Source of the DNA: Prorocentrum cordatum
Lineage: Eukaryota; Sar; Dinophyceae; Prorocentrales; Prorocentraceae
Assembly (NCBI GenBank): GCA_963575745.1
Contig: CAUYUJ010014627.1
Coordinates: 410,001-474,000 of the forward strand
DNA length: 64,000 nucleotides
Reading direction: 5' to 3'
Shown: one piece after another, positions 1 through 64,000 of the stretch
How positions within the stretch are numbered: the stretch's first letter is position 1
Layout of the letters: each line of letters starts with the position of its first letter
Translations under genes and position numbers: made by a program
The notes under the pieces: generated by a model
The model's database searches: none
Seen by the model: the letters and a program-made list of their open reading frames with translations, nothing else
What the model was told of the DNA's origin: nothing

Positions 1-59
1 AGAGTGAGAAAGAGGAGAATGAGAAAGAGGAGAGGGAGAACAAGGAGGCCTCTGAGAGC

Positions 60-1730
60 CTTCTGGGGGGGTCTTCCTGGGGCCCCTTTCGGCATCGTTG
101 GGGCCCCTGTAAGGGGCCGCTTGGTTTTCGGAGGCAGTCTTTGAGGCCCCAGGGGCCGTCTGAAGGCACGGCCCTCTCGGGACGCTTTCGGACCGTCTTG
201 GAGATCCTTTGGGGCCGGCTGGGGGGCCCTCTTTGGGGCCGTCTTGGGGGGCCTCTCGGTACGTCTAGGGGCCTTCCTGGCCCGTCTCCGCTTTCTTGGG
301 GCCATCCTGGGCCATCTCGGAGGTATCCCTGGTCTTTGGACCTTCCTTGGACCCTCCTTGGACCGTCTTGAAGGCCAGCCTGGAGGCCATCTTGGACGTC
401 CTGGCGGCGGGCGCTGTGCAGCTTCGGGTCGTCAGGCCCGTGCCTTCGCTTTGTCTGGGTGGCTGGCGGGCGATGTGTTCCCCCACGCGTTGTGGAAACC
501 CTTTCCAGGAACATTTGGGGGAGGAAGAGGGGGATGATCAGGAGAGGGAGGAGGATGAGGAGGAGAACGTGGAGGAGGAGGAGGAGGAGGCATCTTGGAA
601 GCTCCTCAGGCTTCTTGGTGGCCTCGTGTGAGGCAATCTGGGACCGTCTTGAGGCCATCTTGGGTCGTCCGTCCTGGAGGGCATCTAGACTCTGTTGGAG
701 GCCATCTTGGACCAGATTCGCAGTCTTGGAGGCCATCTTGCACCGTCTTGGGGCCATCTTGGAGGCCTGTTGGGAACATCTTGGGCCGTCATGGAGAGCC
801 ATCTTGGAGGCCTATTTGGGCCATCGGAGGCTGTCGGAAACCCGGAATGGCGAGACCATTAGAGCCATGGAGGTAGACTCTGATTTGGGGCTCTTGAGCT
901 TTCTGGGGCTGGGGCAACTTTGGAACGTCTCGGGGACCTCTTAAACCGTCTTGAGGCCATCTGGGGTCCATCTTGGACGGTCTTGGATGCAGAATTGGGC
1001 TCTCTTGATAGCATCATGGGGCTGCCTTGGAAGCGCCTTGGGGCCGTCTTGGAGGCCATTCTGGGCCATCTTAGCCGTCTTGAAGGCCCCCTTGGACCGT
1101 CTTAGCGGAGAACTCTGAAGTCGTTGAAAACACATAACGGTAATCAATGAACCTGACCCTCTTGGGGGCCTCATGGCGGTTCTCCTGGAACTGTTTGGAG
1201 CGTCTCGGGGGTTTCTAAGGCTGCCCTGAGGCTATCGTGGGCCGTCTGGGTTCGAGCTTAGGCCACCTCGGAGACACCTTGGGGCCATGTTGGGCTCCCT
1301 TGAGGGCATCTTAGCCGTTTTGGAGTCGCCCTGGGATCGTCTTGGAGACTAGATTGGGCCATCCTGGCCGTCTTGGAGGCCATCTTGGACCGTCTTGGGG
1401 GCAGTCTGGGGGCCCGCTTGGGGGCATCTTGGGTTGCGTGTTGGGAAGTAGTTGAGGCCTCTTGGGCCGTCCTGGGCAGTCGGAAGACGTACACATCGAG
1501 ATCGCTTACATCTGTCAACCACCGAATGGAAATCAATGATTCTAGCTTCTTCGGTCCTCCTGGAGAGCCTCTTGAGGCTCTCTTGAGCCGTCTTGGATGC
1601 ATCTTGGGCGAACTTGGGGGCACAATTCTTTGATCGTCTTTGACTCTTTGAGGTCATATTGAACCGTCTTGGACCAACATGAAGGCCACCTTGACCGCCT
1701 TGGGGCCAACTTGGGCGGAAAAACTATTGG
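60..1730. repeat. Degenerate 10-12 bp minisatellite, 'GGCCRTCTTGG' family
   Basis: The stretch is built from variants of 'GGCCATCTTGG' and 'GGGGCCGTCTTGG' repeated at 10-12 bp spacing, interrupted by short non-repetitive islands near 840-890, 1100-1150 and 1480-1550. Reading frames across it are artefacts of the repeat. The same family recurs at 25.4, 46.4, 50.1 and 60.5 kb. The first 50 bases of the window are a purine-rich GAGAAAGAGGA repeat. No gene is seen. Confidence 0.8.
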
Positions 1731-1731
1731 C

Positions 1732-2190
1732 TCACACTCTTACGTATGGCTGCAGGGATGCGCCGAAGGCAATTTGGGAACCTATAGGAAGGTTTTGAAG
1801 CAGTATAAGCACACTGGTGACATGCACAGGGGTCGGCGGATCTAGTGTCCTTCGGCTCGCTGCTCCGTCGTGCCCAGGTCGTCGACAAGAAGCCTCTGAG
1901 AGTCCTCTTTGTAGTCTCCTGGGATGCATATTGGTGGTTTCTTTGAAGCTTCTCTGGGGCCTTCCAGGAGCTTGTTGGGGAGACTCCTGGGGGCTTGCTG
2001 GGGCCTCTTGGGGGCCTCTGGGGGCCTCTGGGGTGTTTGGGCTCCTGAACAGAGCGTTCAATAGTTCACTTGAGAGCTCGGGAGGACTGGGGGGCCGCTC
2101 CACTATGCGCCCAGTCATAGTGTCGAAGCTGACCACCACGACTGCGTCTAGCGCTCGCATCCGATTGAACAGAGCATCCTTCCGGCGCAT
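1732..2190 (-). CDS. Possible exon or gene fragment, unknown product
   Basis: A 152-codon minus-strand frame starts with ATG at 2190. Its first ~50 residues look protein-like (MRRKDALFNRMRALDAVVVV and following), with mixed hydrophobic and charged composition. The rest is Pro/Arg/Gln-rich and runs into 'CCCCAGAGGCC' repeat sequence, so only about 2040-2190 could be genuine coding DNA. I recognise no domain. No splice signal or neighbour supports it, and it may be a chance frame. Confidence 0.18.
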   Translation of the reverse strand: MRRKDALFNRMRALDAVVVVSFDTMTGRIVERPPSPPELSSELLNALFRSPNTPEAPRGPQEAPASPQESPQQAPGRPQRSFKETTNMHPRRLQRGLSEASCRRPGHDGAASRRTLDPPTPVHVTSVLILLQNLPIGSQIAFGASLQPYVRV

Positions 2191-2199
2191 CCATGCAAG

Positions 2200-3075
2200 T
2201 CGACGCTAAGTAATGTTGGGTCATGTCGATTTGATGTTGTGCCCTTAAAGTTAGTTGCATTCCGCCCGCGTTGTCGTCAATATAGGTTTCGAGCTTCGAG
2301 GTGACTCAACGCACGCACTATTAGCATCAATTGTCTGCGTCTCTCAACGCATTAATATGGCATCGTGGTTTCCGCATGCACGCAGGCTGCCAGCATTGTA
2401 CCCGCACAACGTTAGCGCTACTGCAACCGCGCAGTTCTGTATGTGGTTAGTGACAAAGTCGATCCAGAATGCCACGGCAGCCATCTACCAATATCGAAGG
2501 CGCGTATCGGCCTGTGAACTCGAGAGGCGCGCCATGCCAGGTCTTTGTTGGTCTTCCGCTCCTCGCTGCTGCTCCCACCGCTCTGGTCCCTTGTCCTCCG
2601 AGGGGTCCCAGAGATGAGCATTTCCCGACCGTCAGGCGGCGCTGCGATTCGTCTTCGACCTTATCGATACGGACAGCTCCAGGTCGATAGAGGCGGGGTG
2701 AAGGGAGGGACCGTGGGGGCGCCGACCTCCCTCCCTCCCCAGCGTCTACATGCATAGCTTCTCAACAGCAGCAGCTGGCTCCCCTGTTCCAGCTTCGAAC
2801 TGACAGACCCACGCTGAGTCATATAATGCAACACAAGGTCCAGCTCCATGGCAACCACCGTTGCCGAACTGCTAAAATGCAACATGCCCACTACTAAACA
2901 AACAGTAACATCGAAAGCTGAACTCTCCCCTGTCTGAATCAGGCGGGAGGGCTTCTGCTTTTGATGTGTTGCCTTCGGTTTGGATGTTTGAAGCACCGGA
3001 GAGCTGGATGTTGCAGCCATTGGCCCAGAAGGGCGCTTATTCTGGGGCTCGGGCACGCCTTTGTTCCCGAGCAAA
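2200..3075. other. Unassigned sequence
   Basis: No gene, long repeat or RNA is recognised. Reading frames are short and mutually overlapping on both strands. Confidence 0.5.
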
Positions 3076-3078
3076 CCT

Positions 3079-3590
3079 CAGTGGCGCTTGCGTCGTCGGA
3101 GGCGGAATGGATGTGAAGCGGCATGGTAGATGGCGATAGCGCACGTCCTTGTCAGCGCAATGCGCTGGGGGGATCTTCCCGAGTCCCTTGAGGAAAGCAG
3201 CACCAGTGTCACACGCTTTGGTCTCTGCGACGACGCCCGACGCAACAGCGAACAATCTCTGACCTGGGAGCTCACGGCAATGGAACAACAAGGATGCTGG
3301 CTAATGTCGACGATGTTGATGAAAAGGTCGACGGTGGTCCTTCGTCGTCGCTTCGACAGGTTTGCGACGACTCGGTGGCGCCTGCGTCGTTGGATATGCG
3401 GCATTGAAAATGGCAATAGCGCGCGTTCTTGTCATCGCAGAGCTTCGTGGAATCCTGCCAGGCCCCTCAAGCAGCACAGCGCCCCTGTCACGCCCTCTGA
3501 TGTCGGCGAGGACGCCCGGCGCAACAGGGAATCTTATTTATTTGACCTGGAGCCTCACGGCACTGGAATGACAAGGATGATGACAAACGT
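3079..3590 (+). repeat. Tandem duplication, two units 294 bp apart
   Basis: Sequence from 3079 (CAGTGGCGCTTGCGTCGT) recurs from 3373 (CGGTGGCGCCTGCGTCGT) with many shared blocks: GGCRATAGCGC, GACGCCCGRCGCAACAG, GACCTGG, GCTCACGGCA or CCTCACGGCA, GGAATGACAAGGATG or GGAACAACAAGGATG. Unit 1 ends in a short GAT-like seed (GACGATGTTGATG). Unit 2 runs straight into the long GAT tract that follows. Both units share a frame on the plus strand, but no protein family is recognised. Confidence 0.75.
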
Positions 3591-3940
3591 CGGTGGTGAT
3601 GATGATGCAGAAGCGTATGATTATGTTGATGATAATGGTGATGATGATGGGGATGATGGTGATGGTGGTAATGATGCTCACGATGATGGTGGTAATTTTG
3701 ATGACAATGATGGTGATGCTGATGATGATGATTATGATGATTGTGGTGGTGATGATGATGACGATGGTGACGGTGAGGGTGATGATGATGATGATGAAGA
3801 TGATGTTGAGTATGATGATGGTGGTGGTGGTAATGATGATGGTAATGATGATGATGATGATGATGACGACGATGAAGGTGATGATGATGTTGATGATGAC
3901 GCTGATGTTGATGTTGTTGATGATGATGATGCTGCTGATC

Positions 3941-4007
<67 letters not shown>

Positions 4008-4020
4008 GCATGATGATGAG
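3586..4020. repeat. (GAT)n microsatellite, about 430 bp
   Basis: Imperfect GAT triplets become a pure run toward 3945-4005. Poly-Asp, poly-Met, poly-His and poly-Ile frames here are translations of the repeat, not genes. Confidence 0.95.
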
Positions 4021-4576
4021 AGGGGTGACCGTGGTCCTCGGCGGCACCGGGAAAGCTTGACCCGATGCGGGGCGTGGGATTTTGCAGGATCTCTGCGCAA
4101 TGGCCTGGGATTTTGAACACCGTTTTTTACATCGGGATTTTTTTGCACCCCGCTGTAACAGCACAGAGCTACAACCTGTCAGCGATGCCGCGATCCCATG
4201 CCCGAGCGCGCGGGTCTTTTTTGGCCCGAGTGGCCCATGCCCCTGCGCGCGGGGAGGGGGGGGGGGGAGCGCTTGGGTGGAGCGGACTGCGCCGGGGTAC
4301 CTCCCAGAAGTGCCCTCGCGCGCACGCCGCCGTCGTCACCACAACTTCAGCCAGCATCGCTGGCCTTCGGCTGGTCTCCGCCGCGGGCGAGGGGTGAGTC
4401 ATGCGGTTCCTCGAAGACGAGGCTCTCTTTTGGAACGCCCTGTGTGGTCTCGTGAGAGGACGAGGGAGAGACAGACAGTTTTAAATGGTGTTTTGCTCTG
4501 CTGGGGTATGATAGTGCCGCTGTCCGATCTATCCAGCCTCGCTTCTGCGCGTCGTCCTCCCTCTGGCGATCCTGGA
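4021..4576. other. Unassigned sequence between two GAT tracts
   Basis: No gene is recognised. It includes a G10 run near 4257-4266 and a GC-rich segment. The two flanking GAT tracts raise the possibility of an old insertion between them, but no spliced leader or retrotransposon motif is visible on either strand. Confidence 0.4.
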
Positions 4577-4796
4577 TGGTGATGATGATGACGACGACGA
4601 CGATGATTGATGACAGTAGCTTGAGGAAGAGGAGGTGATGACGATGACGATGGCGATGACGATGATGCTGCTGATGATGATGGTGATGATGATGCTGCTG
4701 ATGATGATGATGGTGGTGATGATGATGACGATGAAGATGATGATGTTGATGATGATGGTGATGATGGTGATGCTGCTGCTGATGATGATGATTGGG
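4577..4796. repeat. (GAT)n microsatellite
   Basis: Imperfect GAT/GAC triplets run for about 220 bp with a short unique break near 4605-4630. The His-, Ser- or Met-rich frames are artefacts. Confidence 0.92.
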
Positions 4797-5785
4797 AGGG
4801 GTGCGTATATGAATGGGCAACCGAAAACCATCGGAAACCGATCGAGTCAATTGAATCGAAAAAGCCCGCCCTACCGACAGCCAGGCAAAGATGGGGCCCT
4901 GAGGGATGCGGCCTCCAGGACGAGTGTCCTCGAGCACAGTGCAAGTTCAACCTGGGATCCGGCGGGGCTAGAAAGAGGACAAATCCGTTCCAGAGCGTTC
5001 CAGAACGCTCAGAGAAGGCCGCGGCGTCCGAGACGTCTTCTAGAACTAGCAGGTCTCAGAGATTCCCGATTCAACCTCACCCAGATTTACCCTCGGCCTG
5101 GCTTCGTCTTGCCCAGGGACGAGGAGCCCCCTGCGACCCCTTTCTGTCCGAAGGGCCCCAGCCCTCGAGGCCCCCTCTCTGCACCGCCAACCCCTCTGCG
5201 CCGGCTGCTCGCTGGAGCGCCCGCGCGGCAGACGACGCCTTCGCGCGCGTGACCGTCTCGCCGCCAGGCCAGGGAGCGCCACGGGGCGGGAAGAGTCAGG
5301 TCGGGAGTTGCTTCTACGGTGGGGGCGTTGGTGCAGGAATGTGCCCAGGAGGCTTCTGATGATTCCTTATCTGACGATGGCCAATCCACGACGAGTTCCG
5401 CCAGCTTCCAGACCCTGGGTTCGGCTCGTTGTCCCGGGCCCCCCTCCGTAGCAACGCCCGATCAGGCGGGCATCCGCGGTTCTTCGGTGTCGGTGGCTCG
5501 CCCGGGCGCCCGCGCGGTTCTCCCCCCCAAAAGAAAAAACATGCGTGCTGTGTGCGCGTCCCGCTTTCTCGCCACCGCCAGGCCAGGGAGTTGCGCCGCG
5601 CCACGCGGCTGGTCGGGCTGCGTCTCGGAGAGGACGACATCCGCCGCACGTTCCGGCGGTTCGACGAGGAGCTGCGCCACGCCCCCGCGGGCGTCGGGGG
5701 ATGCGCCCCTCCCCCCCGTCCCCCAGAGGGCCACCTGTCTATTGCGGTAGGGCGCGGGCTCTCAGAGGACGCGGTGCGGGGGGGA
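4797..5785. other. GC-rich unassigned sequence
   Basis: No recognisable gene. Several frames are open on both strands simultaneously, as expected from GC-rich non-coding DNA. Confidence 0.4.
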
Positions 5786-6290
5786 AAGAGGAGGAGGAGG
5801 AGGAGGAGGAGGAGGAGGAAGAAGAAGAAGAAGAAGAAGAAGGGGATGGAGGGGCGAAATTGGAGAAGGAGGAGGATGGGAGGTGAGGGGGGGGGAGGTT
5901 GGAGGAGTGTGAGCAGCAGGAGGTGGGAGATGAGCAAATGTGGGTGGTTGTCCTCTGTCAGAGGACTCCGGCGCATAGTTTGGCAAGTGGCGAGAGGTGG
6001 GATATTGAGGGCGGTCGGATGTCCGGCGCGGCGGCCCAGAGTGCAGGAACTTTGGCGGGGGGAGGACACGGCCCGCGGGCTCGCTCAGGACCTCCAGGAC
6101 AGCGTCTCTTCTCGGAAAGCGCGGGGCACGCGCACGAGGTGCCGCGCGCCCGCGGGTGGGTGGGAGCAGGGGGAGGGGGTGGGCGAATTGTGCTGCCCAG
6201 GAGGGGGGTCTCAGGAAAAGGAGAGGAGGAGGAGGAGGAGGAGGAGGAGGAGGAGGAGGAGGAGGAGGAGGAGGGAGCCCGAGGGCATCG
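5786..6290. repeat. (GGA)n/(GAA)n microsatellites
   Basis: GGA/GAA triplets occupy 5786-5850 and 6222-6275, with GC-rich unique DNA between. Arg-, Glu- and Pro-repeat frames are artefacts. Confidence 0.9.
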
Positions 6291-6572
6291 GCGCTTCGAC
6301 GCGAACTTGTCCGCAGTCCTGAGTCCTGAGGAGGAGGGTCTGGAGGAGGATCATAGAGGAGGAGGGGGAGGACGAGGAGGACAGTCAAGCTTGCCTCGGG
6401 CGAGCCTGACTGCAGAGCGACCGACGAGGACAGCGATGGCCGCATCCAGTGCGACGAGTTCATGCGCGTCATGACCGCCAAGATCGAGGCTCCTCGGCAA
6501 GCCCAAGAGGGGGCGAGTGAGGGGTGGGCGATTGGCTCGAGGTTCATGGTGGTCGGACGCTCTCGTCGGCTC

Positions 6573-6620
6573 TCGGCGATTTTCCAGCCTCGGGGTGCTC
6601 TGCAGCTACTGCGCCTCGCA
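6573..6620 (+). repeat. Dispersed repeat, copy 1 of 2
   Basis: The core CCTCGGGGTGC and the end TGCGCCTCGCA are shared, in order and with similar intervening bases, with 11130-11176. This is a short fragment of an interspersed family. Confidence 0.6.
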
Positions 6621-6629
6621 GGGAGCGTT

Positions 6630-7384
6630 CCTGGGGTGCTCGGATCGCCCCAAAAGCCGCTAGAACTTGAGTTTCAGTCAACCCGCATAGTAACGATGGG
6701 CAACCTTCCCAAGGGTACCCCTGCATCTTTGCCCCTTCGGCCCATGTTTAACGGCTTTCGCTGGCCAACCTCGTTCGAAAAACGTTATCATGGGCCTCCA
6801 AGGCCCTTGCATCCTTACCGCTGATACGGATTGACCGTATGATCCGAATCGGAAACGCCGAGACGGGGGTCAATGCAAACAGGGGCCCGCATCCTGCAAA
6901 GCGTGGTTTGTTCGGCGTTGCGGCGCAGCAGGTCCTAGCGTAATCTCTCGGCGGCGTCGCGCTGGCACTTCGGGCCGTGTTGCTTTTGTGGTGTTGACGG
7001 GGGGGACTGCCCTTGCGAGAGGTTGAGTAGGGCCGAGGGTCAGAGATCGCCTTCATCTGCGTCTGCAGGACCGCAAAACATGTGACGTCAAGGTGGTCGA
7101 ACGCCTCGCCGGTTAAGGCGACGAAGATGTGCAACATCCAACCAATCGTTTATGTCCAAAATGTTGGTTTGACGCCGGGTGTGTTGCATCAGTTTCAGCT
7201 TGACCGAACATGTTGGTTGCGCCCCTTGACGTCCGTTGGGGGTGTTCTGCAGACCTCACCCCCCAGACATACTCAAGCGAGAGGCGACGCTGCGTGTCTC
7301 CGTTGCACTGCTGCTTTGCGCGCGATTCGGCATGCGGCGGCGCGTCATCAAATTAATGGAGATGGGCGTTGTCGAGCGCGCGCT
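6630..7384. other. Unassigned sequence
   Basis: No gene is recognised. It contains GAGACGGGGGTCAATGCAA at 6860-6878, which recurs exactly at 12051-12069 and so marks another dispersed repeat. Confidence 0.5.
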
Positions 7385-7540
7385 CCGAAACCCTCCGAAG
7401 CCCTTCTAAACCTTCCTTGAACCCTCCTAACCCTTCCTTAAACCCGCCGGAACCCTCCTAAACCCTCCTAAACCTTCCCAAACCCTCCTAGACCCTCCAA
7501 TACCCTCGTAAATAAACCCTTTTCAAACCCTCCTGCATTT
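7385..7540. repeat. 10-11 bp minisatellite, CCCTCCTAAA
   Basis: About 14 successive units of consensus CCCTCCTAAA (10-14 bp, mostly 10) run in phase. The unit resembles a telomere-type CCCTAAA with an inserted CCT, but it is not a perfect telomeric repeat. Confidence 0.8.
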
Positions 7541-7729
7541 TCCTACAAGCTCTGAAGAGCATAAGCATTGTGAATCCCGTCAGGGGGAGGGGGCGGGCTG
7601 CGGCTAGTCTTAACGAAGCCTCGGCGCAGCAGGGGTCTCGTGTCTGTTGCCGCCACCGCTCGGGGTCGCCGGGGTCGGCCGCGGTGGCCGCTGCGAGGGC
7701 CAACCTCGAAGGGTCTTTATTTTTGATCC

Positions 7730-7990
7730 TCCCCCCCACCCCTGCTTCTCTCGGCGGGGGACAAACTCGATCCTCCTCATCCCCCTCCTCCTGCTTTTCT
7801 TTCTACTCCTCCTCCTCCTCCTCCTCCACCTCCCCCCCCCTCCTCCTACTCCTCCTCCTCCCCCTCCTCCTCCTCCTCCTCCTCCTCCTCCTCCTCCTCC
7901 TCTTCCTCCTCCTCCTCCTCCTCGTGCTCCGTCAATAAGGGCGTCGAACTGATAATTCATTTCCACTGTTGGGAGGGGTCTAAAGACCCT
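7730..7990 (+). repeat. Dispersed repeat with (CTC)n core, copy 1
   Basis: CACCCCTGCTTCTCTCGGCGGG precedes a CTC tract (7797-7925). It is followed by GTCAATAAGGGCGTCG and an ATAATTCATTTCCACTGTTGG block. The same parts recur at 23715-23960 in a slightly different order. Confidence 0.65.
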
Positions 7991-8109
7991 TCCCAGTTGT
8001 TGACGCGCGTGTCCGTTGTGAGAGCGCTTGCCGGTTGTGCTCGCCTGGTCTGAGCGGTGGTTCGGCGCGTCCGCGCGCCGCGCCACGGGCGCGCATAATA
8101 CATACGGGA

Positions 8110-8325
8110 GGAAGGGAAGTAGGAGGGAGGAGGAGGAAGGGGAGGGATGAGGAGGAGACAAGGAAGGGGGGGAACCAACATGTTCAAGCTCTTGTGCCAC
8201 CCGCTCTCTGTCACGGGGCGTGTCCGCAGTTCACGTGGAGGGAGAGGAGGAGAGGTGGGAGGGAGGAGGAGGAGGAGGAGGAAGAGGAGGAGGCAGAGGA
8301 AGGAGGAGGGGAGAGAGAGAGGGGG
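8110..8325. repeat. (GGA)n-rich tract
   Basis: Interrupted GGA triplets flank a unique segment around 8170-8240. Nothing else is recognised. Confidence 0.8.
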
Positions 8326-8329
8326 GGGG

Positions 8330-8915
8330 GGGCACACGCGCGGCCTCCAATTCGAGGTGCAAGGGTTGCCCCGAAAATGTGCAGTAGCCATGGAGCCTTC
8401 TCAGGGCACTGTTCGGGTGTTCGCGAAGACTACCAAGGCCACATTCGAGTTATCTGCGCCCTGTTCTGAAGCTATCTGGGGCTTTCTGGCGGCCAACCAG
8501 CTGCCTCGGAGGCCATCGGAGGCGAAAGGGGGAGAAGGTAAAGCAACAGTGGGGCAAAGTCAGGTCTTCAATGGTTTAGGCCTCTCGGGGGCACTTCTGG
8601 GAAGCTCGAGGGGGCCGTCTAAAGGCGGGGCCTCCTGAGAGCACGCAGAGGGCCATCTTGATCCAACTGGGGCTGTAATGGTCCCTGTTGTTGGCCATCA
8701 TGGGCTTTGCGGCGTCATCTCGGAGCCATCTAGGGCCATCTTACATGCTCGGGCGACCCGCAGGTCAGTCCGCCTGGACTCTGGACGGTCCGGGACCTCA
8801 GGGGCACGTGGCGGTCCGGCGGACTGCCTTGCAGGAGCGCGTGGCTACGCGGCTGCGCTCGCTGAAGGAGGCAGCCGAGCGTCCTCGGGGCGAGCCCACC
8901 GGGGGCTATATGGGC
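8330..8915. other. Unassigned sequence
   Basis: No recognised gene. A short fragment of the GGCCATCTTG minisatellite lies around 8645-8750. Confidence 0.4.
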
Positions 8916-9600
8916 GGAACTCCTCATGAAGCGCGATCCGCGCGATGGGTGTGCCAAAGTGGGCGGGGCGGCGCTGTGGGAATTGCCCCCTCTGGGGCCG
9001 TCGGTGCGGCTGCCCATGGGCCGTCGGTGCAGCTGCCCATGAAGCGCCACCTGTGCGAGGGCGTGCCGAAATTGGAGGGAGAGCACACTGAGAGCTCCGC
9101 AACTGGCGCCGCAGGAGAAGCTCCTTATGGGGCGCGGTCCGCGTGAGGTGTGCCCCACCTTCGGGGCGGGGGGGCGCTATGCAAGTTGCATCGCCAGGGC
9201 CGGCCGTTGGTGGAGCTCCCTGCGGGGCCCGCTGCGTGCGAAGGTTGTGCCGAAGTTCTTGTGGGCCACGCTCTGTCTAAGGGGTGCGCCGACATTGGCG
9301 GGGGTGCGCCACGCGGACCCTCCCACTGGGGCCGGCGAAGGAGCTTCCTGCCGGGCACGATCTGCGCGAGGGTCCGTGCCGAGATGGACGATGGGGACGC
9401 CATGTGGGCCCTCCTCATGGGGCCGCAGGTGGAGCTCCCCGTGGGGCACGACCAGTGCGACGGGCGTGCCGAAATGGGCTGGGGGGGAGTCGCGTGGACC
9501 TTCCTGCTGGGATCGTCTTTGAAGTCTGTAGTGGAGCCCAATCGGTGTGAGAGGTGTGCCGAGATTGACAGGTGGACCCATGTGGACCGTTCCACCGAGA
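8916..9600 (+). repeat. Degenerate tandem repeat, ~85-96 bp period
   Basis: Variants of 'GTGTGCCGAAATTGG' recur near 8946, 9065, 9149, 9244, 9282, 9371, 9463 and 9559. Variants of 'GGAGCTCCTCATGGGGC' lie between them. The plus frame is open through the array, so repeated peptide segments appear (CEGCAEVLVG, CDGRAEMGWG, CERCAEIDRW), but no protein family is recognised. Unit spacing is irregular. Confidence 0.6.
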
Positions 9601-10855
9601 CCGCGGGTGAAACTCCCCAGACGGCATCAATACACGCGTTGGCTCCGCCCTTGTGTTTCGGACAAGTCAGCCTGGTTTCGGTGCCTTCAGCTGGCCAAGT
9701 GCGCGTGGCATTCGATCTCTTCGATCTCTTGGAAGCGACCTCTGTGCGCGTGTCCTTCCACTCGGGATGGCGCTTGCTTTTGCGCGGTAGGCCACGTGAT
9801 TCGCACGGTGGTTGGGGCTCGAGGATTGCGGCTGGGGCCCGAGCCTCTTATTCTTTGGTTGGGTCTATGGATGGCTCGTCCCTGCGGACAGCCGTTTTGT
9901 TTTCTGGGTGTTTGGGCAAATTTCACGCTCGTTGGTTTGGGGCGGCGACTCTGGGGTCAGTGTATGCGCGGGGTCACGATGATTGGCCCCATGTTCTTCC
10001 AAAACGAACGTACGGCTATTGTCAGTTTCGTTGGCTGGTCAGCCTTGTGCATCGATGACGTGGGGGCGCACCTTATCCACTCATGGGCGCTCTTGTCGAC
10101 GGGCTTGCCGGCGCTTAAACTCTAAAATGACTGACCAGGGCTTGCATTGGCCGTCGCGTAATGGGTGGGTGATAAATTGGGGGGCAGCGAGGGCTGCAGA
10201 AAAGGGGCCCTGTAGGGTCCAAAAGGGGGCCTTGAGAGCCCGAGAAGTGCACCTTTCCTCCCCCCGTCTACCGCCCCCAAGTAAGCGACGCCCGAGTGCA
10301 TTGACCCAGGTCAGTGGGCCTCTGACGGAGAGCCAGACGGTACCGAGCCGCCATGAGGACCAGGGGTCCTCGGGCACTTCGCCGCCTGTCCCGTCTCAGG
10401 CCCCGGGACCGCCCAAACGCTGCTCGGATGACAAGGTGGCCCCGGGGGAGTTCCCCTGGTCCAGGGCCCGTCTCCCCTCGTCGTGGGCGTCCAAGAGGGG
10501 GGGGACTGTGTGTGTGGATACCATGGCCAGGGGCATGGCACCGCCCAGATCTCGTGGCCCCCCCCTCTTCTTACCAGCCTGAAGCATCTTTAGCCCTGTG
10601 CTTGGCATCGCCTTGTCTCGATGCCGATCTCAGGGACTCCCTCAGCTTCAGCTTCTGAGGGCGCATCCCCAGGATCGTCATCGCCATCTGGCTCGTCAAT
10701 CTTTAGAGAAAGGGATGAGCTCGATGCTGGCTCTCCTCTTCTTCTCTCCACTCGTACGCTGGCCCGCCCTCCTCCGCGCCCCTGCTTCGGGCCGTACTGC
10801 GCACCTCCCCCCCCCCCCCCCCCTCGTCGGCGCACCCGACCTCGGGGCCCTCGGA
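9601..10855. other. Unassigned sequence
   Basis: No gene is recognised. Parallel open frames on both strands are GC-driven. A 13-nt C run begins near 10807. Confidence 0.4.
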
Positions 10856-11030
10856 TCGAAGAGGGGGAGGGAGGGGGGAGGATCGAGGAGGGGGGAGGAG
10901 GGAATGGGGATCGAGGAGGGAGGATCGAGGAGGGGTGGGGGGGAAGGGAGGATCGAGGAGGGAGAGGAGGGGGAGGAGGATCGAGGGAAAGAGGGGATGG
11001 GGGAGGATCGAGGAGGTGGGGGGTGGGGTG
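10856..11030. repeat. GGATCGAGGAGGG minisatellite
   Basis: Around ten copies of 'GGATCGAGGAGGG' are separated by variable G-rich spacers. Arg/Gly-rich frames are artefacts. Confidence 0.85.
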
Positions 11031-11129
11031 ACTCACCCCAGCCCCCACCTCCCTTCGTGCCAGCTGGGGGGAGCCTCCCTTCGTGCCAGCTGGGGGGATA
11101 GGCAGAAGGGGGGGCGTGCTTGGCGGTTC

Positions 11130-11176
11130 TCCTCGGTTTTCTAGCCTCGGGGTGCCTTCAGCGGCTGCGCCTCGCA
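11130..11176 (+). repeat. Dispersed repeat, copy 2 of 2
   Basis: Partner of 6573-6620, sharing CCTCGGGGTGC and TGCGCCTCGCA with similar spacing. Confidence 0.6.
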
Positions 11177-11179
11177 AGA

Positions 11180-11575
11180 GACCCGAGCTATGGCCTCGAA
11201 ACCAAAGAGCAACGTCAGGTGGGGATAAGCTCAGGGGGGAGACGCACCGACTCCCACATCGCCCATTGATCGCCCACAGGGGCCCGAGAGCCCCACCCCG
11301 CCCAGAAAGGCTGGGATCCGTTATCGGGGGCCTATTGCCGATCTATCGGCGATGATTTGCCGAAGCCAGGTCGATGTGTCCCTCCCCCATGTACCAGTCT
11401 CCCCATATCGTAACCCCTCACACGAGGGCCAGGGGGCTCGCCGCGGGAAGGGGCCGACAAGGCCACTCTGGATCCTGGTCGCCGCCCCACTCATCGCCCC
11501 ACCCCTCCCTCGAGTGACCGTCGTATGTTCACAGTCTCGCCTCGTACTCTCTTTTTTTGCCGTGTTCGTCTTCGC
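11180..11575. other. Unassigned sequence
   Basis: No gene, RNA or repeat is recognised. Confidence 0.4.
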
Positions 11576-11577
11576 CC

Positions 11578-11890
11578 CACCTGTCCTCCTCCTCCTCCTC
11601 CGCCTCCGCCTCCGCCTCCTCCTCCTCCTCCTCCTCTTCCTCCTCCTCCTCCTCATCATCATCATCACATCATCATCAGCAGCATCATCATCCTCTTCCT
11701 CCTCATCCTTTTCCTCCTCCTCCTCCTGCTGCTGCTCCTCCTCCCCCTCCTCCTCCCCTCCTCCTCCTCCCCCTCCTCCTCCTCTTCCTCCTCCTCCTGA
11801 TCCTCCTCCTCCTCCTCCGCCTCCTCCTTCTCCTTCGCCTCTTCCCCCTCCTCTTCCTCCTCCTTCTCCTCCTTCTCCTCCTCCCTCCAG
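11578..11890. repeat. (CTC)n/(CAT)n compound microsatellite
   Basis: CTC triplets switch to CAT at about 11654-11690 and back to CTC. The long Leu-, Ser-, Pro-, Glu- and Arg-repeat frames covering 11321-12175 are translations of this tract. Confidence 0.95.
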
Positions 11891-12050
11891 GAGCAGGATC
11901 CCATGGACGACATCCTGACCGCGTTCCAGCTGTGGGGATGACTGGCGCCGACACCCGCCCGCCCAGTCCCTGCAGGCAGGCCCAAGGTAAAACCGCCCTG
12001 CCCCGAAGTGCTCCAGCCAGCTCCTCTCCGGGTGCTCCATCAGGAGCCTT

Positions 12051-12200
12051 GAGACGGGGGTCAATGCAAGCGTGGGACAGCCAGAGCGCCGGATTTTGCA
12101 GGATCCTGCAGACCCAGGGGCACACTGACCCGGGCTTGGGTGCAGGATCCTGCAGGATCTTGCAGGATCCTGCAAAACTTGACTGACCCTGGTCTGGGTT
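12051..12200. repeat. Dispersed repeat with GCAGGATCCT palindromes
   Basis: Begins with the 19-bp block shared exactly with 6860-6878. It then carries four copies of GCAGGATCCT or a one-base variant between about 12099 and 12176, partly as the palindrome TGCAGGATCCTGCA. TGACCCAGGTCAG-type blocks follow and also occur near 10303. Confidence 0.6.
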
Positions 12201-12340
12201 GACCCAGGTCAGTAGATCCCCGACTCCAGAGCGATCCGGGGTGGCCCCCGATCTCGTTGCTGCCCGATGTCATTTTTGCCCGAAGCCCTGGCCGGAGTTT
12301 CGGCCACGCTCGTGGGACAGCCTTGCGACGAACACGAGTC

Positions 12341-12522
12341 GTGTACAGTGGAAACCCATGCCAAGAAACATTCTTCTTGCCTCCAGAGTGCGCTGGGTTT
12401 CGCGGGTTTCAATGAATGGTTTGCTATGGGAAGCGCGACGTTCCCACACCAAAAATCAGTAGACGTCCTGGGGTCTCAGGGTTTCTCTTGGAAGGTTTCT
12501 TGTGGTTGAGCTCCTACTGTAT
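12341..12522 (+). repeat. Dispersed ~170-bp repeat, copy 1 of 2
   Basis: Collinear with 24618-24790. Shared blocks in order: CCAGAGTGC, GGGTTTCGCGGG, GACGTTCCCACACC, ACGTCCTGGGGTCTCAGGG, TTTCTTGTGG, with related sequence between. It is non-coding and the two copies are about 12 kb apart in the same orientation. Confidence 0.75.
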
Positions 12523-12654
12523 CGCTGTCCGCTCCCATCTCCTGCTCCTCGCAAAAAGAGAGCGCTCGTGGGTGCCCGCGGCGCCCGAGGCATGCTCCGC
12601 GGCGGGAAGCCGCCAGGGCTCAAACAAAGCCTTAGGAGGTCTTTCGATTTGCAC

Positions 12655-12690
12655 CCCCCTTCCTCCTCCTCCTGCACCTCCTCCTCCTCG

Positions 12691-12741
<51 letters not shown>
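12655..12741. repeat. (CTC)n then (CAT)n microsatellite at 5' border of element 1
   Basis: A pyrimidine-rich CTC tract (about 12655-12690) passes into pure CAT triplets up to 12741, directly abutting the spliced leader. A pyrimidine tract followed by the AG at the end of the leader could serve as a trans-splice acceptor for new transcripts; that is inference. Confidence 0.9.
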
Positions 12742-12744
<3 letters not shown>

Positions 12745-12763
12745 GTAGCCATTTTGGCTCAAG
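12742..12763 (+). other. Complete dinoflagellate spliced leader (22 nt)
   Basis: All 22 nt match the established DinoSL consensus (first base T, then core CCGTAGCCATTTTGGCTCAAG less the final base shown at 12763). The base after the terminal AAG is G followed by GCCAAATGG, not the GT donor of an SL RNA gene. This is therefore a leader already spliced to its acceptor exon and copied into DNA, not an SL RNA gene. Confidence 0.95.
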
Positions 12764-12769
12764 GGCCAA

Positions 12770-15700
12770 ATGGCGTTCATTCCACTGCCTCAGCGGGGTA
12801 GGCTCCCATCAGATCAACCAGTTGATTTGCCGCCACAACCAGGGGCTAGCGGCCGCCCAAGCTTTCTCGCCATAGTACTTGCTGCTGTGTGCGCCTCCAT
12901 ATTCCACCCGTCGGTCGAGTTCCTCCTGACGAAGAGCCTTCACAGCATCAGCTGGGACGGCTTCCATATCGCGCCCCAGGTCGCTGGCGAGAAGCGACCC
13001 ACAACCGACAACGACTTCTACGACAACGCGCTGCAGAGCGACTCGCTCTACCTCCCACAACGGCAGAGTATTTCACAATGGCATCCAGTGAAAGTAGCGG
13101 CAGCAGTTCTTCTTCAGCCACCAAAGATCGACGTCGACGGCCACGCAAAGAACGGGAACGAGACCGCAGAGACAAAGGCAGAGGAGACGGCAGCCACTCC
13201 CGCAGTGATAGAGGTCAACGAAGTGATAAGCATAGATCCGAACGCCCTCCTTCTCAAGATCGGGACAGACGACGTGATGAACGTGAAGCCCCCCGTGAAC
13301 ATGAGAGTGGGGCTGCACAGCGAGCTCATCCCCCACGTGCGGGCCGAGCAGGCACAGCCACAGCTACCACCCCCACCCGCAGGGCAGCGCGCAGTGGAGG
13401 ACCTTCGGCCGCGTCAGCATCCATGGCAACCAGCTCCAGAGCCGACCCCAGAGGCGAAGATGCACTTCAGCGAGAGGACCCGTGGACAGGGTCTCAGTTA
13501 CCTCCTGGACCAGCTCAAAGGGCTTCCCTCATACGTGCTGCAGAAGAGGCGGCTACAATACCCGGCACGCCTGGCGGAACAGCAGCAGGAGTGGCACCAG
13601 CGACTCCAGTCGCGGGCGAAGCTCTCGGTAGCATGCCTACCCCAGTCGGAGGTGGATTCATGCACGACGACAACTCGCTGGAGCAGCGCCTCAGCCAGCT
13701 CTTCACATCCCAGATCGAGTCGGCCACCGCCAGGCTCCAGAACGAGTCCGAGGCCATCATTCGCAACGCTCAGCAAGCTCTTCAAGGCGAACTTCAGCTC
13801 GTTCTCGGACATGTGCGACAGCATGGAGGCAGGCTGGACGCCATGGACACCTCAGTCCGAGAGCTCAACCAGCGCACACATACAGTGGAGCAGGAACAGC
13901 AACAGATGCGGCAAGAAGTGGAACGGATTCAATCGCAATTGGCAATGGCAGAAGCTACTTTACCTACCTTCGACATGGCGGCTTTGGCAGTTTGGGATCG
14001 ACCACCAGACCCTCATCTCTACACAATTGGCGCACCATCGGCTATACAACCTGCAGAAGTCAAGCGCGCTCTTGAACCCTGGATCAATGCAGCAGGCGTC
14101 TCCACCAACGACGTGGAGCTCATCGGCGACGTACCCGCACGGCGTTTCTTCCTCAGAGTCCTTGGTGGACCAGCAGCCACTTCACGCAGTCTTTCACTCG
14201 CACGGAATCTCAGAGCAGGAGGTCAGTGGCGTAACTTCTCGGCTCCAAACACTACTGGTGCGCTCACTCCCCTTTACATCAACGCGGACAAGTCTCCTAA
14301 AACCCTTCGGCGAGAACTACAAACAAAGCGATTGGTCAAGCTCCTGGCAGACAAGCACGGCAACCATCACTTCAGAAAGGTCGGAGACGAAGGCATCGTC
14401 TCTTGCAGCTCAATTCCCCTTGTGGTTCTCGAGGTTGGAGACAGCGCCAACGCCCCCACAAAGCTCAGGTGGAACATCGCAGTCGCCCACCAGATGGGTA
14501 TCGACAAGATCACAATCACAGATCAGTTTCAGCAGCTCTTCCTGGCCACAGATACGTCGCGGTGGTCTATTTAACACTCGCTGGAGCCCGTGGCTACAAC
14601 AAGCTAGAGACAGTGGTGGCCAGGTAGTATCGTGGAATGCTCGTGGCCTGTGCTGCTACAAGAAGCGGCGCCGCAAGAACAAGCTGCGCAAGCTGGAGCG
14701 GTTCATGAAGGCATCCGCTCTCATCATGATCCAGGAGACGCATGGTGTTCGACAGCAGCTTGAAGTCATGGTCGCCTCCTCCCCATACAAGTACAAGGTA
14801 TTCCATTCTCAGGCGGAAGAATCATCACAGAGTTCATCAGAATCACCCGATGCTGAACGCGCTGGCAATGCACGGCGCGGTGGAGTGGCATTCCTAGTGC
14901 CGTGGCCTGCTGGTGCTGCAGATACCAGACCGTCTCTCGAATTTCATGTGCTAGTCCCGGGCAGGGTCGCGCAGCTGTCTATCAAGCACCACGAGCTACG
15001 CTGCCATATGCGCGTCATGAATGTTCACAACTACAACATTTCCCCGAACGACAAGACTGTTATCAATAGCAGATGGATGGAAAATATTCAATGGGCAAGC
15101 AGCAATCACCTTGAGCGCACGTTCATCGCGATAGGTGACTTCAACATCCGTGAGGGCGTCCCTTTGTCATATGATCACCCTCTACCTGATCAGGCCCAGC
15201 TACGGACGCTTCGTACATACCAACCCGCAGAAGCTTTCTGGCGTACCCTCTTTGACACTATGCAGGAGATCCGCTCGGAGGTGCCAACGTATTTCAGCAG
15301 GCAGCACTACGCCGCATCGGCCATCGATAGACTTTTTGTCAGTACACCAGAGCACCACCTGATCGCCACGGACATCCATCTCTCTGTTGCCATGGACCCA
15401 GTGGAGATGGCCCAGTCGCGCTTGAGCGACCACTCCATCATCCACGCCACCTTCAGAGCCAAGCAGAACATTCCAGAGGAGGCGCAGCGCATCCCAGATG
15501 TGGTCTTCACGGACGAGCGATACAAGATCATACTCGACAGCCTCATCAACGCGAGTAGCCTGGAAAGGTTCTCGCCTGTGCTGAAATGGACGCACATGAA
15601 ACAGCTCATGCTTGAGGCCGCTCGTCAAACCCGAGGTGAGCTCCAGCGGCTACCATATCGACCTGGCGACAAACGTGCACGAGGTGGCCGCAACATTACT

Positions 15701-18331
15701 CTCCGCAGTATTTCTAGAGCCGTGTGGAAGCAGGACCTACGGCAAGCAGCCCTTCTGGTATCAACCACCGAGGATGGCAAGCGCTTTCTTCACATCGATG
15801 AGGATGGGGTCAGGCTCCAGAACGCGGACACCTTTCGCATCCTCTTCCGCTCACTGCACGATGCGGAGCTAGAGGCCATGCAGATACGTGCTGCCCGAGC
15901 CGCACAAGCTGCGCAGCGAGCTGGAGACCAACCTGCAGCTGAACCGCATTTTCGCCAAGTTCGTGCTGGTCGCCGTAGGGCCTTCCTCTGGAAGCCGAAG
16001 GGCCGCAGGATGGTGCTGGCAGGTATCCGTCCTGAACACTCTCTAGAGAATCCCGAGGCCCCAGTCGTTCGAGGCCCCACAGAAGTTCATGAAGCTCTTG
16101 CCGCCTACTGGGGGAAGGTTTTCCGCTACAAATCGGCCGACAAAAACAAAATCGAGGCTCGCCTGGACAGAGTCTACCCGACGGTCCCCGAGGCCCCGAT
16201 CCCGATCCCGAGTGTTGATGACCTCCGGGCTACCCTCAAACGTGTTCGTCACTCTTCGTCAGGTCCCGATAGGTTACCATATCGTGCGTGGATGGTAGCC
16301 GAAGAACAACTGTACACCCTCCACGGCCTGATGCTGCACCTCTTCGCAGGTGACTACGTCCCCGAGGATCTGAACGATTCCCTGTTCGCTTTCCTTCCCA
16401 AAGGTTCTGAGCCCCTAGATGCTTATGAGTGTATCAGAAAGCCCTCTCAAATTAGACCGCTGTCGCTACGTAATTCGGACTCCAAGATGTTGGCCTCAGC
16501 GGCCAACCATAGAATCAAGGCCCTGGTCCAATCTCGGACCCATGTCGTCCAGCAAGGTTTTGTTCCTGGCCGCAATTTTGTCGGGAATATCATTCGTTTA
16601 GATAGCGCAGCGCGTAGAATGAGTGTACAGCCGAATGCGGACGCACACGCCCCAGTGTTTGTCGCATTCGACATAGCTGCAGCCTTCCCAAGTCTCGGAC
16701 ACGATTGGCTCTGGGCGGTTTTAGCTCGGTCAGGCCTTCCGCAAGGCTACCAGAAATTCATCGGCTCCCTGTATTTCGGGCCCCGCGGATTAACCTCTGT
16801 CCAGGGATCCAAACAGTTTCTCTTTTACCTGCAGTCTGGAGTCATGCAAGGGTGCCCCCTTTCAGGCTCGGTCTGGGCACTAGCAATGGACCCCATCCTG
16901 AGATGTCTGGTTGAGCAAGCCGCTGATCCTTCTCTTGGGGACTGGCGCGGGGAGGTGGGTGGGTGTGCGGACGACACAGGCCTTGCTCAACCCAGACTCC
17001 AGGACCTATGCCGCGTCGCTCCAGTCTTTCAGGATGCAGAAGAGCTTGCTAAGCTCCGCCTCCAGACCTCCAAAACTGTCATCGCCCCTCTTTGGACAGA
17101 GCTCTCAGATGCAGTTGTAGCACGAATTCGGGGATTCCTGCGCGAGCATATTCCCCAGTGGGCCAGCATGAAGATCGCTTCCTACACCAAATACTTGGGG
17201 GCCCAGTTTGGGCCTGGGGCGTCGGAGGCGCTTGTCTGGAAGGAAGCGGTCGCCAAGTGGTGGTCTCGTTCGTTTGACATTCCCAAATCCGAGGGCCCCA
17301 CCAGCGTCAGTCTGCTGCTATACAACAGTACAGCGCTATCTACTTTAAGCTACCTTGCCCAGCTTTTCCCGATGGATCGCGAAGCCCTCCTGAAGGAAAA
17401 ATTTGCCATCCACAAAATCCTTCGGCTTCCGCCCAGCACGTTTCGCAAAGCTGATGTTTTCTCTTTCACGGGACACGGTTTAGTGGCCCCGCAGTCCGCC
17501 CTGATCCTAGGTGCGGCTAGTATGTGGCGCTGCTCCACTCTCGCGATTGTCGGTTGGGCAGCAGAGCTCGACAGGTGGCGCGAAACGGCTGCATTGACCT
17601 GCTCCGTCGTCGACTGGATCAAAGGAGAGTGGAGCGCCCCCTGCTGGATCCAAAAGCAGGGGATCGCCCAACGTTTTGCAGATTTAGTGAATCGCCCACC
17701 ACGCCGAGGCATCCCAATTGTCCAGTGGAGAGCCTCGCATGCGGCAGGCCGCATGGAAACTCGCGCGGCGCAAGCGGTGGGCAAGAAGCCCAAGCTCCAG
17801 CGTACGGTCTCCTCCTTCCTCCGCCTCAATCTCTACCCCAACAAATTCGAAGTGACGATCTCCGAGCGCCTGAGCGCTTGGGGTCTTGCTGGTAACATCG
17901 TGGGCGGGGTGGCGGAGCGGTGGGGGGATTGTCTTGCAACGATTAAGAAGTTTAAACCTGCATGGCAGTGGTCGATCCTTAAGACCCTCGCAGGCGGCTG
18001 GACAACCAGCCATCGAATCCACGTGCGTGGGATCGTTAATTGCCTTTTTGGGGGCGCCCAGACTGACTCCATTGCTCATTGCGTTTCTTGCCCCGTCCTC
18101 CGTTCCCTCGTTGGCCTCCCCCCCAACCCACTGACTTTCCTCGGCCTAGCGGCTGATAGCGAATACAACTGTGAGAGCTGCACGTTCTCGCGCGCTGATG
18201 CGCTGCGCCTGGCCGTGTTGGCATTCCATACATACCACAAGGCGAAAGCTGCGGTGACCCATGGGGACCAGCTCACGCCAAGCCAACAGCGAGCCGCTGT
18301 CGCAGCAGCACAGCACGCCACTGACATCTAA
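12770..18331 (+). CDS. ORF2: AP-endonuclease-like plus reverse transcriptase of element 1
   Basis: The frame is open for 1853 codons from ATG 12770 to TAA at 18331. Only ~620-1853 show conserved function, so the working protein probably begins near 14.6 kb; no in-frame ATG lies between the ORF1 stop and the endonuclease start. Endonuclease (EEP fold) motifs: SWNARGL at 621, QETHG near 660, GDFN at 789-792, SAIDRLFV near 845, SDH at 886-888. Reverse transcriptase: FLPKGS, QGFVPGR, FDIAAAF with Asp 1301, QGCPLSG, and CADD with Asp 1401-1402. Near the C terminus a CLFGG...D...HCVSC Cys/His motif resembles the zinc knuckle of other non-LTR ORF2 proteins. The enzyme would nick target DNA and prime reverse transcription there. 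Residues 1-600 overlap ORF1 in another frame and have no recognisable domain. Confidence 0.92.
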   Translation: MAFIPLPQRGRLPSDQPVDLPPQPGASGRPSFLAIVLAAVCASIFHPSVEFLLTKSLHSISWDGFHIAPQVAGEKRPTTDNDFYDNALQSDSLYLPQRQSISQWHPVKVAAAVLLQPPKIDVDGHAKNGNETAETKAEETAATPAVIEVNEVISIDPNALLLKIGTDDVMNVKPPVNMRVGLHSELIPHVRAEQAQPQLPPPPAGQRAVEDLRPRQHPWQPAPEPTPEAKMHFSERTRGQGLSYLLDQLKGLPSYVLQKRRLQYPARLAEQQQEWHQRLQSRAKLSVACLPQSEVDSCTTTTRWSSASASSSHPRSSRPPPGSRTSPRPSFATLSKLFKANFSSFSDMCDSMEAGWTPWTPQSESSTSAHIQWSRNSNRCGKKWNGFNRNWQWQKLLYLPSTWRLWQFGIDHQTLISTQLAHHRLYNLQKSSALLNPGSMQQASPPTTWSSSATYPHGVSSSESLVDQQPLHAVFHSHGISEQEVSGVTSRLQTLLVRSLPFTSTRTSLLKPFGENYKQSDWSSSWQTSTATITSERSETKASSLAAQFPLWFSRLETAPTPPQSSGGTSQSPTRWVSTRSQSQISFSSSSWPQIRRGGLFNTRWSPWLQQARDSGGQVVSWNARGLCCYKKRRRKNKLRKLERFMKASALIMIQETHGVRQQLEVMVASSPYKYKVFHSQAEESSQSSSESPDAERAGNARRGGVAFLVPWPAGAADTRPSLEFHVLVPGRVAQLSIKHHELRCHMRVMNVHNYNISPNDKTVINSRWMENIQWASSNHLERTFIAIGDFNIREGVPLSYDHPLPDQAQLRTLRTYQPAEAFWRTLFDTMQEIRSEVPTYFSRQHYAASAIDRLFVSTPEHHLIATDIHLSVAMDPVEMAQSRLSDHSIIHATFRAKQNIPEEAQRIPDVVFTDERYKIILDSLINASSLERFSPVLKWTHMKQLMLEAARQTRGELQRLPYRPGDKRARGGRNITLRSISRAVWKQDLRQAALLVSTTEDGKRFLHIDEDGVRLQNADTFRILFRSLHDAELEAMQIRAARAAQAAQRAGDQPAAEPHFRQVRAGRRRAFLWKPKGRRMVLAGIRPEHSLENPEAPVVRGPTEVHEALAAYWGKVFRYKSADKNKIEARLDRVYPTVPEAPIPIPSVDDLRATLKRVRHSSSGPDRLPYRAWMVAEEQLYTLHGLMLHLFAGDYVPEDLNDSLFAFLPKGSEPLDAYECIRKPSQIRPLSLRNSDSKMLASAANHRIKALVQSRTHVVQQGFVPGRNFVGNIIRLDSAARRMSVQPNADAHAPVFVAFDIAAAFPSLGHDWLWAVLARSGLPQGYQKFIGSLYFGPRGLTSVQGSKQFLFYLQSGVMQGCPLSGSVWALAMDPILRCLVEQAADPSLGDWRGEVGGCADDTGLAQPRLQDLCRVAPVFQDAEELAKLRLQTSKTVIAPLWTELSDAVVARIRGFLREHIPQWASMKIASYTKYLGAQFGPGASEALVWKEAVAKWWSRSFDIPKSEGPTSVSLLLYNSTALSTLSYLAQLFPMDREALLKEKFAIHKILRLPPSTFRKADVFSFTGHGLVAPQSALILGAASMWRCSTLAIVGWAAELDRWRETAALTCSVVDWIKGEWSAPCWIQKQGIAQRFADLVNRPPRRGIPIVQWRASHAAGRMETRAAQAVGKKPKLQRTVSSFLRLNLYPNKFEVTISERLSAWGLAGNIVGGVAERWGDCLATIKKFKPAWQWSILKTLAGGWTTSHRIHVRGIVNCLFGGAQTDSIAHCVSCPVLRSLVGLPPNPLTFLGLAADSEYNCESCTFSRADALRLAVLAFHTYHKAKAAVTHGDQLTPSQQRAAVAAAQHATDI
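13078..14574 (+). CDS. ORF1p-like RNA-binding protein of retrotransposon element 1
   Basis: The 498-residue frame begins at ATG 13078 (MASSESSG). An upstream in-frame extension starts only at a GTG, so this ATG is preferred. Residues ~5-110 are a Ser/Arg/Asp-rich basic region (SATKDRRRRPRKERERDRR), and ~110-200 are Ala/Pro/Thr-rich. A coiled coil follows at ~210-300 (LEQRLSQLFTSQIESATARL; VEQEQQQMRQEVERIQSQLA). Next comes an RRM-like segment around residues 345-400 (RRFFLRVLGG ... PLYINADK) and a C-terminal domain (LVKLLADKHGNHHFRKVGD). Coiled coil, RRM and C-terminal domain in this order match L1-type ORF1 proteins, which trimerise, bind element RNA and act as nucleic-acid chaperones. The whole ORF1 overlaps an open ORF2-frame extension. 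Similarity is by architecture and not database-tested. Confidence 0.8.
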   Translation: MASSESSGSSSSSATKDRRRRPRKERERDRRDKGRGDGSHSRSDRGQRSDKHRSERPPSQDRDRRRDEREAPREHESGAAQRAHPPRAGRAGTATATTPTRRAARSGGPSAASASMATSSRADPRGEDALQREDPWTGSQLPPGPAQRASLIRAAEEAATIPGTPGGTAAGVAPATPVAGEALGSMPTPVGGGFMHDDNSLEQRLSQLFTSQIESATARLQNESEAIIRNAQQALQGELQLVLGHVRQHGGRLDAMDTSVRELNQRTHTVEQEQQQMRQEVERIQSQLAMAEATLPTFDMAALAVWDRPPDPHLYTIGAPSAIQPAEVKRALEPWINAAGVSTNDVELIGDVPARRFFLRVLGGPAATSRSLSLARNLRAGGQWRNFSAPNTTGALTPLYINADKSPKTLRRELQTKRLVKLLADKHGNHHFRKVGDEGIVSCSSIPLVVLEVGDSANAPTKLRWNIAVAHQMGIDKITITDQFQQLFLATDTSRWSI

Positions 18332-18365
18332 TGCGGCTGACGATGCGTGCGAACTGGCTCGCCTC

Positions 18366-18376
18366 AGGTACGGTCG

Positions 18377-18407
<31 letters not shown>

Positions 18408-18413
18408 CCATAA
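18366..18413. repeat. (CAT)n at junction of elements 1 and 2
   Basis: About eleven CAT/ATC triplets ending ACCATAA abut the next spliced leader. The tract is at once the 3' tail of element 1 and the 5' border of element 2. Confidence 0.95.
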
Positions 18414-18435
18414 TCCGTAGCCATTTTGGCTCAAG
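18414..18435 (+). other. Complete dinoflagellate spliced leader (22 nt), second copy
   Basis: All 22 nt match DinoSL and are identical to 12742-12763. The following bases are ACTCCGG, so there is no GT donor and this is again a processed leader. Confidence 0.95.
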
Positions 18436-18556
18436 ACTCCGGCTTCTTGGGCGCAGCGCCCCATTCTCACACGCGATCCCTGTCGGAGACCAGCCCTGGT
18501 CGCGGCAGGCCCTTTGTCTTATAGCTCGACAGTTGCTCTGTCCTTCTCCTGCTGCG

Positions 18557-19616
18557 ATGCCTGTCTCTCTGGAGAATATCGAGGCCCTTCTGAAAGAATA
18601 GGGGACAGCAGCTCGGCAGCAGGCCACGGAGACCAAGGAGACGTTCGACAAGCTGACGACTGCCGTCGCGGAGGCCCAGACCTCCACGAACCAGCTCGCA
18701 ATGCGCATGTCCGCGGCGCAGGCCGAGACCGACGAGAGATTCGCGAAGCTGGAGGAGGAGATCCGCGTGCTTCAGGACTCGCGTGACTTTCAGGACTGCG
18801 AGGGCGAACCGCACGGCGACGATCCGATGGCCGTGGTGGGCCCTCGGCCCCCGCGGTGTGTGTCACTCAAGATCGACGCCATCGAGAAGAAGCTTGCTGA
18901 GCTGGCAGCAGCTCAGTTGGCTGCCGCCTCTGTTGCTGCGTCTACGGCAGCTTCGGCGCGGCCCTTCGGCAGCACTCCGGACTGCAAGCGCGCTCGCATG
19001 CTCGGAGGCAATGTGATCAACCTCGTTGATGAAGGGGAAGCTCCAGACCGTACAAAGATCTGGGTTCGAGGTTTCCCACGGAAGCTCCTGAAGACCAAGC
19101 TGGACGAGCAGTTCTTAACGATGAATAGTTCCTCTTCCTGCCGCTTATCGTGAGCGGTGCCAGGCGTGGACTCGTAACATTCAGACGGCCTGTGTGGTGA
19201 AGTTCGAGTCGGAGCAGGACGCGAACAGCTTCTACGACCAGTTTCGCGCGTCGCCCCCCACGTGGCGTGACGCGAAGTCTGGCACCACACATCAGATCCG
19301 TGTGGGTCGTGATCTACCGATTGAGGTGAGGAAGAGGAGCCTTGCGATGAGCAAGTGCTGGACCATCTGTAAGGACATGCTGCAAAGACAGAACCTGTGG
19401 AAACCAGAGATGAAGTTGGGCTGCAACCCGTTCCAAGGCGTGTGCTACCTGATCTACCATAATGAACCTTACGAGTTGGTCAAGTGCGTCGACTCCTTGG
19501 ACGGCACGTTCACCTTCGAGCCGCAGTTCTCCACACTCCAGGAGATCGGGATCGCGAAGGAGATGGCCGAGGGCATTCCTGGGCTGGTTCAGGGTCTTCT
19601 CGGCCAGTCATCCTGA
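18557..19616 (+). pseudogene. Broken ORF1 of element 2
   Basis: ATG at 18557 opens MPVSLENIEALLKE, interrupted by an in-frame TAG at 18599. The same frame continues with a coiled coil (ETFDKLTTAVAEAQTSTNQL; DERFAKLEEEIRVL) and an RNA-binding start KIWVRGFPRKLL. A frameshift near 19115-19145 moves the rest to another frame, which ends at 19616 with VVKFESEQDANSFYDQFR (RNP-like), a basic segment (RDLPIEVRKRSLAMSKCW) and a C-terminal domain. Function as for element 1 ORF1; inactive here unless the TAG is read through and the frameshift corrected. Confidence 0.8.
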
Positions 19617-19869
19617 TGGTGTTCATGGCAGGACGGTTGCTCGATGGGGATGAACGCGAATGCACTCACTAGTTCGATCTGCCTACGCTTGACGGGTGAA
19701 GATAATCGTGGCCGTGTTTTTGATATTCCCGAGCTTGATCTGCTTCCACCTCTGAAGCGACGGCGGCTGCCTGGCAGCCGGAAGCGACGGAGTGCGCCCC
19801 CTTCCCCCTCATCTTCCTCCTCCTCCTCCTCCTCCCCCCCCTTTCCTGTGCGTTTCAGGTCAGAATGCC

Positions 19870-20560
19870 AGCGGCCCTTTTTTTCGCGAGCGTGTAATCT
19901 AGTTTCTTGGAATTCAGGTACCTCTTTTGGCGCAGCGTCTGGTTCCGAGCCTCGACAGAGACGTGCCCTGGGAAAGGCCCGTGGCTGCTCAGTTTGAAGG
20001 TGCTCCCCAGCCGCTCGTGATTGACCCAGGCCGGGTGCACTCGCTCACTTTTCACGGTCCAGCTGGCAGCCTGCAGATAATCAATGTCCACGTCGAGCCG
20101 CAGCGGAAACATAGTTTGAAGATGGAGCTTCTCCAGGCAATCCGTCGGCGCACCCTGGGGCTCACTTCGGCTTCGGTTTTCCTGGGCGGTGATTGGAACG
20201 TCCTGGAATATGGAGAACAGCGCTCTTCCACGGTTTCGGATGAAGCTCCAAGGATATATGCGGCGTCTAGGCTAGGCGACTAATTCGATCGGCTTTTTTC
20301 CCCAGTTTGCGGAAGTAGAGCAGGGTGATCCGACTCATAGGTACGTAGCCCACGAAGCTGTTGTTAGTGTTGGTCGTCTTGATTGGCCGTGCGTGACCTC
20401 CCCAGTCCGGTTTTTTTTTATCGGTCTTTCCCTTCGGAGCTTCGTGATTGGACAAGCCCACGATCGTCGTGGACCGTCTGGCCATGTCCGTGTCGCCCTT
20501 CAGCTCTCCCCTAACAAATCTAACATGCGTAAGTTGCCTAAGCGGGTCTCGCAGCACCTG
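19870..20560 (+). pseudogene. Broken endonuclease domain of element 2 ORF2
   Basis: The endonuclease start NLVSWNSG lies at 19896-19919. A frame change leads to LQIINVHVEP and the catalytic GGDWN (20185-20199). Another frame then carries FAEVEQGDPTH and a SGH where intact relatives have SDH, so the catalytic Asp is replaced. A stop at 20281 ends the middle frame. The upstream CTC-rich tract at 19805-19845 may be an insertion or linker. Order and motifs identify an EEP-type endonuclease, inactive in this copy. Confidence 0.75.
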
Positions 20561-21980
20561 GAATTCGAGGAGCTTTTGAAAGAGATTGCTTTGGAGGCCG
20601 GCCTTTCTGAGGACCCTCGAGAGCGCATCTTGGACATCAAGGATTGCATGTATGCGGTGAAAGATCGGTTTCTGAGAGGCTCTTCCGAAACGGCCCCGCC
20701 ACTGACAGGCAGAAGGTTGCCATTTGTTTGAAGTTTACGCGGGCCAGTCAGAACAACAATCGTGCTTTAGTCAGGAGGTGTCTTCAGTCTCTGCCAGCGC
20801 TGGCGCAGCACTGCGATGCCGAGGGCGCGTGCTGCTCGGATTCTGCGGCGTTTCACAAGTATCAGCAGGGCGTGTGCAGTGACATTTTGCACGCTGAGAT
20901 CAGCGACTTCTTTGCCGAGAACCGCAGCGCCTCCCATTCTGATCTTCGTCCCTCTCAGCTTCGTGAGCTGCTCAGGCTATGGTCGCCTAAACATCGTCGT
21001 CTCGCCCTGTGTCGTGTGTCTGATCGTGGGGGTGGAGATTCTGGGCCCCTGTCTAATAGCGTCCGCAACCTGGCCAACCACTGGGGGGAGGTCCACGCCA
21101 AGCGGGCTTGCGGGCCCAAGTGCGATGAGGTTAAGCATTGGCTGTTCCAGGAAGTTCAGCAGGTCTCGCCTGGCATCCAGTGGAGACTGATGTATCACGA
21201 GTTTGTATGTGTCCTTGCTGCCAAGCAGGAATCCACCCCGGGCCCCGACGGCATTGGATATGCTGCGTGGAAGGCGGGCGGCGAGTTGCGTCGCGAGCGC
21301 CTGTTGTCCCTCTACCCGTACTTACTGGGCTGTAAAGAGATGATGGATGGTTTTAACAACACGTACACTGTTTTCATTCCCAAAGCAGACGGAGTCGGTG
21401 GGGGCGGGAGGGCTTCTCTGGAAATGTCTCGTGCTGCCGATGCCACTCGCCCTATTTCCTATTCCAATTGTGACCGCGAGCTGCTCGCTGCTGCCCTCGC
21501 TGACCCGCTCGCCGCGCAAGCGCAATATCCGGTCTCTGCTGCTCAGGAAGGGTCTGCCAAAAAACGCAATATGCCCGGCCACGTTCTCGAGATGAAGTCA
21601 CAGTTGATATATTCCTTCTCCTTCCAAGATTGCCTGCGATTGCTGCTGCGTTTCCCTCGCTCGATCACGACTGGATCTTCGACTGCCTTGTCAGAGCTAG
21701 GCGTGCCGAGGTACTTCTTGCTTGCCATCAGCGAATCGCATAAGAGTGTGGTCACAGAGGTCTTTCTCCGCGGGCCGGATTCTTGAAGGCTTCCGAACTC
21801 CCCGCCAGGGGAGACAAGGCTGTCCGCTGAGCGGGGCGATCTTCGCTTTATGTTTTGATCCTCTGGTCCGTCATCTGGAGAAGGCCCTGCGACCGCATCC
21901 AGGTAGGCCGTTCGTGTTCGCCGACGACATAGGCGTGCTCTCTCTAAGGACCTGCCGGTGCCAGTCCCGCTGGTAGTCCG
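20561..21980 (+). pseudogene. Broken reverse transcriptase domain of element 2
   Basis: Landmarks in order are STPGPDGIGYAAW (about 21232), TYTVFIPKADG (about 21363), AIAAAFPSLDHDWIF (about 21640-21685, frame differing from the longest frame), QGCPLSGAIFALCFDPL (about 21817-21870) and FADDIGVLS (about 21914-21942). The DD of the polymerase motif remains. Motif A lacks the expected FD before AAAF, and at least three frameshifts separate the parts. The domain copies element RNA to DNA in working relatives; this copy cannot make a continuous protein. Confidence 0.82.
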
Positions 21981-23214
21981 CCTCATGATGGAGGCGGCCT
22001 GGGCTAAAGGTCTTTTGATAAGCCCGAAGAAGTGCATCATCGTTCCCCTGCCGGCCTGAGCATGGCTGAGATCATCCACATGTTCCAGTGAGTCGGGCTG
22101 AACGTTTCGCTGTTCCAGGTGGGTTCCTCCGCCAGGTATTTGGGCATGTTTCTAGGGCCTGGTGGGCCCAGGCGTGGTTCAGCCTTGGGTCTTACTCAGA
22201 ATATTCGAGCCTGCAACACGTTTGGGTTTCCTCTGCTCAGCTTTCCCGCGCAGTTTCTCCCCGCGCCTGCTGCTGTTCTTCGTGCTGAGCGTGAGGCTCA
22301 TCAGTTTCTCACGGCAGGCCCGCGGCGGGCCGTGCCCGCGTTCGCGCTGGCGCACACCGGCGAGATCGGCTTGCCTGTCCAATTCCGCTCCGCCACCTTG
22401 GGAAATCAAGCAGCTATGTACCGGGTGCGTCTTCGGTCCGAGGCTTTCCCGCGAGTGCACGATCGCTGGCGCGAGCTCCGAGAAGTTGAAAAAAAACCGT
22501 CTTGCTGTGTCTCGAAGGGTTGATTGGGTTCAAGAGTCCATCACGGGGTCCCCGTGCACTTTGTTCGAACGCTCTCAGGCCATCCCTCAGATCCCTTCGG
22601 GCCCAGACATGACCCTTCGCCAGAAGCAGATCCACCTGATGATTAAGGTGCGAGACTCCCTGAGTAGGCCCCCAGTCTCAGTTGCTATTATCCCTAGGCT
22701 TAGGAAGTTTTGGGCCGACATACAGGTTTGGCATTCTGACCGAGTTCTTCATTGTTTAGAAACTGCTGGGAATGTTGCTCCTTTCGCTTGTTCCGCGCAT
22801 CTTAGATCTATCTGCAACGGGTGGTGCACTTCCGCCCGTTACAACCAAGGGTGCCAGGTGTGCCGATATGGATGCAAAGCGATGGGAGGCGATCGTGTTT
22901 TGCATTATCTATCGTGCCCGCTGCTGCTCGCTCAGCTGCCCCGTCTCCTTCCTGGTCTTCCCGAAGATTTTTGCGCGTGGTCACCCGAAGATAGGCTGCT
23001 GCTCTGCCTTCGGCCTTCCCTGGAGGGTGTCGGTCTCAGATATGCCTTGCTTGTGCATGACCTTGCAATTTCTGCGTTCCGTTTCCTACGAGCCCACAAG
23101 AGATGGGAACATGGCGCTCTCTCGACCCTTCTCGCTGCGAGGGCTCGCGCCATCGTGAACAAGAGCAGGGCGGTGCGTGCTCCTTTAAATCGACCAGACC
23201 ACTCAGCAACGAGT
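21981..23214 (+). pseudogene. C-terminal region of element 2 ORF2
   Basis: Frames at 22119-22523 and 22162-23214 together hold the post-polymerase region. The clearest landmark is CQVCRYGC followed by GGDRVLHYLSCPLL near 22852-22930. It parallels the C-x-GG...D...HCVSC motif of element 1 and is likely a zinc-binding knuckle. The last frame ends in translated CAT repeats, so the original stop is lost or lies in another frame. Confidence 0.7.
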
Positions 23215-23625
23215 GGGTCATCATCATCACCATCATCATCATGTTCATCATCATCAGCATCATCGTCAGCACCATCACAAGCCTCCTCTTCATCATCATA
23301 ATCGTCCTCGTCACCATCATCAGCATCAGCAACATCATCATCATCAACATCATCCTCATCATTATCGTATCCTTTTCCTCCTCGTCCTTTTCCTCATTTT
23401 CATGCTGTTCCTGTTCCTCCTTCTCCGCCTCCTTCTCCTCCTCATATTATTCCTCCTCCTTTTCATGATCCTCCTTCTCCTGCTCCTCCTCCTGGTCTTC
23501 CTCTTCCTCCTCCTCCTCCTGATCCTCCTCCTCCCCCTCCTCCTCCTCATCCTCCTCCTGATCCTCCTCCTCCTCCTCCTCCTCCTCCTCTTCCTCCCCT
23601 TTCTCGACGAGTCTGGGACGCACTG
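23215..23625. repeat. (CAT)n then (CTC)n microsatellite, 3' border of element 2
   Basis: CAT triplets (23215-23375) grade into CTC/CTT triplets ending near 23600. The order is the mirror of the CTC-then-CAT tract in front of element 1. Frames here are artefacts. Confidence 0.92.
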
Positions 23626-23714
23626 CAACCTATCTAGGGGAGAACGCTCGCAAGATGCTGGATGCATCACCGATGGAGATCGGCTGTGCGCTTTGTCCGC
23701 TTAAGGCCCACCAT

Positions 23715-23960
23715 CGAACATAAGCGCACCCCTGTTTCTCTCGGCGGGAAGGAAACCCCGCCGCTACTCCACCTGCTCCTCCTCCCGTCGTGCCTCCTTG
23801 CTCTTCTTCCTCGTCCTCCTCCTCCCCCTCCTTTTCCTCGTCGTTGTTATGCGGCGGATGCCGCGGAGAAATAATTGTTTCCCACTGTTGGTGGGACCCC
23901 AGACCGTCAATAAGGACGCCGGTTTTCACGATCGGGGGGGTGCTCTAAAGATCTAGTTCG
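23715..23960 (+). repeat. Dispersed repeat with (CTC)n core, copy 2
   Basis: Partner of 7730-7990: CACCCCTGTTTCTCTCGGCGGG, a CTC-rich core, ATAATTGTTTCCCACTGTTGG, then GTCAATAAGGACGCCGG. Confidence 0.65.
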
Positions 23961-24617
23961 ATTATCCCCGACGTGCCCCGACCGGGCGGTGTCTTCATCC
24001 GGCCTTGGCCTCGCTCGTCTGCCGCTTGGGCCTGGGAAGCGTAAGACTCCAGTACGCCGGAACTCGGGTTTGCCTACGCTTTTTGACGAGCCCGCCCCGG
24101 ACTTTGACGGGCCAGTTTTCGCGGGATGTCTGCAGCGGGAGCACGCGGCAAATTTCAGAGTGGGTCTCGTCATTTTCCTGACGGCCCTGTGAGGCCAACC
24201 CGAGCCTCCCGAACTCGGACCGAACGAAAATGGGGGGAATGGGAAAGGGAGGGGGGTACGAAATCTGCTACGTGCAGCTGGTTTTGGCCCCGCCGCTGGG
24301 CCCTCTCCTCGATACATGGGCACCTCCTGGCGCCAGGAGGCGTCAGGAAAACCAGCTACGTGAGCTGATTCTCTACCCTGATCCTTGCTGTCCTACCCTT
24401 TCGCCCCCCCCCCCCCCCGCCCCACCGACGAATCCGAGTCGTACGTCTCTTCGATTGGCTGCCTCGGCGAGAGGGAGAGAGCCTCTCTGAGCAGCCTGCA
24501 TGGGCCGCAGTGGCGCGGCGGCGAGCAGCGGAGGGCAGCGGCGCGGGCGCCTGGGCGGACGCGCTCTGCAGAGTTCTGAGCGCTTCGGGGGCGTGATCCG
24601 TCTCCCCCGGGTGAGCG
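23961..24617. other. Unassigned sequence
   Basis: No gene or repeat is recognised. It has a long C run near 24404-24418. Confidence 0.4.
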
Positions 24618-24790
24618 TGTTGCAGGGGAGGCCCGTGCCAGGAAGCACCCCGCTTGCCCCCAGAGTGCCCCGGGTTTCGCGGGATTCGATGGCTTTGCGA
24701 TGGAAAGCGTGACGTTCCCACACCCAAGATCAATGAACGTCCTGGGGTCTCAGGGTTGGGAGTTTTCTTGTGGACTGGCCTCCACTGCAT
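24618..24790 (+). repeat. Dispersed ~170-bp repeat, copy 2 of 2
   Basis: Partner of 12341-12522, with the same order of shared blocks. Confidence 0.75.
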
Positions 24791-25365
24791 TTCCTGCCCA
24801 GGGTAACGCCTGTTACCCGGGCCAAACCGCCCCCCCCCCTCCCGGGTAACGCTAACGATCGTACTGGGGGGGGGGCCTGGACCCGCCCCACATGCTATGG
24901 TGCACACAGGCGATTGATGCGCCAGAGGGCGCGGACGCACCCTGGCGGGTGCATGCCGCGGCTGCCGTTGCCGTTGCCATCCTGCCCGACGCCCACCTCC
25001 GGGTAACGACCGCTACCCAGGAAAGCAAGAAAAGGTCACTGACTGGAATTCCCCTCCGAGGATCGAGGACGAAGGATTCTGGATGGAAATGACGGCGATG
25101 GGGCATCTTTGGAAACTCCTGAGGCTCCCTCGTGGTCACTGCTGGACTCCCCTCCCAGATCTGGTCGGAAGGCATCGAGGTCCTTGGGTCGATTTGGGCG
25201 GGAGGGGGTCTGAGCGTCTAGAGCTGAAGCGGCTGGGACAAGCATAGTTTCGGCCCAGGCCCGACTGGAACTAAGTAAGTATCGAAGACGCATACTGCGA
25301 ATCATTGCCGCACCGTGGCTTTCTGGAAATGCCGATGTGGCCAGACGTTGCGACGTTGCTAACGA
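24791..25365. other. Unassigned sequence
   Basis: No gene is recognised. Four variants of 'GGGTAACGNNNNNTACC' (near 24800, 24843 and 25002) suggest a small inverted motif repeated locally. Confidence 0.35.
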
Positions 25366-25565
25366 CATGGGAATCAATAGTTTGGCCTCTCGGGGCTCTC
25401 TTGGGGGGCCTCTCGGAGCCCGTTTGGATCGTCTTGGGCGCCTCTGGGGCCGTCTGGAGACCATCTTGAGTGCGTTGGCGCGATCTGTTGTCGGCTTGAA
25501 GCCCTCTTGGACCGTCTTGTGAGCCTCTTGTGGCCCCCTTGGCCCTTTTCTGGGCCTGTTTGGGT
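25366..25565. repeat. 'GGCCRTCTTGG' minisatellite, second locus
   Basis: Same 10-12 bp family as 60-1730, here beginning directly after a GGGAATCAATAG island (25369-25380). Confidence 0.75.
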
Positions 25566-25777
25566 TCCAAGATCACGCGACAACGCGCGTCGCGCCACGG
25601 GAAATCCGGCAATTTGGGATCCGGGCTGTATAAGTGTTCATTCATTCTGGACTAAGGAAGGAAGGCTGAATGGGACCAGAGGGCACTCCAATTCATGCCT
25701 CGCGGAACGGTGGTGGATTTGTATCCCAAACAGGTTTTGCATTTAGGGGGTCGTATTGGTCTGTTGTAAGGAATTGG

Positions 25778-25932
25778 TCCTGCCTGGCGGTCCAGCGGCT
25801 CCATGGTCGCAATCGCCGTTCCGTCGCCGCCTCGTGTCGCCGCCCGTTGTCTGGGCCTGTCTGGCGGTCTGGCGGCTCCTTGGTCGCCGTCGCTTCCCTG
25901 TCGCCGCCCCATCGCCACCTCACATCGGTTTT
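25778..25932 (+). repeat. 78-bp tandem duplication
   Basis: TGCCTGGCGGTCCAGCGGCT at 25781 recurs as TGTCTGGCGGTCTGGCGGCT at 25859. Downstream TGGTCGC and CCGTCGCCGCC blocks are also duplicated. Confidence 0.65.
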
Positions 25933-26837
25933 CGTTTCTCAAAACGAAATGGAAATGGGTTCTACCACCCTCTCCCCCCGGACTTATCGATTCCCCGGGA
26001 ACCGATGCAAAACACATACGATTCTGACCCAATGTCCATCCTAGTTGTGAGCTCGAACTATCCCAGCCAGGCCGGTATCGGCCCCCATTTGGTTCAAACA
26101 CTATGCGCGCGCATTCGTTTTTTCACAAATCATAAGTTGTCAATAATCCCTTGCAACACATATGACGAAGTGCGTACGCGCGCGGCGTCGCGCGCGCATG
26201 CCGAAATCCTTCAACAACCAATGTTTTCGGATGGATTTCAAAATCGAGTGTCCAAGAAACATTTGAAAACACAGGGTTTCGCAACACGGATTTACGGGAT
26301 TCGCGCGCGCATGTCGACATTGTTCGAACGCCCTTGCGCGCGTGCTGGGGTGGTACGATTTTTGCTGAATAATATAATGCGAGCCAGTCTCGCACATCTG
26401 CCGCGCGCGAATTTCGAATTCTTACCAAAACCTTCATCACCGACGCGAAGACGCCGTCATTGTCGCCGGCGTGATCAGCATCGGCGCCGTCACTGGCTGC
26501 CCCGTCGTCGCTGTCAGCATCGTCGCCAGCATCGCTACGATCATCATCGTGTCTACCGTTGTCGACGTTGCCATGATACCGCGCCCGCCCAAATCGTTGA
26601 AGTGCCCGCTGGGATGTGCCGAGCGGTCAGCGCCACCGCGCTCGCGTCGGTCGCGCCAAACTAGCTGGCCGCTGCGCGCGCGAGCATGCGCGGGCTAGCG
26701 CAGCCGCAGATATGCACCAGCCAACATTCAGCACTCATCGCGATCACTTCGAATGGTTTTGCAAACCCAGTTGCGGGCGGGTGGGTAGGATGATTGCGCG
26801 AGCAGCGGGGTGGACAATGTCAAGTTCGGCAAGTGAA

Positions 26838-26909
26838 TAGCACCACGTAGATTGCACTGCGCAGTTTGCACAACACATTGCACAAAGTAGATTGCACGCG
26901 CCACATACG
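26838..26909. repeat. 14-bp minisatellite at end of unit 1
   Basis: Units of consensus CATAGATTGCACCA (for example CGTAGATTGCACTG, CGCAGTTTGCACAA) follow the unit end. Confidence 0.7.
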
Positions 26910-29900
26910 TTCCCTGTTCTAAACAAATGCTTTCAACCCCCCCGGGGTTAAAGACTCCCCAGGATCCGATGCAAAACACATGATTTTGAGCCAATGTCCA
27001 TCCTACTTGTGAACTCATATCTTCCCAGCTAGGCCGGTATCGTTCTCCCCCGTCATCCCCTGCAACAGGAATTTATGCGCGCACGCTTGCTTATCGCAAA
27101 TCATAAGTTTTCAAGAATCCCTTGCAACAGAACTGGGACGAAGTTCGCACGCGCGCGTCGTCACGCGCGCATGCCGAAACCCTTCAAATACTTCCGGTTT
27201 CGAAAAAAAATGTCAGAATCGAGCGTCTACACAACATATTGCTTTTGTTTAAAAAATGGGTTTCGCAACGCAGAGTTTCAACAAAAACGTGCGCGCGCTC
27301 TTGCGAATTCTTGAGAAAACCATAAGTTGTTCAAGATTTCCAGAAAATGCTACCAAATGGGCTTCGCGCGCATGTCGACATCGTTCGAACGCCCTTGCGC
27401 GCGTGCTGGGGTGGCACGACCCGTGTCAAATGATGCCATGCGAGCCAGTCTCGCGCATCTGCCGCGCGCGAATTTCGAATTCTTTCCAAAACCTTCATCA
27501 CCGACGCGAAGACGCCGCCGTCGTCGTCGGCGTGATCAGCATCGGCGCCGTCACTGGCTGCCCCGTCGTCGCTGTCAGCATCGTCGCCAGCATCGCTACG
27601 ATCATCATCGTGTCTACCGTTGTCGACGTTGCCATGATACCGCGCCCGCCCAAGTCGCCGACTCGCACTGAAGTGCCCGCTGGGATGTGCCGAACGGTCA
27701 GCGCCACCGCGCTCGCGTCGGTCGCGCCAAACTAGCCGGCCAGTGCGCGCGCGAGCATGCGCGGGCTAGCGCGGCCGCAGAGATGCACCAGCCAACGCCA
27801 AACACTCATCGCAATCGCCGCCGCATGGGGTTTGCAAACCAAGTTGCGGGTGGGTGGGCGGGATGATTGCGCGAGCAGTGGAATTGACAACTCACTGCGA
27901 ACAGAAATTAGTTATCCTGTCGTAGAAGAAGTTGTACTCTACCCCAATCACCCCCCAGGGTTATCCGTTGCGCGCTTCGATGGGCAATTTATATATTATC
28001 GTGACCCTTCGTTCACTTTCCAAGTGAATTCATGCCAACCCAGGCCAGCCGGTGTCGACCCCCCCCGCCATCTTTTGCCAAAAATAGTATGCGCGCGCAC
28101 TTGTTTATCAAACATAATGAATGTCCAAGAATCCCCTGGCAAAATGGGACGACGCTCGCGCGTCGTCGCGCGCGCGCCGAAACCCTTCAAACACCATCGG
28201 TTTCTGAAGGATTCCAAAACTCGAGTGTCCAACTAGTTGTTTAAACAAGACGCTGTTTTCCTATAACAGAAATAACAGCCAGAAAAAACGAACAGGCTTC
28301 GCAACGCTTGTTTTCAAAACAGCGTGCTCGCGCGCTCTTGCGAATCTGTGTGAAGCAATAGGTTGTTCAACCTTTGTCAGAAAATACTGCCGAACGGGCT
28401 TCCCGCGCGCGCACGTCGAAATCGCGCGAACGCCCCTGCGCGCGAGCCGTCGCGAGGACCCCCTGCAAAAGACAAAAGGACGAAGTGCGCGCGCGCGTCG
28501 TCGCGCTTGCGTGCCGCGATCCTTCAAAAAAACATAGGTTTCGGAAGGGTTCCAAAATCGAGTGCCAGAGAAAAGTTAACATGTCCAGAAAAGGTTCAAC
28601 AAAAGCGCGCGCGCGCGTTATCGCGAATTTTGAGGAACCATAAGTTGCTCAACGTGTCCAGAACATGCTACCACATGGGCTTCGCGCGCGCATGTCGAAA
28701 TCGTTCGAACGCCCTTGCGCGCGTGCTGGGGTGGCACGATCCGCTTCGAATAATACCACGCGAGCCACTCTCGCGCGCCTGCCGCGCGCGCATGTCGGAT
28801 CCCTTCCGAAACCGTCACCGCCGACGCGAGGACGCCGTCGTCGTCGCCGGCGTGGTGAGCATCGGCGCCGCCAGTGCGTGACTTCTCCTTTTTAGAAAGG
28901 AGATTGGTTCTACCCTTCCCCTCGGAGTTTTCTTCGCATTGCAAGTTACATATGATTCTGCCCCATCGTCCATCTGAACAATGAGTTCATACTATCCCAG
29001 CCTGGCCGGTCTCGGTTCCCCTTTCCGTTCCCCAGCCAAAATGCATGCGCGCGCATTCGCCCATAAAAATCAGAAGATTTCAAGAATTTTTTGCAGACGC
29101 AAAATCCGGACGAAGTGCAAACGCGCGCGTCGTCGTGCGCGCATGCTGAAATCCTTCAAAAACTTTGGGCTTCGGAAGGATGTAAAAATCGAGTGTTCCA
29201 AAACCATATTAGAACACAGGGTTTCGCAACGCGGATTTTCAACAAAAAGCTCGCGCTCTTGCGAATTCTTAAGAGAACCATCGGTTTTTCAACATGTTCA
29301 GAACTTGCTACCAAACGGGTTTTGCGCGCGCATGTCGACATCGTTCGCGCGCCCTGGGTCACGACCCGTGTTAAATAATACAATGCGGGCCACTCTCGCG
29401 CATCTGCCGCGCGCGAATTTCGAATTCTTTCCAAAACCTTCATCACCGATGCGCCGACGCCGCCGTCGTCGTCGGCGTGATCAGCATCGGCGCCGTCACT
29501 GGCTGCCCCGTCGTCGCTGTCAGCATCGTCGCTAGCATCATTACTATCATCTTCGCGTCTATCGTTGTCGACGTTGCCATGATACCGCGCCCGCCCCAGT
29601 CGCCGACTCGCATTGAAGTGCCCGCTGGGATGTGCCGAGCGGTCAACGCCACCGCGTTCGCGTCGGTCGCGCCAAACTAGCTGGCCGGTGCGCGCGCGAG
29701 CATGCGCGGGCTAGCGCGGCCGCAAAGATGCACCAACCATCACCAAACACTCATCGCAATTGCCGCCGCATGGGTTTTGCAAACCAAGTTGCGGGTGGGT
29801 GGGTGGGATGTTTGCGCGAGCAATGGAGTGGACAACTCACTGCGACCAGGAATTAATTCTCTTCTCTAAAAACAAAATAGTTCCCCCCCCCGGCGTTCGC

Positions 29901-30531
29901 CGCCCCCCTTTCGGGTATGTTTATCAGATATGATTCTGACCACATGTCCACCCGAAATATGAAATTGCACGATCCCAAGGGAACTGGTATCGGTCCCCCG
30001 AAGGTTCCTTTTGTAAAAAACGATACGCGGGGACATATTTCGTTCTAACATAACAGTTGTTCACGAATCCCTGGCAAAAAAACTGGATGAATTGCACACG
30101 CGCGCGCCGTCGCGCGCGCTTGCCGAAATCCTTCACCAACTGTCGGTGCCGGAAAGGTTGCGCAATCGAGTTTCCAAAAAACCTACAAAAACACATGGTT
30201 TCGCAACACAGATTTGCCAAAAAAACTTACGCGCGAGCTCTTGCGAAATCTTAAGAAAGCCATCGGTTTTTCAATATTTTCACAACGTGCTACCAAACGT
30301 GCTTCGCGCGCGTGTCGAAATCTGTCGAACGCCCTTGCGCGTGTGCCGTCGCGGGAATCCTTTGCAACAAATGGGACGAAGTGCAGACGCGCGCGTCGTC
30401 GCGCGCGTATGCCGAAATCCTTCAAAACCCATACGTTTCGGAACGATTTCAAAATCGTGTGTCCAAGAGACCTACAGAAACACAAGGGTTCGCAACACGG
30501 ATTTTCAACAAAAGCGTGCGCCCGCGCTCTT

Positions 30532-31316
30532 GCGTCGTCATCGTTGTCGTCGTCGTCGTCGTCGTCCCTCCCTCCTCCCGCGTCGTCGTCGTCGTCGTCG
30601 TCGCCTACGTCGTCCTCTGTCTTTCCTCGTGGTCGTCGTCGTCGTCCTCGTTGGCGTCGTGGTCGTTTTCGTCGTCGTTGTCGCCGTGGTCGTCCTTCCT
30701 CCTCCTCCCCCGTCGTCGTCGTCGTCCGTCGTCGGCGTCTCGTCGTCGTCCCTCCTATTTCGTCGCCGTCGTCGTCGTCGTCGTTGTCGTCGTCGTCTTC
30801 CCTCCTCCATCGTCGTTGTCGTCGTCGGCGTCGCCGTCCTTCCTCCTTCTTCGTCGTTCGCGTCGTCGCCGTCCTCCCTCCTCCCTCGTCGTTGTCGTCG
30901 TTGTCGTCGTTGTCGCCGTCGTCGTCCTTCCTCCTCCCTCGTCGTCGTCTTCGTTGGCGACGTTGTCGTCGTCGTCGTCGTCGTCGTCGGCTTCGTCGTC
31001 GTCGTCGTCGACGTCGGCGTCGTCGTCGTCGCCGCCGTCGTCGTCGTCGTCGTCGTCGTCGTCGGCGTCGGCGTCGTTGACGTCGTCGTCGTCGTCGTCA
31101 GTGTCGTCGTTGTCGTCGGCGTCGTCATCGTCGTCGTCGTTGTCATCCTCGTCGTCATCGTCGGCATCGGCGTCGGCGTCGTCGTCGTCGGTGTCGTCGT
31201 CGTCGTCGTCGTTGGCGGCGTCGTCGAAGTCGTTGGAGACGTCGTCGGTGTCGTCGTAGTCGTTGTTGGCGGCGTCGTCGTCGTTGTCGCTGTCGTCGTC
31301 GGCGTCGCTGTCGTTG
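30532..31316. repeat. (GTC)n microsatellite, ~785 bp, inside unit 5
   Basis: GTC triplets with scattered CCTCC interruptions replace the part of the unit that in its neighbours holds the short seed GCCGTCGTCGTCGGCG. Unit sequence resumes after 31316 with GCAAACCAAGTTGCGGG. The Val-, Ser-, Asp-, Arg- and Thr-repeat frames are artefacts. Confidence 0.93.
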
Positions 31317-31436
31317 CCAAGTGCCATTTGGTAACCACCGTCACGGTCTTAAGAGGTTTTGCAAACCAAGTTGCGGGTGGGTGGGTGGGATGTTTGCAAG
31401 AGCGTGGGATGTGTCGACTCGTTTGTTAAAATCAAT

Positions 31437-31558
31437 TGCACCACGTAGACTGCACCACACTGTTTGCACCACATGGACTGCAACTCATACATCGCATCAC
31501 ATAGATTGCACAACCTAGAGGGTACAACATGGGCCGCACCACATATAGCTCACCACAG
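31437..31558. repeat. 14-bp minisatellite at end of unit 5
   Basis: Eight units in exact 14-bp phase, for example CGTAGACTGCACCA, CACTGTTTGCACCA, CATAGATTGCACAA. Confidence 0.85.
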
Positions 31559-32816
31559 ATATTCTCCTTTCAAAAAATGGACATATGTTCTACCATCCCC
31601 CCACGGACTTATCGATTCCCCTGGGACCCATGCAAAACGCATGTGATTCTGACCCAGTGTCCATCCGATTTCTGAATTCACACCGTCCCAGCCAGGCCGG
31701 TATCGGTCCCCCCTCGGTTCTTTTGTGCAAAAAATGTTATACGGTGACATTTTCTGTTCTAGCATAGCATGTTTTCGCGAATCCATTTCAAAATAACATA
31801 CGGGGCACGCGCGCGAGGCCGCTGCGCGCGCATGTCGAAAGCCTTTCAAACACATGGTGTTGAAAATCATTCCAACATCCCGCCTCAAGAAAACATGTGA
31901 AAACGTCCAGCTTTCTCACCCAAAAATTCTGAATCATCTGCCCGCGCGCTCTTGCCGAATCCTTCAACAACCAATGGTTCTTCAACATTCCTTTTGGGCA
32001 ACTTCTGCGCGCACGTCGGTCTCATTCAACAGCGGTCGCGAACTTGGCAGGGTCACAATCCTTTTTGTAAAAAGCGCAATGCGGGGCACATGCGCGCGGC
32101 CGCCGCGCGCGCAGGTCGAATTCCTTCCAAACACATCGTGGTGTCAACAAGTAGAAGACCGAGCTTCATGACATCACCCGCATCGTACCATACATCCCCG
32201 AACAAATCTGCAAACACATCAAACATTCTACCAGCGCGCGCCTTCGAATCCTAGAAAACCAATGGTTTTTCAACATCTGTGTCACGCGAGCAACTTACGC
32301 GCGCGCTTCGAACGCCTTCAACATCGGTCGTGCGCCTGCCAGGGCCGCAGTCCATTGAACAAGAATACCATGTGGGGCACATGCGCGCGGCCGCCGCGCG
32401 CGCATGTCGAACTCCTTCCAAAACCTTCAGCATCGATGCGAAGACGCCGTCATCGCCGTCGGCGTGATCAGCATCGGCGCCGTCACTGGCTGCCCCGTCG
32501 TCGTTGCCAGCATCGCCACCAGCATCGCGACTATCATCATCTCGTCTACCGTTGTCGACGTTGCCATGATACCGCGCCCGCCCAAGTCGCCGACTCGCAC
32601 TGAAGTGCCCGTTGACCGCGTTCGCACCGGTCGCGCCAAACTAGCTGGCCGCTGCGCGCGCGAGCACGCGCGGGTTAGCGCGGCCGCAGACATGCACCAG
32701 CCAACACCAAGCACTCATCGCAATCGCCGCCGCGTGGGTTTTTCAAACCAAGTTGCGGGTGGGTGGGTGGGATGATTGCCCGAGCAGTGGAGTGGACAAC
32801 TTCAAGCTCGGCAAGG

Positions 32817-33168
32817 TGAATTGCATCGCATAGATCGCACCGCATAGATCACACCGCATAGATGGCACCGCGTACATTTGTCCACATCGGGCGCAACATA
32901 GACTGTACAACACAGACTGCACAACACAAATCGCACAACATTTGTTGCACAGCAGAGATTGCACCACAAGGTTTGCACGATATTGTTTGCACCGCATATT
33001 CTGCACCGCGTGGATCTCACCACGTAGATTGCACCACATAGATTGCCCACCCGAGATTGTACCACATATATTGCTTCACGTAAACTGCACGACATAGATC
33101 GCTCAACATATATTGCACAACGTCGATTGCGCATCATAGGTCGCACATCGTATATAGCACCACATTAT
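32817..33168. repeat. 14-bp minisatellite at end of unit 6, longest tract
   Basis: About 25 units of consensus CATAGATTGCACCA remain in almost perfect 14-bp register for 350 bp despite many substitutions. Cys-rich frames across it are artefacts of the period. Confidence 0.9.
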
Positions 33169-33175
33169 AGATTAT

Positions 33176-34775
33176 TACAGCTGGCAAATGGTAAGTACAC
33201 ACACGCTGCTATAGTGAAGGCAACATTAATGCAGACCAAAGGAAGCGCACGCTGGAGGCACGCTTGAGACGAGACGGAGGTTGTTCAGATGGCAGGGTAA
33301 AAGCATGCTGTTCATCCAGCTGGGAGCATTTTTCCTCCCTCCTCCCTCAGCTTCTGCGGTTGTCGATAACGTCGGTCCAGTCTTGTTCAGGAAAGGTTTG
33401 CGCATTGTTTTGCTCACGGTCTGTTCCTTGATTTTCTTCAGCCCGGCTGATGTGTTGCGGCATTTGCGTTTTGACGCCTCTTGGCGAAGTATATTGTCCG
33501 TTTCCACCTTCTTCCTCCATCAGAAACCCAGCCGATAACAGGCGAATGGCAGTACCAACAATGTTGAGACACGAAAAGGATACCCACTCGACGAGACACA
33601 CGTAATCTTAATGCAAGCTTTACGGCAAACTCGCTGCAAGCGTACATCCCACAACCGAAACAAGCGCTTCAGAAGACGGAGCAGGCGAACAAAAAGACGA
33701 CCGCGGGCAAGTCCATGCAAGCTAAGCACGACAGCGATGCAGACCGATGGCAAATTTGAACAAGCCGAATACAAGCTACAAGACGGGCTGAACGCAATAC
33801 GTCATCATTCAAGTTAGCAACTTACAAGGTTCGCCATGAAGGTCTGGGAAAAGAGTTATACAATGCCATCTTGGGCATCCCAGATCAGCTCACCAACCGA
33901 ATCTGCATTTGCTTCGCCAGTTGCTAGCGGCTTGCTGGCCGGTCGGATTCTTGGTTGTCTCGGAATGGGCACCCTTGCTCTTCGACGAAGATGAGATCGA
34001 GTCAATTTCAATGTACAAATTCAGGCATGCGGTACCACTTCTAAGTGTTCTCATCCGCCTCCATCACCGTTTCCATCGTGCTGCTGTTCTTGTTTCCCAT
34101 ACATCCTGACGGCGGAGCGTGAGCATGAGATGATTGATCGTGGGCGCGGCAGTTCATCTTAGCTTGGCCCTCCTAGATCACCCCGCAGTGGTCACTGTCT
34201 GCCTTTCGCGCAGAGTCATCGGACACGGGAGGGAGGCAATGAGGTCTATGCGACCCGGCGACGGTCAAGATGTTGTTGCCATCTCGTACGCCCCCCTCCT
34301 GGAGGATGCCAGCTCATCTTCCTAAGAGCCCGCTGGGTCGAGGGAGTTCTTGCTCGGTCAAACTATCTCAGGGCGTCCGTGATGGTGACCGTTGCCTCAG
34401 GTCCCAGGCCTTGGCTTACGACTTTGGTTCGCCTCTCTGCCGTCGTCGGCTGTGTGCCATTTTGGGGGCGCCGACCGGGCCAGTGCTGCTTCTTGGCTCC
34501 TTGTGGTGGTTGGCAGCGCAGGTTTTTCGTTGTTTATACACCGGGCCTTGTATGTTATGCTAAGGTCACGATTTCACTCCGAGTGTCCACATGCACCCAA
34601 TGAAATAGTTACCTCACTGACCATCCTTCGGATGATAGGGTGGTTCTGGGGTGGTGACGTCATCTTTGGCTTGCATGTGACGGACAAGTCAACTCACGAG
34701 TGGACATGCGTCGGGACATAAAGATGCGCAGTCGTTTACCGATGTATCGTTCTGTCTGTATACTTGATTATATGT
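33176..34775. other. Unassigned, comparatively AT-rich sequence
   Basis: No gene, repeat or RNA is recognised. Base composition is closer to even than the surroundings. Open frames are shorter than 130 codons and resemble no family that I know. Confidence 0.4.
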
Positions 34776-34779
34776 TGAT

Positions 34780-34815
34780 CTGTCTATATATATATATGAC
34801 TCTCTCTCTTGATAT

Positions 34816-34850
<35 letters not shown>
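34780..34850. repeat. (TA)n microsatellite
   Basis: TATATA runs at 34784-34797 and 34817-34847 are separated by a TC-rich segment. Confidence 0.9.
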
Positions 34851-35094
34851 CGCCGGTATCACTTCATGTTTGTCTACATGTACTTCATGTACCTATCGAT
34901 CTGGTGATATATCGGTCTCACGACCGGTAGATGAGATCAATCTCGCAGCACATATTGCATCTCAATTGTGTAATCTCGCACTGTGTGGGGTCCACGCTGG
35001 CTAACATGTACCCATTCGTCGATCAGTCTCACCATGTCTCCCCCTACTTCCATCTATCAATCGATCTACTTGTTTTACCATTGAGACACCTTTA

Positions 35095-35275
35095 TTTTGA
35101 TCCGCAGGACGCATGTTTGTAAACAGTTGTGTTATGTATGTTTGCTCCGCAGGGCGCCATTTTATATGCGTTGTTCGCACGGTGCACGTTTAGGTCGTAT
35201 GGTCTCACAGGGCGCATTTTTGTTAAGGCCTCACAGAGCGCCTTTTTTGTTGGTGCTGTAGTCTCGCAAAACAAT
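35095..35275. repeat. Short local repeat, 'CTCCGCAGGGCGCATTTTTGTT'-like
   Basis: Variants occur near 35101, 35147, 35203, 35229 and (truncated) 35264, with unequal spacing. Significance unknown. Confidence 0.5.
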
Positions 35276-35276
35276 C

Positions 35277-35500
35277 ACGAGGACCATCGGGACAATTATC
35301 GGGACAACCGTCGGGACAACCATCGGAAGAAACATCGGGACAACCATCGGGACGACAATCCATAGGACAAGCACCTGGACAACCATCGGGACAACCATTG
35401 GGACATCAATTGGGGCGCCCACGGGGACAACCTTCGGGACAACCATCGGGACAACCATCGGGGCATCCATTGGGACATCTATGGGGACAACCCGCACACA
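35277..35500. repeat. 12-bp minisatellite, ATCGGGACAACC
   Basis: About 18 units of ATCGGGACAACC remain in 12-bp (four-codon) phase. The frames translate as Gly-Gln-Pro-Ser or Ser-Arg-Trp-Leu repeats; no start, stop or context suggests expression. Confidence 0.88.
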
Positions 35501-36069
35501 CCAGCTGGGCCTGGGTGACTCATTTTGGCTTGACTTGGCTTGTTCTAGAGCTAGAGCTTTCACATCTTCGCCTGGCCTCGCCGTGCCCTCGACACGAATC
35601 GACACCGAAAACGATCATCCAGTTGGTCGACTCCGTTTCCCTTCGGTCTGATCCCCCGCCCTCGCGATTGTCCTTAGGAATGATGTTCGGCCAAGCGTGT
35701 GTGAACCCTGTTCTGCTCCGCAGATAGCGCGCAACCTGCGTCTGCCCTTGTTGCGCCGCCTGCGTCGTGTTGACGGGCCTCAGTCGACACGCACGCTGTG
35801 GCGCTAACGCGGCTTCTGAGGACAATCGAACTTCCTCTCCCATTTCTAGAGGTGGCGTCGGGCGCTGGCTCAGGGGTATTACATCCCCATGGCGTCCGGC
35901 TGTACCCTCTGTGCCAGTATCATGCTGCTGGGTAGACCAGTTGGGAACATGGCTCAACCATCAACCCAGTCTCTATTCAATAGTAGTTGTTGATGGCCTC
36001 CCTGGCTGTACTCACTGCCTAGAGGTTTGAGTGGCATCGTCTAGTCAGGGCGTCGTCGGAACAGTTAAA
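35501..36069. other. Unassigned sequence
   Basis: No gene or repeat is recognised before the left end of the DIRS-like element. Confidence 0.4.
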
Positions 36070-36166
36070 CATGTGTCAGTCCACAGGCCTGCCTTCATGG
36101 GTATACCCTTTCCCCCCCCTTCGGAGGACACGCCGCCCCCAACACGTCCGAAGCCCGTTTGGGCTC
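36070..36166 (+). repeat. A1 terminal repeat of the DIRS-like element
   Basis: The 64-bp core 36103-36166 (ATACCCTTT, C run, CGGAGGACACGCCGCCCCCA, ACACGTCCGAAGC) matches A2 at 43971-44035 with one substitution and small differences in the C/T run. Similarity extends left to CATGT at 36070. Confidence 0.9.
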
Positions 36167-36327
36167 AAGCGGGGTTTCCATTCGCTTTCTCCTCCGACCT
36201 CCCGTTTCCGGGGTCGCGATTCGTGCTCCCCACCATTCGCCCGCCTTAAGCTGCTCGCGGCTGGTTGGCGCGGCGGCGCCTGGCGGCGCGACGGCGGCGC
36301 CGTGGCGCGACCGCGGGGTCGAACCGC

Positions 36328-37365
36328 ATGGCAGAGGAGACGGAGGCGGAGGCCTTTTTCGCGGGGGACGGTGCTGCGTCGGACGACGGCCGCAGTGGTG
36401 CCACCGACCTCCCCACGCTCATCCTGCCGCTGGATGTTTCTGCTGGCGGGTGCAACTGTTCCACTGGGTTCACGTCTGGCGGCTTGGAGTGTCGGTTCGC
36501 CTCGCGAGCGGTCCGGGTCTCACGCGAGATGCCGCCTGCCCGCTTCGTGAGAGCCCAGTTCCTGTTCAGCACCAGCGGCTCCCGGGACTGGTGGGCGCGG
36601 AGCAGTGGCCAGGCGGGAGGCATCTCCGAACGCCCGCTGCTCCACCTGTGCACGGAGCGGCTTTGCTCGGTCATCATGTGCCCGCCCAGCTACGCGGAGC
36701 TCATGCACGTCGTGGACGGGGGCAAGCTGGGGTTGTTGGAGCTGCGGGCACACGAGGAGTGCTTGCATAGCATCTCCGGGGCGGCCTGGCCGACGGACGT
36801 CCTCGGACCGCTGGAGGCTGCTCGGGCTGCAGTGGTCCCGAGTCGGCCTGCCGCTGCAGCCAAGAGTCTCCCTGCTCCGCCTGTGGCGGGCCCGTTCGAC
36901 GGACACCTGGGGCCCGCTTCGCCAGCCTTGTCCGACTGCGAGTCGGAGTTGAGCCGCAAGAGTTCGAGGCCGCGCGCTCACTTCGACATTCAGAAGCGTG
37001 GCCGAGCCGGCGTGGACTTCACTTGCGACGCGGAGGTTGCCACGGCTGCTGGAGAGCCCCCACCCAAGAAACGCTCCTCCGGCGACCTCCTGCAGGAGTG
37101 GGCGGCGAAGCTGAAGGCCTTGCCTGGTGCGGATGCTGCCCGCGGCTCGCGGGAGCCTGCCCCAGGCGGGGCGACCTCGTCGCAGGACGTGGGGGCCGGC
37201 CAGCGGGAGCTCGCGCGGGCTCTCCTGCAGGCGATGCGCGAGGGGAAGGAGCCGGCCAGCACCAGCGAGCTCATCAGCGACGGCGCGGGCTCCACCGACC
37301 CTGCGGGGGCCCCGAGGGTCTTGGCGGGCAAGAGGGCCAGAGGGCCTACTGCCGTCGTCGGCTAG
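36328..37365 (+). CDS. Gag-like ORF of the DIRS-like element, N-terminal part
   Basis: The ATG at 36328 (MAEETEAEAFFAGDG) is preferred because the upstream extension begins at a non-ATG codon. The 345 residues comprise an acidic N terminus, a Cys-containing segment (GGCNCSTGFTSGGLEC), a folded-looking region (LLHLCTERLCSVIMCPPSYA) and a long Ala/Ser/Pro-rich linker ending in AGKRARGPTAVVG. The frame then shifts into the conserved gag tail downstream. The position between the A1 repeat and the polymerase suggests a structural protein packaging element RNA. No catalytic motif is present. Confidence 0.6.
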   Translation: MAEETEAEAFFAGDGAASDDGRSGATDLPTLILPLDVSAGGCNCSTGFTSGGLECRFASRAVRVSREMPPARFVRAQFLFSTSGSRDWWARSSGQAGGISERPLLHLCTERLCSVIMCPPSYAELMHVVDGGKLGLLELRAHEECLHSISGAAWPTDVLGPLEAARAAVVPSRPAAAAKSLPAPPVAGPFDGHLGPASPALSDCESELSRKSSRPRAHFDIQKRGRAGVDFTCDAEVATAAGEPPPKKRSSGDLLQEWAAKLKALPGADAARGSREPAPGGATSSQDVGAGQRELARALLQAMREGKEPASTSELISDGAGSTDPAGAPRVLAGKRARGPTAVVG

Positions 37366-37840
37366 CTTCCAGCTCCCTTGGCCGGCTCATCGAGCATAGT
37401 CTGCAGCAGATGGCGGACTTCGTCGGCTCGCAGGAGGGCGAGGCTGCCGTGGGTGCGAAGAGTCCGATTGCGCTGCGGTATTTGCTCACGATCTACCTGC
37501 CGCATCACCCGTGCGGGACATCGGTGTCCAGACGTGCCGGGGGCCGCGCGCGCTCGCCGAGTCGGTCAATCTGCGAGTGCAGGGCGAGGCCGCCCACGCC
37601 TACGATTTGCTGATCCGGCGCCTCAAGGCGGCGCAGGTCTCCACCTCTGGCGGCAACTGGTCGGCGGCGAAGTGGCGGGAGCTCATGCCGCCGCGGCGCG
37701 AGCCGACCGCGATCCGCAGCGAGGAGGAGGGGAAGATGAAGCTCGACGAGCTCGCGCCGCGGCTGGGGCCCATGTGTATATATATTTATAGAAGTCTGGG
37801 CGGTAAAGCTCGCGATCGCCCGCGCCCCCCGCCCCGATAG
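37350..37840 (+). pseudogene. Gag-like C-terminal part, frameshifted
   Basis: A first frame reads RLIEHSLQQMADFVGSQEG to ALRYLLTIYLPHHP at about 37505. A second continues RELMPP-type sequence: ALAESVNLRVQGEAAHAYDL, LLIRRLKAAQ, GGNWSAAKWRELMPP, with a stop at 37840. The RYL ... DLL.RR.KA ... W..A...EL pattern is one I associate with dinoflagellate retroelement gag-like proteins. A TATATATTTATA insertion interrupts its end. Confidence 0.6.
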
Positions 37841-38579
37841 CGCCGCGCTGTTCCCCCCGCGCGTTTCAGGGAGTCCCCCAGTGTTCCCAGGAGGCCTCAA
37901 GGGTTTCCCAAGAATTCGTCGTCGTCGTCGCTGTCGCCCGCGACCAGGAGGCCGAAAAAAGCGAGAACAAAGTCACAAAACAAAAAAACGAAAAACAAAC
38001 AAATCGTTCCTCGAGCTTCGGACCTCGACCTTCGGAGGGGGGCGGAAGAACTCGCCCGCGTGGCAGAGACAACGTCGCCGCCGCCGCCGCCCCCCGATGG
38101 GGGGGGGGAGTCAGGAGGATGGGGGGCGGGAGGGGGAGGGGGATGGGGGGGCAGGACGGGGCGTTCTTGGGCGCATGTTGGCCCCGCGCGCACGCGGGGC
38201 GGTTCCACCGAGTTCCTTGGGCAGGCTTGGCGCAACCATCTTGGGCCCATTTGGGGGGGGGGCCAAATTGGCTTGAGTCAAATTGGCTACCGATCATGTC
38301 TCCTCTTCCTCGCTCGCCCCCCCTGTTCTTCTTGCTCGCGCTTCTGCTGCAACTCCTTCTTTTCCTCCTCAATTCCTTCTTCCTCCTCCGATGTCTCCCC
38401 CTTTTCCTTCTCTTCCTCTTCCCGAGGGCCCTGTCGCTCCAAACAGGCGCTGGGAAGCCGAAGCCCGCCGCGATGCGATCGCCCCCCCCCCCCCCGATCG
38501 CGCCCGCCATCGCGGATAATGCAAAAACGCGCTCCTGGCTGCTGCCGAGAAGCCGGGCTAGGGCATTGGCCAGGTAGAG
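37841..38579. other. Spacer inside DIRS-like element
   Basis: A GTC run (37916-37935), an A-rich stretch (37960-38010), G runs and a CTT/TTC-rich tract (38330-38420). No conserved protein segment is seen. It may be an insertion or diverged linker between gag-like and polymerase coding regions. Confidence 0.4.
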
Positions 38580-40700
38580 GTGCGCTTATCTCTGGAGCCC
38601 CCGCTCGCAGGCCGCGCGGGGCAGCGACGCCCGCCGGGCCAGCGCGCCAGCCCCCCGCTCAGGCCGGCGGCCTCCAGCAGCAGGCCTAAGGCGGCGGCGG
38701 CCGCTGGCCAGGACGCGATGGCGCTGGCGAAGCAGACCGGCGAGAGAGCTTCAAGAAGGAGCACCCCGCGAAGCTGGGCAATACGTCAACGCAGCACCGG
38801 CAGCGGCTGGCCGCCGCTTGGAGGCGGCGAGCTACAGCGGGGAGCCGCCGGGCTGGCGCTACGGCGGGCCCCCCTTTGGGAGGGTGGCCGACGCCTCCAT
38901 CAAAGGTGGTGGCGCCTCAGAAGCGGCTGGGTTCGGCGCTCGCGGCGTGGGCCCACCCGCCGCCGACTAGGCAGGCACGGGAATCGCGACGCGCCCCCCC
39001 CGGGGGTGAGGGCGCCGCGGGGTCTCCTTCCTTCGCTGCTCGCGCGGGACCTCCAGCGGCGGGCCTGCCGCGACCTGCGACCTCCAGTCCTGGCTGGGCG
39101 GGCTCGCCTTCGTCTTCGGCTCGACCGTGGCGGCCGTGGACCTCGCGGCGCAGCTGATCGCCGCGGTTCGATGCCATCCTGGGAGCCTCGGCACCCTCGC
39201 TCGGTCGTTCAGCTTGTGCACGCGGACACATTTTGTGGGAGTGAGGCGGCTGCGGGCAAGAGAATTCGCGATGTTCTGCCTCTCCCCCTGCCATCGACCG
39301 AGCTCGCGGGCCGCCGGCTCGCCGACCGCGCCGCCCCGAGGTCGCGGCGGTGTCGGAAGCGCTCGGTGGCCCAGGAGGCCTGCGAGGCGGCCTGGCTGCG
39401 CCTCGTCGCGGTGGCCCTGAACTACACCTACTGCGGGCGGGTCCAACAGGGTTGGCGCCGCGGGCTGCCCCATCGGCTGGCCAAGCGCGGGCGCGCGCCC
39501 ACTTACGCTGCCGCGAGGCAGTGCTCGCGGCCGACCCGCTCGCGAAGGTCGAGGCGCCGCCGATCAGCGACGTGGCGGGCGGGCTCGGCTCTGCGCAGGA
39601 GGGGGAGTCAGGCGCGCGTGCCTTCCCCGCAGGCCCGGCTAGCCCTGGGCTGCCCTCGTGGGAGCGCGCCGCCACGCTCGACGCGCTCGACTTTGCGGGC
39701 GACGACGTCGCCGCCTGGCAGCGCGACCCCGAGCAGGCGCCCCTGCGCGAGGCCGACTGGCCCGACCCGCTGCCCCGCGCCAGGGTGAACGTGGATACGG
39801 ACGAGGCCTGGCAGGAGCTTGCGCTGCACCTCGTCTCCCTTGGTATCTTCGCGACCCTGGCGGGGGCGAGCTGATCCGCGCGCGCGAAGTCAGCCAGGCT
39901 TGAACGGGCTGTTCGCAGTGGGGAAGAAGGGCGCGCCAGCGCGTGGCGCCGGGCGGGTCACCAGACTCATCCTGAACATGGGGCCGGGCAACTCGCTCCT
40001 GAAGACCCACGTTGGTGAGGCGGCGCTGTTGACCGCGTCGGCGTCCTCGGACGTCGATGGCCCTCCCCGAGGGGAAGCTGCTGCTGTGGTCGGGTGGCGG
40101 CCAGGGAGGCGCCTTCTTCGCTTGGCGGGCCCCGCCCGCGCGGCATCCCTGCGTGGCGGTGGGGCGACCGCTGGCAGGCCCACTCTTCGGGCGCATCGAG
40201 GCCGTCGTCTATCTGGCTTCCGCAGTCATCGCCATGGGCTGGTCGTTGGCCGTGCTCGTCTTCCAGCGCATCCACCGCAGGCTGCGACGCTTGGCGCCTC
40301 CGCGAGGAGCGGGCCTGCCACCCGACGCCGAGTGGCGCAAGGATTGCGCCCGTCCAGTGGTGGAGGCGGGGAGTGGCCAGGATGCTGGCTGGTGGCAGGT
40401 CCACATCGACGACTTTGACGCGCCCGAGATCGCCGACGAGGGGCGCTGGCTCGCGCGCTCGTGGGGGCCGAGATTGGCACGCAGAAGCAGGTGCGCGCGA
40501 GCTACGAGAGGGCCGGCGTTTTTTCTTCGGCCGAGAAGGCGCATCTGAGGCAGTTGAGGTTGGAGCGCGTGGGGGCCGACATCGACGGCATCGGTGGGAG
40601 GCTCGCGGCCCCCGTTCCGAAGGTACTTGCGACGGCCGCCCTCTGCCTGGCCGCAGTGCACAGGAGGCAGCAGACTTGGCGCGTTGCGATGGCCGTGCTC
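38580..40700 (+). pseudogene. Reverse transcriptase region of the DIRS-like element
   Basis: Several frames together give the polymerase. The pre-polymerase part includes RDVLPLPLPS and EACEAAWLRLVAVALNYTYC (39270-39440) and an Asp/Trp-rich part ending LHLVSLGIF. The polymerase begins GLFAVGKKG and TRLILNMGPGN (39905-39990). Motif B-like SAVIAMGWSLAVLVFQRIHR lies at about 40219-40280, and catalytic WWQVHIDDFDAPE at about 40390-40430 retains both Asp. A connection segment continues in the next frame (AEKAHLRQLRLERVGADIDG). At least four frame changes and a stop at 39899 show decay. Confidence 0.78.
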
Positions 40701-41099
40701 GGGAAGCTGGCGCGAGCCTTCGAGTTTCGGCGGCCGCTTTTCGCAGTCCTAAATGCGGCCTGGACGATGTCGGCGGCCGCCGCGGATGTCTCGCTCAGCG
40801 CCGAGGTCATCGAGGAGCTTCTGGTTTCGGTCATCCTCCCCCAGACGGCCGCCACCTGCGGGCCCGCGTCAACGGCGCGGTCGCGGCCGCGGGCGCGTCC
40901 GAGCTGGGCGGGGGCGAGCGCGCCTCGGTCAGCCCGCGGGGCCTGCGACGAGCTCGCCGGCGAGGGCGCCCTTCTCGGGGACATCGCTTGGGATGGGGCT
41001 GCGAGTGGCCTGGGCGGCCTGGGAACTTCCTGGCGCCGGTCTGCTGCAGGCCCCAGGGCCGCTGCCCATCGGCGCTCCGCGGCCTCGCGGCAGCGTCGG

Positions 41100-41491
41100 C
41101 CGTGGCCCGTGCTAGATGGCAGGCCGACTCGCACGGCTACCACGTTGCCCTGTACGAGGAGAACAGTACGGTCCGAGACCCGAGTTGCTCTTCCCCCCAC
41201 CTTCCTAGCAGCGAGGGGGGGCGGCGTCTGCTGGGCTTCGACGCGGGGCACGCCGCCCAAGCCACGGAAGGCTCGAACCCGCAGGACGCGTCCGATGCCA
41301 GGGCCATTCTTCTCGGCAACAGCTTCAGCGTGTACATCGCGGCATGGATGGGCCAGCTGCTGCCGCGCCAGCGAGGGGCCCTAGTCGGGGAGCTCAGCAT
41401 CCACGAGGCGCCCCGCGCGGGCCAGTGCCGGGAGACCCGGGACCAGGCGGGGGCCTTCGAGACGGACGGCGGCGACCCCGACACGGAGTAG
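41100..41491 (+). pseudogene. C5-methyltransferase-like C-terminal segment
   Basis: Between reverse transcriptase and RNase H the frame reads HLPSSEGGRRLLGFDAGHA (about 41203-41255) and, after a short gap, ARAILLGNSFSVYIAAWMGQ (41301-41360). A 'pSxExRxLLGFxxG ... R...LGNSF...v..' pattern resembles motifs IX-X of cytosine-C5 DNA methyltransferases. The catalytic Pro-Cys and Glu-Asn-Val motifs are not visible upstream, so the domain is truncated or shifted. Dinoflagellate retrotransposons encoding C5 methyltransferases are established. Assignment here rests on two motifs and needs a profile search. Confidence 0.5.
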
Positions 41492-41950
41492 TCGAGGCGG
41501 CTGGTCTCGCACTACAAGAGCCGCGCGGCGACGGGGGGCGCGGGCGTCAGGCTCGACCACGGCGCTCCCTTGCCGCGCTCGCGGCTGGCTGAGGTCGAGT
41601 CTCGCCCCCCTCGCGCGGAAGTGGCGCGCCACCCTCGGCGCGGCATGGCCGCGCGGCAAGTCAGCGCACATAGACGTCAGAGAGCTGCAGGCGGCGACGG
41701 CGCCCCTGAGGTGGCGCGCCCGCAAGGTCTCGCCGCGCAGGAGCCGCTACCTGCACCCGGTGGACAGTCGGGTGGTCGCCGCCATCGTCGCGAAGGACCG
41801 CAGCAGCAGCAGCGGCAGCAGGAAGCTCCAGGCCGCCCCCAAGCGCTGGATGGCCGTCGCCGTGGCGGCCGACATATGCCCTCTGATCGGCGACGTGGTT
41901 TTGGAGGACAACCCAGCGGACAAGCCGTCGAGGCAGCTGCTGTGGCGTGG
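41492..41950 (+). pseudogene. RNase H domain of the DIRS-like element
   Basis: RLVSHYKSRAATGGAGVRLD (41497-41556) is in one frame. After a shift near 41600, HIDVRELQAATAPLRWRAR (41667-41723), HPVDSRVVAAIV (41754-41790), KDRSSSSGSRK and EDNPADKPSR (about 41908-41938) are in another. H.(D/N).xEL...L.W, DS.V and NPAD..SR are the usual landmarks of the DIRS/dinoflagellate RNase H. It removes template RNA during second-strand synthesis in working copies. Confidence 0.75.
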
Positions 41951-42049
41951 CTTGAGGGTCAAGAGGCGCGGGCGGGGCCAACTGCGCGGGCCGCCGCCCG
42001 CCGCGGGCCCCCTCGCTCGAGGCGCCGCGGCACCCGCCGCCAGACCTTG

Positions 42050-42828
42050 GCGCCCCTGCGCGCGGCAGCGGAGACGCGGCGTCGGTGCGAGCGAGCTGCG
42101 CAGGCCTTGCTGGCCCACTGCGGCGTCGCTCGGAAGAGCCCGCGGGCCCTTGGCGACGACGGCGAGGACGTTGGCGCCCTCATCGCGAACTACCTTGAGA
42201 ACCTCTGGGCCGCCGGTGCTGGAATCGCGGCCGCCAGCGACGCGTTGGAGGGAGCGCGCTGCGCAGCGCCTGGGCTGCGGCGGCGACTGGGCCTCAGTTG
42301 GGCGCTGCTTCAGACGTGGAGACGCCACGGGCCTGCTTCGAGGGCGCCGCCACTCACCGCCGAGGCGATTGCGGCCATGGCAGGATTCGCGCTTGCAGCC
42401 GGCGCCTTCGACGTCGCGGCGCTCCTCCTCATGTCTTTCGAGGGCATGCTGCGCGGCTCGGAGGCCTTCGCCCTCGCGGCGGGCGACGTCGTCGACCGCG
42501 GCGCGGCCGTCGTGGCGCGGGTTGCCTCGTCCAAGACCAATGCCGGCAAGGACTGCGCGGGGGCGGTTGTCGCCCGCTCCAGGCTGGCGCTGGCGCACGT
42601 GCGGATCGCAGTGCGCGGTCTCGGCCACGACGCGCGAATCTCGCGCAGGTCGCCCGCCCAGCTCCGAGGCGCGCTGGCCACTCGGGCGCGTGGCCTCGGC
42701 CTGCCAGGCCCCATCTCGCGGCGCAGCTGCCGCCGCGGGCCGCCTCAGACTTTTCTGAGAGGTCTAGTTCGGCGGAGGCGACCCTCGCGGCGGGCCGGTG
42801 GAGCAGCCCAGCCACGGCGCGCCTCTAA
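42050..42828 (+). pseudogene. Tyrosine recombinase of the DIRS-like element, catalytic Tyr lost
   Basis: Core frame: LIANYLENLWAAGAGIAAAS (about 42182), PPLTAEAIAAMAGFALAAGA, LLLMSFEGMLRGSEAFAL with catalytic-type Arg at 42452, then SSKTNAGK. A frameshift near 42690-42730 moves the C terminus to the frame ending AAEATLAAGRWSSPATARL-stop (42826-42828). The AGRW...ATARL context precedes the nucleophilic Tyr in this family. The codon there is TAA, one base from TAC or TAT. The recombinase would integrate the circular DNA form; this copy is inactive. Confidence 0.72.
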
Positions 42829-42989
42829 ATCAAGGGCACCGCTGCCGATCTCGCGCGCGCGAGGCCCCTCCACCGCCGGCGCCCGCGCGCGCGGTCGCGC
42901 GGGGCATCCCTCTCTTGCAGCTCGCCCCAGAGCACAAGCTGCCTCGTTCCATCGCCTTCTCCCGCCTCCTCCGCTGGAGCGGCTCAAGC

Positions 42990-43620
42990 TCCGGGGCTTC
43001 GGCTTCGCGAGGGGCGAGAGGTGGTTATCCGAGGCGGCCTCGCTTCGCTGCGGCCTGCCCTGGCGGTGGGCCGGGGCGCCTCGGCGGCGGCGAAACGAGA
43101 CCGCCTTGGATAAATGCCCCTCGCCCCTTGCTTAGCCGAAGCCTTGCGTCGTGAGGGCGTGATGTTTGGGGTGCTGATGTGAAGTCTCGATGTCTTTTGT
43201 TCCCCCCATCGCCTCCTCGCGTCTCCTGGGTCCAAGTGGCTCTGGGCATGCGAATCGGTTTCGCTGGGCTCGGGGGGGGGGGCACCCAAGGGGGCCTTGC
43301 TCCGCCGCGGCCGCTCTTGGAGCGCGCCTCGCCGCTTCGGCGGGGCGAAACGAGGTCCCCCTTGAATGGCCGCCCCTTGGCCTCTGCTCAGCCAGTGCCT
43401 TGTGCCCCCGGCGTGGTTGGAGTGATGATGCGAATGGCCTCTGCCGCTTGTGCGGAGAAGTCGGGGAAGAACGGCGGCCCCTCCGAAATGCCTTGGCTTC
43501 GCCGCGGGGAGCCTTTGCTCCCCCTGCCGCCTTTGGCGGGGCGCTGCCAGAACATCTCTGAGAGACCTCGCCTCTTTCCCCCTTTTCCCTGGCGGCCTCT
43601 TAAGTAAGTCGGCGCAAGGT
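42990..43620. repeat. GC-rich degenerate repeat, three ~190-bp units with short hairpins
   Basis: Units near 42990, 43240 and 43430 share GCGGCGAAACGAG or GCGGGGCGAAACGAGG blocks, TTGC/TCAGCC..GCCTTG blocks and unit starts of the type ATGCGAATCGG or ATGCGAATGG. Each has GC-rich self-complementary stretches. They lie between the recombinase and B1, so they belong to the non-coding 3' part of the DIRS-like element or to an insertion. Confidence 0.5.
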
Positions 43621-43699
43621 GCCAGTGTCTGGGGGATTTGAGAGCTTCACAGGTTTGTAAGGTACACGGACGGGCTTCAGCCACTAAGGGGTGAAATTT

Positions 43700-43932
43700 G
43701 GTAGCGTAGGCCCCTTCCCCAGTAGAAGGCTGGGGATGGTGACAATTCAGGGCCCCCTCCCGTCAGGAGGCGGCGGCAAGCGCGCGGGGGAGGTCCTCCG
43801 CCTCACGCTTGCCGTTTGTTGTTGTCCTGAAAACGGAGGGGGCCCCTGGATCCCGTAGATATGTCCCCTGCTTGTCTGGGTTGTTAAAGGGAGGTCTAGG
43901 GCTACTCTTACAAGTGGCGTGTCCGCGTGCAA
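43700..43932 (+). repeat. B1 repeat of the DIRS-like element
   Basis: From GGTAGCGTAGGCCCC at 43700 it is collinear with B2 at 44105-44341, including CCCGTCAGGAGGCGGCGGCA, GGGGGAGGTCCTCCGCC, ACGCTTGCCG and GTAGATATGTCCCCTGC. Internal hairpin at 43766-43813. Confidence 0.92.
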
Positions 43933-43950
43933 AGAAAAGGCGGGGTTGGG

Positions 43951-44035
43951 CATGTCAGCATGCAGGCCGCATACCCTTTTCCCCCCCTTTCGGAGGACAC
44001 GCCGCCCCCAACACGTCCGAAGCCTGTTTGGGCTC
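43951..44035 (+). repeat. A2 repeat of the DIRS-like element
   Basis: Direct copy of A1 (36070-36166) lying between B1 and B2. The core 43971-44035 differs from A1 by one substitution and by the length of a C/T run. Confidence 0.92.
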
Positions 44036-44104
44036 CCGCCCGCTAACCACCCAGTCCGCGCCGTGTGTTCAGCTTTCGCTATCTGCCAGTGCCGTAGCCC
44101 GGAA

Positions 44105-44346
44105 GGTAGCGTAGGCCCCGTCCCTAGTAGAAGGATGGGGATGGTGACAAGTGACAGGTCAGGGCCCCCCTCCCGTCAGGAGGCGGCGGCAAGCGCGTGG
44201 GGGAGGTCCTCCGCCACACGCTTGCCGCTTGCTGTAGCCCTGAAGACGGAGGTGGCCCGTGGATCCTGTAGATATGTCCCCTGCCTGTCTGGATTGTTAG
44301 TGTAGGCCTACTCTGACCAGTGTTGCGTGCCCGCACGCAACACTGG
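44105..44346 (+). repeat. B2 repeat and terminal hairpin of the DIRS-like element
   Basis: Direct copy of B1. An imperfect hairpin at 44186-44228 pairs GCGGCAAGCG with CGCTTGCCGC. The end is a perfect 12-bp inverted repeat: CCAGTGTTGCGT (44317-44328), six-base loop, ACGCAACACTGG (44335-44346). The following TA microsatellite lies outside. Confidence 0.88.
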
Positions 44347-44356
44347 TGGGGCTGGA

Positions 44357-44650
44357 TATATATATATATATATATATATACGTATGTATATATACACATA
44401 CATATATACATGAGGTTTATCGTTACGGGGTGTCATTTCACTGTCATCAGTGCGTTTCCGTATTGTCTCGGTCGCGGCAAAGATGTTCAATGATGTTGCG
44501 CAACCAATTTCACACGTTCTCTGTCTCTTTCTCTCTCTATGTCTTTATCTTGTTGTTTTTCTCTCTCTCTCTCTCTCTCTTTGTGTGCATGTGTGTGTGT
44601 GTGCGTTTGTTGTTGTTTTTTTCTCTCTCTCTCTCTCTTGTTCGCAGCGT
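44357..44650. repeat. (TA)n, (CT)n and (GT)n microsatellites
   Basis: TA/CATA repeats 44357-44411, CT repeats 44520-44580 and 44622-44638, and a GT run near 44590-44602. Confidence 0.9.
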
Positions 44651-45265
44651 CTCGTTATATATGTCTCTCTCCTGTCTAGATACACACAATTTTCAGAACG
44701 ATATCACTAGTACTTCTTGTCTCCGCCATGATGGCCCGCAGTTTCTCGGTTTCTCGCGTAGGCGATGCGAGCTCTGTGGTGGTATGCCCGCCTCGCTGCG
44801 CTGCGACGCAGTGGCGGCATGCGATATCACTTCCCAACCTCCGAAATTTTGCGGTCGAACACAGATAGGTTCCACCCCGTCGCAAGCGCGACTGCAAAGA
44901 CCAACTCGGTGCGCTGTTTGGCCTCGTCTTGCCTTGTCCTCGTTTTCCCCTCCGTGATGACACGCGTGAGCTGCATTGGCTTGCCGAATTTGCCCCTGGG
45001 CCAGAATTTGGCCCACAGAGGGCCCTGCGGGACGTTGCCGACGACGTCTGGAGCCCTCCCTCGTCCCGCCCTCTTTACACCTCCTGACGCCTCTCCCACT
45101 CCTCCTCCATCCCCCTTCTCCGTAATCCCTCGCCCTTCCTTGCTCCCGCGCGCGCGGGTGCGGAGTGGGGAGCAGGAGGAGATGGTCGGTCGGTCACTCG
45201 GTCGGAGACCTCGAGTGACTCAGTCTGCATAGCCCTGCCGGGGTGAAAGCCACAACGGTAGCCAT
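44651..45265. other. Unassigned sequence
   Basis: No gene or repeat is recognised. Confidence 0.4.
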
Positions 45266-45770
45266 CAGCCGAAAGGAGGAGGAGGAGGGGGAAGAGGAGG
45301 AAGAGGAGCAGGCGGAGGAGGAGGAGGATGGAGGAGGAGGAGGAGGAGGAGGAGGAGGAGGAGGAGGAGGAGGAGGAGGGGGAAGAGGAGGAAGAGGATG
45401 AGGAGGAGGATGGAGGAGGAGGAGGAGGAGGAGGAGGAGGAGGAGGAGGAGGAGGGAGGAGGAGGGAGGAGGAGGAGGGAGGGGGGGGGAGCTCCCTCCT
45501 CGCTCGTCCTCCCTGTGCGTCCACCTCCCTCTTGTGGCGTCCCCGTCCTCCCCCTGCCCCTCGAGGCGCACAGCAGTCCGCCTCGGGAGGACACTGAGCC
45601 GGGCGGAGCTGCAGTTCCTCCTCAGGGAGGGGCAGGCCAACGCGAGGCCAGCCCCAGTGGGGGAGCAGAGGGAGAGGGAGGAGGAGGAGGAGGAGGAGGA
45701 GGAGGAGGAGGAGGAGGAGGAGGAGGAGGAGGAGAAGGAGAGAGAGGGAAGGAGGAGGAAAAGAAGGGGA
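45266..45770. repeat. (GGA)n microsatellites
   Basis: GGA/GAA triplets at 45274-45490 and 45672-45765 with GC-rich unique DNA between. Leu-, Pro-, Ser- and Glu-repeat frames are artefacts. Confidence 0.95.
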
Positions 45771-46360
45771 CCCAGATCTCCCACGTAGCCATTTGTTGGA
45801 CGCCAGCGTTTTGCAATCAGTTGCTGCATTGGAAAGCCAACCTGAGAGCCCAGGCACTATGTACACAAAACGGCCTGGCGCGAGAGAAACACTGTCCTGG
45901 AGAGGGGGTCGATAGCGTCGGTGCTCGCACTGGAAGCGCAGACATCCAGTAGGTTGTGAACCCCCGCCGATGTTTCAGCAAGCCAGCCTGAAGAGATAAG
46001 ATTCGACTGTGGCTGCCTAGCAGGAAGATGAGGAGGAAGGGAGCCGGGGGGAGGAGAGGGAGGAGCTGTGATTGGGAGAAGCTTCTAGGGAAAGGGGCTG
46101 GAAGTCGAAGATATAGCAGAATTTCAGAGCTGGGCGCGGATGTCTCGGGTCGGTGTTGGACACCCCTCCAGGCGCCTCTGGCGCCGCCCTTGATGCGCTC
46201 CGCGTGTCAGGGTCGGGAGTCCAGCGCAGACTCTAAGAAGCCCGCGCGGACCTTCTAAAAGTCATGTTTATGCCGTGCGAATGGCCTTCGGTCCATACCG
46301 CCATCGTGTCTGGGTTGTGGGTCATGAGCCTCTAGGATGCTCGTTGGGATGTCGCGGGGG
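45771..46360. other. Unassigned sequence
   Basis: No gene is recognised. An 11-base match to the spliced leader at 45784-45794 is treated as chance. Confidence 0.4.
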
Positions 46361-46465
46361 GGGGCTCTCGGGGGCCCCTTGTGGGCCGTTTGGAGGCCTC
46401 TTGTGAGCCGCTTTTGGGTCTCTTGGGGCGTGTTGAGGACCTCGTAGGGGTCTCTGGGATGCAGC
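46361..46465. repeat. 'GGCCNTCTTGG' minisatellite, third locus
   Basis: Short run of the same 10-12 bp family (GGGGGCCCCTTGTGGGCCGT and following). Confidence 0.6.
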
Positions 46466-47171
46466 CATCCCTCGCTCGATCACAGGGCTCGCCGCCTCAT
46501 GAGTCTCGGTCTGCTTAGTGTCGCGCGGCCTGTCTGGCGACTGGTCGGCCCCTGCAGCCTCACTGGGCCTCCTCAGGAAATTACCTGCGATGCAGATGGA
46601 GCCAGCTTAAGTGAAGGGTGGTTTCGGAACACGAAATCCTTAAGAGCACTGTTCAGCTGCTCAGCTACAGTGTTGTTTGGGTCAGGGTGTTGACAGGTCG
46701 TTATCTCAAAGATATTCCAGTGGCAGGGTGACAACACGTCCAGGGCTGGGTGGCAAGAGTGCGTGCCACCACGCAAATTGCGTCTCGCACAGCGCAACCC
46801 ATCCATTTCATGGTTTGCTGGATACTGCGAAAGTGAGCTATGCTAACAGGCGTCTTGCCGCAACCATGCCACTGGCGGAATTAGTGAGGACGCTCGGGGA
46901 TCGAAATGGGCAGATGGACTGTACGTTAGCTGTCTTGGCCACTGGCGAAGCTTCTTACTCTGGGGTGCGCAGCCTTGCCAGCGGGGCGAATTGCGCAGCC
47001 GCGGACACGTTCGAACATAACTCCCACATTCTCGAAGGGCTCCCCCGCAGGATGGTTTCAGCAACGTGGTTTTGGAAGCGACGGAGGTCTCTGCTCCGAT
47101 CGCATGAGCGGCAGAGGAGGGAGGTGCCAGGATGAGAGGGACGACGACGGCGATGAGGGGGAGGCGGTCTG
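46466..47171. other. Upstream region of the nitroreductase gene
   Basis: No gene is recognised. A degenerate GAC/GAT-rich triplet stretch at 47138-47163 immediately precedes the spliced-leader relic, echoing the triplet repeats before both leader-tagged retrotransposons. Confidence 0.45.
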
Positions 47172-47193
47172 TACGTAGCCGTTTTGGCTCAGG
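47172..47193 (+). other. Spliced-leader relic upstream of nitroreductase gene
   Basis: 19 of 22 bases match DinoSL; differences are at leader positions 2 (C to A), 10 (A to G) and 21 (A to G). It lies 57 nt before the ATG, as expected for the 5' end of a trans-spliced mRNA copied into DNA. Confidence 0.82.
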
Positions 47194-47250
47194 AGGGTGC
47201 CGCCCATCAGCCGGCTGTCATTCCTTCGGTGGGGAATCTTCTCTTGCAGC

Positions 47251-48867
47251 ATGGGCACTGGGGCGTCCGCGGGACTGTCGGAGTGTTTGAACGCAGCCTC
47301 ACCGCAGGAACTTCGTGAGTGTGCGGAGGCGCTGCCAGAAGCCGAGCGGGCAAAGTTGTCCAGAGTGCTAGCGGGAGGTGCAGATGTCGGGAGGTTGCCC
47401 CTGGGTTTGCAGCATATGGCTTCGTGGCAGTGCACACGCAGCTTCGACCAAGCGAGGCCCGTGCCTAAAAAGATGGTTCTCGATATCCTCGAGTGTTCGC
47501 GCAGCCTTCCCACGTCGGCCAACACGCAGCCTTGGACAATCATCGTGGTCGAAGGTGACGCAAGGAACAAACTCAGCAAGAAGATGGCAGCGAAGTTCGA
47601 TGCTGGAGACGACGGCAAGTCGCAATATGTTGAGCGACCTTCGGACAGTCTTCCGCGCATGGACGAGGCAACGGCCGATTACGAGCGCCGGCTCTACGAG
47701 GATCATTTCAATCTTGCGCCAGACGACAAAGCCGGCCGGCGTGCGAAAGACCGGCAGAATTGTGAGTTCTGGGGTGCGCCAATACATTTGATTTTGTGCT
47801 CTCCTTACAAGCAGACTGTCGAGGATGGAGTCGATGGCATTCCCCTCGATATGGGCACATTGTTAACAGCTATCTTGTTTGCAGCACATTCTTACGGATT
47901 GGGAAGCATCCCGCAGTTTACCACAGCGAGATACCATGATTGTTGCCGCGAGGTCTTGGGAAATGACACATTGCCAGACGATCTCATGGTCACTTGTGGC
48001 CTCAGCATCGGGTGGCCAACGGGCGGTCGTGATCCGCGCGCGCACGCAGAGTTCGTGCCTAAGAAGTTGAGCGTCGCCGACGTAACCAACTGGTCTCAGT
48101 GCGATACAAGCTGGCTGACGGCCAACGCGGGAGCTGCTGGCGACGGCAAGGATCACACGCTTATCAAGCTCATCCAGGGCAGACACTGCTCGCACACCCT
48201 CGAGGCAGGGCGATCAGTCTCCAAAGATATCCTCCATGCAATCCTAGACGCAGCGTGCAATGCACATTCGATCGACAACTCGCAGCCATGGTCTGTCACA
48301 GTCGTCCAAGGTGCCAAGAGGGACGAGCTATCTAAGCGAATGCTTGAGCAGTTTGATGCTGGCTTCAACGGAGGGCAAACGTACAAGAAGTATGCGGCCG
48401 AAAACACACCGCAGATGCAGAAGGGCAAAGACACTTATGGGCAAGAGCTGTACGAGAAGAAGCACGGCCTGGCACGCGACGACGTGGACGGTCGGCGCCT
48501 AAAGTACAGGCCCAACTACGAGTTCTGGGGCGCCCCCCTAGTGTTGCTGCTGAAGTTGCCGAAGAAAGCGGTCTCGGGAACGTTCATCGACATCGGCTCG
48601 TTCATGTACAGCATCCTTCTCGCCATGCACGCCTACGGTCTCGGCGGCAAGCCTCTCGGCTCCACCGCCAAGTACACCGACATCTGCCGAGAGGTCCTCG
48701 GCATCGACGCCGTGCCAGAGCATGAGCACTTGATTTGCGGCCTCTGCATTGGCTGGCCCACCGATGGCCGCGACCCACGTGAGATGCCTGACTTCTTTCC
48801 GAGCCGCTTGACCCTGCAGGAAACTTGCCGTTGGGACGTGGACTCGTCTTGGTCGGCCCAGGCGTAG
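47251..48867 (+). CDS. Two-domain nitroreductase-family protein, single-exon retrogene
   Basis: ATG 47251 opens 538 residues without introns; an upstream in-frame start is only a GTG at 47197. Residues 2-6 GTGAS fit an N-myristoylation signal. Residues 18-45 are an amphipathic Glu/Ala-rich segment. Domain 1 (~60-280) has RSFDQARPV, LPTSANTQPW (86-95), EFWGAPIHLIL and DMGTLLTAILFAAHSYGLG (200-218). Domain 2 (~308-525) repeats these as RSVSKDILHAILDA, IDNSQPW (341-347), EFWGAPLVLLL and DIGSFMYSILLAMHAYGLG. S.N.QPW and the D.G...AA..YGLG helix are FMN-binding hallmarks of nitroreductases, usually homodimers of ~200-220-residue subunits. Two fused copies may form an internal dimer. They reduce nitro or quinone compounds with NAD(P)H; the substrate here is unknown. 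The spliced-leader relic upstream and intact frame suggest a functional retrogene. Confidence 0.9.
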   Translation: MGTGASAGLSECLNAASPQELRECAEALPEAERAKLSRVLAGGADVGRLPLGLQHMASWQCTRSFDQARPVPKKMVLDILECSRSLPTSANTQPWTIIVVEGDARNKLSKKMAAKFDAGDDGKSQYVERPSDSLPRMDEATADYERRLYEDHFNLAPDDKAGRRAKDRQNCEFWGAPIHLILCSPYKQTVEDGVDGIPLDMGTLLTAILFAAHSYGLGSIPQFTTARYHDCCREVLGNDTLPDDLMVTCGLSIGWPTGGRDPRAHAEFVPKKLSVADVTNWSQCDTSWLTANAGAAGDGKDHTLIKLIQGRHCSHTLEAGRSVSKDILHAILDAACNAHSIDNSQPWSVTVVQGAKRDELSKRMLEQFDAGFNGGQTYKKYAAENTPQMQKGKDTYGQELYEKKHGLARDDVDGRRLKYRPNYEFWGAPLVLLLKLPKKAVSGTFIDIGSFMYSILLAMHAYGLGGKPLGSTAKYTDICREVLGIDAVPEHEHLICGLCIGWPTDGRDPREMPDFFPSRLTLQETCRWDVDSSWSAQA

Positions 48868-49684
48868 CAAGCCCTTGACGACGACATCCTAAGAGCCAGC
48901 ATAATCAACATAATTGCCCGCATCAGCTTCACAATCGTCAGTTTCTCCGTGCCCGGTGTGGTTCGTGTAATCGGTTAGTGCCCCCCTTTCCGAATCTTGG
49001 AAGCGGTGAGTTATTATCATCATGATCACGGGTCCATCTCGATTCCAGTCAGAATCATATTGCCAACCACTATTGCTCCGTAGTGCCATAGGTCCCGTCG
49101 TTAGCCGACCCAGTGCCCAGCATTCCTGGCGATGGCTTCCCTTGGACAGCGCGCCCCCGATCACGATCGGACTCATCATCGCCACATCCACTGGAGGAGG
49201 AGGAGGAGGAGGAGGAGGAGTCGGCGCTTCTATACTTTGGGGGGAGCCTGCACGACAGGTGCAGGCAAGCAAACCATCAACCGGCTTGCTCGTGGTCTAT
49301 TACCCTCACAGCGGACAGCCTGGCCAGATGAGTCAGAGGAGTGCTTTTGAACCCCCTGAATTGGCTTTTCATTTTTTGCTGCCCCCCAGCGCGGATTTGG
49401 ACTTGCCCCCGCTGATGCGTCCGGGAGGAGGAGGAGGAGGAGGAGGAGGAGGAGGAGGAGGAGGAGGGCCCAGACCTCCGACCTTCTGCTTTTCGCCGCG
49501 CGGGCCCTGGGAGCTCTCGACCCCGGGCCCGGGACCGCGCCTCCTGCCGCGCGCCCGCCCCTCACGAGGCCTCGGCCCCGGGGGCCCGCCGACGACCTGG
49601 GAGGCGACGAAGCGTGGAGAGAGCGGCCCCGGGGAGGCCCAGAGGCCCCCCAAAGAGGTCGGGCGGGGGGCATAAAGGTGGAGG
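48868..49684. other. 3' flank of the nitroreductase gene
   Basis: No further gene. GGA microsatellites at 49195-49219 and 49425-49467. No poly(A) tract or clear signal AATAAA is seen after the stop, which is usual for dinoflagellates. Confidence 0.45.
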
Positions 49685-49799
49685 GGGGGGACCCAAATGA
49701 GGGGTGAAGAAAAGGGCATTTGGGCACCAATTGGCTCCAAAAAGGCCCCAAAGGTCCCCTTTGAGGGCCCTTTTCTTCACCCTCCATTTGGGCCACCCC
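49685..49799. repeat. Foldback element, ~33-bp inverted arms
   Basis: Left arm 49685-49717 (CCCAAATGAGGGGTGAAGAA and AAGGGC) is the near-perfect reverse complement of 49767-49799 (GCCCTTTTCTTCACCCTCCA and TTTGGG), with a 49-bp loop. It is too short to code; a miniature inverted-repeat element or transcript hairpin is possible. Confidence 0.75.
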
Positions 49800-50049
49800 C
49801 CATTAGCACCCGCCCGAGCACCAGGCTGCCGTAAGTCCCGATCCTCGAACCTCGAGGGCCGATCGTCGAGGAGCTGGAGGAGCAGCCAGAGGAGGAGGGG
49901 AAGGACGACCCAGACCGTCAGCGTCTCGACTTCGTGGCACTTCGCGTATCCCCACCAGTCCATCCAGAAGCGGTGCCCAGGCGAGTTGCATTGGTCAGGG
50001 AAGTGAAGGCGCATCCTATGGAGAAATGGAGGCAACCGTATATGCCTTC
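49800..50049. other. Unassigned sequence
   Basis: No gene or repeat is recognised. Confidence 0.4.
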
Positions 50050-50300
50050 TCTGATTTTTCGATGTGGGAGCCTCTGGGTCGTCTTGGGGCCCTCTTGGGG
50101 TCATTTCGGACGCCTTTGGAGTCCTCTTGAGGGCCCTCTTGGGGCTATCTTGGAGGACATCGATAAAAAAGGTGGAATCCCCCAACAGCGTCGCCTTTCT
50201 GGAACCCCCAGAACAGTTTCCTGGAACATTGTTGGGGCTGCATTGGAGCTCTATGTGGCCTCTCCTGGGGCTCTCTTGGGCTATCTTGAAGCCCCAGAAA
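50050..50300. repeat. 'GGCCCTCTTGG' minisatellite, fourth locus
   Basis: Same 10-12 bp family, with a unique island at 50158-50235. Confidence 0.7.
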
Positions 50301-50449
50301 CCCACTCCAAGCGAAAAGGCGAGAAGGCCAACATCATTCCCCAAGCAGTGCTTGCACGCAGGGGTTCTTACTTGGCTTTCTCAAGTAAGTGGTTGTGCAT
50401 CCTGGGTTTTTGGCCGGTGCCCGCCCGTGTGCGTTCCGCGCTGGGGTGG

Positions 50450-51000
50450 GGGGTACGCCGAGGTTTCGCCTGGTGCCCGCCAGTGGGCGCCTCATGGGCG
50501 CTCGTGTGCGCCCCGCGCCGCTGTCCCCACTGCCCCTGCTGGCCGCTCCGGCCCGCCTCCCCCTCCTCCCCTCGCGCGGCCGCCTTCGTCTTCGTCTCTT
50601 CCGCCTGCACGCCGGATAGTTTGCCTTCCGGTTGCCCCCGCCGAGGTCTCGCCGCCAGGCGCCCGCCCAGGGGCACCGCCCCGCGCTCCATGAGGGAGTG
50701 CCGAGGTCTCACCTGGCGCTCGCCCGTGAGCGCCTCGTGGGCGCTCTGCGCTGGAGGGTACCTAGCCCCCCTCGCATTGTGAAAACATCGCGGCGGGAGA
50801 TTTTTCCCAATTTTCGGCCTCTGGGGGCCCTTCCCGGGCCTCGGGATCATCAAAAAACGACTCAGGATGAAAATCCGGTCCGGGCGAAGGGGTGTAGACC
50901 TCTGGGGGTCGACGTTGTGAACAAAAATCACGACGTCGGGGGTCTGGGTATGCAGAGGTTTCGCCTGGTGCTCGCCAGTGGGCGCCTCATCGGCGCCCCG
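50450..51000 (+). repeat. Four scattered copies of a ~50-bp repeat
   Basis: Variants of 'GCCGAGGTTTCGCCTGGTGC' followed by CGCCAGTGGGCGCCTCATGG lie near 50456, 50639 (diverged), 50701 and 50953, the first and last nearly identical. They are separated by unrelated GC-rich DNA. No protein family is recognised. Confidence 0.6.
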
Positions 51001-51237
51001 GTCATCGTTTTCTCATCCACTTTTTTGCTGATCCGCGCGGGCCCTCGCACCCCGTCCCCTCCAGCCCGTGGAGCAGATCGTGGCTGCTGTTGGCGCCTGA
51101 GCAGGTGGAGTCTCCCTCATACGACGCACTGTTGCAAACCGTCGCATCAAGCAGAGGTCCGGAGCCAAGACCCCCCCCCCTCCCCTTCGCTTCCGCCCGA
51201 TGTCAAAACGCCGAATATCGCTCGCTTGCACACCGTA
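51001..51237. other. Unassigned sequence
   Basis: No gene or repeat is recognised. Confidence 0.4.
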
Positions 51238-52425
51238 TATTCTCTCTTCCAGAAAATATGTGGCTCTACCTTCCTCTCGAGCCTGGACTTATTGACTCCC
51301 TCTGGGGAAGTTCAATGTGCACATGGTTTTGCCAAGTCATATCGTTCCAGCCAGGCGGGTATCGACCCCCCCGTCATCCCTGCCCAATCGTACACAGCGC
51401 GCGCACTCGTTCATCTCAAAAGATCATCTCCAACACCTTGCCAGCACTTACAGTCAAGGCCACACGCGCGCACATGCCGATGTCATGTCGAGCATGCGAG
51501 TGTTGCAAGCATGTCAATGTAACAACCATCCTAAACCCAGTGGGCTTTCGTTACAAACTTTGCAGGTTTCCAGCCCGCGCGCATTAACTGAAATCATTTG
51601 GTAACCATCTAAATTTAGTAGTCCCGTCCAGAACCAGCGCTCTCATCTCACCACGCGGTGCATTTGCGTTGATCTAGCGTGCGCCCCGTGCACAAACCCT
51701 TATTAACAAGTACCATGCGGGCCACGTGCGCGTGCCGCCACGCGCGCGTGCCGAAACCCTTTCCCAAACTAGTGTGGTGATCGACGCTTTTTGAAGATGG
51801 AGCACTTCCAACTCATCTGAACAACCAACTGTCTTTCAACGAACAGTCTGTCAGATTTCTTGAATTCCTGCGCGCACGCGCACATCCTCACCACCCGCAT
51901 CAGCGCCATCGCACCACCGACGTTACCGTCGGCGCCAGTTGCCGCCATTGCCGCCATCATGAGCACAATCACCTTCATCACGGGCACATGCACATCGTAA
52001 CCGTCATCGTCGTCACCAGCCTCGGCGCCGTCATTGAACATTTGCCAACGTCATCGTCGGCATCGCCACCACCACCGCTACTAGAATCATCTGTGCCGAC
52101 ATTGTCGATGTCATCATGCTATCGCGCCCGCCCGAGTCATTGACCCGCATTGAAAGGCCCGCGCGCCAGCGCGGCCTTTGAGACGCGCTGGCATGTTCCA
52201 ACTTGTAAACGACATCGCGGCCGCATGAATTGTGCCAAACCTGCTGGTCGCTCTGGGCGCGAGCGTGTGCGCGCCAGCGCGGCCGTAGAGATACGCTAGC
52301 AAGTGTGAATCAGTAACCGCAGTCGTGACATATTGGCTTTTGCCAAGCAAGTTGAGGGCGGGAGCGCGGGATACCTGCGTGAGCAGTGGAGTAGACGATT
52401 CCAAAGTATTCAACTAATGCCGTTC
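51238..52425 (+). repeat. Diverged seventh copy of the ~1-kb unit
   Basis: Shares the unit landmarks in order: TTCTACC/TCTACC, GGACTTATTGACTCCC, CCAGCCAGGCGGGTATCGA, CGCGCG blocks, GCCGTCATTG, ATCGCGCCCGCCCGAGTC, and a CTGGTCGC...GCGCGAGCG...GCGGCCG block. The 14-bp minisatellite follows. It lies 18 kb from the main array. Confidence 0.75.
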
Positions 52426-52655
52426 ACCACACATGTTGGGCCACACAGCTTGCACCACATAGCCTGCGCCACGTAGATTGCATCAAGCAGCTTGCACCAC
52501 ATAGCTTGCACCATTCATGTTGCACCACGTAAATTACATGACATTCATTGTACCACACCGCTCACACAACATACCTTACACTACGCACATCGCGTCATGT
52601 TGATTCCACCACATAGCTTGCACCACATCGATTGCACCACATCGCTCGCGGCCAC
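52426..52655. repeat. 14-bp minisatellite at end of the seventh unit
   Basis: Sixteen units in strict 14-bp phase, consensus CATAGCTTGCACCA, closely related to CATAGATTGCACCA of the main array. Confidence 0.9.
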
Positions 52656-53319
52656 TTTCCGTCCAGACCCAGGGGGCGGACGGGGGAGGAGGAGTGGCCC
52701 CACAAGCCGCACGCCGTTTCGCTCACTCACGCCCGCCGCCCCAACACATCAGTCGGACCCGAGTCTCAGCATGGGCGGGGGGCACCACCGGTAACCATTT
52801 GGAGCCAATTACGCCTGCCAGGTGCGCGACTTTTGCGAGGTGCGCCGCGCGTGCCAGGGCACCCCCAGCATCCTTGCCAGGTAAGAGTGGGACCTGATCG
52901 CAGATCGCAGGACGCCCGCGCATGGTCCAAGATTCAGCCGCGAAGGCCGTTCTGCAGTAGCCCCCATACAAGATTGGGACCGTGTTATTACTGTGATGCC
53001 TCCACCTCCCTCCTTCAACACTCCCGACCCGTCACTCCTCACCCGCACTCAGGCTCATACGCATTCAGACTCGCTGAGTCAGACTCACCCGCTGTCAGTC
53101 TACCACGCACACTCACTGGTCCACTGTCACTCAGACCCGCTCATATTTCGTCCCACTCATACACAAACAACTCAGATACACGCGTACTCAACCAAGTTAT
53201 ACTAAGACTCCTTCCCCACCAGACCCCTGTCTTTGCAGTCGCCGTCTTCGTCGTCGACGCCGTCGCCGTCCTCATCCTGCATACCCCTCCTCCTCCACCC
53301 ACCCCGAGGAGGAGCCTTC
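52656..53319. other. Unassigned sequence with CACTCA-rich stretch
   Basis: 53020-53200 is rich in CACTCAGACTCAC-like repeats of irregular 10-12 bp spacing. No gene is recognised. Confidence 0.45.
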
Positions 53320-54445
53320 AAGGGGTATGACTCTTGCCAGTTCGCGCGCAGATTGTGAGGATGTCTCAAGCGGTCAGCCGCCTTTGCCCTCTAGATTCGT
53401 CTCTTTTGGGAGCCCCATGGTCACAGCGATGCCGTTAAAGTACATTGTAGAGACGCGGTACGTCCGCCAGGACACGCCTGCATATTTGCTTCCTTGGCCA
53501 ATCCGTTGCCAGGTTCGACATCGAAGGGTGCCCAATTTGGAAGGTCCGAGGGCCTTGTATCCTTACCTTGCGTCCTTACTAATTGTTTTAGCTGTGTAGC
53601 AGGCCTTTCCACTTGCGCACCCCAAGGGAGAGCCGCCAAGGAGGAGGGCACTTGCCCGTTCGCGCGCAGATCGTGGGGATGTCTCAGGTGGCTTGCCTGT
53701 TTGGTGACTCTGGCTCCACTTCTGGAGATCCCATGGCAATCGCGATGTAGCAGGCGTGGCACGTGGACACCCCAAGAAAGAACGCCAGCGAGGGAGACGC
53801 GTGCCCGTTCGCGCGGAGATTATGTAATTCTGTTTCAGGCGGTTTGCTTAATGAGTGGCGCAGACTTCTCCCTTGTGAGAGTCCTGTGGTCATCGCAATA
53901 TAGCAGGCGTGGCACTTGCGCACCCTAAGGTTAGGCCGCCACTCAGGGGGGCACTTGCCCGCTTGCGTTCAAAATGTGGGGATGCCTCAGACAGTTGTTT
54001 CTGCTATGGCCCATGCTCATCTCTCTTGAGAGCCCCTTGATCACAGCGATATAGCAGGCCGCCAACAAGTGTGACACGGGTCAGTTGCGCCTACACTGCG
54101 AGAATGTCTCATGCAGTTCGTTAGCTCCCCCCCCCTCCCAGGCCCATCTATTTTGGGAGACCCATGCCCACAGCGACATGGCAGGCATGGCATTTCGCCA
54201 CCCTGTGGGGACGCCTCAGTCAGCTCGCCTGTTTCGGCGTTTCGGGCCCTTCTCTGTGGAGAGCCCCATGACCACAGCGATATAGCAGGCGTAGCGCTTG
54301 GGCACCCCACGGGGGAGCCGCCAGGGGGCGCATCACGGGCCACTGGCGCCGAGATTGGGGAACGTCTCAAGCGGTGAGCCAGATTCGACACCTCTGACTT
54401 TTTTGAGAGCCCTATGATCACCGCGACATAGCATTGACAGGTTCC
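53320..54445 (+). repeat. Tandem ~150-bp repeat, seven to eight units
   Basis: Unit landmarks: TAGCAGGCGTGGCACTTGCG, CACCCCAAGGG, GAGCCGCCA, GCACTTGCCCGTTCGCGCGC, AGATTGTGGGGATGTCTCA, GAGAGCCCCATGGTCACAGC. TAGCAGGC occurs at about 53599, 53747, 53899, 54052 and 54282 with a variant at 54179, so spacing is 103-153 bp. No frame is conserved across units. Confidence 0.85.
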
Positions 54446-54529
54446 GACCCGCTGCACCAGACAGCTCCCCAGAGGAACGCAAAGTAGCCCGCTTGCAATA
54501 GAAAAAAGTGCCTGTCCGAAGCACGAGTG

Positions 54530-54780
54530 CGAGAAATGTGCCGTGCAGAAGTACGAAGTACAGAAGTTCAGAAATCCGAGGTGTGAGGAACATGTGAGAG
54601 AGATACTTTTTCCATACCTGTTTCACACTTCGTATTTTTTCGCACTTGTTTCACACTTGCTCCACACTTCGGATGAGCGTTTGTACTTATGCCACGTTTC
54701 ACAATTTGTTCACACTCGTACTTCCGCGTTGCACATCTTTCACACTTGTGTTTCGCGGACCTCGCATTGCTCGTTCTTTC
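54530..54780. repeat. TTCACACTTG-rich repeat with inverted copies
   Basis: TTCACACTTG or a one-base variant recurs at least five times between 54620 and 54745. GTGCGAGAAATGTG-type complements precede it at 54525-54600, so the segment can fold. Confidence 0.5.
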
Positions 54781-54839
54781 GATCCATTCTTGTTTTACAT
54801 TTGTGTTATCGTGTCATACGCGTACTTGCACTTTCCCCG

Positions 54840-55400
54840 AACTTCGCCAAAATCGAGGATCTCCCAGTCTAGCCGGCCTCAACCTCGTAACTATAGCAAG
54901 CATGGCGTGGGCGAGGGGGCTTGCATTATTCATGAAGAAGTAGTGGTGGCCCCCTATCCGAAGGTGAACAAAGGCGTTGGAATATGGCAAGTCTCGGACC
55001 ACCTCAGCCTTAAAGGGCTGGTGGGATTTTCTCATGGGGCGCCCAGAAGTCCCGATTTTCCTGGTAGGGGCAGACCGAGTCGTTTCCTTGGCGGCCCAGG
55101 AGCCCAGAAGCGGCCCTCCGCAGAGGACAGACGCAAAGGAAGAGCGTTTTCGAAGGCAATTGTTCTTGAAGCGCGTAGCGAGACATGCTGCCGCACCCTC
55201 AAACCGCGGCAACTTGCAGCAGTGCGCTTGGCCTGGCATCGCTTGCGCACGCACGCATTACAGCAGAGTGTTAACGAGCAGCGGACGAGCTGAGGCTGCT
55301 ATCGCAGCATTGTTTTGTGCACGCCCAAGGCTGAGGCTGTTATGTGCGAGCGACCTTCGATGGCCAACCCAAAAGGGAGAGACCGAGGGAAAGAGAGCGG
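54840..55400. other. Unassigned sequence
   Basis: No gene or repeat is recognised. Confidence 0.4.
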
Positions 55401-55410
55401 CAAAGGCAAC

Positions 55411-55470
55411 ACACACACACACACACACACAGAACAACAGAAAGACAGAGAGAGAGAGAGAGAGATACAG
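55411..55470. repeat. (AC)n and (AG)n microsatellites
   Basis: AC run at 55411-55430 and AG run at 55448-55466. Confidence 0.9.
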
Positions 55471-55609
55471 CGAACGTTAACGAGGCATATCGCTATGAAG
55501 GTAATTATCCCAGTGCGACCCTATCTAGGAGTTGGAGCCTCTAGGAAAGCAACATTAGTAGGAGCGGACAACATGCATGGAACATACGTGCGCACACACA
55601 CATAAGTGT

Positions 55610-55865
55610 ATATATATATGTATATATATATATAGCAGCAATATCGGATGCTGTGCTGCGCTATGCTATACTATGCTCTGCTCTGCTCTGCTATTCTATG
55701 CTATGCTATGCTATGCTATGCTATGCTATGCTGCGCAATGCTATGCTGGGCCAGGCTAGGCTAGGCTATGCTATGCTATGCTGCGCTGTGCTGTGCTATG
55801 CTATGCTATGCTTTTGCTTTGCCTTCACTTTTGCCTTCACTTTTGCCTTTGCTTTTGATTTTGCT
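55610..55865. repeat. (TA)n, (CTATG)n pentamer and CTTTTGCCTTCA arrays
   Basis: TA run 55612-55635. CTATG/CTCTG/CTGTG pentamers 55648-55812. Then two 12-bp CTTTTGCCTTCA units to about 55865. Confidence 0.92.
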
Positions 55866-55970
55866 TGGCACCCAGGGAGCGCAACTGGGGGAACCGCGCG
55901 TTTGCTTTTACCTTTGCTGTTGTTTTTGCTTAGCTCCCAGGGGGCCGGGGGAACCGCCCGGGGCGGTTAG
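55857..55970 (+). repeat. ~42-bp direct repeat
   Basis: TTTTGCTTGGCACCCAGGGA with GGGGGAACCGC (55859-55900) recurs as TTTTGCTTAGCTCCCAGGGG with GGGGGAACCGC (55925-55962). Confidence 0.65.
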
Positions 55971-55989
55971 CACTGCCCGGCCCCTTTAG

Positions 55990-57390
55990 GCTACAGAGTA
56001 AGAACCCTTCTAGGCAGAGCCTAGGTAGGGAAAAAGGAACGAGAGAGTGTTAGGGAGAGGTGCAGAGAAGGATAGAAAAAACACGCCAAGATTGTACAGG
56101 ATAGAGAAGCTAACATATACATGAACATCGACTTTCGGACGTCCGCGCGGAAATCTCGGGTTGGCGCCAGACTCTTGACCAGCGCGCGGACCGCGCTAGG
56201 GGCGGTGCCGGGGGCGCCGCCAGGGGCTGGCGGGGACAGGCGCTCGACCGAAGAAGTATGTGCGGACCTCCGAGCGTTTTTCCCAAACCTCCTGTGTCGG
56301 GCCCTCATTTCGAGTAGAGCGCGGTGGTCTACACTCCCTTCCTCCCGCCCCTTCCTTTCTCTCCTCTTGTGTCCTAATTACCTGTTGCCCTCCCCCTGCC
56401 TGTGGGTACCCAGCGTGGGCGCAGGTTAGACCTCACCATCCCTGGGGAGGCTGCGAAATTAACAAATTCTTGATGCTTCGCTTCGCGTATCCCCACGATG
56501 TCTGGTCTACGCCGTCGTCACGGTCTTGGCCCTTGGCGCCCCCCTGGCGACTCGACCATCGTATGCCTCGCCTTTCCCCGCCATCATGTTTGAGAGGATC
56601 GCACGTGCAGGTCACCCACCTGCTTCCGCTTGCACCTCCACCTGTGTGGTCTGACGCCGCAGAGCGTAACACCGAATTCTCTGGCATTTTGCTCTGGGCT
56701 GCACGTTGCTCGAGCTTCCCTGGGCGCTCCAGATCAGCCAGCCAGCCCCCGCCCTGCTGCCCCAGCTGCCGCCTTGTGAGCTGGCCCGGCTGGTTTGTGT
56801 CGCGCCCAGTAGCTAATTAGGCTTGCCCGTCGGCCCGGACACCCTGCTCGCCGCCTGCGCCTTTCGCTTGCGGCCGCTTCCAAAAACAAAAAAAAACACA
56901 CGATGTACCCTCCCCCGCGACGCCAGTACGGAGCGGCACCAGCCCTCCCTACACCCCTGGAGCCAGCTCTCGCTCTCCTGAGGGTAGCCACCCACGGCGT
57001 GCGAGCCCAACCCCCGACACATCTGGCATTGACGCAGTAAGCCCGGGCACCTCCTCCCCGCAAGAGACTGACTTGGCTAACCCCCCCCCCGCCAGTGGGG
57101 ACGACGACACCGCTGGCCGCGGGGACGCTGCCTCCGACACCTCGTCCGCTGGCTCCCACGACGACAAACCCGCCCCTCGCCGGGGCCGCCAAGGGGCACC
57201 CGTCGCCCTGTCCCCGACCCCGAGCTCGGAACCGCCAGTGCTACAGGTCGACTCCTCCGGCACCCCCGAGGCAACCGACAAGCCGTGCAGCCCCACCTCA
57301 CCCGCCGACGGTCCATGCGCCTCCCCAGTGCTGGCTGGGCAAGACGACGGAAACCTCACGCGCCTTCCAGAGCGAAGAGCCCCGCTATCC
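55990..57390. other. Unassigned sequence
   Basis: No gene is firmly recognised. Plus-strand frames from 57073 and 57095 are Ser/Pro/Thr-rich and may be the damaged N-terminal part of the coding segment that follows. Confidence 0.35.
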
Positions 57391-57395
57391 CCTAG

Positions 57396-58136
57396 CACCC
57401 TAGCATCCCCTGGCAACCCCGGGCTGCCAATGCGACGCGTGATGATTTTGACTGGGGCGAGGGTTGGGTTGAGCGCCGCCCGCGCCGCCACCATGAGGCC
57501 AGCCGCAGCGGCCCCTACAGCGGCCACTGGACAGGATGGACAGGGTGGTCCAGCTGGGAGGCCGGCGACCGCTGGGGTCGGCCCGCGCGTACACACACCA
57601 TCCTCGACGACCTCCCCACTCCCCGGTCAGGCCCCTGGCCGTCCTACGAACGTGCTAAAGCCGACCTCTCGCAAGACCCAATCAACCCAGTCACCAAACT
57701 CTACATCTACACAACCCCATTGGAGCGAATCGACATTATGAACCCCATTGGCGAGGCTCCGGCCGAGACCGTGAAGCGACTTCACAGGGACCTCGGCGAA
57801 TATTTCAACGGAAGATGACACCAGTGGACGACCAAGAATCCCACGCTGTCTGGCCACATCTGCGCTGACCCCACTCGGCAGGACCCCGATTCCTGCGTGC
57901 GTTTCCTCAAAGGCTGGACCAGTCACGGTTGTGATGTCATGAAGATGGACGAATCGCGTCGACTGGGGGTCAATTGGGCTGCAGTCCGCACTCGGTTCAA
58001 TGATAGGACCAGGGCCAAGGGTACCCCTGGCAAGGCCAAAGGCAAGTGGCCCCGAGAGGACAGCGACTCCCGCTGGACGAGGACGGTGGAACCACGACGG
58101 GCCGCGGGCTCGCGCCAACCCTGGGTGTACCCATAA
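57396..58136 (+). pseudogene. Unrecognised coding segment with one in-frame stop
   Basis: One frame is open from just after a TAG at 57393 to a TAA at 58136, broken only by TGA at 57816. The composition is protein-like, not low-complexity: DDFDWGEGWVERRPRRHHEA, SGPYSGHWTGWTGWSSWEAG, then ILDDLPTPRSGPWPSYERAK and LERIDIMNPIGEAPAETVKR. After the TGA it continues SCVRFLKGWTSHGCDVMKMD and a basic tail. No ATG opens it: the first Met (57738) is well inside. I recognise no family. A decayed gene, an exon lacking its 5' partner, or a gag-like fragment are possible. Confidence 0.35.
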
Positions 58137-58139
58137 GCT

Positions 58140-58985
58140 TCTGCCCAGGCCACACAGGCGAGCGCACGCCACGACTCGCCTGGCCATAAACGGTCCGCGC
58201 TGTACAACAGTGTGCCTCACGGAGCCCAATCCCTCCCCGGCCAAGCTAGGCTGGTCGGGTCCTCCCGCGCACCCCTCCTCGTGCGCCAATGCCGCCTCGG
58301 GCGCGCCCTGCTGGGGCTGTCGGCTCGTCCTGGGCCTTAGAGTTTCCTCTGGGGCACCAGTTTGCGGCCCCTCTCCCCCTGGATGACTGCCGCCCCCCCT
58401 GACACGCCGTAGGCGAACCCGGGGATTGGCCCCCCTCCGGGCGGGCCTCCGACAATGCTTGAGCCCCTGCAGCACCTTTTGCAGCCCCGCGCTGCCCTGC
58501 ACACCGGCGCTTGGCTCTCATTGGCCACGCGGCTTGAGAGCCCGTGCCCTACAGATCCCCGCCTGACGGCCTCTCCCTCTCTACGGTCCCTGACCGCGGC
58601 GGGCCCCTTTCCCTGGCACATCACCCTGACCGCAGCTGTTAGCTGCCTCACTCCTCGCCCCTTCCCCCCGCACCCCCGCGCCCCCGTCCTCGGTTCGCGC
58701 AGTCGCTGCTGCCCGCAGGGCTCCTTACGCACGCGGCGGTTGGTCAGCGACCCCCCTTTCCCCGCCCTCTGTCCGCCGCCTCCGCCCCCGTCCCCCACGC
58801 CTTTGTTCACACTGAGTGCGGCTGTTGGCCGCTCCCCCCCTGCCCCGTCCCCCGCCCCCACGCCCGCCCCCGTCCTCGACCCGCTGCCCCCGTGGCACTC
58901 GCCGACTCTGCGGCTGTCTTGCTGCTTCCCCCTCCCGCTCCCCGGCCGCCCCCTTGCCCCCGCCCCCCACGCCGTCCTGGCCGCC
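58140..58985. other. C-rich unassigned sequence leading into a tandem repeat
   Basis: No gene is recognised. CAGCTGTTAGCTGC-type blocks near 58632 and 58820 are early, diverged members of the repeat that follows. Confidence 0.45.
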
Positions 58986-59830
58986 CCTCCTCCTGCGGTG
59001 TCCCCTCGCAGGAGGTTCTCGGGCCCACCCTGCCTCTACTTGCTCTGCGGCTGCTAGCTGCGACCGTCACCCACACTACGTCCGCGCCCTTGGCGGTCCC
59101 CCCGGGGCGCTGGGGCCAGCAGGCCATGGGCCCCCTGGACCGTCTTGCCCGTCCTCCTCCTGCGGCTGTCCCCCGCAGGTGGTGCATGGGCCCGCCCGCC
59201 GATTCCATTGTCTCTGCAGCTGTTAGCCGCGACCGCCACCGACAGCACGGCCTGGCCCTCGTCGCTCCCTCCAGGGGCGCTGGCGCCTTGCGGTATGTCG
59301 TGCAGAGCTGTCTGGCCCGCCCACCCTCCTGCGGCTGTCCCCCCGCAGGCGGGGCACGGGCTTGCCCGCTAGATACGACCGCCACCCGCGCTACGTCCGG
59401 GGCCTTCGGCGCTTCCCCCCGGGGCGCTGGGGCCTTTGGCAGTGAACGTCCTGGACCGTTTGCCCCGTCCTCCGCCTCCTGCGGTTGTCCCCCCGCAGGA
59501 GGCGCACGGGCGCGCCTGTTGACTTCAGCATGTTTGCGGCTGTTAGCTGCGACCCCCCCACAGTACGGCCTCGGCCCTCAGCGATCCCTACGGGGCGCTT
59601 GCGCCAGGAGATATATCGATTGCCATTCCGAGCTGTCTGGCCCGTGCATCCTCCTGCGGCTGTCCCCCCGCAGGAGGTGCATGGGCTTACCCACTTTTGG
59701 CTCCTGAGGCTGATAGCTGCGTCCGCAGTGTCTACGTGGCCCCAGGCGTTACCCTGTGACATTGGGATCAGCGCCTTCAGGCACAAGGGCCTCTCCCTGC
59801 GGCTGTCCCTTGGGAGGTGCTCTCGACGGC
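58986..59830 (+). repeat. Tandem ~150-175 bp repeat with conserved perfect hairpin
   Basis: Hairpins CCTCCTGCGG-loop-CCGCAGGAGG lie at 58990-59016, 59156-59182, 59325-59352, 59475-59502 and 59650-59677. Arms are 9-10 bp and the loop is of the type CTGTCCCC. Each unit also has GGTGCATGGGC or its variants after the hairpin and GCGGCTGTTAGCTGCGACCG about 40 bp later. A further diverged unit starts near 59795. No frame is conserved. Confidence 0.85.
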
Positions 59831-60469
59831 ACGGCGCCGCCTCGGCTCGCACCCGTCGCCCCGCGCGTTGGTTTGCTCCGTGGTACGGCTGACCGCTGGG
59901 ATTCCAGAGTCTTCTTCGTGAGGCGGGCCCACGTGGTGTGTTCACGAGACTCGTACTCGTCGACGGCGTTGGTGAGTCACGTTCGGCCCCCGCCGAATCG
60001 TTGACTAGTTTGGTGGGTGCAATTTCGTCGGGGCGAAGGCCGCTTGGGACAAGCTCGCCGAGGACAAGCTTGGTGAGGGTCCCTCTTCGGCACGCGGGCC
60101 CGGCCTCTGTTCCTTTTTCGGCGTCCCGCTCGCTGCGCGTGTAGTGCCCCGTCTCCGGCCGCTGCTTTTTTGGTCTCCGCTGGATCTCATTGACGGCGCG
60201 CGACTCCTCCGCTTGCGCTCGCGAACAAAAAGTAGCCCCGCCAGCCCATCCAGAAACGATCAGCAGGGGCGTTGGTGGATCAGGGGCGGCAGGACGCATG
60301 CAGTCGCGCAGCCGTCTTCGGGAAAACAAGGATCACAAATAGCTGCCCGTATTTAAGTTTAAGATGGAAGCCGGTGCAAGCTACGATGGTGCTTCGATGA
60401 TGGGTGAGGGGTGTTTCGATGGCTCGTAAGGGCTCTTGCACTGATTTGTATATAGTCGCGTGCGTTTCG
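59831..60469. other. Unassigned sequence
   Basis: No gene is recognised. GACAAGCTTGGTGAG-like motifs repeat a few times at 59985-60080. Confidence 0.4.
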
Positions 60470-61140
60470 AAACTTGGAGCCATCTCGGGGCTCTTTTGGG
60501 TATCTCTTGGGGCCCTCTTGGGGCACTCCTGGAGCTCTTTCTTGGGGCTCTCTTGAGGTCCCCTAAGGGCCTTCTTGGAGCCTTCTTGGGGCTCTTTTGG
60601 GGCGACTTGGGGCCCTCTGGGGGCTCTTTTGGGGGGTCTGGGGGCCGCCTTGGGGCTCTTCTGGGATGCCTGGAGAGCCTCTTGGGGCCGTTTTGGACCC
60701 TATCGCTAAAAAACGGGAGTCCTTAATTCCTGCCCCCCCTCGGAGGCTCACAAATGCCGTCTTGGGGCTCTCTTGGCCCGCTTTTGGAGCACTTTTGGGC
60801 GCTTTGGGGGCCGTCTTGGGGCCCTCTTGGGCCCCTCCTGGGACCATTTGGGGCCGTCTTGGGGCCATCTTGGGGCCTCAGGAGCCCATCGGAGGCACAA
60901 GCGCGAGAAAACACAACACACTGATTTTCTTTTAGTTTTTTTTTTGATGTTGGCCTCTTGGGGGGGGTCCTTGGAGGCCTCGGAGGGCACTTGAAACCGT
61001 CTTGGGGCCGTCTTGAGGCCTCTTCGACGTGTGTCGGAGGCTACCTTGACCCATAAACCGTTTTTTTCGACCATCTTGGAGGCCATCTTGCGCTCTCTGA
61101 GGCCCTCTTGGATCCGTCTTGGGCCATCTTGGACGCTGCT
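60470..61140. repeat. 'CTCTTGGGGCC' minisatellite, fifth locus
   Basis: About 50 units of 10-12 bp (TCTTGGGGCTC, TCTTGGAGCCT and variants) with unique islands at 60700-60750 and 60895-60960. Confidence 0.85.
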
Positions 61141-61617
61141 ATGGGTCGCCCCCCTCCCCCCCCCCGTCCAAACGCATGGAGGGGGGGGGAGGTAAACCTC
61201 CCAATGCGGCAACTTTCGGGGGTTCCCGGGCGTGGCAGCGCGCTGACGCCCCGCGTAGATCCGAGCGGGACCTTCTGGGCCCGCGGGCAGCGCGTGTTCA
61301 CCGTGCTGGAACACGGCGTGCTTCGGTCTGCGGTCGCCGCAGTGCCACGCCCGAACCAGAACCGGAGGGGGGAGAAGCGGCACCAACACCACCAGGGGGG
61401 TCACCTCCAGCTAGGAGGTCCACGATGCCTCCCCGAGCTAGGGGCTGGGGATGTCTCGAGCGAGAGGGGGGAACACACCACCAGGGAGGCCCCCCTTGCT
61501 CCTCGCATCTCCTCGCCCTGGTGGTGTTGGGGTCGCCTCTCCGTGCTCCTGCAGACTCCGCAATCGAGGGGCTCCAGGGTCGCCACTTTATCAAAGTTCC
61601 CCGTGCGCCAGGTGCCC
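61141..61617. other. Unassigned sequence
   Basis: No gene is recognised on the plus strand. The minus strand may hold the eroded 3' end of the coding segment described next. Confidence 0.35.
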
Positions 61618-62355
61618 TTAACGAGCACCCTGGCAGGGCGCGGCCGCGGGCCTCCGCACCTCCCCCGCACCTCGCCGGCCCTCGAAGCTGGAGCCCGTGC
61701 CCGAACCCTGGACCCTGCCAGTGTCCGCGCTCTTCTTAAGGGCCTCTGCCATGGCTCGTCTTCGCGGGCGCGCCCGCGGGGCAGGGGGCGTCACGCCGCC
61801 CATCGCCCATGCTGTCTTGCTCTTGCTGCCAGGAGTTCCCGCTGCCGCCTTCTCCTTCGGTGCCTTCTGGACCTCGGTGGCTGGATGGATCGCCGCTGCT
61901 GTCGCCTCGTTGGCTGGCGTCTTCTCGCTGGCCGCTGTCTCTTTTTGGGCAGCCATTTTCCCCATCGTCTTATCTTCGCTGGCAGCAGCCCCAGCTTCGC
62001 CGCAGGGGTTCTTCGCCTTCTGAGTCTTCTTATCGATCTTCTTCGCCGCGTCCCTCTCCGCCAAGAGCGGACAAAGCTGGCCTTGGTGCTTGCGTTTTCG
62101 TCCCCCCGCCTCTGCGCCGCGCGTCACCGGGGTAGGCGCATCTGCGCGGTCAATCGCTGGAGTTGGCACCTCTGCGCTCTTGGCCGCTGAAGCGGGCGCC
62201 TCTTCATCGCTAGTCGCTGGAGCGGGCAATGGCGCGGCCGCGTCTGAGATCGCGAGGCGCCGTTCGGCCGATCCCCACGTCATCGAGCCCCCCAGCTCGC
62301 CGCTGCACTTTGGGCGCCTGTGGCGCAAGCTGTCCTCCATCTTCAGCTCTAACAT
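61618..62355 (-). CDS. Ala/Lys-rich protein or fragment, unknown
   Basis: ATG at 62355 opens 245 residues on the minus strand. The middle is Ala/Lys/Pro/Thr-rich and looks codon-structured (EEAPASAAKSAEVPTPAIDR; ERDAAKKIDKKTQKAKNP), with a basic KRKHQ motif and a basic C-terminal part (APRARPRRRAMAEALKKSAD). It may be the C-terminal half of the protein begun at 62966, joined by a frameshift or an unseen intron. Composition resembles disordered nucleic-acid-binding or gag-like proteins, but no domain is recognised. Confidence 0.4.
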   Translation of the reverse strand: MLELKMEDSLRHRRPKCSGELGGSMTWGSAERRLAISDAAAPLPAPATSDEEAPASAAKSAEVPTPAIDRADAPTPVTRGAEAGGRKRKHQGQLCPLLAERDAAKKIDKKTQKAKNPCGEAGAAASEDKTMGKMAAQKETAASEKTPANEATAAAIHPATEVQKAPKEKAAAGTPGSKSKTAWAMGGVTPPAPRARPRRRAMAEALKKSADTGRVQGSGTGSSFEGRRGAGEVRRPAAAPCQGAR

Positions 62356-62501
62356 CCGCCCCTGGCGCCCCTACTGCTGCTGCTCTAGCGTGCCGCCTGA
62401 GGTATGGAGCATCGGGGCCTCCCTCTGTGCGGAGCTGGCCTGAGCCGATGTCGACGCGCTCCTGGGCCTTCATCCGAACGTGTCCTGCAGCCCCTGCAAT
62501 T

Positions 62502-62966
62502 TCATCTGCTGCTCTGTTGGGCAGCGATCGGGGCAGACGCCTCTGAGTAGGCAATCGCGTACAAGCCAGCAAACTCTGACTGGAGGCCGTTTGGCGAAAT
62601 TGGCAACGCCTGCGGGCACCTCGAAGGGTCTTGCAACCGACGAGCTAAATCGTCCCAGTGCTGGCTGGTCGCTTCTAGTTCGTTGTTCTTGCTGCGATCG
62701 GTCACGGGCAGCTTCATGTCGTGCGTGACCAGGAGGGCCTCGCGCGTGACGATACGTTTGCTGGGCAACAGCCGCAAGCAGCAAGCGTCGGCCCTCGCGC
62801 GCAGCTCGGCCCGATCCCCGTCCTGTTGCAGATGAACGGGCGCAGTTCGTGTTACCTCAGCGAGAGCACGCGCTTGGATCCTCGATGCATATGCGAAGCC
62901 CAGCTTTTCTTGCAGCTCTGCCAGGAGCACCCCTGCTCCGATGCGCGCGCAGAGCTTGTCGCTCAT
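62502..62966 (-). CDS. Conserved-looking protein segment, unknown
   Basis: The ATG at 62966 (MSDKLCARIGAG) is preferred over an upstream TTG. The 154 residues have globular composition: VLLAELQEKLGFAYASRIQA, RIVTREALLVTHDMKLPVTD, NNELEATSQHWDDLARRLQD, LQSEFAGLYAIAYSEASAPI. The frame stops at 62502, and related minus-strand frames continue below, so the gene is probably frameshifted or spliced. I recognise no family. It is the best non-transposon coding candidate in the last 15 kb. Confidence 0.42.
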   Translation of the reverse strand: MSDKLCARIGAGVLLAELQEKLGFAYASRIQARALAEVTRTAPVHLQQDGDRAELRARADACCLRLLPSKRIVTREALLVTHDMKLPVTDRSKNNELEATSQHWDDLARRLQDPSRCPQALPISPNGLQSEFAGLYAIAYSEASAPIAAQQSSR

Positions 62967-63033
62967 GGTTGCGGGCAAGATTTATGTCTATCCCGTGCGT
63001 CTTGGACTTTCTCGGAAGGGGCACCGCAAGGCC

Positions 63034-63101
63034 GAGGCGCACTGGATATGGATCAAAATCGAGCCTTTAGGGGGCACATTTATCCATATCCAGTGGGCCT
63101 C
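63034..63101. repeat. Inverted repeat, 20-bp arms
   Basis: GAGGCGCACTGGATATGGAT at 63034-63053 pairs with 63082-63101 with one mismatch and a 28-base loop. The right arm's flank (TTTATCCATATCC...) also resembles the sequence at 62981-63025 in direct orientation. Confidence 0.75.
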
Positions 63102-63349
63102 GGGTTTCCGGGGAAGGGAGCCCGGCACTCCATGCGGCAGTGGACATGGACAGAAGCATTGCCCGCAGTGGCCCGCGGCCTCGGCCGCGGGCCGCGGGGG
63201 CGGGCGGGGGCCATGCAGGCTCGACCTTGACAGCTGCAGGCGCCACTCGCCGCGGGGGCCGCGGGCAGGCGCGGCGCGCGCCGAGTGGCGCAACAGCGCG
63301 CGGCGTTGGCAAGAGCCGAGGTTGCGGACTGCAGCACAGAGGCAAGGCG

Positions 63350-63720
63350 CACGTCGAAGTCCAAGCGCAAGCCAGTCGGGCCCCAGATCCACACGCTCAA
63401 GCGCCAGCGCTTCGAACCCCGAACAACTACACCCTGCCTCGTCCAGGCGCAAGCGCCTCGAGCCTGTCCCGGCCGCTCTCCATTCCCCCCCCCGCCCCCC
63501 TGCCCCCGCACACCTCCACCCCTTTTCAAGCGCATGCGCTTCGAACCTCAAACACGCCCTATCGACATACCTTCCAAGCGTCAGAGCTCCGAACTCTAAC
63601 CACACTCTACATTGATCCCTTGCCCTGCCTTGCCGTTTCAAGCACAAGCGCTTCGAACCAACTACATCCCATCCTTTTCGAGCGCAAGTGCGTCGAACCC
63701 TGACTACACCATTGGACCAT
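63350..63720. repeat. Tandem palindromic motif, CAAGCGCAAGCGCTTCGAACC
   Basis: Copies or variants near 63401, 63448, 63525, 63569, 63638 and 63681 are spaced 43-77 bp. Each contains a palindromic AAGCGCTT-like core followed by CGAACC. The spacers are CA- and C-rich. Function unknown. Confidence 0.65.
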
Positions 63721-64000
63721 GTTCCGTTTCCATCTCATCCCCAATCCAGCACGCGGCGAGCGCATGCGGTTGTTTTTGCGGCAAGCCGCGGAAGCTCAGA
63801 GCAATTGGTGGCTCCGAGCACGTGGTTCTGATTCAGCCGATGGTTCGGCGGGACACCTTGACATGCTCGACGGACTGCAACGACTCGTTCGATGCGCGCG
63901 TCGAGTCGCGTGAGCCCTGGTTGGGGTCCTCCTGATTCCCCTCGGCGGCGCCGCCGCGGTGCTTCTTGTCGGAGCTGGAGCCGTGGTCGCACTGCTTCTG
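63721..64000. other. Unassigned sequence to window end
   Basis: Nothing is recognised. Confidence 0.4.

Follow-up and report, generated by a model that had tools for sequence, protein, structure and literature searches.

The window, that is, the whole 64,000-nt stretch of Prorocentrum cordatum DNA analysed, carries two L1-like LINEs lying head to tail, both on the + strand, with (CAT)n adjoining each end of each. The order along this strand is (CTC)n(CAT)n, element 1, (CAT)n, element 2, (CAT)n and a (CTC)-rich tract. The features are as follows (SL, dinoflagellate spliced leader).

~12659..12690, +, (CTC)n tract, 5' part of the putative compound microsatellite target (from the sequence)
12691..12743, +, uninterrupted (TCA/CAT)n (100% pure), flanking element 1 on its 5' side; the T at 12742 is also SL position 1
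12743..12763, +, SL, exact 21-nt core, 5' end of element 1
12743..18376, +, element 1, L1-like non-LTR retrotransposon (from homology; 3' limit from family copies)
12770..13570, +, 5' open frame of element 1 (phase 2), 6 nt past the SL (from homology to two P. cordatum gene models)
13569..13651, +, candidate GC-AG intron (83 nt) or further frame-change site of element 1 (skipped identically by two P. cordatum gene models)
13654..14574, +, ORF1 of element 1, phase 1, frame open from 12889; predicted coiled coil, RRM-like and C-terminal parts (from the model)
14570..18331, +, ORF2 frame of element 1 (boundaries are those of the open frame)
14630-15439, +, apurinic-type endonuclease motifs of element 1, within ORF2
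16433-17086, +, reverse transcriptase (RT) of element 1, within ORF2
18332..18376, +, short 3' UTR of element 1, terminal sequence CTCAGGTACGGTCG, without poly(A)
18377..18415, +, (ATC/CAT)n between the elements, slightly decayed beside element 2
18415..18435, +, SL, exact 21-nt core, 5' end of element 2
18415..23217, +, element 2, second L1-like family, decayed, from SL to CAT
20008..20259, +, endonuclease remnant of element 2 (from homology)
20644..22487, +, RT region of element 2, in several frames (from homology)
23218..23366, +, decayed (TCA/CAT)n flanking element 2 on its 3' side
23373..23597, +, (TCC/CTC)-rich tract making up the compound microsatellite's 3' part, with a (TCC)n array at 23415-23597

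A preliminary description of this DNA had claimed two head-to-tail elements that each start with a full SL and are separated by (CAT)n. This was confirmed: exact 21-nt cores were detected at 12743-12763 and 18415-18435, both preceded by the T that is SL position 1 (the full leader is 22 nt). SL matches with three or fewer mismatches numbered four in the 64 kb, against a maximum of 0 in 100 shuffles. In a blastn comparison, the sole DNA common to elements 1 and 2 was the 21-nt SL, indicating that their common SL start did not arise by duplication. The AG-free tract before the SL (108 nt at element 1) was rejected as a special feature, because the same strand carries at least 25 such runs of 110 nt or longer.

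The ORF2 frame of element 1 is open and encodes all five apurinic-type endonuclease motifs (N, E, D/N, D and SDH), which are mostly kept in the aligned relatives, together with RT motifs A, B and C. In a profile search, the top solved relative of ORF2 was human L1 ORF2p (E 7.3e-76). The model of ORF1 (pLDDT 69) gave a weak top Foldseek match to L1 ORF1p (2yko; E 0.038, prob 0.54) and no match at E 0.001 or better, and the predicted structure of the 5' protein was unusable (pLDDT 34). A selected overlapping frame through ORF1 was considered and rejected: its lack of stops (0, where 4.4 are expected; P 0.004) is matched by a depletion of the third frame (3 against 12.2). The 5' coding region of element 1 shifts frame near 13570-13654, and its C-terminal zinc knuckle, conserved in relatives, lacks one Cys. 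On account of these two defects the intactness proposed in the preliminary description is unproven and, as judged from the sequence, doubtful. Recent activity is likely, two copies being 98-99% identical. The element 1 family includes a subgroup of ~3.98 kb with an apparent internal deletion and the same SL and CAT, which is probably non-autonomous. Element 2 is heavily decayed: downstream of 18556 its three frames contain 30, 41 and 50 stops, and its homology switches frame at least four times.

Copies of the element 1 family were collected with a 5' query that contained the SL, 40 of 374 candidates being scored. With two of 39 junctions left out for N upstream (L065 and L083), the SL was present at 33 of 37 readable 5' ends, a count that includes, by a hand-set exception, one copy with a 1-nt deletion in the SL (L058); one SL-bearing copy (L069) has no adjoining repeat. 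The readable copies without a complete SL are L062, with a partial, folded-back SL; L055, which is 5'-truncated and directly follows (CAT)n; L081, which begins just past the SL position; and L082. The element 2 query was free of SL, and all 37 of its 37 candidates were scored. Among 20 of the 21 other matches starting within 15 nt of the query start (a short match on C15278 was left out), with 8-33 nt visible upstream of the SL, an SL or relic was found at 19 of the 20 5' ends, and the remaining end carries a decayed SL match with six mismatches. Leaderless full-length copies, which according to the preliminary description would mark the arrangement as accidental, were thus not the pattern in either family, L081 being a copy that lacks the SL.

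The SL relics are 15 nt long and start exactly after the GTAG of an old SL. Within the 33 SL-bearing copies of the element 1 family, three carry one relic, four carry two and 26 carry none, while one relic is present at 8 of 70 SL sites listed from the whole genome. In the element 2 family, the SL of element 2 is joined where 14 of 17 aligned copies have AG/G, 50 nt downstream of the place used by most examined family copies, and the SL of a second copy (L161) sits at a position occupied by AG in 14 of 15 aligned copies; such alternative-AG junctions skip 25 or 50 nt of the element leader. These relic ladders and AG acceptor switches show that leaders were re-added by trans-splicing over successive rounds, and they rule out an exact SL swap in every round. 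Because 26 of the 33 copies carry no relic, an exact exchange at the terminal CAAG presumably occurs as well. Trans-splicing as part of the life cycle, as put forward in the preliminary description, is supported, with the refinement that the 5' end made by splicing does not always fall on the same nucleotide.

Among 25 copies close to element 1, 21 have (CAT)n upstream of the SL. On the opposite side, a 3' query was used (40 of 110 candidates scored), and the first 20 of 39 other copies listed were examined. All 20 stop at one nucleotide and continue into repeat, with poly(A) in none; 18 of the 20 flanks pass the repeat test, the two below the threshold (L138 and L146) being decayed, and CAT is the commonest motif in 19. 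Unrelated flanks, the other observation that would have spoken for an accident, were therefore not the rule at either end. In one copy (C17343) an odd compound repeat found at one end recurs at the other, with 16 of 17 nt alike by eye, and another (C2303) is arranged (CTC)(CAT)-element-(CAT)(CTC), as at this locus. Since the motif is common to both flanks and the truncated L055 still adjoins (CAT)n, the sequences support the trinucleotide repeat as an insertion target and not only a tail, where the preliminary description had allowed either role.

The arrangement generalises in the genome search and flank tabulation that had been proposed. In the 4.13-Gb genome of the window, 14,218 exact SLs were detected, against 0 for the reversed-pattern control. 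Flanks were tabulated for 70 SL sites, taken as the first in listing order and not as a random draw. A trinucleotide microsatellite lies directly upstream of the SL at 45 of the 70 (background 5.7%, binomial p ~1e-38) and on the downstream side at 0 of 70; the other 25 sites gave no period-3 repeat in the test applied, several of them following other simple repeats. CAT is just one of the motifs, (CCT)n and (AGG)n being commoner upstream of these 70 sites. LINE coding homology lies within 1.46 kb downstream of the SL at 10 of the first 30 sites; the SL sites without detected LINE homology follow repeats too and may represent host retrogenes or unrecognised families. Among 20 long SL loci, seven are LINEs, and in six of these the two flanks agree in motif and orientation. 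The motif also differs by family (CAT 21 to CCT 3 versus CAT 0 to CCT 7, Fisher p 4.6e-5). At AGG-flanked sites, T precedes CCGTAG in 11 of 13 although the repeat has no T, suggesting that SL nucleotide 1 is copied. Since flanks of the AGG type consist largely of purines and contain many AGs, the repeat is not always a possible splice-acceptor tract. In a scan of viral contigs, one contig matched the SL, element 1 ORF2 and the alignment of its relatives matched no LINE, and the (CAT)5-SL pattern was absent. A separate scan of genome contigs gave two with an SL, one of which (L002) has (CAT)10 directly upstream; it is probably a mis-binned chimera and lends weak support to the link between CAT and SL.

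Taken at the level of sequence, repeated SL addition, the fixed 3' end of the element 1 family, microsatellites on both sides and family-specific motifs are shown, and we consider it highly probable that the elements belong to the L1 group of LINEs, have their RNA trans-spliced and insert into trinucleotide microsatellites as their target. Two ordinary cell processes, SL addition and landing in simple repeats such as CATCATCAT, would then explain both element ends. A genomic copy would be transcribed, presumably by read-through, and the spliceosome would attach the 22-nt SL at an AG close to the element 5' end. Use of the GTAG inside the old SL would leave a 15-nt relic, use of the terminal CAAG of the old SL would probably leave none, and use of a downstream AG would trim the leader. 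The apurinic-type endonuclease of the element, its own enzyme presumably acting in cis, would open a microsatellite of the motif and strand preferred by the family, here (CAT)n, the nicking specificity being likewise presumed. Reverse transcription would start from the fixed 3' end beside the repeat, without poly(A) and perhaps primed by the repeat, and would run to SL nucleotide 1, yielding a new copy in the order repeat-SL-element-repeat. The head-to-tail pair would have arisen when a single (CTC)n(CAT)n(CTC)n array was hit twice independently, with element 2 probably the older.

Other origins of the two ends were considered. SLACS, CZAR and NeSL-1 target SL RNA genes, and the exact SL exon at the element 5' end might similarly be a piece of such a target; we regard the chance of this as negligible, because neither element has GT after the SL, unlike an apparent true SL RNA gene (L003), the 5' flanks are microsatellites, and the examined 3' ends run into microsatellite and not into SL RNA sequence. 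The (TAA)n tail of I elements is made by the enzyme, and the repeat after the fixed 3' end in 20 of 20 copies, two of them decayed, would fit an enzyme-made tail alone, with the upstream repeat due to chance or later expansion. This is very unlikely in view of the same motif upstream of the SL in 21 of 25 close copies, the position of truncated L055 after (CAT)n, the matching compound repeats of C17343, and the mirrored (CTC)(CAT) order shared by this locus and C2303.

The copies could also have been made in trans, from LINE mRNA retrocopied in the manner of host retrogenes; SL addition and repeat targeting would then be features of a general retroposition machinery rather than of a cycle of the elements' own. 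Repeats before SL sites without detected LINE homology are consistent with this, as is the sharing of SL and CAT by the ~3.98-kb subfamily; nevertheless, the motif varies between families, the relic ladders indicate that SL-bearing copies were themselves recopied, and a common 3' end without poly(A) is unlike polyadenylated mRNA, which together render it unlikely. Passive copying of the SL as a DNA-encoded promoter or start sequence, with no fresh trans-splicing per round, appears more improbable still. It could draw on the single SL without relic in 26 of 33 copies and on the promoter role of the SL (TTTG motif) proposed for dinoflagellate retrogenes in passages of one review (PMC6050394), but splicing is needed to account for one or two relics starting exactly after the old GTAG and for SLs attached to other AGs, which skip 25 or 50 nt of leader.

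The reading as trans-spliced, microsatellite-targeting LINEs can be set beside known systems. Elements of the LINE-1 (L1) group share an ORF2 with apurinic-type endonuclease and RT, human L1 ORF2p being its closest relative of solved structure; the modelled coiled-coil, RRM-like and C-terminal parts of ORF1 have L1 ORF1p as a top but weak fold match (E 0.038). Unlike that group, the elements here have a trans-spliced 5' end, a microsatellite target and a fixed 3' end, and the poly(A) tail of mammalian-type L1 is absent at 20 of 20 examined 3' junctions. R1-clade families are reported to use microsatellites. According to passages of PMC4640811, a defined repetitive target is a property of simple-repeat LINEs (some HERO families, and Togen in (TG)n), and an apurinic-type endonuclease one of the Tx1 and R1 clades; HERO and Togen have a restriction-like endonuclease, whereas that of element 1 is apurinic-type by its motifs. 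The same passages name spliced leader exons among LINE targets and make no mention of the SL as a target-specific LINE's own 5' end. SLACS, CZAR and NeSL-1 are likewise LINEs associated with SL sequence, but they insert into SL RNA genes, whereas the elements here carry the spliced SL exon only. For dinoflagellate SL-bearing retrogenes, a model is reportedly due to Slamovits and Keeling. In such retrogenes the 5' end bears the SL and 15-nt relics (passages of PMC12014239 and PMC7245778), and a genomic SL or 15-nt relic upstream of retrocopied coding sequence is present in both element families; the retrogenes are host genes, whereas here the inserted RNA is that of LINE ORF1/ORF2 (endonuclease and RT) and the target repeat is identified. 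Like the elements here, trypanosomatid L1Tc/ingi are LINEs in a host with SL trans-splicing, but L1Tc carries a promoter, Pr77, and the SL was missing from the tested reporter mRNAs derived from it (passages of PMC4748587). LINE copies starting with an SL, or SL insertions in microsatellites, were not found in the portions of the literature searched, to which subscription journals mostly did not belong.

Every LINE copy has to retain a functional 5' end, for which most LINEs are believed to require an internal promoter. Here, host trans-splicing remakes the 5' end of a LINE, and relics and acceptor switches form a readable record of the rounds. Tentatively, these LINEs may have no promoter of their own and ride read-through (polycistronic) transcription, trans-splicing excising and capping the copies and family-specific microsatellites serving as landing sites. 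If so, SL trans-splicing would solve the 5'-end problem of LINEs, with relic number and acceptor choice recording the rounds; microsatellites would be safe landing sites, the pyrimidine-rich (CAT)n and (CCT)n also providing acceptor context; and most of the 14,218 SL insertions, among them host retrogenes, would be products of this one machinery. In the passages of one review (PMC6050394), the type of mediator for retroposition of dinoflagellate SL-mRNAs is called unknown, with Ty1/copia favoured. SL-bearing LINEs offer an answer to which enzymes retropose SL-tagged mRNAs and where the copies land, and their microsatellite targets may link LINE activity with the abundance of repeats in these genomes.

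The window (GC content 60.5%) contains two exact copies of the dinoflagellate spliced leader (SL) core, each at the head of an L1-like LINE:

12743-12763, + strand: SL core, exact, copy 1 (sequence match)
18415-18435, + strand: SL core, exact, copy 2 (sequence match)
12743-18376, + strand: element 1, open ORF2 with endonuclease and reverse transcriptase motifs
18415-23217, + strand: element 2, fragments with homology to endonuclease and reverse transcriptase, numerous stops and repeated shifts of frame

Three CAT arrays lie between and around the two SL copies, with CTC/TCC tracts outermost. No SL core appeared in 100 shuffles of the window, even at up to three mismatches, supporting the preliminary description, in which each element was headed by a complete SL. 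By blastn, the SL was the sole DNA sequence common to both elements, and their proteins showed about 25% identity over the longest aligned stretch. Elements 1 and 2 are two families, each carrying the SL independently. An SL-like sequence with three mismatches was also noted at 38272-38292 (- strand), with a possible second relic after it (relic: the 15-nt remainder of an old SL after re-splicing at its internal GTAG). A decayed SL (three mismatches) precedes an open frame with nitroreductase domains (47173-48867, + strand), probably a host retrogene, the flanks of which lack CAT repeats.

The 4.128-Gb assembly searched (21,875 contigs, including the window) contained 14,218 exact SL copies and no copy of the reversed pattern. 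We examined 45 nt on each side of the first 70 sites in listing order. A period-3 repeat was present upstream at 45 of the 70 (CCT 30, AGG 13, CAT 1 and CGT 1), compared with 5.7% of background positions (p ~1e-38), and downstream at none; simple repeats of other kinds, including (AT)n and (CACAGA)n, preceded several of the remaining 25. A single relic followed the SL at eight of the 70. The proposed genome search for an SL followed by LINE coding sequence succeeded at 10 of the first 30 listed sites (within 1.46 kb downstream), and seven of 20 sites read over 8.9 kb were LINEs by tblastn; as estimates of the LINE share among the 14,218 sites, these figures cover samples of 30 and 20. In six of the seven LINEs, the repeats before the SL and after the 3' end agreed in both trinucleotide and orientation (CCT in five, AGG in one). 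The 3' (CCT)n of one of them (L039) leads into another SL insertion (L040), a further case of the head-to-tail order seen in the window. Contig C39 carries three SL sites (L118-L120) spaced 3-5 kb apart in near-identical surroundings, representing a repeated SL insertion.

SL sequences were also observed in other contigs. An AT-rich IMG/VR contig (L001, 2700-2920), perhaps of a giant virus, has two SLs, one of them ahead of a GC-rich region that may be a dinoflagellate cDNA within a viral genome. An ocean MAG contig, probably chimeric, begins (L002, 1-60) with an SL immediately preceded by (CAT)10, an instance of this junction from another sample. In a contig labelled Dehalococcoidia (L003, 4334-4354), an SL followed by GTACGC lies next to apparent rDNA; this is apparently an SL RNA gene in a mis-binned contig. 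Its exon-intron border, CTCAAG/GTACG, resembles a terminal motif near CTCAAGGTACG seen at the 3' ends of element 1 (18363-18376), L039 and two further loci (L037, L049).

For the first kilobase of element 1, SL included, at least 41 matches were obtained (40 of 374 candidates scored), 34 of the 41 beginning within the first 5 nt of the SL. We fetched 39 other 5' junctions, two of which read N; of the 37 readable, 33 had the SL in full, with 0-2 mismatches (in one case with 1 nt deleted). One copy (L055) lacked 91 nt at its 5' end, with (CAT)n directly before it; another (L062) began with part of an SL folded back on itself, as would result from snap-back cDNA synthesis; L081 started just past the SL, which it lacks; and L082 was truncated at the 5' end. 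The motif upstream of the SL was CAT in 21, CCT in three and absent in one of 25 close copies, versus CCT in seven and absent in one of eight relatives whose match was confined to the initial 116-124 nt (CAT versus CCT, Fisher p 4.6e-5).

The last kilobase gave at least 41 matches in at least 40 copies (40 of 110 candidates scored), 39 of the 41 extending to within 3 nt of the end. All 3' junctions fetched, those of the first 20 other copies in the list, ended in CTCAGGTACGGTCG or a near variant followed by a repeat, most commonly CAT (19; CCT in one; two of the 20 under the repeat threshold), and none of the 20 had poly(A). In the first and last kilobase alike, the copies on C14277 and C14244 share 98-99% identity with element 1, yet they are differently flanked, indicating that the family moved recently. 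In ten copies whose two ends share a contig and strand (C14041, C2131, C13205, C16140, C17540, C16556, C13466, C18388, C8209 and C7151 of G000, the window's own assembly), the ends were 3.9-4.3 kb apart (eight at 3.98 kb), compared with 5.6 kb in element 1. These copies, of which the ends alone were read, carry 0-2 relics and are probably a non-autonomous subfamily mobilised in trans.

The first kilobase of element 2, queried without the SL, gave 39 matches (37 of 37 candidates scored). Among 20 fetched 5' ends, from 21 other matches beginning within 15 nt of the query start, 16 had an SL with 0-3 mismatches and one a decayed SL (six mismatches); the remaining three were of relic form, in which CTCAAG is followed by CCATTTTGGCTCAAG, allowing for variants of either sequence. 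Of the 17 copies not of relic form, 13 had CAT, or something close to it, directly before the SL.

The SL could have been copied passively or added anew by splicing. In the element 1 family, the SL was followed by one relic in three copies and by two in four, each relic starting at the very nucleotide that follows GTAG in the old SL; relics in published transcripts likewise begin right after GTAG (PMC12014239). Most fetched element 2 family copies read SL-GCTCTAACC or close to it. In L161, the SL junction lies 25 nt deeper in the element, at a position with AG in 14 of 15 aligned copies; in element 2 itself it lies 50 nt deeper, at a position with AG/G in 14 of 17. Such relics and shifted junctions cannot come from a passively copied SL but can come from splicing to AG sites, in agreement with the earlier proposal that trans-splicing is part of the element cycle. 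A T preceded CCGTAG at 64 of 70 SL sites and at 11 of 13 AGG-flanked sites, where the repeat has no T; therefore, the cDNA extends to SL nucleotide 1.

The CAT tracts had been proposed as either insertion target or 3' tail. One motif flanks the elements on both sides, and a 5'-truncated copy still adjoins the repeat. At C17343, a compound repeat (ATCCACTTCCTCCT) is present at both ends (by eye, 16 of 17 nt agree), as would be expected of a target-site duplication, and both the window locus and C2303 have the order (CTC)(CAT)-element-(CAT)(CTC). These observations identify the repeat as target and not only as tail, its motif and strand varying by family.

A profile of element 1 ORF2 and 21 relatives matched human L1 ORF2p across both the endonuclease and the reverse transcriptase (E 7.3e-76; best R2 match, 7.3e-41). 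The predicted ORF1 structure comprises a coiled coil of 100 residues together with RRM-like and C-terminal parts, with the L1 ORF1p trimer as top, weak fold match (E 0.038). The nearest relatives found were Prorocentrum cordatum gene models and proteins from short contigs. The coding signal follows phase 2 from 12770 to ~13570, phase 1 until 14574 and phase 2 for ORF2. Two P. cordatum gene models of the family pass from the first of these frames into the second at one common place, which in element 1 is an 83-nt GC-AG intron candidate (13569-13651). The frame change thus seems common to three copies, as intron or frameshift. Unspliced, a single frame is open from 12770 to 18331 (1853 aa), ORF2 included; spliced, the 5' frame is fused to ORF1; splicing at this candidate could decide which product is made. 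A Cys that as many as 17 of the 18 relatives aligned in this region carry, in one of two adjacent columns, is absent from the C-terminal knuckle. Element 1 had been described as looking intact: its ORF2 is indeed open with both enzymatic motifs, but the frame change near 13570 and the missing Cys make intactness doubtful.

Our analysis demonstrates the repeats at SL sites, both ends of the element 1 family and the 5' ends of the element 2 family, repeated trans-splicing and the repeat as target. The literature searched gave no description of SL addition, microsatellite targeting and L1-type enzymes in one life cycle; each single feature has precedent, in SL retrogenes, microsatellite-targeting LINEs and L1-type enzymes. 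In such a cycle, the element would be transcribed by read-through, promoter-free, and its own enzyme, acting in cis, would nick the repeat specifically, with reverse transcription primed by the repeat.
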